Positions 1-64,000 of a stretch of DNA of 64,000 nucleotides are shown here, piece by piece. Source of the stretch: Tubulanus polymorphus. Its lineage: Eukaryota > Nemertea > Palaeonemertea > Tubulaniformes > Tubulanidae. The position numbers and the translations under genes are program-made. Each line of letters starts with the position of its first letter. The first letter of the stretch is position 1. The stretch lies in NCBI RefSeq assembly GCF_964204645.1, contig NC_134026.1, positions 11,062,450-11,126,449 on the forward strand, given 5' to 3'. The notes beneath the pieces were generated by a model. That model was not told where the DNA came from and did not search any database. It worked only from the letters and a program-made list of their open reading frames with translations.

Positions 1-381
1 GCTTGAGGTATGTCGTAATTTGCGTGAGTGGGTCTTCCAAGAGAATTATCGGTGCGGCTCATTTGAAATCGAATTGCTAATCAGAAAGATTAACGCATAT
101 TAATTCGAGTCAGCGTATGTCTTCTGGATTGACAGAAGAGATACATCGTTGAAAATACCACAAAGCACCACAGTTATGTAATTCGTCATATATATTTTTT
201 AATTTGTTTTTGCATATTTCAATTTCATAGACAACTGACACGGTACCTGCGAATCAGGCGTATAACCTGGTTTTGGATCACTTTTCAAAAGTTCAGTATG
301 AAGGTTGGTAGGACTTCAGATTGATTTCCCTCAGTCAAGAGTAAAATGCATTAATTTTTAAAATGCAAAATTCTTATATAG

Positions 382-809
382 ACCATAAAAGTGGCATGCC
401 CGGATTCGCGATCGGAAAATTACTGCCAACAAACGTCGACAGATATTTCAAATACGAAGGTGGTTTAACTACCCCTGGCTGTCTGGGTAGCGTAACGTGG
501 ATCGTTTTCAGGGAACCAGTCCAACTGTCTAAGGGTCAGGTAACGTTGATTTCGTGTAGACATACCAAAAATAAACGACTGAAACATTTCTTTTTCAAAA
601 GTAATGACTGAAAACTGCTCATAAATGCACGTTTGATTGATTCTATTTCACAGATGAATATGTTCTACTCATTGAAGGCTAGTCATGACAATGAACCGAT
701 TGAATATTTACTAAACAACTTCCGTCCAGTACAAGATCTCGGATCACGCGTCATATTCGACACACAGGCAGACGACGACCGAGTCGCTAAAATTCCAAAT
801 ATTCAGTAA
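382..809 (+). CDS. Alpha-carbonic anhydrase, C-terminal two exons (partial gene)
   Basis: Reversible hydration of CO2 to bicarbonate by a zinc enzyme. Only the 3' end is in the window. The penultimate exon is 382-539 (acceptor tatatag, donor gtaacg, entry phase needs one base from the previous exon). The last exon is 654-809 (acceptor ttcacag, stop TAA 807-809). The peptide shows the family's active-site strand, YEGGLTTPGCLGSVTWIVF, followed by REPVQLSKGQ and the late NNFRP block. The Leu-Thr-Thr of the substrate pocket (Leu198-Thr199-Thr200 in CA II numbering) and the VTW strand are intact. The Cys after TTP is the one that in secreted and membrane CAs pairs with an N-terminal Cys, so an extracellular isoform is likely (inference). 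Oddity: the usual second Pro of TTPPC is Gly. The tail after NNFRP is short and acidic, with no hydrophobic anchor or GPI-like segment. The zinc histidines lie on exons left of the window, so activity cannot be judged. Family assignment is firm; the isoform is not known. Confidence 0.9.
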
Positions 810-2236
810 TGGGAGCAATCACTTTCGTTTGGATACATTAGGAAAATAACTAAGCTAGCTTTAAAGAACTTAACCCGGGTTTTTAACATTCTAAAAAATC
901 GAACCATAACGTGTAACTACGACTTATACCCGCTCCTTTTAAGATGATAATCTTATTGTCGAATATTGCTTTTTTTGTGAATTATGAAACATACTGTTCT
1001 CGTAAATCCATTTCGATACTTACACCAGGTTTTGCTCCAAGATTGTAGCGTGGGCCTATATATTAATCAAATTATGATCTAGGCTTTCGAGTAATCTCCG
1101 AGCGTTCAGTATATATATATATAAGTATTATTAGATCTCAAATATGCGGGCAAGATTCTCTCATTCTCATCGTGATCAATGAGTAACACTCATGGGTAGA
1201 AACATCACGAAAACATGTATCTGAAAGTTGTGTGCTTAGAATGCATTGATTATCCCATCGGCTTACTCCATCTTTAATAATAAAAAAAAACGTTCGATCC
1301 GTTATGTAATGCAATGTGTCTTTAAATGCCGTTTATGCTGTTGTGTTTGTGCCATGACCTTATCTTTTAAACGATCCATACGAGAAGATTTAGTGCTGTG
1401 CCATTTGCATAATGCGTTGACAAGATGATCTACTCCCGTGGGCATTAAATGACGTCAACGGCGGCCAAACAGGACGGCTGCACGAACATATCAAGTATTT
1501 TCCAGCACATAAACAACCGATAATTGTATCTGCAGAATCCGGCTAAGCGAATAATCTGTACACTTCGCATGCCGTAACATCATCGCCGCGAGGGGATAAC
1601 TGAGAAGATCGAACTTTTGTAGATTGAGGTTCAAGCCCTTATGAAAGCAACATTTCAATTTACAAAAAAAGAAACGTGACAATTTTTGGGAAAGCTTTTT
1701 TCCGTTTGTCATGGCATTATAGATTAAGTATGAATCGTGGGGCATGCATAGATCACGAGTCAACTCACCAGTTTAAATAACAACGGTCTAGGCCTATAGC
1801 CCGAGTCTAGCCGATCTTAAAGTTGATCACAAATTATAGATACAAAATTCAAATCTAGCATTAACAAAACTTACACAGTGAAAATTGATTTGGTGGACGT
1901 ACGGCAGTAATATAATTGTGTGAGCTTTGATTCTTTTAAAAAGGCGCTAGCTCTGCTGTGAAGGGGAGTCCTGACCTTCTGAAGCACTCCCGATTCCGCC
2001 ACTGGCTACACTGTGGTAGGAAAAATTTTGAAGATAATATAAAACATCTTTCTGATAGCCGTTAATGGGTCCATTTTGTGTGTTTGTTTCGAAAGACGAT
2101 TGTTCGCATTATATGAACCGAAAAAACCAAAATATTGTGCTCAAGTAAAAACAACATTGCAATGGGAATCATTCTCGGGAAATGGACCAGATAAAGGCAT
2201 TCGTATGATACGTTGAAAAAAACCCACAATCAGAAG
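810..2236. other. Intergenic stretch, no gene recognised
   Basis: No homologous coding exon seen. It holds the carbonic anhydrase 3' flank, a short AT run near 1110-1123, and an A-rich run near 1276-1289 containing AATAATAAA that could serve as a distal polyadenylation signal. The small open frames here show no recognisable protein features. Confidence 0.5.
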
Positions 2237-2314
2237 AACTAGGGGTCCAGGGACACCATGCCCACTTGGGAAGTGGTTTCCAATGCTCAACAATCTAACA
2301 ATTTCAATATTCAA

Positions 2315-2482
2315 CGCCCCCTGGTGACCATATACAAAAACCAATGATCTTGAACCTCACCACAATCATAGAACATGTCAGCAGCTACGATTTTGTAATT
2401 GATTGTGATAACAAAATATGTCTCGTTACCAATTCAATATGGAAATACTAAGTATTCTACTATTCAACGCCCCCTGGTGACC
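2315..2482 (+). promoter_or_regulatory. Two CTCF-like motifs in HINE copy 1
   Basis: CGCCCCCTGGTGACC occurs at 2315-2329 and again at 2468-2482, 153 bp apart. The reverse complement differs from the core consensus CCASYAGRKGGCR at only one position. A third site expected near 2596 is cut by the MITE. Binding is inferred from sequence only. Confidence 0.35.
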
Positions 2483-2603
2483 ATATTTAAAACCATAGAA
2501 CATGTCATAAACTACAACTTTGCAATTGATCATGGTAACAAAATATGCCTAGGTACCAATCTAATAAGGAAATACTAAGTCATTCTACTATTCAACGTCC
2601 CCT

Positions 2604-2713
2604 GGGTCCAGTTCCACAGTTCTGAGTTAAGATTTGACCCTGGGTTAAAACATTGAAAATGGACTAACTTTAACTCAGAGTTAACTTTAACTCACAACTG
2701 TGGAACTGGGTCC
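2604..2713. mobile_element. 110-bp MITE with ~18-bp terminal inverted repeats, copy 1
   Basis: It begins GGGTCCAGTTCCACAGTT and ends AACTGTGGAACTGGGTCC. The interior is made of GAGTTAA/TTAACTC motifs, so the whole element can fold back on itself. A second copy of exactly the same length lies at 24110-24219 in the opposite orientation. Comparison with HINE copy 2 (near 43441) shows the unoccupied sequence: this insertion replaced or deleted about 10 bp (ggtgaccata). No clear target-site duplication is left. Superfamily not assigned. Confidence 0.8.
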
Positions 2714-3334
2714 TAGAATAACTAATGTCCTTAAAACTCACCACAATCATAGATGATGTCATGAGCTACAACTTTGCAATTAATTGTGGTAACAAAATAT
2801 GCTTAGGTATCAATATAATGTGGAAAAACTTTTTCCGAACCTACCAATGAGTACTGATGATACCAAGATGGCCACCAATTGCGTCACAATTGGCCGATCA
2901 AAAAGACCTGGCTCAGGTATAAAACAACCCTCTCCAAAGAATACCCATCACAAATTGCAAGGAGAAATGGCAAACCAGTAGGAAGCTACATGACTCAGAA
3001 ATTGGGCCAAAATTGACATTTTTGGGCACTAAAAAGGTCATAGGACGGCCATCTTGAGTCCGATCGACCCAATTTTTCTTATGGTGATGGGCCCTTGGGG
3101 GATCCAAATATATACGAAAGATCAAGGTAATTGATTTAAGCGTCTTCAAAATTTCCCTCAAAAAGTGTAAAAAGTGCTGATTTTGACGAACAACAATGGC
3201 CACCTGTCGACCATCTTGATTCTGAAGGTGTGTCTAGGGTAGATACAGGTATAAACCAAATATCAAGACATTACCTTGAAGCGTCTTCAAAACTTCCCAA
3301 AATAACTGGAATCCGTCTGGTGTGGTCAGTAGCC

Positions 3335-3830
3335 CTTCATAAGACGCTTGTATTGATGTATCAGGATTATGATTAGGATTTACACCATTTTTATGGTATA
3401 TGGGGGGAGACTACTCTACTAAATATACAATATTTACAAAACAATAGAAAATATAAACCTTAATGCAATATAAGAAAGTTATTAACAATACATACGTACA
3501 CTATTTACAATATACTAACTACTGGACAGATCTATATACATCTAACCTTTTTTTTAAAGAATTTAGCGACTGAGTTGTTGGATATTTCAAAATATCAAGA
3601 TTACCAAATGGGTTGATAAAATGTAATTCATTACCTAGAATACCACAAGCGGAACATAATCTATCATCTCTATCTAATTGAAGATTTGATAATTTATTTA
3701 CAGGTAATAGATAAAACCCAATTCTAAATTCGAATAAGCGTGTTGCTAAATCATCATCGAGTTGACTAATGAACCTTTGTATTTTGATATGATTTGAATT
3801 TCCTAACATCAATGTATTTCGGATAAGCAT
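3335..3830 (-). mobile_element. Non-LTR retrotransposon 3' fragment (end of reverse transcriptase ORF plus 3' UTR)
   Basis: On the - strand 3830-3519 reads an open frame with LATRLFEFRIGFYLLPVN, then DDRLCSACGILGNELHFIN. This matches the basic segment and C-x2-C...E-x-H zinc-knuckle found at the C terminus of many non-LTR retrotransposon polyproteins. It is followed by a T-rich, A/T-rich tail to about 3335 that resembles a 3' UTR. The element is 5'-truncated, as usual for target-primed reverse transcription. Its 3' boundary lies almost at the broken end of the neighbouring HINE copy, so its insertion or a linked deletion may have removed the HINE terminus. The assignment rests on a short motif. 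Confidence 0.55.
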
Positions 3831-4470
3831 CTATAAGTATGGTTCTCCATTATAGCGCCACCAACTAAACGCTGGAAAAAACGGCTTATCGCCTACTGTA
3901 GGCCTAATCGACCCGCATAATACGTATAGGCCTTTCGGAAGTTGTCCAGGCGACGTATTACGATGTCACGTTGATTCACATGTATATGTGAATCCGTTCA
4001 TCGTATTCGGTCGACAAGAGAATATTAAATCACCGAAACGCTTCGATACATCCGCACATGCCAAGCCCATGGGATTTCACCATCATTATTCAACTGCAAC
4101 CTTAGTTAGATTGTCGGATGTTTTCGTTGACGGAGAATTGACTCTAACAATTCTCGTTAAAATTGATATCGTGGGGAAATAGAAAAAAGGTTACAATTCA
4201 GTCTAATCCGAACCAAAGCGAGTCCCTTAATCATGCTCGATCTGAGACGTCGATTGAAATACGGTAACATATTACGTTAGCAGACATGACGATTGGTGGA
4301 TGTAGAGAGTTACGCAAATAGATACATGGAGATGAAAAATACCGTACACCCTACAGATCATATACACATGTATTACGATTAGAAAACAAATGTCATTGTT
4401 TTACATGATGTGGTGAGTTATGGCCGTGATCTTTTCTCTTATTGGAGAAAGCGAATGCTCGAAGCTTTAC
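3831..4470. other. Intergenic stretch, nothing recognised
   Basis: No coding exon, repeat shared with the rest of the window or RNA gene was recognised here. Confidence 0.4.
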
Positions 4471-4803
4471 TCATGCATCCTCCAACGGCAACTGCACTCA
4501 GCCACGGCACGAAACCCCTGCCACAGTAGACCGGGTGCGGAGGTATATGCGCAGCTTTGCCGCGCGAAAACTTGCGGCACCAATCAGATTGCTTGTTTTA
4601 TGATCGCTGAGGTAAATTTCACGGAAGAATTATAAATGGGAAAACCCGGGCTAGATTAAAACGGGATTTACGGATCCGTGGCTGACAATGACATCATCTA
4701 AGCTGCGCGTGTAGCTGCGCACTCGGTCTAGCGTGGCAGAGTTTCGTAATGTGGCAATCTCGATGCATCAGGTTCGAATCCCTGCCGGGGGAGGATGTAC
4801 TCG
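4471..4803. repeat. Palindromic tRNA-like (SINE-related) element, copy 1
   Basis: Two tRNA-like arms lie head to head. The right arm on + (about 4690-4800) contains CAGGTTCGAATCCCTGCC, a polymerase III B-box/T-arm, and ends in GGAGGATG. The left arm on - (about 4475-4600) carries the matching TGTGGCAGGGG and TGGCTGAGTG (A-box-like) blocks and begins CATCCTCC on +. Between them sits a block containing GCCGCGCGAAAACTTGCGGC, itself a hairpin. The same architecture recurs at 31984-32190. No intact tRNA cloverleaf is present. It is either an inverted pair of SINE heads or a foldback element that captured tRNA sequence. Confidence 0.55.
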
Positions 4804-7320
4804 TATGAAGATACACATAAATACTATAACAAAAAATATCGGTTATTATGGACATGATAATGAGTTACGAGGAAGGCGAATGCTTCAAGTGTTACTCGTA
4901 TGCAGAGATATTCGCAAGCTCACATTCATCCGGTTACTTGGTCTGTATCGATCGTGCTGGGAGAAATATCTTAGCGACTTGACATTTTACTCAGATGGTT
5001 TAAGTGCGAAGATCGATATAGAAATGTCATCGTTTTGATAACGCCATCAACCACTCTTAGTTTCATTTACAGCACCATCGACCCGTATAACGCATTCTTT
5101 TTGATGGATATCCGCTCTTATGCAGTTTGGCTGATTGCAGTAAAATCGAAATTTCAATAGGGAATTTCGACTGAAGAAAAATCATGCTTATCGAATCTAA
5201 AAAAAAGATGAAACATAGACAAGGTTATGACAAATTATGAATTGGCGAATTGGCTTGCTGCAGAAGTTCATCATGAAAAACAACTCGGTTATGAAAGACA
5301 ACATTCAAAACAAGTATGATTATTTATCTACACTTACATGCGCAGAATTGTTTAGCTTGCCTATCTGAATTCAAATTAGTTCCTTTTTCATTTTATGTAT
5401 TTAAAGGTTCATTGAGATATATTGAGGATGTTCTTCTGGAAAGCTAAATAAATACATTTTGATTGAACGTGAATGCAAATTTCTTCAGCTTCCAAACACT
5501 CTCGAAACGAATCATGCGGTAAGAAATAAATCATATAATCAGCGAACTAGCTGCCAGTCATATATTATTCATCCTCGCCTTGGCTCAATGTTAGTCCTCA
5601 GTACATATTTCATCAGTAGCAAAGTCAGTTTTGAAGGTAGTTTTTGTTTTAATCAATTAAAGCATGAGTTATATAAACAAGTATCAATGACCTGATTCTA
5701 TGACGACGAAGAACCTCTTAACCTCAAGTTAGTAACTCGTGTATATATAAGTATAAGATATAATCGCCCTTCCAGACCTTTGATTAGCCACATGCCAAAG
5801 TTGGAGCAATTGATTTTCTAATGAGAGACCACAGACAAAGATAAGACATCTCACGAGTGTATTTCGATCACAACTTTTAATTGAAAAATAAAACAGAAAA
5901 ATTATAAGATCAAATATATCTAAAATCCTGACAGGATCTAAAAGAGAACAAGAGACACGGTTAAATCTATTGCTCGTAATATGTATATTTGAAAAACTGC
6001 AATTCAATTCAATGTTATCTTGCACCGCAATAAATCGATAGTTCGGCAGTCGTGATAAATCCGCGGGAGGCCTCCACCGCCACCCCCTCCGCGAGTTATT
6101 CTAATTGAAGTAACTATCGAAATCTTTTAATGCTTCCTAACTCAGTTAAGTCCGGGTGGGGTTGATGTTGCAATAGCTTTGCGGGAGCGGTGAGATCGTT
6201 TGCATAGAAGGAAATAGCTACGGGTGGGTTCTAAATAATTCTGATCAAATTCATCAGCTATTTCCTTTCCGGGGATTCACTCGTGGACTCAAAAAACGTA
6301 TCGATTCACTTTAAAAAGAACAACCCCGGCATTTTCACTCTCAAGCCAAACTACGGAAGAAAAATACGGCTTATAACCATGATCGAAAAATAGGTAATCA
6401 TGTATAATTATCTCATTTCCATTCATATACGTTCCTTCACCAATAATAGAGTTCATAGCGAGAGGCTCTTGAGAGTCCCATTATCACCCCTCAAGAGCGA
6501 TGTAATCGCACAGTGAAACGAAAGTGTTATCCCTTCGGGGAAATTTCCGATTCCTTGTTTACGGACGTATTCGTTTTGTATTCGATGAAGTGTCGCTTTG
6601 CATTTTCATCAACAGCAAGGGAAATTAATAAGGTCACCAAGAAAAGCTATGATTAAACTTCGATTCCCAAGAATGTTTTTCCACTGTACAGTAATCTGTC
6701 TTGTTTTATAAAACCTGCTTTTAAAAAACGTTAGCAAATTTAATCTGTTTGCTGAAATTAGATTTTATCTTCGGCAACGCAATGCGAATCACAATGAGGA
6801 AGACAAACATGCTGGGAAATTTGTACGCGTGGTTATCAGTTCCATGGTGAATGAGAAGCAGGTCCCTTCATATGGTTGCTATGGATTGGGCAGACGATTG
6901 TTGATGACTACTTAGAAAGCAATCGTTGAAGTGGAAATAATGTGTAGGGCCTAGCCTGCATTGCCTGCCGATCGTGCGTGCCCTTTAAGAACTATGGAAA
7001 TTAGTCAACCAAACGAAAATAGGATGGCTTCTCAAAAAACCTTGTCTCGAAGTGTAATACATGTTATTAAGTCTAACTAGCAATGTACCTGTTCAAATAG
7101 ACGGATGGGTAGAGGAAAATAAAGGTTGAAACATGGCGAAGCGTGTTCAGTATTGACTTGGATGGACGACCAGAATCTTAAAAGAATTGAAACAATCATT
7201 TCCATTTGCATTGACGTGCGTTAAATGTGGTTACGCAAGTTCGATACAAAAACATCCATTCCTAAGGTACGTATACTGACTAACCCACGAAAACCACAAG
7301 GATTTCTATGAAACTGCAAA
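4804..7320. other. Intergenic stretch with a short inverted repeat
   Basis: No gene recognised. The segment near 4877-4903 resembles the left flank of the preceding tRNA-like element (gcgaatgctcgaagc versus gcgaatgcttcaagt). An inverted repeat AAGGAAATAGCT/AGCTATTTCCTT spans about 6208-6268. A GC-richer patch lies at about 6060-6110. Confidence 0.4.
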
Positions 7321-7329
7321 TTTTCAATT

Positions 7330-7505
7330 CATGCATCACGCGTTTTATACGTGTGTTGTCCCACAGAGCATTCCCGCGCTCACGAACACATAAACAACCA
7401 CTAGAGTAATCTGGTACATACCCATGCCCGTGGAGACCATGTGATACCGGAACTTGATAACACGGGAGTCGAATGCCAAAATGCTCTACTAACTGGGTCA
7501 TTGCG
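7330..7505 (-). repeat. Possible tRNA-derived SINE
   Basis: On the - strand from 7505 the sequence reads GACCCAGTTAGTAGAGCA, a good A-box/D-arm. About 30 bases later comes CAAGTTCCGGTATCAC, a degenerate T-arm. A non-tRNA body follows, containing 'ggtatgtaccagattactc' and 'gcgggaatgctctgtggg'. No second copy was found in the window. It could instead be a lone tRNA pseudogene. Confidence 0.35.
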
Positions 7506-10500
7506 GCTGCTACACTGTAAAATTGTTTTGATATGATATGATATTGTTTTGAGTGTATTGCATATTGGAATTCTTGCTAAATGATTGGCTGAAATATTGT
7601 CCCCCCCCCCCCATATGTTCACATTCGTGTAAATAGCTGTTGCATTACGTTATACAACGATTAGATTACCGCACAAAATTTCGAGGCCAATCGCATATCC
7701 GGTGACAGTAGCTGGTAGGCGATAGTTTCCCGTAATATATAGATCCGATTAGATGCTTACGAATTATTCAACAAGTTTCAATAGGTTCAGTAATGGTTAG
7801 TACGATCGGATGACATCAATCCCAACATGTCACACTGTCACCCAATATTTCCCAACAGTCGATACTGTAATTGAAAAAAATATTCAAACGCCTTATTGTG
7901 GTTAACATATGGCGGTATCTGACGCTTACGAAACCAAACAACAACGATCTTCCTTTAGTGTGGATACATCGTTGGTGTTAGTAAATGGCCAAGAGAAATG
8001 ATAAAACAAAATGTATATTTAGTTTGTTGCAAGATGAAGAATATAATATCACACACGGCATTCTGCATTCAAGTGTCAGATTGAATAGATCCTTACCGAT
8101 TGTTTGGATATTTTCACCATTTCTTCTCCAAGCCTTTTCCATGTATGAAAGCGCATGGAGAGTTTAAGATTACCGTTTGGCGTTGACATCAAAGCTGTTT
8201 CGTCGCAGATGTTCTGTGACGACAGTCGATACCAATGTGCCACAGATTCGGAATTGTGTGTGTTTTGTACATTCATCATTGTAATATAATCGTGAATTTT
8301 TTACATCTATTTATTTAATTTTTAATCTATTTATTATCCACGTAAAAATGTTTGTGTTGGGGGATTTATACAATTCGAACTCTATGGCACCCGTATTTTA
8401 AGGCAACGTTTAGGAATGTTTTAAGAATGCGTTTACATGGCTCTTAAAAATAGATGCTGGTTGACGATTAAGTGAGATCGTCAAAATAAAAGCTTCCAGA
8501 GCATGATGGTGCTGCTGCATAAAAAATTAGATTACTCGCCGTTAAAAACGAACATAACTAGAATAGATATGATATTTCCCTCCTGCTTTCTACGCTATTC
8601 AATTCAGTTCCCCTGACTGGCAATTTTCGTCGTTTCAAAACACCAGGTTTAATCGTGTCCTGGAGACATCGAAATTTGTGCGTATAGGCTTGACCGATTT
8701 ATCCCTCCATTTTCGGAGAAGAAAGATACGTTTATACATGGATTTCCGACATGATTCCCGCTAAATGAAACAGTTACGTAACTGGACCGGAATCAAGCTC
8801 GATACAGGATTTTTTTTATTTTTCAGGATTTTTTTGAGAGTGCCAAACTTTAAACTGTACAGATGTCCTATTCTCCATCAAATTCCATACATTTCGACGT
8901 TCAAATCGTATTAAAAATGATCGATCGTTTCTTCATTCCATGTGGCTATGAGCAAGATGAATTGAAGCTATTTAAATGTGATCAGAAGATTTACTGCAAT
9001 ATCATTTATCGAAAATGAATCGGCGTTTTCATAAAACAAGGGTAGCAGTCCATTCGACGATAAGTAATCGTCAGTCAGAAATATTCTCACGAAATATTGC
9101 GATCATGTATGGTCGGTTGAACAGAGGTTTATTTCTTAATTCATTCAATATTCTTTCTATTCTTCTCGTTACATGGAAACAAGCATATGGCGCACGAAAA
9201 GGCGTTATTAATAAATTTAGAAACCACCAAATATAATAGTTTAACTTACAACATCTGTCCCCTGTACTGATTAGTGGCCAAATGTGCAGAAAAACTGACA
9301 ACTTGGTACAAACCAGTTATTCATGATTCATCGCTCACAAATGCAACTGTGGAATTCCTACACCCGCGAACAACCGGGACTCAGCAGAAATGCCAAAAGA
9401 GAATCATGCGCCAAACACTTAACAAATCATTACATAGATATTTCAGTCATTCCCTCTATCAAAAGTACAGAAAATAACAAGAAGTCCAAACAACCACGGA
9501 TATATACAGAAAATCGCTGCAAATGCGGATTTGGTGTGACACAAAGGTTCGTAATGCATGAATTATTCCAACAACCTTTAAATGGGACTTATATGAAAAT
9601 TCATCAACAATGGCGTCATTTCTTATCTTCAAAAACCCACAATAGCGATTTGATTATACTATATGGGGCTGGTAATTTAAGTGTAATCGCCTTATATTAT
9701 AGTTACGACCATCATCATTGAATTTCCCTGATCATGATTAGTTTATTAATGAACGATAACAATTCTGTTTTGCTAAAGGGTTAATTCAATTGCAAAATTT
9801 ACTAATGTATTATTATGCAACTTAGTTACAATTCAACTGTATTGAAATGATAGATCATTCGATAGCCATTTGATGTCCAAGTAAAGAAATTCACTGCTTC
9901 GTCTGTGAAACAACTAAGTAAGATGTTTCTTGAGTGTGACCAACCTCAGGAAGACAGCAATGGTTTTGTGAAGGAGGAGAAAACCCCAATACTACCTTCA
10001 CGATTATTGGAGTATCGAAGTGTCGGAGTATAGAAGCGTGCGGAGCATCGAAGCGTCTGAATATCGGGAGGTGCGTGTCTTGTGTATCAACGAAACCGTC
10101 ACAGAGCGGGAGTTTTCGCAGTCAGTCCTAACTTAGATGAAAGTTTTTTCTCTCCAAATGCTTCCATCCTTTCATAAGGAATAAATCAATTAACTTGTCA
10201 TCCCCAGAGACTGTATATACCTCTCATTTTTATTTTCTGCCTCAAGCCTGATAATAGTGTCTTTGTGAGCGAACGAAACGGTGCTTAAGATTTTCAAGTT
10301 TACGCTGATTTCATATGCGGGAACTTGCTCTACAACACATTCGAGGCCAAACTCGTGCCATCACGCCTGGATACATGGATGGTGACAAATCTCCTCCACT
10401 TAGTCCCCATGAGAGCAGTAGTCAGATTTAAGAAATGTTACGATACGAAGAGAGCTGCATTCGATCGGTATCAGGTTTGTCACAGATATCGATTCCGATC

Positions 10501-10981
10501 TCGGGCCAGTATCCTCGTTACACGGTGACTTAATAATGGCTTGGTTTCGGTGTCTCTTCGATTTCCGATGTTTGTAGCTAGCCGAGGTGATTGCTTAGCT
10601 CGAATTGCCTACGAATATGAAATACACGTCAGCACTCTTATCTATCTGATCATCTTTAATAAAACCTTGTAACACAATCACTTGAACAAGTTAATGAGTT
10701 AAGTTGAAACTTGAAATTACGAATTGGACAAATGATCCGATTATACTAGTTAATTAAGTTATGTTTACAGCCCATTTCCAACTGAAAAGACGTATATTAC
10801 AAAATGAAGACACTTGGCCACACTCGGGAAATTATCGTCACCTGACAACTGCCATTTACTTGCGGGACACCCCCTTTTCCTATCACACATCTCCCTGTCG
10901 TAATACTATCCCAGCGAAACATGTAATGACTCAACATAAATCGTTTACTCATATACTCATGCACTATCCATGCACATCCAG
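7506..10981. other. Intergenic stretch with a short minisatellite
   Basis: No gene recognised. It includes a poly-C run at about 7602-7612. A diverged minisatellite of about 16-17 bp lies near 10007-10075, three to four units like GGAGTATCGAAGTGTC. An open frame at 9323-9721 (+) has 132 codons but no recognisable domain. Confidence 0.4.
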
Positions 10982-10984
10982 TTA

Positions 10985-11441
10985 AGCCTGGCACACACGA
11001 GGCAATTTTCAGTCGCCGGTTGCTGCGACCGATTTTTGAGCAACCGTTGAGTAATCGATCGCTAGGTGTCGCCCGTATGCGACCACTGGCGACGGAGAGG
11101 CGATTATCTTTCGCGCCAAACATTTTTATCATGTGACTTGTCAAGATGGCCACGCTACTAACCCGGGTGATGCCGTATTTGGAAGTATCACATGATACTT
11201 ATTCGTTTAGTCATTGGCTAGGTTGATGAGGTGCTCGTTGCTTGGCGTCTCCAGCTACCGCACACGGGCAACTCCCGAGCGATCGCCGAGCAATTTCTCG
11301 GCGACAAGCAATTTTCCGTCGCCCAATATCAAACGCTGTCGCCCCTTGCCGCAGACGAGCGATTTTTTTTTCGTTCGACGCCGAGCAATTCGGGCGGTTG
11401 CTCGAGAATTGCTCGAAACTGTCGCCCGTGTGCGCCAGGCT
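10985..11441. mobile_element. PIF/Harbinger-type MITE, 457 bp, with TTA target-site duplication
   Basis: The ends are AGCCTGGCACACACG and CGTGTGCGCCAGGCT, which are inverted repeats with a few mismatches. TTA lies immediately outside on both sides (10982-10984 and 11442-11444), a 3-bp TWA duplication as made by PIF/Harbinger transposases. The interior is much more GC-rich than its surroundings and holds many diverged copies of GAGCAATTCTCG- and CGTCGCC-like words in both orientations. Open frames in this interval follow from the base composition and do not look like a transposase. Non-autonomous. Confidence 0.8.
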
Positions 11442-11444
11442 TTA

Positions 11445-12427
11445 CATGTTCACACACCAAAAACATACAATTCACTACAACAATAACATAATTCTCAAAA
11501 CTCTCGAACAGTGGAAGTATTCTTTTCATTATTTGAAGTAAACATCTTTCAATTAATAGAGAAATGACTACAAATTGTTTAAAATTTACATATGAAGCTT
11601 GAATGATATGCAGTATTCTGTGAAGCCAGTTTTAATATGCTATGATGCTGTTTCATGTTATTGATACACCTCAAACAAGTTCACGATTTTATCACATGTA
11701 TATACACACTTAGATAAACGAAGTAATGATCTTGACACAGACCTTAGAGTAACCAGACTGATTACTCCGGGCACGTATATATTTGATTTGCATCGTCCAT
11801 GTAATCAATGTTGTTCAGAATTACAAAATTTTTACATTACAAGTATTAACGTCATTTAATAGCATATACGCCCAAAGATTTACAGTGCGTGTAGCCAATA
11901 ATTGGATTTATTACCAACACGCAAAAATGGCGTTTTTACCTCCTCACGTAATTCATGTGTATCGTTTCAAAAATTTAACACGCGGTCTTGTCGAATCTTG
12001 AAAATCCTAACATCCTATACGTATCATATTGATTTATTGAAAATGCATACGAGATTCAAGGTACCCCGATGGACGACCCGACGTTTGGTCCTGACCCACA
12101 TCAGTCGTTATGTTTTTTCTTCCCCCATCATGCCTAATGTCCCCTGTAAAGAGTTCAACCTTCTGACGCACTGTGCTGCGGTCCTCACTGTTGGGTAGGT
12201 TCGTTACCAGACGTCATCGCTGAATACAACTACTGATTGGGACTGTGTGATCAAATGACGTATAAGTAACGTTTGTGACTGTGTACGCAACATTCGCGTC
12301 GCATCGGTCCATCGGCGCGCAGGATTATCAGCCAACCAGCGGCGGCACTGTGGTTGCTGATCGGTCTATCACAGCTACCATCACTTCTTCACTTGCGCGG
12401 GTACAATCTAGTACGCAACAAGTGGTC
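11445..12427. other. Upstream flank of the UNC-93 gene
   Basis: No exon recognised. The reading frame of the UNC-93 first exon stays open back to about 12266 (in-frame TAA at 12263-12265) without an ATG before 12428. The transcription start or an upstream untranslated exon probably lies in this interval, but no promoter motif is convincing. Confidence 0.4.
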
Positions 12428-15400
12428 ATGAACTTAGAAGCAGAAGCTGTACGTACAATGGATATACACGACAGGGATTCCGAAAATATCAAAATTTACG
12501 ACATGACGACAGAAAAGGTAGATCTTCTATCACGGTGCAAGAATCCAGGCAAATTAGAAACAGTATCTACGCGGTATTATACTCACGAAATGAACGAAAT
12601 ATCACCAAGTGATAATACGACGACCGTGAAAACACCGAAAACCAACAGCGGTGGCGTCAAAAACATATACGTTCTAGGATGTGCATTTATGATGGTCAAT
12701 ACAGCCTTTATTTCGTTGCAAAGTCTACAGAGCACGTGGAATGCCCAGAACGGTCGAGGGGTGACATCTCTAAGTTGTGTTTACGGTGGAACTGTTTTGT
12801 CGTGTATAATTGCGCCACTTGTGATAAAACACGTGGGAACGAAATGGTCCATTGTGTCAGGTTTCGGAGTTTTTGCAGTTTACGTTGCCGTACATTTTTA
12901 TCCCAAACATATGATACTCATACCAGCATCTGTCGTATTGGGGATATTTCTTGGGCCAGTTTGGATCGGACAGGCCACCTATCTGGCGACCACGGCCTTT
13001 GTGCACGCCATGGATTTGAAAAAGTCTTATGCCAACACGTTGACCCGGTTCAATGGGATATTCTGGTGCGTATTTCAACTTTCTCACATTTGGGGAAACT
13101 TTCTCTCAGTGGTCATGCTGCAAAACGAGGAAACTTTATCGATGAATATGAGGAATAACTTAACGATGCGGCCTTATCTGTGTGGTGTCGACGACTGTGG
13201 ACGCCACGAATCGGACATAGATATAGCAATTTTACCCGACAATTCGGTAAATATGCTTTTGAGTGTTTATCTCGGTTGTGCTATGATGGGGATGTTAATA
13301 ACGATGGCTTTACTGGAAACAGCCGAATCCACTACAGAATACAGCTGGCAATCATCAAAAGCGTCCAGCCTTAGCATGATGTGTGCGACGTTGAGAATAC
13401 TGATCGACCCCCGGGTTCATCTGCTCATGCCGCTAGTCACATTTACTGGATTAGCTCAAGGTTTCATCTTCAGTGACTTCACTAAGGTAAATATCAATAT
13501 CACAATTTATGCGTGTGCAACAGCAAGATATTCCTCGTCTGATCCCGACAGTCACTAATTACCACATCGCTACGTGATTCGTCAACAAAAGACGATTCAG
13601 TAACTCGCCAGCACCATGCCATCTAATATCATCGTCCAGGAATTAATGACATTTTCCGAGTCATTAACTGTAAAGATGGACTGTTGCCCCGCGTCTATGG
13701 GTCACGTCTACCAACGAATTCAACGATGAGGATAATCCTTGCTTGGAAAATAATGCATTATGTTTCATTCTAATGGAGATCGTATACTTATAGTTTGCAT
13801 AGATTCATCAATCTGGTATACGTTAAAACTTGTGTTCTGGTGAGAGCTGATCAACGGGCTTAGAGTACAAACCCAAGATCCTGTAAGATCAAATTCGTAA
13901 TTTTAATCTAGTATTTTCATTATCACCGAGGAGGTCGTTACAAACAAAATACAAAGACTGAAGATAACTGTGATCCGTTTTTTCATACCAAAAAAGTCAT
14001 AAGATTTAAAGGTTCTATCTGAGTGCAAAATTTCAGATCACAAAGAAGCATTCCGAATTAAGGATATCTGGATCTTTCGGCTTCACTGAACTCGGGACCG
14101 ATTTCCTTTTCTAACTTAAGAAAACTGCCATGGAACGCTTAGTTTTAGATCATATAAGAGATACGGGCATAGTTCTGGAAATGAGAGAATGTGAACAAAT
14201 CTAAAGGGGTTGTTTAGTGCCGAGTTGATTTGAAATTAGAGAGCCTTAATGAGCTAAAACTTCAGTATTGAAGGAGCACACCTTTTCTTTGAGAAATAAT
14301 GATACAGGGAACCAGGGTGTGACCGATGCCGTTTTGCTCGCAAACAGACTATGAAATGCGTTGTCACATTGGTGGAGCGATTATCACCTTCAAGTTAGTT
14401 GATGCTGCGCAATAATGAATGCAATTAGATACTAGTTGGGGCAATGTTTGTCCCGTGGGCAGTGTTCAATCTGTTTATTTTACAAAAGTATTTTACAACA
14501 ATAAGACTCGTTGTGGCAACGTTCTTTACCAACACGTTTTGCGACGTATGGAAATTTGCCTCCAATAATCAAGTTTATTTTTATTCCTGTTACTAAATAT
14601 GGCTGACATGATGTAACCCCTGGCGTTCGATAATTACTTTCAGCGCATGCGACCAACCGAACTGAAATGCGCCTGAAGCTTCAATTCAATATCAGCACCA
14701 GCGCAGCTCTTCATTGAACGCACATTTCCTATTTTCAAGTTTAATGATTAGTAGATTAAGAAAATAGATAATACCAATTATACGGAAATAGACTAATTTT
14801 TTGCACCTTTATCGATTACCCATGACTAGGCCAGGACATGGTCATTCTACATGATAGGACCGGTATCAAACGGTTTGATGAAATATAATACAAATATACG
14901 TAGATCTTAGCCATGGCCATGTGAACTGGCTCTTGTTCGACAGCGATTAAACAGGATGTATGATTTTAGTACCAGTATGAAATGGTTCTTCCAACATAGA
15001 CTATATATCCAACACGTGGTTGCTTTACTGTTTGGACTTGCATTCGAGTCGCAGCATCTTCCACCAATCGTCTGTTTTATCTCTTCATTTTGTGAGGCTG
15101 GTTGTTTGCTCAGAACTGATAAGGAAAAACTATTCAAATACCTAGCCAGGAACTCGTAACTGAGTGTAGCTGCAGTGCTGGCGGCTTGTGGTCACACATC
15201 GACGAACATTATCTGGGTTTACATTCGTCTGCGTGGTGTGGAGTGACTTTTTTCGTATAGTGAAATTAAATTCAATGCAAAATCACCTAAATCATTCATA
15301 CGTTACATATACATAAATACTGTATATGAATTTAAGACGTATTATTTTACCATTTTTCATTAGTATAGATAGCTAGGAAGTACTGCACGACGGCCGTATT

Positions 15401-18400
15401 CTAATATCAGTAAGGCCGTATAGCGCGTCTTCCATGTCGGAAATGTCTTGTTTTTTTTTTCTTTTTGAATTCTTACTTTTGAGAATCGATATGGATGATA
15501 TATGCGGCAATTAGTGTTATCGTGATACTAAATTAAACATCACGTGATAAATTATAGAATTTCCGGCTTCGTTTTTTCACTGTTGGAAACACTGAGCGAG
15601 TTTTGAAAGGGACATGCAGGGAATAGGGTGAGATGAGATTAGACTGCGTGAGCCAAAGTGTATTAGGGAAATTTAGATGGGCGGGTTGAAAGGCAGTGTT
15701 CTCATTCAGGGACTGCAAGAGAAACTGAGCAGTTGGATTGAAATAGAGAGAAAATGAATACGACGAAGGATGCAGATAATCGAGGAGTTAGTGAGAGATT
15801 ACGATAACGATAACGATTTTAGTTTGCGATCAATCATTTTTTGAAAGCAGAATTCCAAAGACACACATACATATCTGAGTTTCTCGTATTATGTGTATAT
15901 ATCACAGTGAAGTTATCCGTCAGGGCAAGAAAATTTCACAATTAAGCCTCCTTAAATCGATACAGTTCATGAGAACTGCGGATGACGTTTGCGCATTAGG
16001 GTCGTAATCATGGGTATGAGTGATGAGATACGTGAGTCGAATGAAAAACAATCGTGTTCCGCCACACAGCAACTGAAGCAACCGAAACCGTGCTTCAACT
16101 CTGCACGTCACGGCTCAGCTTATTCAACTCGATTCGATGAAAGTGAAAGTTAAAGTTAACTCTTCAACGAAACTTAAGTCAGTTTCCTTTCTACTAATGC
16201 AGCCGCTTGGGACTGATGCTAAGGGCAGTCTATACATTCCCTGTGTGTCGTTTTCTCAACATTTACTCGATATCCAAGACCCCAACCACGGGACCGATCG
16301 GAACACCTAATGCATCCGATCCCTCACTACGCCGCATCGGCTATCACACCGAATCGGTCAGAACCTATGGCAGTCTTTAGACTACGGGATATAAATGTAC
16401 AGTTGACGCTAAACGCCGATTTCGATCGGAGCGGTCACAACCCCGCAACACACACGGACCCTGTACAGACAGGACAGAAAGTACTTGTAAACAAGGAAAG
16501 CCTGTCCCACCTTAACGCATAATCCTTGGTGCTATCTCTCCCACCTTCAAGGTGAGGTGGCTATAGTAATGATATCTCTGATATTTCTACATATATATTA
16601 CAAGACAATTTATGATGTTTTAAAACGTAAAAAACGCTGAATTTAGGCCGCCCGCGGCCTCAGAATCGTCCGTAGCATACATATGATACGCACATGATGC
16701 CAATTCTCAAGAGTCCTCTCAAATCAATCAGAATCACTAAAAAAACTAAGAGAATGCTAAACAATTTTCTTTATTGATTCTCGACAAAAATACGACGTCT
16801 GACTGAACGTCCACGCGTAAAACGATACATATATACATACATATATATAGATATTGACATATGTTTATTCAACATATCTTTTTAATACTTCGTGTTTACT
16901 GTTACGCTCGTGTGAACCCGACTGTGTTGCCCAGCCTCTAACGGCCCTGCGGGCCGAATTTTCTTATAATCAATGCTCCAAGGCAAAACCCAACCATTGC
17001 CTTAAGCGCTTTCTGGAATGACTGAAGAGGCCCAATTTCCTACATTTCGAGATCTAGCTACTGGCTTCCCTACTCAGATACCGGCGCTTATTGGTAATTT
17101 GACTGTGTCGAGATATCAATGATGTTTGCAAAATCTCTGTAAGTACCTTTAGCTGCTAAGCAACGGCAGGAAATTGAAATATGTGAAAAGACCCTACTAT
17201 TCCATTATTCACATCGGATTAAGTTTTAGAATTCATTTCTGAGCTCTCATCATATTCATCATTAATATCCAATCGATGCTCGTCAACATAAAATCCTATC
17301 AAATTACAGTATATCTTGTCATTCATTCCAGGTAATCATTCATACCTTTTCGGTGATCCTCCGATTTTCAGGTCGTTTATCAGAGAATTTTTTTTCATTC
17401 TTTTCTCATTCATTTTTTTGTTCATTTTCTTTTCATTACTGAAAATGAACCACACTTTTGATCCAACAGTAAGTATAGCTGTGAATCTCAAAAGGCAGGC
17501 TGACCATCGGTTGGACTTCAAAAACTATAGAACGACTTGTCAATGTTAGAAGCATCCACGAAAAATTGAGAAGGATGACGCAAGAAGGATGATAGATGCA
17601 CGTTAACTGAAAACTATTATGGAATATTATCAATGAGGTGTCGTCTGAGGAACTTAGCACTCGTATCGTATTTTTATGAAAGAATGGTTTTCATCGCGAA
17701 CTAGTTACATTGTCATAACCGATCCACATGTCAAAGTCATTAAACTAAGCCAACTAGAAGTTGCATGAAGGATAATCTATATCTTAGATGAGTGAGTATC
17801 CCAAATCCTAAGGTTACGAACATGCGCCTAATGCTATTACATTTGTGGCAATAAACCTCGGCGGTTTTACAGACAGTTAAGTGATTGAAGCGGGAACGAC
17901 TCCACTGATGATGAAATGAAAACTGGCAGCTACTTGAGATCCGGTGAAGTCTTCACAACCATAGCGGGTTACTTACCAGCCACTTAATAGCTATATATAA
18001 GTGGAGCAATAAAACAAACCAAACGGAAAGTGCTCCGATATTGCATTGGTAGCCTGTTTGGCTGCTTATTGGGAAGATTGTAATCTCTTGCCGATTCGGT
18101 TATGCATGTAATAATTCATAACCTCAATGAATAATATCTCGTGAAAGCTTCACTTAGCCCCTTCGGTCAAGTATTTCAACGAAACGACAACGAATGTCCC
18201 GGAAATATACTGAAGACAGCATTGACGCTTCAGCGTCGTTAACTGTATTTTTGAATCTGCGTTCGAAATGGTGTATAAGCAAATTGCCGTTCGTCGAATT
18301 TGCTGCTCTTTAGTTATGGAGATTTCTGCGTGAACTCTCAAGAGCAACAAGATATTTATTCTGGCTAATGACGCTCCTGCGTCATTGGAGCTTCCATGAT

Positions 18401-21400
18401 TGTACAACTGTTACAAGATGTTACAACCATTAATTGTCAGAATACTTGATTTCAGTTGATTTCAGTTTACGGTTGATTTCATGATTTCTCTGCGAGGCAG
18501 TTTCTTAATTAACTTGAAATAATGTCTTTTTACATTAGCATCCGACATTCAATGTTATCGTGATGACTTTTTCTGACATATTTCTTTCACCCTCTAATTG
18601 GTGGAGGATATCTACAATTGATAGGTATAGTGTTATATAATTACGCAAAATTCAATGACGGACCATTTGAGAGTGAGACGGCATAGCTGCGGTCAACGGT
18701 CGATAGACTGTACCCCAGTAACGTTGCATTAAATACCGATGATGACCGTCATAAACGATTATGATATGACAGTTCAACAAATCACTGCCAAGTAAATACA
18801 GTAATATAAACGCTAGCCACAAGGAATCACATAGTAACAAAACATTAATCAAATTTGACAAAAATTAGTTTCGCAACGCCAACAGTCTTCGTCGTTACCT
18901 GTTAGTAAATAGCGTGTACATATTGATAAACGATTTCACCATAGCGAAATATTGGACGCAGCTACTACTAACTGAGATTGCATTGCTAATTGTGTCTTGT
19001 GTACAATATATGACTTTCTAAAGTACTGAATAGCCCAGATCATTCTTTGGTTCCATCAATTTAAAAGCTCACTTTCCACTTCTCGCACCCATCATGTATT
19101 TCTTGCACACATTAATTTTTTCCTATGGCACCATATTTGATTAAAGACGATTTTCTTTTTTCGGTGTTCTTTTCAGTCGTATGTTAATTGTGAAATCGGT
19201 GTACACAACATCGGTTTCGTATTGATGACGTATGGGGCTGTAACTGCAATGAGCGCTTTCGTCATTGGCCACATGACGAAACACATCCGCCGATACGCGA
19301 TGATGATCGCAGGTACGCTATTCAACTATGGACTACTGCTGACCTTGAGAATTTGGAATCCTGACGGTGAAGATATACTCATGTTCTACGTAATATCCGG
19401 TTGTTTCGGTTTATGCGATGCTATATGGTGGACTCAAAGCAATAGTAAGTAGACACTTCGACACTTCTTGGTTCTTTTTACCTTCTAAATCTCTAAATAG
19501 CTTGGGTGGGTTATCAAACCCTTTGATCGATAAGGCAAACAGCAATTCGTAACACAGACATTGTCCAAAATTGCAATCATCCTTACGTCCCGCAATAGTG
19601 ATTGATTGTTGCGCTTGAGCCGATGTAGATAATGACATTAATTTCGTTGTCGCTAAATGAATTCCGTTACTTTTTCTGCCCCAATGGACCCTGTCTTAGT
19701 CCTTCATAGCGATGTCCATTACCAGACTAAACGATACTTGACGCGCCGTCATGATCATATTATCTACTCAGCCGTCGAACCTATTCCCGGTAGGGCGCAT
19801 AACACTTCCATACACGCACGCATGCATATATATAGTAGTGTTGAAACCGATTTTTGAAGTATTGACGAATTGAGTAAACAACCAGCTTTACGGCCTTGGC
19901 GGTACATGATTTATGGAATATAGCACATGTCTCATACTTCAGCGCAATGAACTCGCGGTCTGCATGATCAATCATTTGGAGACACTGACCAAAAATTGCA
20001 TGTGTTATCATTACACCTTTTATTACTCCATACGTCATTAATCCAATACCCAAATTCTGAAGAGCTCTGGGTTTTTACCAAAATGTTTCGAAAGCAAAGA
20101 CAACTTCTGGTTCTAGTTCCTATAAATTCCTCTGAGATTGTTTGGCACAATCTTCGGTCATTAAAAATGATATGCAAAATTCCTGGTGAAAAATTCGTAG
20201 CCTGTATATAAATTGTAATGCGACACTTTTGACAAACAATTACCACATGTGGTCTAATGACATAGGCCTATATCATTTTCCCGAGACGAGAATTTGTTTC
20301 TTTTAGTGTATCTTACAAACCTGTCGCACGGGGACGAAGCAAGCGGGGCTTAGATATCGGAATCGGAGTAAAACATATAGGAATTCGAATTGGCAGAATT
20401 ATTTTTAAATCGAACCATGTGAATTCGCATCGAGTAAAACAAAATTCAATCAGCCTGTCTCTTAATGCAGAAATTAAGTAATTATTCGAACACAAGGGTA
20501 AAACTATCTATTTCCTATCTCTTAGTTTCGATGCAACGTATTATTTTTCATCTCATCGATTGTGAAGGAAGCCAGCTGCAAAACGACACCAATTTTCAGC
20601 AGAGAAGAATTTATAGCCTTTATTCGCCGTGCTTGACATCGGTCGGAGACTAACACAGTAAAGCAGCGAAACAAGTCATAAACAACGATGAAAAGAGACC
20701 ATAAATTCCAGTGGAAGCAATTTTCTGATTATTGTACAATGCGTCATTTTCGCGTTAAATGTTGATATTGGAACATTGATCGAGATATCATATTTACGTA
20801 TGGGAACCGATATAGAAGAAAGAAACATTTCCGATCCCTACTTCAAATTATTTGGCATGAATCGAATGTCTAGATAAATGTTTTTTCCTGGGTTCATTGA
20901 AAATCAAGACTTTATTCGTTCCCTTTTAGGCTCTATATAGTTTGTTCGTGCGGTCTTCGTAGTAATCCGATATAAGCTTTTGATAAAGTAGATTGGATGA
21001 TGATTTTCTAACTTAAAGCTTTTCAAGGAGACACAATCTATCAAATTGATTCCATTTTTAAGCGTTTTGTAAAGAAGATTTCCCATATCTGCGTTGTTAT
21101 GTGTGGAGGGGTTGGTGCTTTTTAACCGGTTGATTGTAAACACTCTAAATCCACATTCACTCTCTAGTATATCAGGGAAATGTAATGACACTTACATAAC
21201 ACTTCCCTGAGTATATGTAGCGAACACCAACCAATACAGAGACCTGGTCGGTGTCGGTTTATGTAAATCTAGACAGATATTGCCTGATTGCGGATTAAAC
21301 CAACATTATCGCACTCAAACAGCTCATCGACTGTGTTAATGTATATACAGTACTACTGCAGTCAACTTTTGATGGTAAATCAAAATATTGATAGTCTATA

Positions 21401-21812
21401 GTCCCGAAGAAATAGCATGGGTTTTCTGAGCTGAATGAGACGAACACCTATCCACCAATCCATAAAATTAAAATGGACACCGCTATTGTATCCAAAGAAT
21501 AATACGAAGTAGGTGATGCAACGTATGTAATGTTTGTTCGCCATATTTATATTTGCAGCCCTGTTTGCGATTATGTTCCCGGACCGACAGGAAGCGGCTT
21601 TCGCGGCCTACAGGATATTCCAATCTCTCGGATTCGCGGCATCATTCGGATACAGTTATTGGTTATGCGTCGGTACAAAACTCTACATTCTCGGAGCCGT
21701 TCTCATGGTATCCCTAGTGCTATACAGCGTAGTTGAATTGCGTCTTAGAAGATCATCTTGTCACTTTCATCACGATAATGAGAATAGCAAAATCCCGGAA
21801 GTATCGCTGTAG
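12428..21812 (+). CDS. UNC93A: UNC-93 family multi-pass membrane protein (UNC93A-like)
   Basis: Exons: 12428-13486 (donor gtaaat), 19177-19444 (acceptor ttttcag, donor gtaagt) and 21559-21812 (acceptor tttgcag, stop at the end). Phases fit (0, then 1), giving 526 residues. The family is a major-facilitator-like group; UNC-93 is known as a potassium-channel regulatory partner and UNC93B1 as a trafficking chaperone, but the role of UNC93A proteins is poorly defined. Evidence: the first membrane segment ends in FISLQSLQSTWN, the UNC-93 signature; an extracellular loop carries CGVDDC; exon 3 carries EAAFAAYRIFQSLGFAASFGYS and LCVGTKLYILGAVL, matching the end of the family. The hydrophilic N-terminal tail of about 79 residues is longer than usual and Thr/Ser-rich. 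ATG 12428 is the first in frame, but ATG 12458 (acaATGg) has the better context and would give 516 residues. A 5' exon cannot be excluded. Intron 1 is 5.7 kb, intron 2 is 2.1 kb. Confidence 0.9.
13487..19176 (+). other. UNC93A intron 1
   Basis: This 5.7-kb intron shows no nested gene. It holds short GC hairpins (for example AGGCCGCCCGCGGCCT near 16647 and a CCACCTT...AGGTGG hairpin near 16540), small TATA-type runs near 16830-16855, and unassigned short open frames. Confidence 0.6.
19445..21558 (+). other. UNC93A intron 2
   Basis: No nested gene recognised. On the - strand at 21191-20904 an open frame contains LKNGINLIDCVSLKSFK, faintly like the last residues of a non-LTR reverse transcriptase. 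This is too weak to call as an element. Confidence 0.5.
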
Positions 21813-22190
21813 ATTTAAGCCAAGCGCGCTCAGCAAGACGTAAACACGAAACAGAAACGTTTGTTTGTCCGGCTTGCGTGACTGCGCGTTGCTCCATAAC
21901 ACGAAACACGTTAACCGCAACACAATTTTCGCTGGGAGATCCACGTCATGGAAAGACATTAACACACTATCTGTTGCGTATTTCGGGTTTATATTTTATA
22001 CATATAATCGACTGGTCTCAGAAGTTGCCACAGACTCCGTGTCCTTGCTTATACCGATCTAACCGATGGAACTTGTCGCGCGGGATACGCTTTGAATTTT
22101 GAGTTGGCATATGACTTTTAACGGAAAGTGATCTTGATAAGCGCTTATATAGAAAATACAGATTGACATGGATATAACAATTCGAATCGA

Positions 22191-22196
22191 AATAAA
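22191..22196 (+). terminator. Candidate polyadenylation signal of UNC93A
   Basis: The first AATAAA downstream of the UNC93A stop codon, 378 bp after it. This implies a 3' UTR of roughly 400 bp. No cDNA evidence is available. Confidence 0.45.
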
Positions 22197-22479
22197 TTGT
22201 TAAATATCATTACGATCTATACTATATATCATGTATACCTACTTTAAACATATCCCGTTGTAATGATATCCGTACGTATAATACGTTCGGGCCGTACCTT
22301 ATATAGCATTTTTTTCGCGGGGTATGGCCTGAGAATCTCGGAAAATGGCAGTTCCATTGGATATAACAATTATGTTCGCAAAAAGACCACTTTTCCAAAA
22401 TCTCTGGAGGCTACTGCCCCCTGCTCCCCGAGGTACGGCCCCGTATGTGTATATAATAAACACATACACTGCAATACTG

Positions 22480-22557
22480 AAATACGTATACTGGTATTCT
22501 TAAAAACCGGTACATCATATTATGATGCACAGCATTTAAGAATACAGTATATACGTT
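22480..22557. repeat. Imperfect inverted repeat
   Basis: ACGTATACTGGTATTCTTAA at the left pairs with TTAAGAATACAGTATATACG at the right, with a smaller palindrome CATCATATTATGATG between. It could be a MITE remnant or a cruciform-prone site. No flanking duplication was identified. Confidence 0.5.
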
Positions 22558-22772
22558 ATGCAGTATACGTTACTCACCGAAGGTCGAATCAATTACAAAT
22601 TTTTTGGAAACTAATTTACTAATTTACTTGCCTGGAAAGGTGGAAACGATAGTGCGGAAGCATCCTGGGCATCGGATAAAAAGAAATAATGCGTATTGAA
22701 TTTTAATCGGAAAATCATGAAATCATTTTGATCTAAAATGATTTAAATCGCAAAACATTTCTCATTCTTTTT

Positions 22773-23010
22773 TATCTTAAGATAAGGATTGACCCTGTTA
22801 TTTATTTGATTGGTAGACTTCGTTATTTGGCATCCCTTACAAACGCACCAAACCTGCCGGGCGCGAAATAGGGCGTTTGATTTTGGAATCGGAATATGAA
22901 GTACATGTACAGGTATAGTTGTTTGATCGGCGGTCGAGTTTACAGAATTTACTCTTTTTGTTTAAATCGAAGTACATAATCGGGGAATTCGGTCCTGGGG
23001 CCATCTTAAC
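22773..23010 (+). repeat. Dispersed repeat family B, copy 1 (truncated)
   Basis: Shares an ordered series of blocks with 25290-25690 and 54255-54660: 'ccctgttatttattt', 'catcccttacaaac', 'cctgccggg', 'gtttgattttg', 'gatcggcggtcga' and 'aaatcgaagtacat'. It ends after the 'attcggt' block, earlier than the other copies. No coding capacity. Class unknown. Confidence 0.75.
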
Positions 23011-24109
23011 AAAACGTCCCGCATAGATAAAATGGCCATGGCCGCAAATGTGCCTATGATTAGATTGAAAGGATTTTCTGACGAGACACAACTCGTCGGG
23101 AAAGGGAACAACATTTTGATTGCCTTATTGGTTTTTTGACACATTATCTCATCAAGAAGAGATATTAACATTTTGAAAATTTATGACACGGATATTCATC
23201 TCTCAACCTCATGCCCCAGGGCGCTTCCGTATAATAGCTTTCTGTATATAGATGAAAATATCGAGCTAAATACGTATTCGAAATCTCGTCTACGCTATCA
23301 TACCTACACGCAAATTACCATCGTACTGCATATAAAAAGAGTTATCATGTCTAGACCTATGTTACGTCACATTTTTATGCCTTGCATGTTGACCACCTGT
23401 GCAGTACCTAGGTTATGCGCAGTGGCCGATTGATTTTAAGCGATGAGTATGGTTTCAAATTTTGATGGCAGCCAATTGTGTTTGAACCTTATGGCCTACG
23501 CACCCACAAATTGTCCCATAAGTGGATTGACGCTCAACGAGAGATTATCTCAAATGCCACTCGACAAATGTAGGTACTGCAGCGATTGTATCATGCAAAC
23601 AAATGCTTAGTGTAGACGAGGTGTGGAATATGGTTCATGGTACTTAATTCTTTTAAGTATTTATGTTTGCTTTTAAGAAACTAATGGGGCTGATTCGGGC
23701 CACGCTGATTTTTTTCGAAAATGCAAAATGTGAAAACAAATGAAATAGCGAGAAAAAAGTTTCACTGCGGGAAAACAAATTATTCTGTTTTCTTGAGTGA
23801 GAAAACAAACTTTTAAACTTTTATTTTGGCGGAGTTAAACAGCTAATAACGCGAGAAAGCAAAATTGTTGTTTTTCTCGCCCGAAATATGCCCGAAACGT
23901 GCTTTCTCACAATGGAATATGTCTTCTTCGCATTGGCATGTTTTTGGTGGGTTCAGGAAGAGTGCACGTCGTTGCGATGTAAGGTTAGTTTAGTTCAACA
24001 TCAAGTGAATAAACCATCGTTCTTATATCTAATTTATTTACACGTTATTTACATGTTTCCATGCGAACAAATTTGAAACCAATTGTTTGAAGTTGGTTTC
24101 AGTTCACCA
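23011..24109. other. Intergenic stretch, nothing recognised
   Basis: No gene. A stretch near 23700-23900 is rich in GAGAAAACAAA and its complement and may be a decayed repeat. Confidence 0.35.
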
Positions 24110-24219
24110 GGACCCAGTTCCACAGTTGTGAGTTAGAGTTAACTCTGAGTTAAAGTTAGTTCATTTTCGATGAGTTAACTCGGAGTTAAATCTTAACTCG
24201 GAACTGTGGAACTGGACCC
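24110..24219. mobile_element. 110-bp MITE, copy 2
   Basis: Begins GGACCCAGTTCCACAGTT and ends AACTGTGGAACTGGACCC. Reverse-complemented, it aligns end to end with the copy at 2604-2713 without length change and with scattered substitutions. No obvious target-site duplication. Confidence 0.8.
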
Positions 24220-24415
24220 AGTGGATAATTGACACAGTGACAATTGAAATTTCATTATGACTATGGTATCTATCCACCAGTTATCTTTAACCAACTTTTG
24301 AACTACTGGCCCTAGCCATTTTTGAATTTTGTTTCAATATTTTTCTTGTGCCAAGACACATTTGAGTAAGTATTCAAACGATTAAGTGAAGTGCACTTAA
24401 TAATGCATTTATATT

Positions 24416-24422
24416 CACACAC

Positions 24423-24465
<43 letters not shown>

Positions 24466-24466
24466 T
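24416..24466. repeat. (ACACAT)n microsatellite
   Basis: About eight near-perfect copies of the hexamer ACACAT. Confidence 0.95.
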
Positions 24467-25289
24467 TTCTCGCTATGGGATTCATTTTTCGCAACAACTT
24501 TTTACAGTTTTTGTACTCGAACAATATCGGCGCGGCCCGAATGAGCTACCATTCATAGCTTACCAATCAATTACAGTATTATGACCATAATGTTCATTTA
24601 TATACTTGCAGTTAAAATGCAGAAGAGTCATCGTTTTTTTATTTGTGTCTGCAGTTATGCATTGTTTATCTTTAAATTGTGATATGTTCATTGTGCCATC
24701 GTTGTGAATGGGTTATTGCTCATTTGACGATATATTTACATGTTTTATATTTTTATATCGGCCTTCTGGTAAGGTGACGAGCTGGGGATCGCAACTTTAT
24801 GTTGGTGTTGTTGATTTTGTCTGAATACAAATAAATGTAAAACGGTTTGTCTACATCAGATATCAAAAATGCAACGTCTACTGTCTCTGTCTTATATCTT
24901 TTTTTAATTTTAATTCTAATTTCCCGGATCCATGCCCCACAATTAGAGCAACTCCAGTTTTCTATTCTAGTACTACTCCAGTTTTCCACATCCACCAGTA
25001 ACTTCGGTCATTGCATCGATCTGAGGTTAGCTACAACCGGAAGGAACTGATCGCAGGGTTTAGCCAATCGGCATTAAGCATCACAGTAACGAAAACGCCC
25101 GTTAGTAGGATTGATTACTTGATTTGGAAAAATATTCATCAGCTCTTAAAGGTAAAATCCATTTGTCCTTAGTACTATTTCTAGAATACAAGCTAATCAC
25201 CTTTGAGATAGCGTGGCCTTCTTTATTCGAAATTACTAGGCCATTATTTTTTGTCATATGACCAGGATTTGTGTCGTAGTTTTTTTTTA

Positions 25290-25690
25290 AATCTTAAAAT
25301 AGGGATTGTCCCTGTTATTTATTTGGTTGGTAAATTTGTTTGATTTTTTGATTGAGTGTCCCTTACAGACCCACCACACCTGCCGGGAGCGAAACAGGGG
25401 TTTGATTTTGAAATCGGAAATCGTACAGATATAGTTGTGTGATTGGCGGTCGAGTTTACAAAAGTTATTTGTTTAAATCGAAGTACATGATTGGGAAATT
25501 CGGTTCCGGTTCATTCAAACAATCTTCCATTCAGTCTGAACCGGCAAGCGACTGATTGGGGTGAATTTTCTTGGCTGCCTAATTTAATACATCGACATTT
25601 TGGAAACAGCTATATTACAAAGATCATTTTGTCCATTTTTAATTTTTTTTTGTCGTTTTCTACGCGTAAATAGTCCGATAGTTTATCGTA
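25290..25690 (+). repeat. Dispersed repeat family B, copy 2
   Basis: The same block order as the copies at 22773 and 54255. It continues further through 'gaaccggcaagcgactgat', 'taatttaatacatcga' and 'gtccgatagtttat', as copy 3 does. Roughly 400 bp, + orientation. No open frame conserved between copies. Confidence 0.75.
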
Positions 25691-27204
25691 GTTTTTTCTC
25701 GGGTAGATGTTGATGTAGAAGTCCTCTAAGTTGGTTGTCCCGCGTGATGACTAGATAGAAAGAAAGCACATTTCGAAACGCGAATTTTCCAGATGAGAGT
25801 ACGGTCCTGGGGTATCCAAAGTGTAGTTGTATGACATCGACGGTGCAGCTCCGATGAGGATGGGTTTCTCCGTCAAGGGGTGCGCACTTAATACTTCACA
25901 GCTGGTGCTAAGTTTGTCTAAAAGTAAAAGTTTCACACGGGGAGCAGTTTTGTGTTTCTAATATACAGTGCATAGTTAGATCCGTGGATGCGTCGCAATC
26001 AAACGGACAGTGCTATGCGCATTGATAAGACCGTCAGAAAGAAAGCGGCACAGGCACGTGATTATTAGATACATGTTTGTACACTTACGTATATTCAGTC
26101 TTGAACGGGTTTTATTTACATTGTCACGATTAGGTTTTTGGTAGTTTTTGATGAGACCGATGTCAAGAGGCAACCTTCCAGTCACCATTGCGCGCAGATA
26201 GACTGAGCTTGCTATCCTGAAGCCAAAAACTATACGTACCGGTAAATCAAAGATAATCTATTTCAAATGGAACTCATCAGGACCTCGAACATCACAATAC
26301 AATTATCAAGCCAAGGTCGTGAAACGATAAATCGCAAGTACAAATATGAAAGATTTGAGTTTGGATATGTAAGAATAGTGAGTTTGAACGCGGTAGGCCT
26401 TTCAGAAGAAATAATGTTGCTTCAATGTGAAAGGTTCCACTTAGTAGGCCAGGGTGGCTAGGCCTATAAGGTTGCCCGAGTTTCAAAACAAAAGAATGTC
26501 AGGTGATTTAATAGTTTGACGAGGTATTAATTCTTAAGAATGTATTTAAAACTACAAAGCGTTGGGCTATTTCAGCAATTGATTGGGAGTGTATTCCAGA
26601 GTACGGAAGAGCATTGCGGCCACATGAACATTTTCGACTATTAACCTCGAAATTTCGACTTATACGACGATAAGACGACGATATTAAGCAATTTTGTGTT
26701 GTTTCTCACGGTGTCAATAAACCTTCGTCCCTTCATGTGTTCTTGCTTACGTAAAAGTTCATCAATGAATTAGCTGCAGCATTGTGCGTACGCATATACT
26801 TAACACTCAGTCTATAGACTCAGTTTCGACTGCAATATAGGTTTTTCAACCCAATGCCCTAATCTCGAAAGTTGATATAAAGCGTACCTTTATTTCCCTA
26901 TAGAATCAAAATATCAAGAACCAATCTTTTTGTACCGACGTACCCCTAAAAGCCCCAGGAATGATTAATTTCGTAAGATAAATCCTCGAAACAAAATAAT
27001 AGGCGATTAGGTATATGCGTTATGGACTTTTCGCATCACAGGATGAATATCAAGTTAATATTCTAATGTATGTAATTCATGGAAATATACTCAGTTAACT
27101 ATATATACTAAATAATTAATATACTAAATTGAATGATGCTTTTCATTAGCACTATCTTCTTATTTCTTATTTACAGCAATGTGAAGTGGTTGTGAAATTA
27201 CGTA
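25691..27204. other. Intergenic stretch, nothing recognised
   Basis: No gene, repeat or RNA recognised with confidence. Confidence 0.35.
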
Positions 27205-27357
27205 GGGTATGCGTAGGGTGTCTACTTTCAACCGCCCTGTAATTAGTCATCGCCTAACTGGTATGTATGGTGTCTACTACACACCGTCCTTTACAGTCAT
27301 AACCAAATGGGTATGTATAGGGTGTCTACTGTCGACAGTCCTGTAGTTATCGCCCAG
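27205..27357. repeat. Tandem repeat, three diverged units of about 50-60 bp
   Basis: Three successive blocks open with GGTATG(C/T)(G/A)TA and GGTGTCTACT and continue with CCGCCCTGTAATTA, CCGTCCTTTACAGT or CAGTCCTGTAGTTA. Units are diverged in sequence and length. Confidence 0.65.
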
Positions 27358-28810
27358 GTTTGTTTCAGCTTAACCATTTATACTTACTTAATTGTCCGAT
27401 TTACTCGTAAAAGTAAAACTGCTACTTTCTTATTTTTGAATTGGCACCTGCAACAAATATCTAATTGAATTGATATTGGCAATCAGTCAAATGTAAACTC
27501 GCATCGCTTCGTGCAAATAGCGTCAAATAGATCAGCCAGTTCGAATCCTGGAATCAAGGAATTCTTCCCTGGGACCCGGCCGTTAGGAAAAAAAGACATA
27601 GAGTGAATTTCTATATGTATTGGTGGGTTGAATTATCAGTATTTTTCTGTCGTTGAAATTGGTTTAGTTTTCGCCAACCATTAGGACCGTTTAAAAGTTT
27701 GAATGTAAGTAAGTAATAGTAAACATAAATCAAGAGAATAACAATAGTGTGTTCTGCGAAGTAGCAGGAAACCCTAATGAATTGTATAATATTCACACTG
27801 TTTAGTAAATAAGTGTCTGTGATCAATCCCCAACCCAGCGGAAATATAAGATCTCGCGAGTGGGTGTTTGCGACATTTCCATTGTTTTGCTGCTATGCGT
27901 GAATACACCACGTTTTTTGCGTCCATAAAATGGTATCAGACCACAATCAGGATAGTAGCTTAAGATGCGTAGGGCCTTTAGAATGGTACCTAGATACCAA
28001 AAATAGTACCAAGGATAAAAAGAGCCCCCCCCCCACGAATTTTGGTTCTATGTATGAAATTCATTGGTCCTGAGAAACAGGATGGCGAAATGTGGATTCC
28101 CTGGACTTTTTCTGCCTGGAGTAAGGTTACCAGAAATAGTTGGGGATTCCCTTCGACATTCGGCTCGGATGTATTGGCGTACCTGTACACTGAGATAACC
28201 CTCTTTCTAAAGGTTTCTAATTCCCCCTGGAATTACGCGATTATATTTCAATTTGACGCTCGGATTTCTTGTTTTTACTATAGGATACTAAACAATTTGG
28301 TCTGAGTTCAAATGTTACAATTAGGATCAGTTGTTTTTCTCAAAAGTACTAATTTTGAAGCTGTTGCAAGAGTATTCCAGTGAATATTAAAACCGTTTAT
28401 CATAGGTAATTTTTGAGAAAATTCTTCTTACATAGCAAAAGGAAACAATAAGGTTATCAAAACAAGAATCGGCCGTTTTTGTGTATCAGACACTCTACTG
28501 CCAGATGTACAGTACGTGAAACACGTCAACTCTATCCATTCCGATCCGATCCCAAGATCGTCGAATTATTTCGGAAATTATCGCGATGCGGCTAGGGGGC
28601 AAGCTAGGGATAGACACACCACGTCATGAATTGGATGTTGGTTATATTTTACAAAATCGGGTATACCTAAATGTGTTTCTAGTATGCATATTAGTACGGC
28701 GTAGCGTTCATCCTCCGCACATCAATACGAGTTTTTTTTACATCGAAATAACCACCGTGAACACTAGCACACGATCATCGAGGACCCGAGTAGTTAACGC
28801 GTATTTGCTA

Positions 28811-28856
28811 CACTGACCATGGACGTATAAACTAGTTTATACGTCCATGCACTGAC
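28811..28856. mobile_element. 32-bp perfect palindrome with 7-bp flanking duplication
   Basis: The palindrome occupies 28818-28849. Its arm is CATGGACGTATAAACT followed by its exact reverse complement. The heptamer CACTGAC occurs immediately on both sides (28811-28817 and 28850-28856). A second palindrome of the same family at 54912 is flanked by a different duplicated heptamer, so the flanks look like target-site duplications and the palindrome like a minimal inserted element. Confidence 0.7.
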
Positions 28857-30281
28857 GTAATTCATTGATCTGGCGATAGTAAATACCCGCCTGGAGTTAC
28901 AAAATAAGGTTTGCATTAAATACAATATGTTTGTGAGGGAACGTGTAGTTTCCTCTAACCGCATATTCCGAAACATATCATCTTCCGTTCGCTTGTCGCT
29001 ATTGCATATAACCCCACGCTTATTACTCTCAAACGTCTTGTTTGGATTAAGTTTACTGCACTGCAATAGCTGGACGTCGACATATTTAAGCACACGGAGC
29101 CGTGACGTTCTAATCGTCGATGTATCGACGTTCAATGAGATGTCATTGCTTAGATTTTATATGGCAATGTTCTACCAGGCGCCAAAATAATTCTTTCTAT
29201 TTGATTTGATTCAATCCATACATTACGTACTTATTATGTTGTCTTCGTCTGCTTCGACGTATTTTAGATGGTAATATATCTTGTTTCCAATCAGAATTAC
29301 ACCTATGACAGTTGACTTCTGAAATTGCAACTGCAAATGCGTTCTGAAATGCGTTAACGAATTTTTGGGGGAGGGGATGGGTTGACCGTTCAGACCCCTC
29401 TGAACAACCCTTTAAGCCGCTCCTGATCGTTTATCCGAACGTTTTCGTGTACGCACCGGTAAGTAGATGTACATGTAGTTCAACCGTACGTAATTACCTA
29501 TCGTGTCCGCCGTGTCCACTTATTCAGTCGCGTGATACGAGTGATGCGCTCGTATATTTTCATGGTATCAACAATTCAGTATACAGTCATTCATCAATGT
29601 AATTTCCCACGATCTGTACGTAGACGAAAGAAAACGTCCGAAAACGTACCTGGCGTATATAAGACCTTCTTAAAAAACAGGGAGAGTGATAGTAGAGATT
29701 TTTGTTGTGCATACTGTAACCCGCTATATTCCATGTCTCCAAACACGGACATCATTTTCTGGTCCATTAACTAGATTATCCACATTGCTGAGTGGTAAAT
29801 CATGTCGCAGGGTGTGCCCATCACTACCAATCAAACATCATTAATGCCTTTTTACAGATATAAAAACAGTCGGAGCAAATACGTAGGTAGATATATCCTT
29901 AATTGCACCGTCCCGATAGGACCGGTTGACGACTGTTTATATACGATGGAATGAACTCGGTAAATAAATAATAGAGATTTGTGGGATTCGATTCGGTCAC
30001 CGCGTTGCGCGAAGTGACTGTAAATATGTTTTATATGGAAAAATCATGTCAGTCGTTCAAACTCCATAAATGAGACAGTGCTATCATGTAGCCATTTTCT
30101 ATTATTGACTGTATTTATGAAGAATTGTGACTGGTTAAGCAGAATTGATAATGATTTGAAACCATAACCGTATGGTTGTCCTTGCATGGTTACTCAGTTA
30201 CATGCCACGGTCTTCGCAAATCTTGCTGAATATATAAACCTCCTTTTAGATTTAAAATTATCCTTTCTCAGTAAAATTTCC
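28857..30281. other. Intergenic stretch, nothing recognised
   Basis: Open frames occur on both strands near 28800-29190, but neither shows a domain or a splice context that would support a gene. Confidence 0.35.
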
Positions 30282-30321
30282 AGAATGGATAACAACGATA
30301 ATTATCATTGTTATCCATTCT
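30282..30321. repeat. 40-bp near-perfect palindrome
   Basis: AGAATGGATAACAACGATAA is followed by TTATCATTGTTATCCATTCT. The arms match except for one C/T difference, and there is no spacer. No flanking duplication. Could extrude as a cruciform or be a MITE relic. Confidence 0.8.
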
Positions 30322-30535
30322 AGGTTTGATCGTATTGGATTTTTTTATATTTACGTAATTGTGTCAATAAGCTACCCAGGTAGTGTTCACGTCCTTCTGC
30401 CAGCAAGTTTATTCTTATCAACCGTGTCGTTTAGCGATAAACTTACCGGATAGATCGATAGTACCCGGATAGATCGATAGTAATGAGAACATATTTCTTC
30501 CATGCCACAAAATTGTTGTTAGTGTAGGACTTTAC

Positions 30536-30679
30536 CTGGCTGCGAGATTCGACGCGAATATTCATGTTTCAAGTATCGTTCATGCAATATAAACATCGGG
30601 GAACTCTTTTTATCGACAAGTAATCGGATATTTTGCACAATCCCACTGCCGGGGAGTTCTATGGTAAGCGGGGAGTTCT
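30536..30679 (-). CDS. Possible single exon of an unrecognised gene
   Basis: On the - strand a 144-nt segment lies between a plausible acceptor (ccttgtag) and donor (gtaaag). It has a continuous frame (phase 2 in, phase 1 left over) encoding NSPLTIELPGSGIVQN, then a charged stretch ending SRRISQP. Residue use looks like a real folded protein rather than random AT-rich translation. No neighbouring exon was found and I do not recognise the family. It could be a decayed gene or transposon piece. Confidence 0.25.
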
Positions 30680-30721
30680 CTACAAGGTAGATATCGTCAC
30701 AACGTTGAATTCCCACAAAAA

Positions 30722-31983
30722 AAGCAGAACGGTGAACCTAAATATAGATTACGGGGTAATAGTATAACACCCTGAAATTTCCGCACGTTAAAAATCCTTA
30801 AATCGACGATCAGGAACCAGCGACGAGAAAACGTTCTTAAAACTTCAAACCGTAAATTTCACTTTATTTTCTTCGATATATCGGAGAGACGAGGCTGGAC
30901 ATCCAACCCGCTCAAAAGCTACAACTCGAATCCCTGATTTCTTTCAACAAATTTTCTACCAGGAGGCTATTACATAAGACACCAAGAGTGACAGAGACCA
31001 GAAGGCAGTTATCAAAACCATACAAACTGACTGACACTTCAAGTACACTTCTAAAACAAACAAACAGTCCGACACTCAAAAACTGACTGACACCCTGCCC
31101 CCTTAGTAACATCAATGAAAATAAGACAATATTCGTAAAATAAGAAGTAGAAACCATAAACTAGACCTAAAAATGCTCTGTTAATTTAGACTAAATTTAG
31201 TTGAATATCTACACTGTTATAATAGGGTAAGGGTGTATGGACATGTTGGTTGTGATTCGGTTCTTTATTTCGAGGTGATTCGAAGACCCACTAACTGTAG
31301 GCAGGTGATATCGGCTTACAGGGTGACTAGGCGTCCAGTGATCCAGTCGTCCAATAGTGTTATAGCCACACTATGTGTATGGTGCGCCAAACCAAAAAAT
31401 CATGTTTCTCGGGCGGGGCAATCACCACACAGGGTAGGTAGGTAGGAAATTTCCGGACGAAATATGATTAGCAGCTAAAAGACCTCAATAGTAAAAGGAA
31501 GTTGATGTTTTTTGTTCAATAAACTATCAAAAAAATATATTTTACACTTGGAAACTGTTTATGAAAAGAAAAACATCAAAATCTTGAATAGGCGTATAAT
31601 ATATTTCGCACGGAATTCTTGGAATTTCACAATCCAAGGTTGCTATCAATGTCTGATTAGCAAAGTTGTCTGAGCACAGTTGTACCATTTCCAGAATCAA
31701 ATTGTTAACTCCGATCCAATGAAATATTTTCATCATGTCTATCTCAGCGGCGTCAACACGAATTGATAAAAAGGAAAAAAAAGATTTACGAGTATGGAGA
31801 GTCTTGTCGTCGGTCGGCCACATGGATATTTTTCAAAAAAGTTATTTCATCCAAAAATTTGAAATAGGATCGGTAGACAATTCAATCGGTGGAGCCCAAG
31901 AAACAGGATTTTCTTTTTGTGTAGCCTTAGGCCGAACTGTGACTGCGCAATTCATACTGTCTGCACACTTAGCAGCAGTGAAG
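30722..31983. other. Intergenic stretch with one unassigned open frame
   Basis: A 93-codon open frame on the - strand (31823-31542) has no recognised domain. Nothing else is supported. Confidence 0.35.
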
Positions 31984-32190
31984 CATCCTCGCCGGCAGGA
32001 ATTCGAACCTGATGGCATCGAGATTACCACGGTACGAAACCCTGCCACACTAATTGATCTGATTGGTGCCGCAAGTTTTCGTGCGGCAAAGCTGTACATG
32101 TACCTGCGCACCCGGTCTACTGTGGCAGGGGTACGCGCCATGGCTGAGTGTAGCGATGCCATCAGGTTCGAATCCCTGCCGTGGGAGGAT
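31984..32190. repeat. Palindromic tRNA-like (SINE-related) element, copy 2
   Basis: The left arm on - (31984 to about 32065) reads GATGCCATCAGGTTCGAATT then CCTGCC. The right arm on + (about 32120-32190) reads GATGCCATCAGGTTCGAATC then CCTGCC. They are inverted tRNA T-arm/B-box copies, and the right arm also has an A-box-like TGGCTGAGTGTAGCGATGCC. The central block shares GCGGCA(C/A)...CTTTGCCGC with copy 1 at 4471-4803. Outer ends are CATCCTC and GGAGGAT. The spacing from A- to B-box is shorter than in a tRNA, so no functional tRNA is predicted. Confidence 0.6.
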
Positions 32191-32398
32191 ACAGTGAAGA
32201 GATGACAGAATAATGAAACGCGTTGGATAGAAAATGTGCTGAAAGCAATATTTCTTTTATAAGTTTCCAAAATTCAAATTAGATACTTAATGCTATTCTC
32301 AGCACAAATATGAATATTCAAAAATTTCTCAGAACAATGAATCACAAATGAACTGACGAAATGTCTGTGAGGATGAAAAAAACTGTATCGGTCAAAAC

Positions 32399-32465
32399 TG
32401 ATTCCATCAGCATTATTTGACCTTTAATGCAGGACGTTACATGTTTTAGACCAATAAGAAAAAGA
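32399..32465 (+). repeat. Short dispersed repeat C, copy 1
   Basis: 'gattccatcagcattatttg' followed by 'acctttaatgc' and 'gaccaataag' recurs, diverged, at about 34722-34790. Only about 65-70 bp are shared. The class is unknown. Confidence 0.45.
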
Positions 32466-33383
32466 AAACAAATGATAAAACTTTTGTGAAATAGGAAATA
32501 CTCAAAACCATCTCTCGCCTGAAGAAACCAGGAAACCACCGGTATCTTATCCGTGTAAGCAAGACGGTATCTTTAAGCGCAGGACTTTTTCGCAAACTGT
32601 CGCAATTCTTTGCAACTTTCATGAAGGACCATTTTACTATGAATGAAGTTATGTGTCGAGGAACTTGGATCTCACACCTGTGCCCGTCGAGACAGGCATT
32701 GATGAACTTCAATCTTGTTACACAGTTACATTCCAAGTATGTAGGCCTACCTAAATCAAATTTCAATCGATCTGGGTTGCTTGCCTTAAGTCGATGGGTA
32801 GGATAAAAGGGATTGCTTGCGAAGGATTGTAATTTGGCTAATTATCAATGAGAAATGATACTCCGGATGATGTAAATGAAATTAAATTCCGAAAGCTGAG
32901 CGCGGATATTGCGAGCGAGGTATTAATTACTGAGAAAGGATAGATGTTGACTAAGATGCATTTACCTGATTAATGATTGAAAGCGAATTAAATGAAAACT
33001 AAGAAAATCGACTACGTTACTCAATGCAGTTCGAATAGATGAACCTTGTAACAAAGAAAAACGAATTTTTTCTTGGCTCCAAAACAAGGAATTTCTCGCT
33101 GAAACAAAGAATTTCTTGATTTTACACCTATGATACGATATTCATTTATTGTATTTTTAACCATGCAATGCCATGTTACGCCTGAAAATGCGCCAAAGTA
33201 TTAAATCGAAAAATAGTTTACCGTGTTGAAAAGAAATGTAAGTTAGTTTTTGCGCCCACAAACAAAGCAAGGGCGTGCCTTCCAAAACGCGAAGATAATT
33301 ATGGCTAACCTTAATTCCGAGCCTATGTAAACGCGCGGATTTTTGGCAGACTGTTCTGCGTCTTTTTAAACGCGCCGATGACT

Positions 33384-33456
33384 TCTTGCAATGGTCTACT
33401 GGTTAGAACGCTTGCTTTCTGCGTACGACACTCTGGGTCGATCCCCGGTGTGTACA
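33384..33456 (+). repeat. tRNA-Glu-like pseudogene or SINE head
   Basis: TGGTCTACTGGTTAGAAC matches a D-arm/A-box of the tRNA-Glu type. An anticodon-arm-like block CTTTCTG (TTC in the loop) follows, then CTGGGTCGATCCCCGG as a T-arm. The 7-bp acceptor stem does not pair, so a functional tRNA is unlikely. Confidence 0.4.
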
Positions 33457-34721
33457 GATAATTTCACTGCCACGTTTAAACGTTACAAGTGGAGAACCCG
33501 AGTAAGAGCATCACACTCTCTAGATCTGCATAGGATATGCCTGAATAAGGGTTTATGAACACAGTCGAACCGAGTGATGATATTTGACGGCGCTCATTTA
33601 GTATCTGATAAATGGCGATCGGAATTATTTCCGCCGGATAAAAGCGGCGTAGGCAGAACGGGGGTCCCGTGTCCGGTTGAGGCGAATAGGATATCATTCA
33701 ATCAGAGACTAATCGTATAGGATTTAAAACGATGCCCGTGTTTATGATATGTGAATCAGAATTAGGCTCCTTGTATTAAATTAATCACGCAATTCGTCAC
33801 GAAATTCGTCACGTGGCGCGATAGAAAAAATGTATTACTTAAATCATTAACAAAATATTTCATTTATCTCGAATCAAACAAAATCAATTATTAACTGAAT
33901 TTCGTACGTAAAACTTCTGATAAGAAGTTACGTTATCAAACTCTACACGTTTTGGAATCGATGGAAATAAATTCACACGATTTTCTTTAAGAATTACCTA
34001 CGTATACCTATTCGTATCTAAACGAATATTTTGACTGGAAACGTGATCGTGGTTTTTTGTTATTCATTCATTCTTGACACGAATTCATCAGTTTTTGAGT
34101 CCGTCGTCAGTTACCAGCAACAAATTGGCCGGATTTGCTTTAAACGTGATCTACATGAGGACGCCGTATAGTTTACACGCTGGCCGGCAGAATAGTTCTT
34201 CTATTCCAAATATTTCAATGCCGCGTCGTTGCTTGGCGACGATGTGTATTTTAGCAAATACGGCAGACTCGTCATTCATTTCAAACACGTTACGTGTGGT
34301 TGATAGGCTGTTGACTTTTCCCTTTCAGTGTTAGGCCTACATAAACTGTAGATGTACTGTAGATGTACTACTAGATCCATTCCCCTCCCCCAACATCAAC
34401 TAGATTTAATCCCGACAAGTTTAAGCTCGTGATATGACTTCGACCGTTCATCTGATGATTTCGGAACCATCGGAACGAAAATATCTCATGAGCTCGAAAT
34501 ATTGTAATAACAAATCACTTCCCAATCGATACACCTCGATCCTTTCTTAATTCCTTATTCCGACGCATACACTACGAAACAGATTGGAATCTCTTCTATC
34601 AACATGCCAACGTTTTTCGTCACTCAAACGATGCGAGTTTCGTAGCAAAATCGATCGACGAAAAATGCTCAATTCGCTTGCGATTTGTGGGTATTTCAAA
34701 CATCTCACTGTTGTGAGAAAA

Positions 34722-34790
34722 AGGATTCCAGTCAGCATTGTTTTGACCTTCAAAGCAAAACATTATGATTTGGGCCAATAAGTAAAAAGA
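34722..34790 (+). repeat. Short dispersed repeat C, copy 2
   Basis: Diverged match to 32399-32465, in the same orientation. Confidence 0.4.
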
Positions 34791-35789
34791 CAAAAAAATG
34801 GGCCTAATAATACTTGTGAGGAATAAAAAATCACTTTATAAAAACTAACTTGGAGCAAGAATTCCACATTAACCATAAAACCTACCGACAAATTTCCGTT
34901 TTAACTTATATGCAGTAATCAGAGTAAACCCATTGAAATCAATCCCAGGCGCATGATTCTAAGAGAAGACTATATGCGCAATATGCAAATCTTAGGCTGG
35001 CTCAAGTCGTTAAGCGACTCGACGCCTAAAGATGCAACTGGGTTTATCGCCGATTAACGGGAACTGGCGGCCAATGTACGATTAACGCCATGCCCTTCCG
35101 ACAGCATGCACATGAAATCTCGTTATTTCATATCGAAACATTCATTTAAATCATTGTATCTTACTTAATAATGTACTCGTCTGTCAGTCATCACCAACGA
35201 CCTGCCTGAAACCTGGTTCTCACTGAGAAATCAGCCAGCCGCAATAAAACCCAGCTGGTTACAATTTTTTGAAGCCTCTACAATTTTTGTATTCATAGAT
35301 TGTTAAATACAGTGCGCTATATAAAGTGTATTGAGCGAGTCTATATGCGCTACCGCATCAATATTGGCGTTTCAAAGTAACAATTTCAATTGTGAAAATT
35401 GGCATTTATTTCGTAATTGAATAAATTTCATGGCACTTATTTTCTATTGAATGAATTATATTGATGTTTTTTTAAATTTGTATTAAGAATATTGTGCGAG
35501 TGGATGTGCACTACGTCATCAATATTTGGGCTAGACTCTAATCAACTTAATTGAACTTTAATCCTTAGTATTATATAATCTATATCATGTTATTCATTGT
35601 CAACATTAAGAAGTGATATATGTCGTTTTTTCAAGGCGATAAACTTTCAAGTTAGTTTTCACTTTTCTAAAAACAAGCAACCGCTCAAAAACATTCCTAG
35701 ACCATCGACAAACCCTTTGATTTTATAAGTTTAATGACGAAAATCTGGATTAAATGCGAGTACTCTGAGACAGGCTAAGATGTGGACAA

Positions 35790-36045
35790 TGTTTTCATCG
35801 ATAGCAAGTTTAGTCAAACGAGGACACGAATAAGGGGAATATACGTACGTACGTGTACACATGTACATTTTATACTTTCGCCAGTTACCGGTCTTCTCTG
35901 GCTGAATGAGCGTCACTACATAAATTGTAACTCTTGTGGCTCGTCGGGGAGGTTAGAGGTCGTGCACATTGAACACTTTTTGAGACGCTGCGACCATTTC
36001 TTACAAATAGAAATCCTTATTGATCTGAAAGCCCTGTCCTACTTT
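35790..36045 (+). mobile_element. Possible non-LTR retrotransposon C-terminal fragment
   Basis: A + strand frame ends with NCNSCGSSGRLEVVHIEHFL then RRCDHF, a C-x2-C...H-x2-H-x3-C pattern like the zinc-knuckle after RNase H or reverse transcriptase in non-LTR elements. The upstream sequence is too decayed to extend. Weak call based on one motif. Confidence 0.35.
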
Positions 36046-38160
36046 TAGTGAAACTGAAAACAAGCGTCATAGGATGGATTCCTGGTAGATTCCGGGCTTA
36101 AGCATGTCTCAGAGTATCTGCATTTAAGCCACTTTAGTGTCTTTCGGATACTGTAAATTTTAGTATGATTTATTTCTTCAGTAAATTCGATGGTATCTTA
36201 TTTGAATAATTCACTGCATAAGTTATGATAGGGAACCAGTAAACCTATATGTTTTCTGAGAGATAAAAGAAAGAGCTATTCAAAAATCAATTGTTTTAAA
36301 TTTAGACCTTGGGGTCCTCTCAGGGACTGTCCCAAAGAGGTCAACCAGAGGTCAAACCACATAGAAAAATCTGTACCATCCTATTAGGCTAAAATATTAC
36401 CTAAATACCATTGTAATTGATTTGTAATGATAATAACCTCTAAGCAGTCATGCCGAATCATTTTGGTTAGGTCATGAATGTTGGAGGGGATTCAATCGTC
36501 TTAAAAAATAGAGGCGACAAAAAGGTCAAAATCCTGAAAATTACTGAACATCTTCAAAATCGCTCGGCATCCTAATCCTTTCCATCCTAATCGACTTCGA
36601 AATTGGCATGTCTACACACGACTGTATCACCTTTTAGTACTTAATACAGTCAATTGTAAACATATAACAGTATTACGGTGTCTAATGGAATCTAAAAAAG
36701 TCATTTGAGCTCTTTTAGCGGTTTTGTGCAATTTTGAATGGAAAAATTTGGCAGGGAAAGAGTTAACGTCCACGCACGTAAATTGAAGCTAAAACTATAT
36801 TCCTGTCGAGTTTGGCTTATCGGGTTTATAGTGGGAAGACATATTATATTTAATTTGATGCTTGAAGTTATATTTGTACAGTACGGTTCTTGTGCCATGC
36901 ACTTTTTTTCCTGTAAATATTTTTGTAATTCTGGTATTGTTTGTATATATGTATATATTGTTTTCTTTTTTATTGATTCATTGTTCATTCACGATCATGT
37001 CATTTGATTATGATGAATAAACTAACTTGTAATCTGAATCGTTTGTGGAGATATCATCGTGAACAAAACTAAGCATGATGATTCATCATGACTGAAACAG
37101 AAATATCCTCGCGTCAGACCAACGTCTCACATGCAAGCAGTTAAGAGATAATGTATCCCAAAGCCCGCGGATGATTTGCCTGATTGTGGACACTTTCTCG
37201 CAGGGTTTATACAGCTGAAATATGAATTTTGGTGAGATTGGACATATTCTGTATATTCTGTAGTGTATGTATATACTGGACTCAATGAACAAATGTGTAT
37301 AGGCCTACAGTACATACAGAAATGTATCGAGAGACAGAGCTAATCATCTCTGAACTCTCAACATGATATTGGGACCAAGATCGATGCCATTATCACGAAA
37401 TGAGTGGTCAATTTGAAATTATCGACCCACTCAGTATACAGCAGACCTGACGAATTCATTCATTACGAGTATTCTATCCACCACGTCCGAAGAGCTAGAT
37501 CGTTGATAATGTTATTTGATGTGCTCGCGGTGCAGTTTCATTTTCCATGGGTATATGTTAACTACTGTTGTTTACATAATCCCTGATACCAAAAGCTTTA
37601 CAACAACTGGACGTATCGGCCCCACTCCGCGCGGTTCCGCCACCGTGCGGGATTTACGCGAAGCAGCAAACACAAACATGGCCACTCTCTCAATTTTCAA
37701 TGATAGAAATCGTGTGTGCATTTCAATTATTTCGGCTGTTAGGGTTTTAAGGCACAATATAAGTTGATGATGTGATATGGCGATGTTAATTAATGATAAT
37801 TCCGCAGTGAAGCTAGTCACGAACGGTGCCGATTGAGTGTACAGCTGCCAAAAACACTGAAATGTGCGTAGTTGCGTAACTATTTGCGGTGAATTGCAGA
37901 CGAAACATTAAGCCTTAACGGCCGTTTAAAAAAAAATTATACCAATCGCAATTGTAAAATAAAAATGAGATAGAACCTAAGTTAAAATTCTGGCCATTTC
38001 TGAAATGTTTTTACTAATTTTAAGTCAGCGCGGAACGTTTAGTTTTCCAACAATAATGAGGGGTGGTAGGAAGTCATGCAATTCAAGTCATCATTTATTA
38101 CACGTTACTTCCGTGTTGTTGAAAATCTCGCGAGTCCTGGAACAAACCCCATTGAACAAT
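36046..38160. other. Intergenic stretch, nothing recognised
   Basis: No gene. A block near 36300-36650 with repeated 'gaggtcaa' words resembles mobile-element sequence but has no partner in the window. 37600-37680 is locally GC-rich. Confidence 0.35.
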
Positions 38161-38197
38161 GTGATCTGTGTGCTGGCCACAAATGCACACAGATCAC
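38161..38197. repeat. Perfect 13-bp stem hairpin
   Basis: GTGATCTGTGTGC and GCACACAGATCAC form a perfect stem around an 11-nt loop. Confidence 0.85.
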
Positions 38198-38750
38198 ACT
38201 ACACTACCCATTACAAACTCCAGTACCCACAGCTTTCATATATCCATCCAAATATTTAGAGTGTCTTTCTTCCTGGATGATATACGTATATGAAAAGAAG
38301 GTATTGCAGCACGATAAACAGTTTCCGAGCTTCGCATGTGTTAGAAACGTTTTCCAAAAAAGCTAGAAGAGAAAAACCGTCCGACGATCGATGTTAGGTT
38401 TAGGCAGAAATGCTGTGAATCTTGAATCATTTCCACCGACTAGGTATCTCAGCCCTTGTACACTGATGTAACTATATGTATCTTTGAGCATAGTTGTCGT
38501 TCGTCGTGTATTCAGATGTCAAATTGCGTTGGCTTCTAAAGCTGATGAAATTCAATTTGTCTACAGAATGCCACTCATTTATTTTCCAGTGAACTGAAAT
38601 TGACTGTTAGATTGGATTGAGCCCATACAACTCTCGCAGTAGATGGCTCCGAATCGTTCACTGAGATTTCACGTTTCGTCTACAATATACCTATACAGTA
38701 CATTTTATTCAAGTTGTGCATATCACATATCAAGCCAACCTTTCGCCCCC

Positions 38751-38787
38751 ATACGAAGCTGGATCAAGCGTAATATTCCATTTGATT

Positions 38788-38883
<96 letters not shown>

Positions 38884-38916
38884 AATCAAATGGAATATTA
38901 CGCTTGATCCAGCTTC

Positions 38917-38998
<82 letters not shown>
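38751..38998. repeat. 40-bp perfect inverted repeat around (AT)45, followed by a second AT run
   Basis: The left arm 38751-38790 and right arm 38881-38920 are exact reverse complements (the left arm starts ATACGAAGCTGGATCAAG). They enclose a pure (AT) run at 38791-38880. A second AT run at 38921-38998 follows the right arm. The unique-sequence arms show a foldback event, either a real template switch or a sequencing/assembly hairpin artefact. The long open frames here are only translations of AT repeats. Confidence 0.95.
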
Positions 38999-39000
<2 letters not shown>

Positions 39001-39001
<1 letters not shown>

Positions 39002-42000
39002 CGACCTACGTCCGATATAGCATCAGCTCATATCGTTATCGAAAATCGAATTTGACGTCCAGATTTCTCACTTTTCAGTAGTTTTTTCATTATAAAGAAA
39101 CACATAGCGTTTATACAACGGACATATAATTCAATATCTATGGATATTTACTTCGATATATCGTAACATGTATTATACTAATCCTCTATATTTTTTAATC
39201 AACATTAATGGGTAATACATAACATCTAACTCATAATTAGTCACAACTAACTCAGTCATAATTCTCTATTCGATTTGTCCAAACGAATCGTATAAGATTC
39301 TAGAGTGTCCTGAATGCATTGCATTTCAATTCAATTCATTGTACATGTAATTCAATAATTATTGATGTCCTTACAGTTTTTTCTAATCTTAGCGAATTAT
39401 CGTATTAACTCGAAACGTTTTACAGTAGACTCCGTTTGCCTCGTGGTCGATTGCCTCGGATCATTGCGTGCGACGAATTTTCGAATCAGGGTCATATTAA
39501 TACATCCACCAAAGATACCCATACACCACATATCCCACACACGGAATCCCTCCGACGATATAAACCCCAAATGTGTCCAAATACCCCAGGCCCTAAATCC
39601 AGTGGGTTTAGTCATGAAGGATAAGAATTGGGAATGTACTAATAATATGATTTTTAAGGAAGAATATAGTGTCTTCTCAAGTTTAAATTCGCAGAACGGA
39701 TTCATTGTTAAAACGGACCACAGTTCTAGTGAATCGATTACAAGAAGTTGATTGACAAAGTAAATTGTCCATTTCAGTGAGTGTATTGCTACAGCCATTA
39801 TCAAGGAATACCAAAGTTTTATTCTGCAGTTAATCTTTTAGTCTGCTACCTTCTAATCCACAAAATATGTGTAGGTTACCAATCTAAAACAATGTAACTC
39901 GTTTTGGTTCACAAGTGGTGTTATTTAAATATAATTCAGTATAGGTTTATGTATAACACATTATATAAGACCCTATACATTCAGAGCAATCGATATTAAC
40001 TTTTTACATCTAGATTATACATGGAAGTATATTTTGGACTCATGAAAGTATATTTTGGACACTTATGGAGGTAATTTTTGGTGGAGGGATTCTGGATGTG
40101 GGATTTTGGGTGGAGGTATTTGGGCGTATCGCCAAATTTTGTTACTCCAGTTAATCTTGACTCATCCCTGCTGCGACTGCCCGGGAATTTGCCTGCCTCT
40201 GGGAGTCCTACGAGACCCGAGGCAACTGGGGTCGTATGTATGTATTTATACTAACGGATATATCGTACACATTTCAGGTATTGGTATTTTTCATTAAAAC
40301 GCTAACATTAGCACATTGATTTTAACCATTGCATAGGTACTAAATCCTACTAAACGTACTAGATATTCATTTATATAATGCAATAATATATACACATTTA
40401 CAATTAGAATATTTACTCGTAACAATATTTGTGAATAACCATTAAATATTTCGAATATTAATGTTTTGTCGTAAGATCTTTACAGAACTTGATATTATAG
40501 CTAACATCATGATAATACAATAACATATAACGATACAATCTAATTGGTTTTACCTCAGATTCAAAGGTAATCGATATAATGTTATAGAATGCTAAGCGAT
40601 AAAATAGAATTAGATATTGGGAAACGATGCCAGTAGATAAATAGTTGCAATAAGTAATGATCAATGAAAATGAAAAAAAAAATCATAACCCAAATTTTGA
40701 CTTGTAAATGTTTTTCATATGATTTAACGAATCATCACAGAAAGTTCATGGACACGAGAGATATCATATTTTTTCCAAATAAAGCAAAGCATTTAGTGAA
40801 GATTATTTGATAGATTATTGTTATACAAAAATAATCAGTGCATGCATAATTGTGCACTTATTATCTACGCAAGTACTTTCTGTATGGCTATTTATCGTTG
40901 CGTAACCTCTACGAAAGATGAGTAAAATGTAGCCTAATCAAGTAATCACAGCTGATTTCTTTGAGTGCAATTGTATGATAAAAATATACCGGTAGACTCC
41001 GAACAATATAATTAAAACATCAAAGCCCTTATAAACGTGCAGATTTGGTTAATTAAACAGTTAAGATCTAATACTGCAATAACTCATTGATACAAAAAAA
41101 CAGATATAGTTTTTGTATCTGTCTATTAAAATCTCTGCATACTGTGACTTTCAATTACTTCGTCAAATGCTCAGTTATTTTAGTAACTATATAAGAAAGT
41201 GGCTGAAATTTCCTTAGGTTAAGAAATTTGTGCATGTTCATTTCAAAGGTTATAAAACATTAACTTTAATTTTTTAGTCTTTTGATGTGAAAATCTGTAA
41301 TTCTTCCTTGATTTTTCTTTTTTTGGGTCCCTACAAATTGCAATCAAATACACTCTAATTGTCAACACTAACTACACTTTTATGATTATAATTAATCAAT
41401 TTCGGAGGTCCGGTGATGGTAAATGGATGCAGTTTTACCATCAAGTCGCACCTCAAGCTTCTGATCAGAATTCTCCTTCCGTTTATATGCGTCAACATTT
41501 AAGTGGTATGAAACACTACATTTCTCATTACCTTAGCCTAAAAATGTGTCCTGCCATCTTACATTACTAGAGACTCGTGTTCAGTATGTGGTAGGCGAAG
41601 GCATGCTTTTGACACGAGCTTGTCACAGTGTTACCACGACTGAAAATTTATCGATAACGTAAAATATTTCAGAATAATATGTTATGTATAATGAATAAGT
41701 TCTACATTGAACGATGATCATATATGGAAATTTTGATAATGATATACACGCCAAGCATTTAATCAGTGGTAACAATATAGATATATAAAATTATCAAACG
41801 TTGTATTTTGATGTATATCGTAAAACACTAATAATGTTTACCTAAAACACACAGTATCATGCCTTCTTACGTTCCTATTTATATGCTTAAGCTCATCTTT
41901 AGTGATAATTCGATAAAAAGTACCCTTCACGAGTCTGTATTTTGCAAATTTGTAAAATATGTTTAATGAAAATCGGACGTGCCAAAAGAGTGTGGTTTTC

Positions 42001-42257
42001 GTGTAGTACCTGTTTTGTTTGGAAGACAGATATACATTATTTGAAACTTGTTACACTAATCGATGAAACCTGAAACCGCGCCTTGGATCGAACGCGTATA
42101 ATACGTATACTATAATATCATTTATCATATTTTCTCCTATTTTGACTGCATTCGAACTCAGGATATAACCCATGGTCTGTTGCAAATATTCTACGCACGA
42201 GAGATTATCCAATCGTCACTGATATCGACATGTGTCCTTGAATTCTATTTCATTCCA
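39001..42257. other. Intergenic stretch downstream of the monoamine transporter
   Basis: No gene recognised. Open frames overlap on both strands at 39362-39804 without domains. 40050-40120 is G/T-rich with GGGATT(T/C)TGG and GTGGAGG(T/G)AT words and may be a decayed repeat. The transporter's 3' UTR and poly(A) site should lie just below 42258, but no clear signal was seen. Confidence 0.4.
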
Positions 42258-42374
42258 TCAGACGGCGTTGATCGGCCGAGTGTACTCCTCCGGAAGCATG
42301 TCCATTCGAACTTCGTTTGCACCCGCCAATATGCGTCTTGGTCTCTGGTAAGGAGTAGTGAGTTTTCGTAGCCT
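42258..42374 (-). CDS. SLC6A3: Terminal exon of the monoamine transporter (cytoplasmic C-tail)
   Basis: The acceptor tgttacag precedes a phase-0 frame that starts RLRKLTTP, continues the TKGTFPQ end of exon 14, and runs 38 residues to TGA. It is basic first and then acidic (LPEEYTR), ending in valine. Found by its fit to the pattern GTF-x-(Q/E)-R-(L/I)-(R/K) common in SLC6 C-tails. It sits 1,974 bp from exon 14, beyond a mobile element. Confidence 0.8.
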   Translation of the reverse strand, partial: RLRKLTTPYQRPRRILAGANEVRMDMLPEEYTRPINAV

Positions 42375-45300
42375 CTGTAACAGGGGAATATTAAAAAGAT
42401 TTTGTTAAGATGTTAAACAAGTAGTTCTAGTACTAGTCGAAACGACCGGTGATGACGAAACGACTGTCAGAGGGCGACGACCGGGTGCACCAATATTTCT
42501 TATTCACTACATACAGAAGGTTCGCCTTAATTGATTCCACTAAAGCCCATGGCTTGTTTCCAGTCGAGCTCTATATTACGGAAGCCTGTTGGTGACATAC
42601 GAGATGATTGTTTCAAGATTTCGACTTATTATGTCAAAATTCGTGTTACGTATTTCCATGCCGAAATTCGAGTTATTTTTATGTCGAAATTCTACTTATT
42701 ATGTACATGTCGAATTCCGACATAAAATAGCTCAAACTCCGACAAAAATAACTCGAATTTTGACAAAAAGATAATATTTCGAATCTCGACATAATACATC
42801 GAATTTTGAAAGTCGAAATAATGAATGTCAACCATAAACGGGCTTCGTTTCTACATTGAGTTATTCGACGAAAGAAATTCAACAATTTCACGTGTAGGCC
42901 TATATCAGACCTTCGCGATCACCTTCCCTATTTTGCCACGGATTATAATCTACGATGCCCGTAGGAATTGTTACCTCCATACTTGCATATTTGTGATTTA
43001 CAGTCCAAAGTTTATTCATCAAAGTCTTAGTAATTTCGTGTCTTTAGATATGCTAACTAGGAGTCCAGGGACACCATGCCCACTTGGGAAGTGGTTTCAA
43101 ATGCTCAACAATCTAACAATTTCAATATTCAATGCCCTCTGGTGACCATATACAAAAACCAATGACCTTGAAACTCAATACAATCATAAAACATGTCAGC
43201 AGCTACGATTTTGTAATTGATTGTGATAACAAAAAATGCCTCGTTACTAATTTAATATGGAAATACTAAGTTAATCTACTATTCAACGCCCCCTGGTGAC
43301 CATATTCAAAACCCAATAACCTTGTAACTCACCATATTCATAGAACATGTCATGAACTACAACTTTGCAATTGATCATGGTAACAAAATATGCCTAGGTA
43401 CCAATATAATAAGGAAATACCAGGTTATTCTACTATTCAACGCCCCCTGGTGACCATATAGAATAACTAATTTCCTTAAAACTCACCACAATCACAGATG
43501 ATGTCATGAGCTACAACTTTGCAATTGATTGCGGTAACAAAATATGTATTGATACGAATATAATATAGAAATACTAAGATATTGTATTATTCAACGCCCC
43601 CTGGTGGCCATATACAAAAAACAATGAACTTGAAACTCACCCAAATCATAGAACACGTTATACGCTACAACTTTCTAATTCATTATTGTAACAAAATATG
43701 CTTAGGTAACAATATAATGTCGAAAAACTTTTTCCCACCTACGAATGAGTACTAATGACACCAAGATGGCCGCCAATTGCGTCATAATTGGCGGATCAAA
43801 AATACCTATCTCAGGTATAAAACATCCCTTTACAAAGAATACCCATCACAAATTGCAATGAGAAATGGCAAACCAGTAGGAAGCTACAGGACCTAGAATT
43901 CTGGCCAAAATTGACATTTTTGGGCACTAAAAAGGTCATAGGACGGCCATCTTGAGTCAGATGGACCCAATTTTTCTTATGCTGATGGGCCCTTGGTAGA
44001 TTCAAATATATTCGAAAGATCAAGGTAATTGATCATACCGTCTTCAAAATTTCCCTCGTAAACTTCGAAAATGTGTAAAAAGTGCTGATTTTGGCGAACA
44101 ACAATGGCTGCCAGTCGGCCATCTTGATTCTGATAGGGCTAGTTTTTGAGCTGAAGATGTGTCTAGGGTAGATACATGTATAAACCAAATATCAAGACAT
44201 TACCTTGAAGCGTCTTCAAAACTTCCCAAAATAACTGGATTCCGTCTACGGACGGACGAACGGACGGACGGACGGACGGACGAAAAGTGAACGCAATAGC
44301 CCGCTGGGACTAAAGTCCCAAGTGGGCTAAAAACGATATGCTTCTTACCTGCGGGAATGTTCCTTTCGTTGTACATATCTTGTATATGGCAACACCCGGA
44401 ACGCAAAGTATTGACGAGAGAGCCATCAACCATCCTATTAGATTGGCCCACCATGGGTAAACGTAGCCATCATAAGTCAGAGGTTTATACATGACCAAGC
44501 CAAATATCATGATAAACTGCATAAAATTTAAGAATATCAGGTTTTATTGACTGCATTTTGTAGATCGCGTAGGTGATTGGGATATGTATTTTTCGTTATT
44601 TCTTTTTGAAAGGAGCATGTTAGTTGCCACGTCAACCAGAATACACATGGCTTGGGCTACAAGAGATACATCTATGTCGAAATGATATTTGTGAAATTGG
44701 ACTGAAGTTGAAGACCTAAATAGTTAACCTACCGCAAGGAATATTGGACCAAAATATCGCCAGCAAACCCTCCAGTATATGCCCGGGCGAAATCCTATCA
44801 TTTCTTTGATGTCATCCCCAAAACGGTCAACACCTGTAATAACATACACCAACGCTTTCAGCTATCGCTATATACATGTCTACAAAACGGTATAGAAGTA
44901 TACATGTATAATATACATGTAAAAAACAGCAAGTATCACGTCAACAAGGTTAGAATTAAGTAAGTTGAGAATTGTCATAATCTGTTCGAATTTAGTAATA
45001 GAATGAGCTCAGCCTGGTCTTATCTCAAGTCTGAACCCGATCTTGTTTGAAAATTCAGATTTTGGTTTAAAAAATCTTAGGATCATTTTTTTAGATTGGT
45101 TGGACCAAAGCCAACTCATCTGAAAACAATGACACTAGACAACTAACCGTAGAACCAGGAAACAGCTAAAGATTCGAAGAACACGGCGAATAACATCGAA
45201 TACCCAGCTGCATATTTATCCATTAGGTTCACAATGAACACCCCTCCCTGGAAAAACAAAGTATAACTCAAAAAGTATAATTTTCCTCATAAATAAATCA

Positions 45301-48300
45301 ACATACAGTAAATTGGACCTCAATATCGATTATTTCGTATATAGTGTAGTGTAGTAGAATTACAGATCCTGTATTTGTTCGAGAGTGCACGAATATTACC
45401 GGTTACAGAGGGCGAATAAATTGTTTCAATTTACCTGGGAACAACTGGCGAGTCCAATCAGGAAGTACAAACTGAACAGACAAGCTACAAACACTTCCCT
45501 CTTTTTCTTAATGATTGGGAACTCGTCGCTCAAGGCAGTGATCACAGCTTCAGAACCACCGAACTAGAATTGATTACCGAAAAACCGTTACTACATAGCT
45601 TCAACACTGGTCCAAGCTTGGTCCGACGATCATCGGTGCCAGCAAGCAATTCATTGTATACATATACACATTATCTGCATATAGATTGAATGGGCTAAAC
45701 GGAACAGTCGGAAACGTTTCTTTTTTTCAATTCACTTTTTGATTAAATCGTTCTGTATACTGACAATAAGCTACTTACGGAACTATCAAGGCCCAACGTC
45801 AGCAACATCATGAAGAATATGAGTGACCAAAAGGTCGAACCAGGCAATGTCGCTATGGCTTCCGGGTAAACCACAAATACCAATCCAGGACCTTAAAACA
45901 CGTTGAGATGTTTAATTATCATCATAACTTTATTATCAAAAGGAACAATATTTTATGATACAGCACAAAGAATAAATAAAAAACTGTATGGTTGATACAA
46001 CTAACAACTCTTGCAGGGGCTGCCTCAATGAACATATGTTCGTTTTACGGCTACTGGTTAACCCTGCTCGCCGGGACTAAATACGACGAAAGCAGTGTGC
46101 AATGACTTTTCCCGGCTAGTTCATCGCGATACTGTGCAGGGCCACCGATGGATGAATAGCAACGTGACTTAAAACGATTTATGTTTATATGCTTACGAAG
46201 GTTAAAAAAACGAGTATCAGAATTTCAAATATGTTGAAATAAATTCATATGTCAAAAGATTATAAGCGGAAAAAACGACTGATCTTATAGTAGATATGGA
46301 TTCGCTTTAGACGGCGCACTTGTGCTCGCACAGAGCAGCCGTATGAATAGATTGCTCTCAATGCTTTTTACCACTATTTTTGGAAGTTCGAAGTTGTAAA
46401 ACAACTTCGAACCATAGTTATCGTACCAACAAAAGAAGTTCGTCGAAAAATGGCATCGGAGAAAACAAAACATAAAACATAAAGTCGAGATTCGGTCAAA
46501 TAGTTCTGCAATACATCAGCCATTTACATCGGTGATACCGGTTAAAATCTATCATTCTGTTAGATAAATGTACAAAAGTAGTTTCTTAATTCCAATCGTA
46601 TCTTAAATTCAAAATTTTGTAATTCGAGCCCGATTTTAATCAAGTGCGTAGGGATACATTAGGAATAGTAAGTGATTGACAAGTAAGCCGCGCCATGTTT
46701 AACAGCGTCGATCGTTGGTTGTGTCGTGGATTACTCTTTCTTGTATCCGTATGAAGTCGAAGGCGAGTGTCAGCGATTGGTGTGTATAGTTTATTCCCCA
46801 TGAATACACCGGAGGGCCTCTAAATTGTGTAAATAGACGTTGAGAATCACTGCTATGGTCAGTTAGGTCTGCGGTACCGGTACGCGCGTTGTTGCCGATA
46901 CCGACCTCTACTTCAAAAATTATGAAAACAATATTAGAAATAATTGACATCTGATATCCCCGAATATACCTCCGAAGAAATATATTTAGCGTCGGATATT
47001 GTGATGAGAATTTCAGATTGATAGTTTTTCAGATCTTCCAACCACAGGGGCCGGCCGTGGCGTATGTCACTACTACACCGATTGGGTACTGTAAAAACGA
47101 TAATCCATTTAATCTTTTGTATTTAATGTATATAAATATTATCATACATCATAGACACAGTATTATAAGATGATCGTTTTACAGGTACCCACAACTAAGA
47201 AGCCCTGTGCAACATCTAAGTATAGATAAAACTTGTACAGGCATTGCCTATGCCTGTAGATGACAGCAGCTAGTAAGTCATTGGGAAAACCCATTCCATA
47301 TTGACTACTGCTGCTCATAATAGTTCATGGCTCCACTTCGCGAGATACCGTATCTTTTCATACGAGGTTGTTAAATTACCAAGAAAAACTTTTCTTTTTT
47401 GGAAAATATTCTGAAATATAGGTCCATTTTCCTGGAAGAAAATTACTCCTGGAATTGGTCGGGTCTGGTGTATGAACCAATTAAGTTGATTTACAGACGC
47501 AGTTCGCGCCTCAATTTGTCGATGACATCAGATATAAAAAATAACATTACCACGTGCGCAATGCAAACAGACAAATGAGAAAAAAGGATTTGAATATATA
47601 CATGTATTTGAATAGGCGTAACAGAGATTCCTTTTAATTTTGATTGATTATTTCAACTTAAGCCAGCGATTGGATGGAATAATTCAAGTCTCCACATTTT
47701 ATTCCACAAAGTCTCAAATAATTTCTGCCGACCTTTGATGTTCTGCGCATGATATTAGATTTTTTTTATTTTTAGGATATGAACAGCTTTACGGAAACAT
47801 TTGGCAGATACATTTCATGACTGATCACACCTTCTGGGTCGATATTTCATAGTTTTCTTATGTAACTCAGTATTGCTGAAGATAGCTATAGTTGAAACTT
47901 TGGAATAAACCTCCAGCTCAAGGAAACATTTTCGGACTTTTTTCATCATTATTGTGGAATCTCGTTATATTATCGTCACAACACTGATCAGCGTTTCATC
48001 AATCATGTTACATGGCTACAATCGATTTATTTGATAAATCTTTTTGTGCTTTACTCGAGTTTTCCAGTTGTTATTACTTGATTGACTTATTTTGCATCGT
48101 GTAACCACCAATGATAAGTCTTTAAACTGACTCCTAAAATGGAATAATCTTGACTAAACCTTGATTGATTACAAATTACTATTCACACATCGATGAGATG
48201 TATTACTATATTTCCATAGTAGCCATTCATTGTTTCCATAGTAGCCATTCATCTTTTTCATAGTTTGCCTAATATATACCTAAGCCTAATAAGACTGCTT

Positions 48301-51300
48301 CTTCGAACCTCATGACTCTAAAGTCCTCTTGTTTAACAATCACGATTATGACTTTATTTTTCCTTGGATTACAACACAATTTTACAAACTAAAGTATACA
48401 GGAAAATACACCAGGATAAAATTATAAGTACGTATGATCATGGACGTATAAACTACACTTTAAAAAAAAGAATTTCATTTTTTTGCACCTCCGCAAAATT
48501 GTTTATGGATAAAATTATATGCACACCCAAGCCCAAATGCTGTAAGACATTTAATATCTTGCCGCCTTCTTATGTAAATCTTACACAAATAAGATTGTAT
48601 ATACAATGATATGTAAAATTTATACAAAATCAAGAACGTAGAACAAGATAGCAAACTTACCTTCTGTGGCCACGTCATCAATAGGCTTGTTAGTTTTTAC
48701 CGACATATACCCAAGGATCGAGAAAATGACAAATCCAGAGAGAAAACTTGTTCCACAGTTTATCAAACTTGTGATAATGGCGTCCCTTGAAAATATAAAC
48801 GATATTTCTCACCATCGTGTCTGAGATACGGATAATCAATGATTTATTCGAAGACTTTTGATTTAGAAAATAGAAAAATGCTATTCAATTGTACCTGTAA
48901 ACGTTGTTATTGAATTTGTTGTAGGAAGAAAAAGCGAGGAGAACGCCAAATCCGGGACCCAGTGAAAAGAACACTTGCGTTGCCGCATCAACCCAAACCT
49001 ACGTCCCAAGAGCAATGATATTAATAAATCGACAAAGAAATGAAATTTAATTTTTTTCAAAGATCGTTGTTGGCTTACCTCTGCATTTTGAAGTCTTGTG
49101 AAGTTAGGAGTCAAGTAATACCTGATGCCGGTTCCGGCACCCTCTAACGTTGCACCACGGCCGAGAAGAATCAATAATACTCCATAAGGGAATAAGGCAG
49201 TGAACCATACGACCTTATATAGATATATTAGAAGATATATTTGATATTTACTTAATTGATGACAGCGAAGCTTATGAAGATACATGTATTTACATGCTTG
49301 TGTATGAAATGTATTTGAAAAGGGAGAATAACAGTTTTGAATATAATTCTCTTTGGAAACTAGAAATGTATATGTTAAGAATGATAAGTAGTTGTGAAAT
49401 GAAATGATATACCTTTCCAGAAGTCGAGATTCCTTTCCAAAGACTAAAGTAGCATATAAGATAAACTGCCAATAAACAGAGTACGAGCTGCCACTTAATC
49501 TTTCCAAGGTCCTCGACTCCATATGCTTGGTTTGACTCCAACATGGCACGTCTGTAAAATATTGCAAAGTGCCTGAGAGTTATTTCAACAACTACAGCAA
49601 CGATTACGTAGATAGATTACAATGATGATATTTCACGCACTGCTATATTTTGACATTTATAACGTTGGTAATTTCTATCGAATTTAGGGTCAATATATTT
49701 ATGAAAACTAGTCAGGAAACGCAATACGAAGGTGTAATTTCCCTTCATCGCGTTCCCATGCATGCAACCCCCGGGTCAATTTGGTTTTCGGATACACGGA
49801 CAATATCATATTAAAAGTTTAATTTGAAGTAAAAACTCTTAAGGCTATTTACTCCCCGAATGATTGGCACTACTTTACGCTGACAAAATAGCGATAAATG
49901 CTTTGTGTACCATTCGATTCTCAAACATACGATGATAATGAGCCAACTCAATTAATAAATTTACGATGCTGGCTTGTTCCTAACCAATCGTGTAGTATGA
50001 TGAAAACTTTTCGAACCCCCTTCTTCCAATTTCAACAGACACGACTTACCTAGACCGACCGCTTAATGTCCGTGGTCCAAAGTAGATAATTGAAAATGAT
50101 ACTTACTCGAAATATTCCTGGGCTGGTGAAACGCCGTAATGAGACGATCTGGTCAAATTCGATGTGTTAAAAAACGTTGATGGAGTTGTTGCCCATGTTG
50201 AATATGATACCTCACCGGTTATATTGTCTACTAAAGTGTTAAAGCCATCCGTTAACACCTGTTTTAAATGACCATCGCTGCAGTTCATTGTATTCCAGCT
50301 ATTATTGCACGATGTCCATGGAAGATTTGTTGTGAATGAACTAAAGAAAAAGTAGAGCGCCCACGCGATAATGATGTTATAGAAAAAGTCCACGTAGAAA
50401 GCTATGAGAACTACAGCGTAACCAACACCTGGAACAGAGAAATGAGAGAATATTATGAAGAAGGTCATACTGTCCAAGGGAGCCGCCTTTTGAATTCAAT
50501 ATTAGACTAGTGTACAATCTGTAATGAAGAGATCGAGATACATTATTCATACATTATTCACATACCCTTGAACAATGGACAAATACGCCCCCAACATGTT
50601 ATTGCTCCTTTTCTGTTATACTGGCCGAGAGCTAATTCCATGTAAAAAAGTGGTATCCCTCCGATTGCCAACATCAGGACATACGGAACAAGAAATGCAC
50701 CTGTTTGAAAAGAGAAATACCAATTTAAAACCGGATTGATATTCACATCACACACTACATATAGATATATGGATTTGTTTTTAAAATTATTTCAAATATT
50801 CGTTTCGTTGTACAGACCTCCTCCATTCTTGTAGCAAAGGTAGGGAAACCGCCAAACATTTGAGAGATCTACTGCAAACCCGATTACGGACAGTAAGAAG
50901 TCTACTTTCTTCCCCCATGTTTCCCTTTCTGCCTCATCTATCGTCTCTTGTAATTCGTTTGTTGCAGTACTCACTGCTGTGCAATTATTTGTATTTAGTT
51001 TCGTGATGGAAAGGTTATTTTGGTGGTGATCTTTCATAAGTTTCTCTGAAAAATAGATAATGATGAATAAACAGATATGTGTAATCTAAATCTAGAAGAT
51101 CACACCATACAAACAAAAATGATTTACAAAAAATGATGGAATAGTTTTGCTATTCATGGTGAATGTAAATTTGGACTGTACGTACTCTATTTTATCACAT
51201 AGTGTGCCTAAATACAGAACGCGCGTTATTAATCTATATATCAGGAGAAAAAAATAGTTTTTGGTTCCATTCGGCCTCAGAAATGAATCAACCATCTTAG

Positions 51301-54300
51301 AAATCGGGTTTAATTCTACTTTATGTTCATAGAATGATGACATATCTGTGACGCCTATTTTCCTATTACCACCGAGTGTTTGACGTCGCACTTTGGAACT
51401 GCTTGACTGAGGTTTGCCATCTTGTTGAATTATGTTAATAGGGTGTGTTTTACAATGCAAGTAAGTATTCGGGACGGCGGTCTGTAATGCATGTTCATTG
51501 TACCGTGTAACGACCCAGCAGTCTTCCCTACCAATTTATACTATTCATATACCATATCATTTCTATATGAGAGATAAGATAGAAACAACGAAGAAGGATG
51601 CAACTATGCAGTATCCCTCCCAAGAATGGAAAACTAAGTCCTGATCACAGACAACTTTTAGAAAAACAATCTTGGCACTGCATTTTAAAGAGATAAGTGC
51701 TTGATATGTATGTATGTATGAATAAAGCAAGAGACCTACTATGGCATCATATATTGTATATTGCATAAATGCATATTTTATATGCGTGGTTGTCACCTAT
51801 AAATGAAATCATTTTCACAAAGCTTACTACGTTAATTGTGTGCTAACGAGCGCATTCCAGGCGCGGATCCAGGGCCATACAGTGACTACAGCACAGTGAA
51901 AAAAGGGCACCAATTTTGGGAAAGGGCCAGTATTAATGCCCAGCGAGTGAGTTTGAGTTTGAATGCCATTCATTGGTATCATGCCACTAAATTTGCCTTC
52001 ACATTCAATTTGCTTATGCTTTTTTTTTAGATTTTTGGCGAAATTTGCCCGTTTTCGATTACATTTATAGAGCAACAATAATGTCTCTTTTAGAATAGTG
52101 CCCCTTTGAATAAAAAAAATGTCTTAGATTACCTTTTATGATTTTGGGAAATTTATCTCATTCACATTTTGCTTTAGGCCTAGTACAGAAAAGCAATTAT
52201 TTTTTATGGCGCACAAATTGTGTGCCCTTTTATTTACTTTTTTCCCGAAACATAAATTTTTCAAGGGCATTTGAAAACTGCGACTACCGCATGCATGTGC
52301 TGCATGTGCGATAGTCTGGATCCGCGTCTGCATTCACAACTTAGAACATATGAAGTTTTCTGCCACCGTCAACCATTTACCATCCAGCAGTCAATCATTT
52401 TAGATCAAGTAGAATGATTTCATATACCTTTTCTTGCATGACTTCTAAGGAAAGAACCTAATTCAGTCAATTTCTATGTGTTAATGTACGGACGCGTGTG
52501 ATTGCAAAATAAATGCAGATTTATTCCTGCAACGACTCTTCGGGCTAAGTGGCTCATTGAGCGAACACTTGTACCTCAGTTCATTATACGTCATTTATAA
52601 TTTTGGAATATTGTGATATTCTGGTATAAGCCGTGAAGGTAATGCGCGGGCACTCTTCCTAATTGAGATTTGAGACGGGAATTTGTTGTTTTTCATTACA
52701 TCTTTTGCGACAATGCGAAAACAACAACAACTAAATAATTTTCTCGTCTCCTTATTCGCCTAAACTCATTTGCGACTAATGAACACTAGAACGTGTAGAA
52801 TATGTCCAATAATTACATGCAATTAATCACCATCATGTTTGAAATTATCCTTAAAGTATTTTCAAATACTAAGATATTGTTAATTGCAAATACAGCAAAT
52901 AAGCAGGTTTACAGTGCACGTAAATTATATACCGGCGTATCACTATCAATTAATCAAACTTAAAACGTTTTTACGCTGTAGCAGAACTTCATTAATGGTC
53001 TATTATCGCCCAACGCAGGCATGGTGGGGACTTGCCTTATCATAACGTAGCGGTCAACATGTGGAAATTGTGACTAAAGTATGAATAATAGCTACTACAG
53101 AGTATGTTTCGCGCTATTACAATCCTAAGTATGAATTCTAGAAGCGGTTTTTATAAGAGTTCTGAATAAATTACAAGCGCTGGACAATTCGAAGCCAATA
53201 GATAAAACTGTTATGCGAGAATGAGATTTTGGATTTCCAGTATTCTTTCTAATGAAATGCGATTTCGCCAGAACCTTCGTAAATTTTCCAAATTGGGTTG
53301 CAATGCGGTAGCAGCAATATCAAAGCGTTGAGGTCGGCGGTGTGATGATGTCTAATTAACTACAATTCACGCAGTTCGAGTCACTCTTTGAACTCTATCT
53401 TGTGCCAAACGGTGGGGTGCGCCTTAACTGGATTCAGATCTCTTAATGATTTCTTTCAAACTGTCATGTTTCATCAGAAACCACGACCATTGATCTATTG
53501 TAATCGATGTTTAAGAATTAGAAATATCTAAACCTACTATACGCAAATAATAACAACCAAGGTATATAAAATCATGGACTCCAACACGTTTTAGACTACA
53601 TGATGGAATTAAGCTAATGTCTTACGAGAACGCAAACAACATATATTACGTAATTGGTACATCGATGCCAGCTGGGTTAACAGGTAAAATACCCTCGGTT
53701 AATGTCCCCCATACAAAAATCTCTCGAGGTAAAAACTCCCAGGTAAAATCCGTCGAATTCAGGTTTTGCTTACAGCAATTCATAACTGAGAAAGGTTTTC
53801 AAAGTTCGAATTTTGATTATTGAATTTTCATGATTTTATGATCGGAGAACCGACTTCTACCCGATCCTCTACCTAATTCGAAGAACGGAGGGATAACTTC
53901 CGATTGTAAAACATTGGAAATATTTGATTTTTAACCCATGTATATTTCTTTTTCACAACAATATCAAGGAATACATATAGAGCGCGTGCTTATGTGCTTT
54001 TTACGTGTGTTAGAAATTATTCTCAAGTTACCAGTACAGTTTAATTCTACAGACCGAGAGTTTAAATCACCATATTCAGAAACCAACTCGTACCCAGAAT
54101 AGAAATACATTGTATTGTCATAAGTTATCATACCTAATCATGTGTTTAGGTGATCATATTGTATCCCACAATTGAAGAATAATATTGGTGAATTTTGCTA
54201 CGTTGTTGTGAAATAAATGTGCGGATTTTACCAGGGGGATTTTTGCTTTTTATTGATCTTAGTAACATGGAGTGTCCCTGTTATTCATTTGGTTGCAAGA

Positions 54301-56839
54301 TTTGGTCCGATCCGTTTTTGATTTGGTATCCCTTGCAAACTCACTGCATCTGCCGGGAACGAAACAGGGAGTTTGATTCTGAAATCGGAAATCGAAGTAC
54401 AGGTATATAATTGTTTGATCGGTGGTCGAAACTATACAAAATTGTTTATTAAAGCTGAAGTACATAATTGGAAATTGAGGTTCCAGTTCATTCTAACAAT
54501 TTTTCAGCCAGTTTGAACCGGCAAGCGACTGATCGGGGTTAATTTTGTTGGTCGTCTAATTTAATACATCGATATTTTAGAAACAACTCATAAATATAAG
54601 GTTGAAGATCATCTTGTCTATTTTTGAATTAAAGGTCGTTTGTCCGAAGGTTTATTGTAAGAGAGGACCTTTAACCGGCGGTTACCTACATTCGCTAGCT
54701 GAATATATGTACTTTCTATTTACTTCTTGACAAATTATAGTCATTTTTGTTCGCTTAGTTCCAGATTAGATCCACATTAGATCAGATCCAGATTTACCTT
54801 TATGTAGGCCTACAACATCTGTAAAATAATACATCACCTACATTCATCTATCATCTATCTATACACAATGATATTTTATGACAGCACCGTAGCTGTCTAT
54901 ATTAGACTAATCATGGACGTATAATCTAGTTTATACGTCCATGGACTAATCTACAGTGGCTGACTATTGACTACACACGTCTCATATCTACAAAAATGCT
55001 ACGCCTTGTGCAGGTACCAACCACTCTATAGTGCGTCACTTACCCTGGACGTTGTTTTCGCTATTGTGATGATTATCATCCTCCCCTGTCGAATGTGATT
55101 TGCCCATTTTTCGTGATTCTTGGACTTTGGGAAGAGCTGCAGGGAAAATGACGATGGGAGATACAAATATAGTACAAATATAGTTACCTAGCAATCAAAC
55201 AGATATAGCTCAATCTATTTTGATGTAATTCTACTAGTGTTATCAATGCCTACTTACTGCGGTCGTCATTTTCTAATTTCAAGCATTACGATCATAAGTG
55301 ACCAATATAGTTATTACACTATACACTGTTTTTATTCATTATATGATAATGGTATATAAACACTGACTTAATGGGTAGACGGGAACCTATAATTGAAATT
55401 CTATGACCATTTCGTATTCTATTTCATTGTCAATGACGTTTTAACCTCGCATGCTCGGATACACCCTAGGAGTACTTTGTATGACAATACCGGACCATAA
55501 CATGAATTTTACACATTAAAAGACATAGTGCATATTGTGAATCTTCAATATCCTCAGTTATCGTATGGAATTCAATTTTAGAATCATGATTTCGATGCCA
55601 ATAGAATGTTGGAGAAGAATGTTAAGATAACAGAATAATCATCAGCACCGTAGAATGGTCACAGAGATCATAAATGTGAACTTCGTAAGCGGATATTACA
55701 ACCACCGTTATGTCTTAATATTTCAGCAATCGGAGTAGAATCACGACTTTACGTTGTGCAAATTACATAATTTTCCCCGTACTCGTGTACAAGCACGATG
55801 AAGTTCACATAGAGCATGGATGTAAACTTCGTAAGAGGATATTGCAATCGCCTTGATGTCATAATATCCACCAATGTATGTTTATCCCTGTGACTTCAAA
55901 TGAAATTCTACGCATTTCCGTTACGCAAAGCTCCTGGTCATATAATAGAACGATATATCCAGGACTTAATAACTTCGCTCTTTAGTTTATCGCTTAGTGC
56001 GCCGACCCATACTGGCAGTTAAGCAGGCTACATTCGAAAAAGCAATCATATCGATGTATGAACACTCGGAGAGGCTCCGACTTGCTTTGTACAAACTACG
56101 TCTGCGAATCAAAGCTGATATTTCAATTTCAATTTATTCCATAAGAAAGCATGTGATAATTCAAGGCTTGCTAATAACGTCGATCCATTTTCTTTATGAT
56201 TGGAATACGAATAGACTTTGGCGTGGACCACGAAAACGCCTAGAAGTTAAATTCTGACAAAATCTGCCAAAATCTGAATTCTGAATAACCAATACCACAA
56301 GGAAGGAACTAGAACACGCAAGAACTATATAAGCAATATCAAATTTTTTTAGACTTGTGCAAAAAATCGTTTTCAGCCCAGTCATTCTGACGCGGCCTGG
56401 AACTGGATTTCAATGGTATGAGATTATCTTTTTCTAGTTTCACTTCACAAGTAATTATTCCTAGACTCGGCACTTTTAGCAAAATCTAGTTTGGACACGA
56501 CGCCATAAGCTTGTTTAAGTATTCATATATTAACTCGATCAAGAGTAATCAGCAATTTTGGGTGCTTAACGATTTCTTAATCTTATCTTAGATTTAATGA
56601 TTATAAAACGGTAGGCCGATAGCTGATTATTGATGTATATTCAGTTCGAAGTGACATAAACATTTCAAATATTTTTCCCATAAAAAAGGGAATTTTACTG
56701 CAAACCTAGGCCTAACCACATTTTACCTTTCAGTAATAAAAGTAAAGCAAAAAGATAAATTTGCATTATTTCGCTGCAATGTTATTTTGGAAATAGAAAT
56801 AAACTTACCGTCCGTTTTAAGTCTTTTTGCTCCTGCCAT
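42258..56839 (-). CDS. SLC6A3: Sodium-dependent monoamine (dopamine-type) transporter, SLC6 family
   Basis: Na+/Cl--coupled re-uptake of a monoamine, probably dopamine, across the plasma membrane. Fifteen exons, all phase-consistent: 56809-56839, 55044-55136, 50818-51045, 50566-50700, 50107-50428, 49413-49551, 49079-49213, 48895-48998, 48661-48785, 45779-45891, 45435-45563, 45148-45247, 44733-44833, 44349-44516, 42258-42374 (2040 nt, 679 residues). The cytoplasmic N-tail ends in RETWGKK. TM1 reads [17 protein letters not shown] with the monoamine-binding Asp at about 101. Extracellular loop 2 has the Cys203/Cys212 pair and several N-x-S/T sites. TM6 contains [11 protein letters not shown]8 [24 protein letters not shown] and [11 protein letters not shown] favour dopamine/noradrenaline over serotonin transporters, but substrate is inferred. 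The N-tail is longer than in vertebrate DAT. Start choice is open: ATG 56839 has weak context and two upstream ORFs, ATG 55107 (aaaATGG) is stronger and gives 659 residues. Confidence 0.93.
42617..42825. repeat. Foldback array of ~24-bp TCGAAATT-type units
   Basis: The left half repeats words like TATGTCGAAATTC(G/T)ACTTAT. The right half repeats their complements, such as ATAACTCGAATTTTGACA, so the block is an inverted array about 200 bp long centred near 42715. It lies in the last transporter intron. Confidence 0.7.
43134..43609 (+). promoter_or_regulatory. Array of four CTCF-like motifs, 153-154 bp spacing
   Basis: Motifs sit at 43134-43147 (gccctctggtgacc, weakest), 43287-43301, 43441-43455 and 43595-43609 (CGCCCCCTGGTGGCC). 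The reverse complement of the last fits CCASYAGRKGGCR at all 13 positions; the middle two miss one. All have the same orientation, one per tandem unit. CTCF is present in bilaterians, but whether these sites are bound is unknown. Confidence 0.35.
44249..44282. repeat. (CGGA)n microsatellite within the HINE
   Basis: About eight CGGA copies, one with an AACG variant, directly before the element's terminal hairpin. Confidence 0.95.
45892..48660 (-). other. Transporter intron 9
   Basis: A 2.8-kb intron with no nested gene seen. It holds a perfect 12-bp stem, 3-nt loop hairpin at 46386-46412 (GTTCGAAGTTGT/ACAACTTCGAAC), a 22-bp tandem duplication near 48211-48256 and a half-copy of the CATGGACGTATAAACTA palindrome at 48439-48455. 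Confidence 0.7.
48439..48455 (+). repeat. Half-site of the CATGGACGTATAAACTA palindrome family
   Basis: The 17-bp arm matches the palindromes at 28818 and 54912, but the mirrored half is not adjacent and was not found nearby. It could be one end of a longer, decayed element of the same family. Confidence 0.5.
51858..52330. mobile_element. Non-autonomous hAT-type DNA transposon, 473 bp
   Basis: The ends are CAGGCGCGGATCCAGGG and, reverse-complemented from the right, CAGACGCGGATCCAGAC, matching at 14 of 17 positions. CATTC flanks both sides (51853-51857 and 52331-52335), a 5-bp duplication as in hAT5-type elements. CAG...CTG termini also fit hAT. The interior is AT-rich without a transposase. 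Lies in transporter intron 2. Confidence 0.75.
54255..54660 (+). repeat. Dispersed repeat family B, copy 3
   Basis: Same block order as 25290-25690, including 'gaaccggcaagcgactgat' and 'taatttaatacatcgata'. Lies in transporter intron 2, opposite to the gene's sense. Confidence 0.75.
54905..54950. mobile_element. 32-bp palindrome with 7-bp flanking duplication, copy 2
   Basis: The palindrome 54912-54943 differs from 28818-28849 by one base (ATAATCTAG for ATAAACTAG). GACTAAT lies directly on both sides (54905-54911 and 54944-54950), a different heptamer from the other locus, as expected for target-site duplications. In transporter intron 2. Confidence 0.7.
55044..55136 (-). CDS. SLC6A3: Second coding exon of the monoamine transporter (N-tail)
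   Basis: The acceptor ccctgcag and donor gtaagt bound a 93-nt segment. Its frame ([20 protein letters not shown] then D, N/H-rich) joins exon 1 in phase 1 and exon 3 in phase 1. It contains the well-placed alternative start ATG 55107. Low-complexity Asp/His/Asn content is typical of a cytoplasmic tail. Confidence 0.7.
55642..55877. repeat. Diverged tandem duplication, ~145-bp period
   Basis: 'gtgaacttcgtaagcggata' near 55677 recurs as 'gtaaacttcgtaagaggata' near 55822. Both are followed by 'ttacaaccaccgttatgtc' or 'ttgcaatcgccttgatgtc' and preceded by AGCAC(C/G). Two units, in transporter intron 1. Confidence 0.6.
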
Positions 56840-56930
56840 ACATGGTCATCGTTTGACCGGGTTATTCACAATTAAGACAACGTTTCACCAGTTGCAGGTC
56901 CTGTGCATTCATTGGATTCGCTAAAAAACG
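56809..56930 (-). CDS. SLC6A3: First coding exon of the monoamine transporter, with 5' leader and two upstream ORFs
   Basis: The coding part is 56839-56809 ([10 protein letters not shown] plus one base). A likely acceptor (gttttttag) at 56931-56932 suggests an earlier untranslated exon. Two upstream ORFs sit in the leader: 56912-56862 (17 codons with stop) and 56849-56817 (11 codons with stop), the latter overlapping the ATG at 56839. If used, they would reduce initiation here and favour the ATG in exon 2. Confidence 0.6.
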
Positions 56931-59900
56931 ATATATGAATAACTTTTCATAATGTTGTAAGACCGTTGGAAATAGTTTCTGCATCTGATCGTAAGATATC
57001 CTGCAAGTCTGATATAACGGCTACCAAAATGATAGCCAGTTTTCAAAAAGGAACAAATGCATAATTTGCTCAGAAAATTGCTTTCTGAAAAATGAAAAAT
57101 ACTAGCAGTACATTCTGCAAATATATGGGGTAACTATCCATTGAAAATAAGCGTAGATAGTTAACCGATTAATTATCCAGATATTCAACTTACCAGCGAG
57201 TTGGGATCACTATAGGTCTTTATGGATTATTACTAGCGCGTATCAGTGTAAAGTTTGTCACATAAGTGGCATGAATGTCTACCCCTAGATGTAGTGCATG
57301 TGAATTTCAAGCCTTAATATCACGACATGAATAGCTTTGCACTCAAGGTATGATATTATAAACATTTGTGCCAATGCATCCATCAATTTCTCTCGGTGTA
57401 TTGATAATAGAAGTGTGTCTCCACGGCGTCAATGACACATCAGCTTCAACGTAATTAAGTAACATTTAATAAAATTGCTATTAGTCGACTGTGAAATCAC
57501 GGCCATTTGCAAATACTTGCTCGCGATATCTGCATAATAGCAGCTATGATTAGTAATTCTCTATTTCGCTTACAAACTCTACCGTTGTTTTTTGTTTTCT
57601 ATTTTCTACCATAAAATCCTCTAGAGCCAACTACACTTGGTATAAAATACGAATGATCATTTTTGAACGGTTACTATCCGATTATGCAATGTCTCGGTGG
57701 AAAGAAAGCACACTTAAACAGCTTTATGTGTAAGCAAACAGAAGAAAGGAAAATGTAGAAAAATCCAGCCAATTGCAAACGTACACGAAGAAAATAAAAC
57801 GCACTGTTGATAATTCATCGTAAATGTGATTCATCGGTTTAAACCAGCCGATTATACATCAATCAAAGCACTCATTTGCGATGCAAGTTTCTAGTTGGTT
57901 GCACCGAGTCCGGCTTGGACTTGACAGCGTGTGCTTTAACGGGCCGACAATAGGTATGTAAACCGCAACGATACACACGAGTTACACGACATATACAACG
58001 TAATTTGATTGGCTGAATGGTGCGTTATATTTGAATAAACCCCCGCAGCCTGGCTATTGCTTGTTTTTCTTCGCAATGCCTTGGGCTGAATTGTTGCCCA
58101 TCCGGTAATTTCTATCGTAGTCATGGTTAGCTTAATGCTGCGTTGAGTGACAAAAGCAACTAGCAACGAATAAAACCACCGTAATAATCACTCAAATTAC
58201 TACCTCTGAATATGAAGAGATTGAATTACATTTTTTTCAGATTGTTCTTGGTTTCTCATAAAACAGCAGTCGGAATCACCAATTGTTATCAATGGATTTT
58301 ACAACAAACCTACTTTGATGATGTCGACAAGTGAACGTATCACGGCGATGTTTGAAAAAACGACCTATTCATGGCTAATTGACCGAAGTTCATAATTTTT
58401 CCAGTGGCCGGTATTTCGAAGGCAGATTCTCGTTTAAGAATAGATTAGTCCTACCATATGCCAAACTCGTGCGTGGAGTTAATACAACCATCAGTCGTAG
58501 ATTTCCATGCTGGTCATGGGCCTTCTTCATAACCTCGCTGTGTTATGACCAACAATTACCGTGGCTACGAGCTAATGAGCAGTACCGTGGCTACGAGTAA
58601 ATGATAAAACCCCAAAACCCTGCGATTTTCACAGAAACAACTGAAAACATTTCCTAGTGATGATGGAAATGACACGTTATATTAACGCTAGCGTTTTTTA
58701 AACCATCCTCACTTTCTTTCAGGGGTACACATGCATAATAACACCTGGGCCTACTAAAATTGGTATCTGCCTTAATGAAATTCTGAAGTGGTTACGAGAG
58801 AAAATCGAAAATCACTAAACATGGAGCTACATTAAAAGTTACAATAACGTTAAGGTTTTTTGAACTATGCTTCTTCAATTTCTCCGATAATCCACATGCA
58901 AAAATAATAGGTACTGAGAAAAAAAATGGTACTTGCTAAGAAATTCTGATGAAGGTAGGAGGAAAAATCGAAAATTACAAAAAATCGCACAAATACGATA
59001 TGAATTGCTTTTCGATAAGTCATCAAAATTGGATTGGATTTCCATCGATTTTGTACGCAAAAATCTCCAAAACGGAAGGAAACCAAAGAAATGACAGCGT
59101 AAACAGTAGTGTCGAATGACAACGTAACGCAAGCGTTCCTAATATCCTTCTTGTTTCCCCTTTGAAGTTTGTGGCTCAAGTCGCTCTGTGACTGATCCGA
59201 TGATGTTCTTACAGCAGCACAGGCACACAGTAATATCCTGTCGATAATTGAAGCGACCTCTTTGGTCACGATTAGAAGGAGTCAAATGGGCACTAGACGC
59301 CGATTAATTTACCTTACATAATTGACTGAGAATCAGTTCGCACTTGAGATATTGCATTCGATGTTACATTCGACGGTCGAGTCTCGATGATAACTAGCTA
59401 TACTTCACTAGTCTCTCACCCGAATGTAACTTAACAGCAGAAGTCATCCAAGAACAAGCAAAGATTTTCCTATATTAGCTCAAATTCGGTCAGGATTAGG
59501 AGTACTTAGATTGCGCGATTAGGTCTCTATGCCTACCCGTAGCAGTCTGAATTTTTTTCATGCTAGATCTGCATGGGAATTTGTTGAGACATCCGCATTA
59601 CGACACATATAGATCACCGATGGGTTTATGTATTCCAGGTCAGATAATGCTGGTGCTTATCCGCAGGGGTACTAATTCGATATGTAGAAATATTTACTAG
59701 GCTACTTTAGGCCTGCTAAGTTAAGTGCTCTATCCCTGATATATAAATACATGCTCATACCGATGAAAAAGTAACGTAAACATCGAAATCCAGTGGAAAA
59801 CATTTTTGTAGAATTCTTGTCCCGCGTTGGTATGAGTAAAGGTATCTTTCGTATCTTTCATAAATTTTCTTCTGTGTTATGGCTTGGAAACGATTACTCA

Positions 59901-60980
59901 AAAGTTTTTGCATGATGCTTATATACAGACGAGAACATGTTCGAGAAGTCGTCTCAAAATGACATGATTTATCCATTGCAACTTACTGGTAGACCTTACA
60001 GTGATTTTGTACCCGTGATCAGTTCGTGTGTAAGATGGATTCACAATATGTATGTACACAATTTTACACGCATACCCAATATACACGTCATTACGCATAA
60101 TTTCTTCGCGTTATCACCTACTGTTTTTCGATATGACTAATCGGTTATTATTACAAAATAGGAATCCCGAGCCCTGATGAAACATCATAGCATTTTGCAT
60201 CGTAATCTGGGTTTATGGTGCTTTGACATCGGTAACCTGGATTATATATTTCCGTGCGAATATATCACGCTAATGGCTGCGCATTATTGATCAAGTTTAT
60301 CATAGTGGTCACTGATCAACATCAATCAGAAACTTGAAATTAATTTTCAGAACAATATGACAGCGGCTGGAAACTTATTTAACAGTCGAAGTTAACAACG
60401 GCTATGAAAACCGATTTCCATATGTTTAAGTGAAGGCAAACATAACTGAATGCCTTTCTAATAAATTTCAGTCGCCACCGGTCAATAAAGCCATTGTGAA
60501 CAGATCGTCAATTTTACTGACCGTCGTTCGGGTATTGATTCCAACCGATTTTATGGCGTGGTCCCTATGCATCACGAGCGGATATTGAACCAGGCGATGA
60601 GCAGAGGAAGCGGGCGGGGATCTCCGTTCAATAGAACGCATGCTGACCACCATGCACTCTGTGATTTATTTCCCTTGATTACTTAGTGAATTATAACCGT
60701 CAACTTTGCCATTAGATTCGAAAATTGATTTCAAATCAATGAAGATATTTCGTCCAAAAATGAGTCATCGAAATATCTTCGTAACACATGAAATATTGAT
60801 GATTCAAGAATCATTAGGCCCATTCTTGGTTTATAGATATTTTGTTGGCGAACCTTTATTTCGCGCGTCAGTGATCGCGTCTTAAACAATGTTAATAACC
60901 TATTCAAATACGCTTTACATTAAAGCAATCTCAAAGATGTGTATTTTTCGAACATTGACTAATCATAAAACTCTTTGAAT
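56931..60980. other. Upstream flank of the transporter gene, nothing firm recognised
   Basis: The promoter of the - strand transporter should lie here. An inverted CCAAT (gattggctg) occurs near 58007. A 134-codon open frame on - (59269-58865) has no recognised domain. No exon is supported. Confidence 0.4.
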
Positions 60981-61019
60981 AAAAATGTTTTTAAAACACG
61001 TTCAAAAGTGGTTCGATAA

Positions 61020-61400
61020 GACGAATTTCAGATGATTGGTTATGAACAATCCAATAAGAAACAAGAATTTGATTTTTTTTTTGGTGGACAGGCAACCAAT
61101 TGAGACTATACAGTATTCGGGTAACGTGTACATGTTTCTTTGACCGAGCAACTAAATTAGTCGTGTCGCACAGTTTATAGTTAATTGCAACCGGTTTATA
61201 AGATTTGATGGTAGGTTATACAGTAAACTATTACAGTAATCGAATCGGAATGAGACAAATGCGCGAACCAATCGTTCTGCTCTAATTTTGTCTAAAACCG
61301 GCGAATTCTGCCGATTCGGAAAGAAATGAAATAAAATTGATTCACGCATTATATTTGCGATATGATGGTCCATATCATCAAGTGCATTCAAGGATCTCTT
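61020..61400 (-). mobile_element. CR1/Jockey-like non-LTR retrotransposon fragment (reverse transcriptase)
   Basis: On the - strand an open frame 61391-61152 contains RAERLVRAFVSFRFDYCNSL then LYNLPSNLINRLQL and CATRLI. This is the characteristic block after the catalytic domain of CR1/L2/Jockey-type reverse transcriptases (consensus-like LVxAFVxSRLDYCNSLLYGLP). Beyond the stop, a shifted frame reads WLPVHQKKNQILV, the next conserved block (LHWLPV), so a frameshift and stop codons mark it as dead. Both ends are truncated. Confidence 0.8.
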
Positions 61401-62708
61401 ACGGAGAGAATAAATAGTAAGCCATGCTCACTTAATTAAATCGAGCTATATTCATTCCAAAATATCTAGAGTAATGGCGATAAAAATTACAATGAAATTG
61501 ATAATCACGTGTTTCAATTTTATCTTTCCTAGAGATTAAGTTCGAACACATGGTTTAGATTCATACGCAAAAATCTTTATATTGAATTTATCAAATTCCA
61601 CATTAATTCGAGTAAAATAGTCGATTTCTCCAATTTTTAACTAAGAAAAGAATTTCAACTTTTCGACATGTGCGTTTATTTTACTAATTATACCACTATG
61701 CACAAAAAATTATGTTTTATGACGTACCTTAGGCAGGCTCAAAATAAATTGCTAAGATATCCCAAGCTTCTTTTGGTGACTGAACGTTACGAATTTTCGA
61801 TAACTGTGGTTATGAAGTTGATGATGAATTAAAAGGCCCGAAGCCTTGTGGAGTTGCCATCACTCTAACATCTACAATTATTGAATAATGCGCTCAGAAA
61901 ATCGAACTGGTTCTGAATGGCTCCTGCAACTTGCGGAAGTGTCCCTGCAGCGTTAATATGCACTAACCGTTACCAAGTCTTTCTGCTCACGTGGTTCAAT
62001 TGAAGAACTAATTTGGTGATTACTTTTATATGGATCACTGGCGGGCTACACGTCTGTGAATTACAGCACAAGATTTTCGAGCGTTTATTGTGTCTTTCAA
62101 CTTGCGTGCGAATGAAGACCGACGAGTCAATCGTGGGTTACGTAGGTAACAACGAACTGTATCGAACAAACTCAGGTGCGAAAAGAGGTTAGCCATCCAG
62201 ATTTTGTCTCAACGGCCATTCGTATAGGCAAAAGTATCTGCAATAAAATCAGTTAACGTAATTTTTTGCATTAAAGTATGCATACTTCTAAAGATTCCCC
62301 TCTGAAAATTGTTTTATGGCGTATTTTGTCTTTAAACCACATAAACATACAAATAGAAAATTGATGTTCCTCATTTCATTTGCAAAGGTTTTTTTTTTAA
62401 TTTCCTTTCTAAAGGATATATATTTCGACCAATTTTGTTGACCGTTGATATATAAAAAGTGCTATCAAAAGATATGGCATTTTAAGTTCGCGTTACAGAA
62501 GCCACGTAAAGAATTTCGTACTCTCGAAGGGTGTCGGCAGCTCCCAGCTAGTTGTTAACTATAATACGATATTAATACACCATCCATTACGATTGCATGT
62601 ACGTGTGTAACTGGTATAATGAGTACATAGACTTAATTATGGATGCCGAAGTAAAACAGATATTTTCACTTTAGACGGCAATAAAACGTATTCAGGATAA
62701 CTACTCAC
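61401..62708. other. Intergenic stretch, nothing recognised
   Basis: No repeat shared within the window and no supported exon. Confidence 0.35.
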
Positions 62709-62829
62709 CGTAAAAGCCCGGGAAACGTTTTCCACGACGCTCAAGCTGTAATTTATTGCCTCCCCAGCGGCGTTGATCAGGTTAAGATGGACGTGAACGC
62801 CGCCCAAGATATTCATGTAAACGTACATC
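62709..62829 (-). CDS. Candidate exon with PKD-like beta-sandwich sequence
   Basis: On the - strand a 121-nt segment lies between an acceptor (atacacaccag) and a consensus donor (gtgagt). Its frame is open throughout, taking one base to complete the incoming codon and then 40 codons. The peptide contains VHVHLNLINAAGEAINYSLS then VVENV. Alternating hydrophobics before N-A-A-G and a following V-x-V strand are the hallmarks of PKD domains in polycystin- and REJ-type surface proteins; an Ig-like domain is an alternative. No partner exon was found; the rest of the gene may lie beyond the window or be lost. Family assignment rests on pattern only. Confidence 0.35.
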
Positions 62830-63399
62830 CTGGTGTGTATAAATCTGACTTAACATCGTATCGTATATGCCTCCTTGTCATAGATATGTAGGCCCATTGT
62901 CAGTGTCTCGTTCTTCTCGGGTTTCCCCTGGTACAGATAAAAAATTATATGGTATCTTTTTTGTACTTTTTAGCAAACAGTTTTGATATCCACAAAGCTT
63001 TTATTGGCAGAGAGTTCAGGTAACTGAATATCCACAATAGTGACAACAAAAAGGGGAAAAACAGTTTAAGAAGACGTTTGGTGCTTAGTAATAGTAGAAT
63101 TAATAGTAACTCAATTTCTTGCGCCCTTTTCACTGTGATACATTGTTCAACGGCGCTTTCCTTTGAATTTGTATTATCAATATTGATTATATCTTAATTG
63201 TCAGAGAATATTCTCGTATGACACATACAAATATATAAACGGATACATTTAACATACCTTTACATAAACACATACGCATCGGAAGATTTGAGCAGGAGGA
63301 GCCGTGTATCAACCAGATGCAAAATCAGTAAAATTGATTACATTTGAGGATCATATTTGACAAACTAGATTAATTAAGTGGTTTATATACATGTATTTG

Positions 63400-63980
63400 A
63401 CTTTGTTCAGATATTTAGCTTAACTGAGACCATTAAGGGGATTTCTCATAAATTTGGAAACTTTATATGTATTTGGGCGAATAGTGGCATTTCTTGGGAT
63501 GTGTGTGGCGCGTGCATTACTGTACTGAGGGCAATGTATATAAACATGGACTTCATCTGCTTCTCATTGAGAGAACAAAATTCACATACATATGGTTTGA
63601 TAGTGGGGTATAGGGGACGCAACCATCTCCCAGTTTCCACACGCAGGTCATGACTAGAGCATCTGAATCTAGCAATAATGGATCTTATTTCTTTCGGAAA
63701 ATCCAATACGGATCGTAAGAAATACTAGATTTAAAAATGGCGTTAGAAAAGTGCCTTAATAGACGCATGGATCCAGTAAAATCTATAGTTGTTTGTATTG
63801 GATCCTTTAAGTGCTGTTCAACCAAGCGAAAAAGCATATTTTGTTCGTATTTTTTGTGTCAGCCGTACTTCATCGAAACCCAGTCCATTCAACAAATATC
63901 TGATATTAGAAGCCCAGTTCACGACGTTCGGTGATCTAGCAATTTCTGCCAGTGTTATTTCACAAAGCGTCGATGAGCGT
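63400..63980 (-). mobile_element. Decayed non-LTR retrotransposon, reverse transcriptase C-terminal part
   Basis: Read on the - strand from 63980, the frame gives VVNWASNIRYLLNGLGFDEV, several stop codons, then FPKEIRSIIARFRCSSHDLR, VETGRW and KPYVCEFCSLNE. This order (NWaxNVkxLLxxLGFxxV, then RxxLtrfRxSsHxLxIEtGRW, then CxxC zinc-knuckle) is typical of the C-terminal region of a broad group of animal non-LTR polyproteins. The remaining zinc-knuckle residues (ending CPQYS) fall in a shifted frame. At least one frameshift and several stops make it a pseudogene. Its 5' part runs toward or past the window's right edge. Confidence 0.7.
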
Positions 63981-64000
63981 TGCGGGGTTGGATTTAATGA

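Follow-up and report, generated by a model that had tools for sequence, protein, structure and literature searches.

In the oyster, Cg_HINE and the related Pearl elements are described, in those parts of the source available to us, as non-autonomous elements of the Helentron type with a 5' subTIR, an inverted repeat and a 3' subTIR, a microsatellite that is mostly of 4 nucleotides (GTCY; GTCC in several) and tandem arrays of mostly 140-180-bp repeats with few units on average (PMC7492417). The element described here, a non-autonomous Helentron (HINE) of Tubulanus polymorphus, has the same anatomy, a likeness of descriptions rather than of compared sequences, and it bears CTCF-like sites, whereas the main text on Cg_HINE leaves CTCF unmentioned. 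DINE-1 and the HINEs of mites are characterized, in the sections at hand, by subTIRs, insertion into TT or T-rich sites and tandem repeats in some copies, with an inverted repeat adjoining the 5' subTIR and a microsatellite in DINE-1; they share this anatomy with the present HINE, and CTCF sites go unmentioned in the same sections (PMC4067079). The closest functional precedent is the ISX Helitron of Drosophila miranda, which disperses a binding motif of the dosage-compensation complex and for which the accessible portion of the source reports selection (PMC6598467). As such, it too is an invertebrate Helitron family that spreads the motif of a chromatin complex, but the present HINE differs in carrying CTCF-type sites, in carrying them in an array and in that no selection was seen after insertion.

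A large tandem repeat that bears CTCF sites is known from the X chromosome, namely the CTCF-binding macrosatellite DXZ4, as described in the part of the source at hand (PMC3491370), whereas the array of the HINE is short and mobile. In mammals, up to 25% of CTCF, NANOG and OCT4 sites are embedded in transposable elements, according to a statement cited in the accessible portion of PMC6598467. The present HINE is likewise a mobile element that carries sites in bulk. Binding to such transposon-borne CTCF sites is established in mammals, and many of the carriers are retrotransposons; the HINE is unlike them in that it is a rolling-circle element, has several sites in tandem and is known from sequence alone. 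In the open-licence literature, we found no work joining CTCF and Helentrons, and among the matches listed there no CTCF or Helitron title concerned such a carrier. The spread of CTCF sites by transposons in mammals and Helentrons with repeats of ~160 bp in oyster are each known separately, and their combination looks new.

Anatomy, position and copies of the element

Within the window, a 64-kb stretch on contig C2 of the 267.8-Mb genome, a complete HINE occupies positions 43057 to 44333 and runs on the minus strand from a 5' end at 44333 to a terminal CTAG, its 3' end, at 43057; the earlier note had rightly seen an element here but had set its limits at 43055 and 44331. Read 5' to 3' on the minus strand, it consists of a T-rich edge, a subterminal repeat, a hairpin, a (GTCC)n microsatellite, a unique stretch of ~500 bp, the tandem array and the 3' end. 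The 5' end (44298-44333) combines the T-rich edge with the subterminal repeat GCCCACTTGGGA and an adjacent inverted repeat, the hairpin of which was predicted by DNA folding of 44281-44335 (-9.9 kcal/mol, z = -3.7), and is adjoined by the microsatellite at 44248-44282 (TRF period 4, 8.8 copies). Four 154-bp repeats make up the array at 43126-43729 (TRF period 154, 3.9 copies, 79% matches), and the 3' end (43057-43089) holds the subterminal repeat TCCCAAGTGGGC and the terminal CTAG; a 6-bp stem predicted near this end does not fold better than shuffles (z = 0.06). By direct reading, the two short subterminal repeats (43078-43089 and 44316-44327) are inverted with respect to each other, and an exact search recovered them in most of 40 HINE copies.

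The ends of the element were read from these 40 copies, of which L019, L020 and L023 were removed for the edge counts, along with 3 more at the 3' edge and 4 more at the 5' edge that had no match to the search string. In element orientation, a T follows the 3' edge in 34/34 copies and TT in 33/34, and TT precedes the 5' edge in 33/33. No stop-to-stop frame of at least 90 aa, the threshold applied, was found wholly within the HINE. Thus 43057-44333 is a near-textbook non-autonomous Helentron with a TT target, and the Helentron-type assignment of the earlier note is borne out by subterminal repeats, hairpin, microsatellite and TT edges. Its placement in an intron of a neurotransmitter transporter was also correct, as the HINE lies in the intron that follows an SLC6 exon (44349-44516, minus strand; Pfam SNF profile positions 475-523/524, E = 2.5e-13), with 15 bp between its edge and the splice donor; donor and frame were both read, and element and gene have the same orientation. 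Elsewhere in the window, an open frame at 12266-13558 encodes an UNC-93 domain (Pfam PF05978, E = 3.5e-22).

A second, damaged copy at about 2239-3319 (minus strand) ends short of the microsatellite and of the 5' end. It had been described as holding three units against the four of the complete copy; it has two intact CTCF-like sites (2312-2330 and 2465-2483) and a third that is disrupted. A MITE-like insertion of ~108 bp at 2606-2713, with inverted arms CCAGTTCCACAGTT.../...AACTGTGGAACTGG, sits in this third site, where it has taken the place of ~8 bp of unit sequence and so removed one edge of the site.

The genome scan for the element yielded 1,125 exact matches to a 19-mer of its 3' end, with 0 for the control, and hence there are probably at least ~1,100 copies; an exact 23-mer of the HINE site gave 3,014 matches, again with 0 for the control. 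In the search for whole copies, 40 of 4,081 first-look candidates were scored and gave 48 matches, and 40 complete or nearly complete copies of 92-100% identity were fetched, the HINE of the window being 98% identical over its whole length to the five nearest others. On contig C1, a perfect-core unit lies within 1.5 kb of 49 of the 100 3' ends listed, and the distance from core to end, counted with perfect-core places up to 17.27 Mb only, assigns four units to 37 of these copies, three to 7 and other numbers to 5, so that the array is indeed variable in length, as had been proposed. On this 32-Mb contig, the first HINE with an exact signature appears at 6.3 Mb, with none in the first 6.3 Mb, and the listed 3' ends, which reach 17.3 Mb, are densest at 12-17 Mb; CTCF cores outside HINEs begin at 34 kb and are frequent near the contig end. 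Four copies on different contigs (L018, L019, L020 and L023) have flanks in common, and the HINE was therefore probably copied along within another repeat.

CTCF-like sites and the host CTCF

All four 154-bp units contain a CTCF-like core, counted as matches to the 13-bp core CCASYAGRKGGCR on the minus strand, which confirms the central observation of the earlier note, including the common orientation of the sites, and extends the fit from the three units it had named to four. In unit 4, the site TGGCCACCAGGGGGCGTTG (43592-43610) matches the core at 13/13 positions (43595-43607) and scores 25.8 bits. The three others match at 12/13, namely unit 3 (43438-43456, core at 43441) and unit 2 (43284-43302, core at 43287), both with the sequence TGGTCACCAGGGGGCGTTG and 20.6 bits, and unit 1, TGGTCACCAGAGGGCATTG (43130-43148, core at 43133), with 18.0 bits. 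Their spacing of 154 bp, which the earlier note had placed near a nucleosome repeat, is shorter than a typical repeat of that kind. Two further 12/13 matches, at 2315 and 2468, belong to the second copy. The core at no more than one mismatch thus occurs 6 times in the 64 kb, against 0.49 expected, a number reached by 0/100 shuffles. Scored with a 19-bp CTCF matrix, nominally JASPAR MA0139.1 (maximum 30.6 bits), these six sites rank above all others in the window, at 18.0-25.8 bits, and the next-best site, outside both copies, reaches 14.2 bits; under a first-order Markov model, 64 kb would be expected to contain 0.4 sites that exceed 15 bits. Across the 40 copies, taken with 100-bp flanks, 36 have four sites above 12 bits, two have three, and two have five, of which the fifth lies in the flank.

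The exact core occurs 3,900 times genome-wide against 35 for its reversed control, which excludes a different motif in this lineage, one of the findings that the earlier note had said would speak against its reading. HINE-type perfect sites, TGGCCACCAGGGGGCRTTG, account for 1,034 of these (control 0), or 27% of perfect cores, and the HINE is the largest single source of perfect cores identified in the genome. The excess is 111-fold for all cores and 82-fold for the 2,866 that lie outside the HINE signature, figures that are approximate because the reversed control arranges its CpG differently. The relaxed 12-mer core gave 10,709 matches against 259, and the form with T at core position 1 (the TCA form, as in units 1-3) combined with the non-HINE ATGGC variant gave 493 against 13.

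Along C1, the HINE signature is present in 28 of the first 100 cores listed. Flanks were read for 70 of the 100, namely all of the first 30 and a further 40 from the remaining 70, comprising 1 HINE core and 69 of the 72 non-HINE cores; the 30 left out are 28 of the form CCACCAGGGGGCR (27 with the HINE signature) and 2 others. Of the 69, 41 have unrelated flanks and 28 fall into four repeat clusters (17, 6, 3 and 2 sites), and the core is therefore not the property of one repeat. With the HINE removed and one site kept per repeat cluster, 45 representatives remained, in which every flank column holds at most 0.28 bits; core conservation in this sample is given by construction, because the sites were picked by their core, and only the flanks are informative. 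The idea that HINE sites share with the host motif a departure from the human matrix, namely T at matrix position 17, was rejected: non-HINE sites have no preference there (T in 14 of 45), and the 100 listed matches to CASYAGRKGGCRTYR are mostly of the HINE form CACCAGGGGGCRTTG.

The repeat-borne cores outside HINEs (28/69, on one contig) include an old dispersed repeat and the context of a 76-bp satellite. The former, of ~100 bp and diverged, has the core in the common context ccagctatcCCACCAGATGGCGtgac... at 17/70 sampled sites (L053, L056, L064, L072, L114, L115, L121, L122, L130, L134, L138-L140, L143, L145, L147 and L148); these were found through the core, and conservation of the core in them is therefore not demonstrated. 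Another 6/70 cores (L049, L054, L055, L057, L062 and L075) have a common context close to CCACCAGATGGCGagtgtgattt, and 76-bp tandem arrays are present at four of these six loci (L054, L055, L057 and L062).

The genome also encodes a CTCF orthologue, the absence of which the earlier note had named beforehand as evidence against binding. For a zinc-finger region of human CTCF, identical to residues 266-577 of PDB chain 7w1m_H, the two best matches are neighbours at C3:3430379-3431720 (62% and 52% identity), and reading of the locus revealed eleven C2H2 fingers, with 173/310 aligned residues identical to human. Fingers ZF3-7 of CTCF are known to read the core. At the helix positions -1, 2, 3 and 6, ZF3-5 are identical to human at 12/12 positions, and ZF6 and ZF7 keep 1/4 and 2/4, respectively, so that the affinity of the orthologue, above all for TCA cores, is not readable from the human matrix. 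Matches to C2H2 zinc fingers are also crowded on C8 (11.3-11.6 Mb) and on C10 (3.2-3.4 and 10.9 Mb), which looks like local expansion of zinc-finger genes.

Decay and constraint of the motif

The earlier note had proposed comparing the conservation of the motif across copies with that of the rest of the unit, and here the outcome is divided: the motif is conserved between the units of the array but not among inserted copies. Between the four unit consensus sequences, 17/19 motif columns are invariant compared to 75/135 of the others (p = 0.003), a contrast that represents four units of one lineage. In 37 of the 40 copies, aligned (L019, L020 and L023, whose flanks match those of L018, do not enter the mutation counts), the rate of private mutations is 6.05 per 1000 within the 19-bp motif, against 6.91 elsewhere in the array (p = 0.36), and 7.28 within the 13-bp core; neither in this test nor in the next were copies chosen by the motif. 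Shared variants are rarer at the motif in the same copies (5/76 columns vs 78/540, p = 0.037), and other stretches of the HINE are equally free of them.

For a second test, genome matches to the flanks of 15 masked bases were collected, once for the motif and once for a control segment of unit 1 chosen beforehand for having no shared variants in the 37 copies; the rows used are the first 100 listed of 952 and of 853 matches, all on C1, and two unit-diagnostic positions were set aside. Non-CpG, non-diagnostic changes affect 37/1100 motif positions (3.4%) and 34/1300 control positions (2.6%, p = 0.33), and CpG changes 27/200 (13.5%) and 26/200 (13%), respectively, among the matches listed. Inserted copies thus decay at the motif like the control, and for them the earlier note's third ground for refutation, motif positions that mutate as fast as their surroundings, does apply. 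Among the 100 listed motif matches, 71 retain the 12-mer and 42 the full core, which units of the TCA form cannot retain. Decay of the motif slower than that of the rest of the HINE was seen neither in the 37 aligned copies nor in the 100 listed matches, and both tests led us to reject protection of the motif in inserted copies. Our first divergence figures (0.5-0.6% for three of the four motif copies and 3.4% for that of unit 1, with an element-wide value of 3.6%) overstate the difference, since the value outside the motif is raised by columns diagnostic of subfamilies. The diverged relatives L150-L155, which retain the box, were likewise rejected as evidence of constraint, as they had been found through the motif; by direct reading, neighbouring units in L151 and L153 that were not picked by it have lost part of the box.

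CpG positions were lost 4-5 times faster than non-CpG positions in motif and control alike, which suggests germline methylation. Methylation of the CpG in the CTCF core hinders binding in mammals, and if the same holds here, many HINE copies may be unbound.

Competing readings and meaning of the arrays

Taken together, the HINE repeat is best read as a putative CTCF-type site that is genuine by sequence and has been spread passively by an otherwise ordinary HINE. We give a probability of about 0.7 to the reading that an ordinary HINE bears a CTCF-type array, the unmethylated sites of which are candidates for binding and most copies of which are neutral after insertion. Constraint that is seen between units and subfamilies but is missing once copies have inserted fits selection acting on the source copies, or chance within a single lineage, and it does not fit general domestication by the host. 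We consider it very improbable that the arrays are domesticated insulators or loop anchors that selection maintains at numerous loci, the transporter intron among them. The presence of several co-oriented sites in each insertion, thousands of sites genome-wide and an element 15 bp from the SLC6 splice donor might be expected of such a role, but the motif decays no more slowly than the control in 100 listed matches that were not chosen by the motif, and its singletons in the 37 aligned copies are as frequent as those around it. Domestication as a general rule is thus disfavoured.

The box might instead have nothing to do with CTCF and serve a need of the element or repeat, such as maintenance of the array or recognition by another zinc-finger protein, with a merely coincidental match to the core. 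That other parts of the HINE are equally invariant among copies would agree with this, as would the report, in the available part of the source, that some oyster HINE monomers have two relatively conserved segments of unstated function in otherwise dissimilar sequence (PMC7492417). However, a 13/13 match to a motif that is 111-fold over its control in the same genome has a chance of ~2e-5 in one 154-bp unit, as estimated from the genome-wide reversed-pattern control, an orthologue with identical ZF3-5 contacts is present, and the core is kept by units whose consensus sequences are only 74-83% alike overall, all of which makes coincidence unlikely. A less improbable alternative, though still one we hold only tentatively, is that the site serves the HINE itself: germline chromatin bound by CTCF would be open, a source copy there would be transcribed or copied, and lineages bearing the site would win. 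Conservation of the box between units is supportive of this idea, as are the four other repeat clusters of the sample that bear the core, and a deficit of shared variants but not of private mutations is the pattern that selection confined to source copies would leave. However, these are modest statistics from one family, and the equally invariant stretches elsewhere in the HINE have no such explanation.

Under the favoured reading of an ordinary HINE with a CTCF-type array, the element would be copied by the Rep/helicase of an autonomous partner and inserted into TT by rolling-circle transposition (the Helitron_like_N domain gave 58 matches in the genome, some in long open frames, none of which could be linked to the ends of the HINE), and the array might gain and lose units by slippage or unequal exchange. 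Host CTCF may bind those sites in which the CpG is unmethylated; if so, each insertion would drop an array, mostly with three or four sites in the same orientation, of which one is strong and the rest are weaker. During multiplication of the source lineage the site was probably retained, and most inserted copies would be neutral and decaying, with methylation probably leaving many of them unbound; the host may use a few, as with any transposon-borne site. CTCF binding at the HINE, insulation and any effect on genome folding or on the transporter are putative. Here we speculate, as a possibility that we regard as doubtful, that most perfect CTCF-type sites of this genome are borne by repeats (27% by HINEs, and 28/69 sampled non-HINE cores by other repeats), that one and the same CTCF core would thus have arisen in several repeat families unrelated to each other, and that HINE arrays act as mobile, length-variable, methylation-gated multi-site insulators that reseed the three-dimensional genome.

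These arrays could bear on the evolution, in animals other than vertebrates, of the part that CTCF plays in chromosome folding. In echinoderms, boundaries are enriched in CTCF motifs without the orientation pattern of vertebrates, as stated in the part of the source at hand (PMC13317027), and a squid is the one spiralian for which a 2023 review, in its accessible text, could cite an enrichment of CTCF sites at the borders of domains (PMC10658181). Thousands of near-identical CTCF cores, set in co-oriented arrays at known positions, represent a natural experiment, in which young or polymorphic HINE insertions could bear on boundary formation, on site orientation and on switching by CpG methylation. 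The spread of CTCF sites by transposons, known from mammals, would then have an invertebrate counterpart with a rolling-circle element as the carrier.
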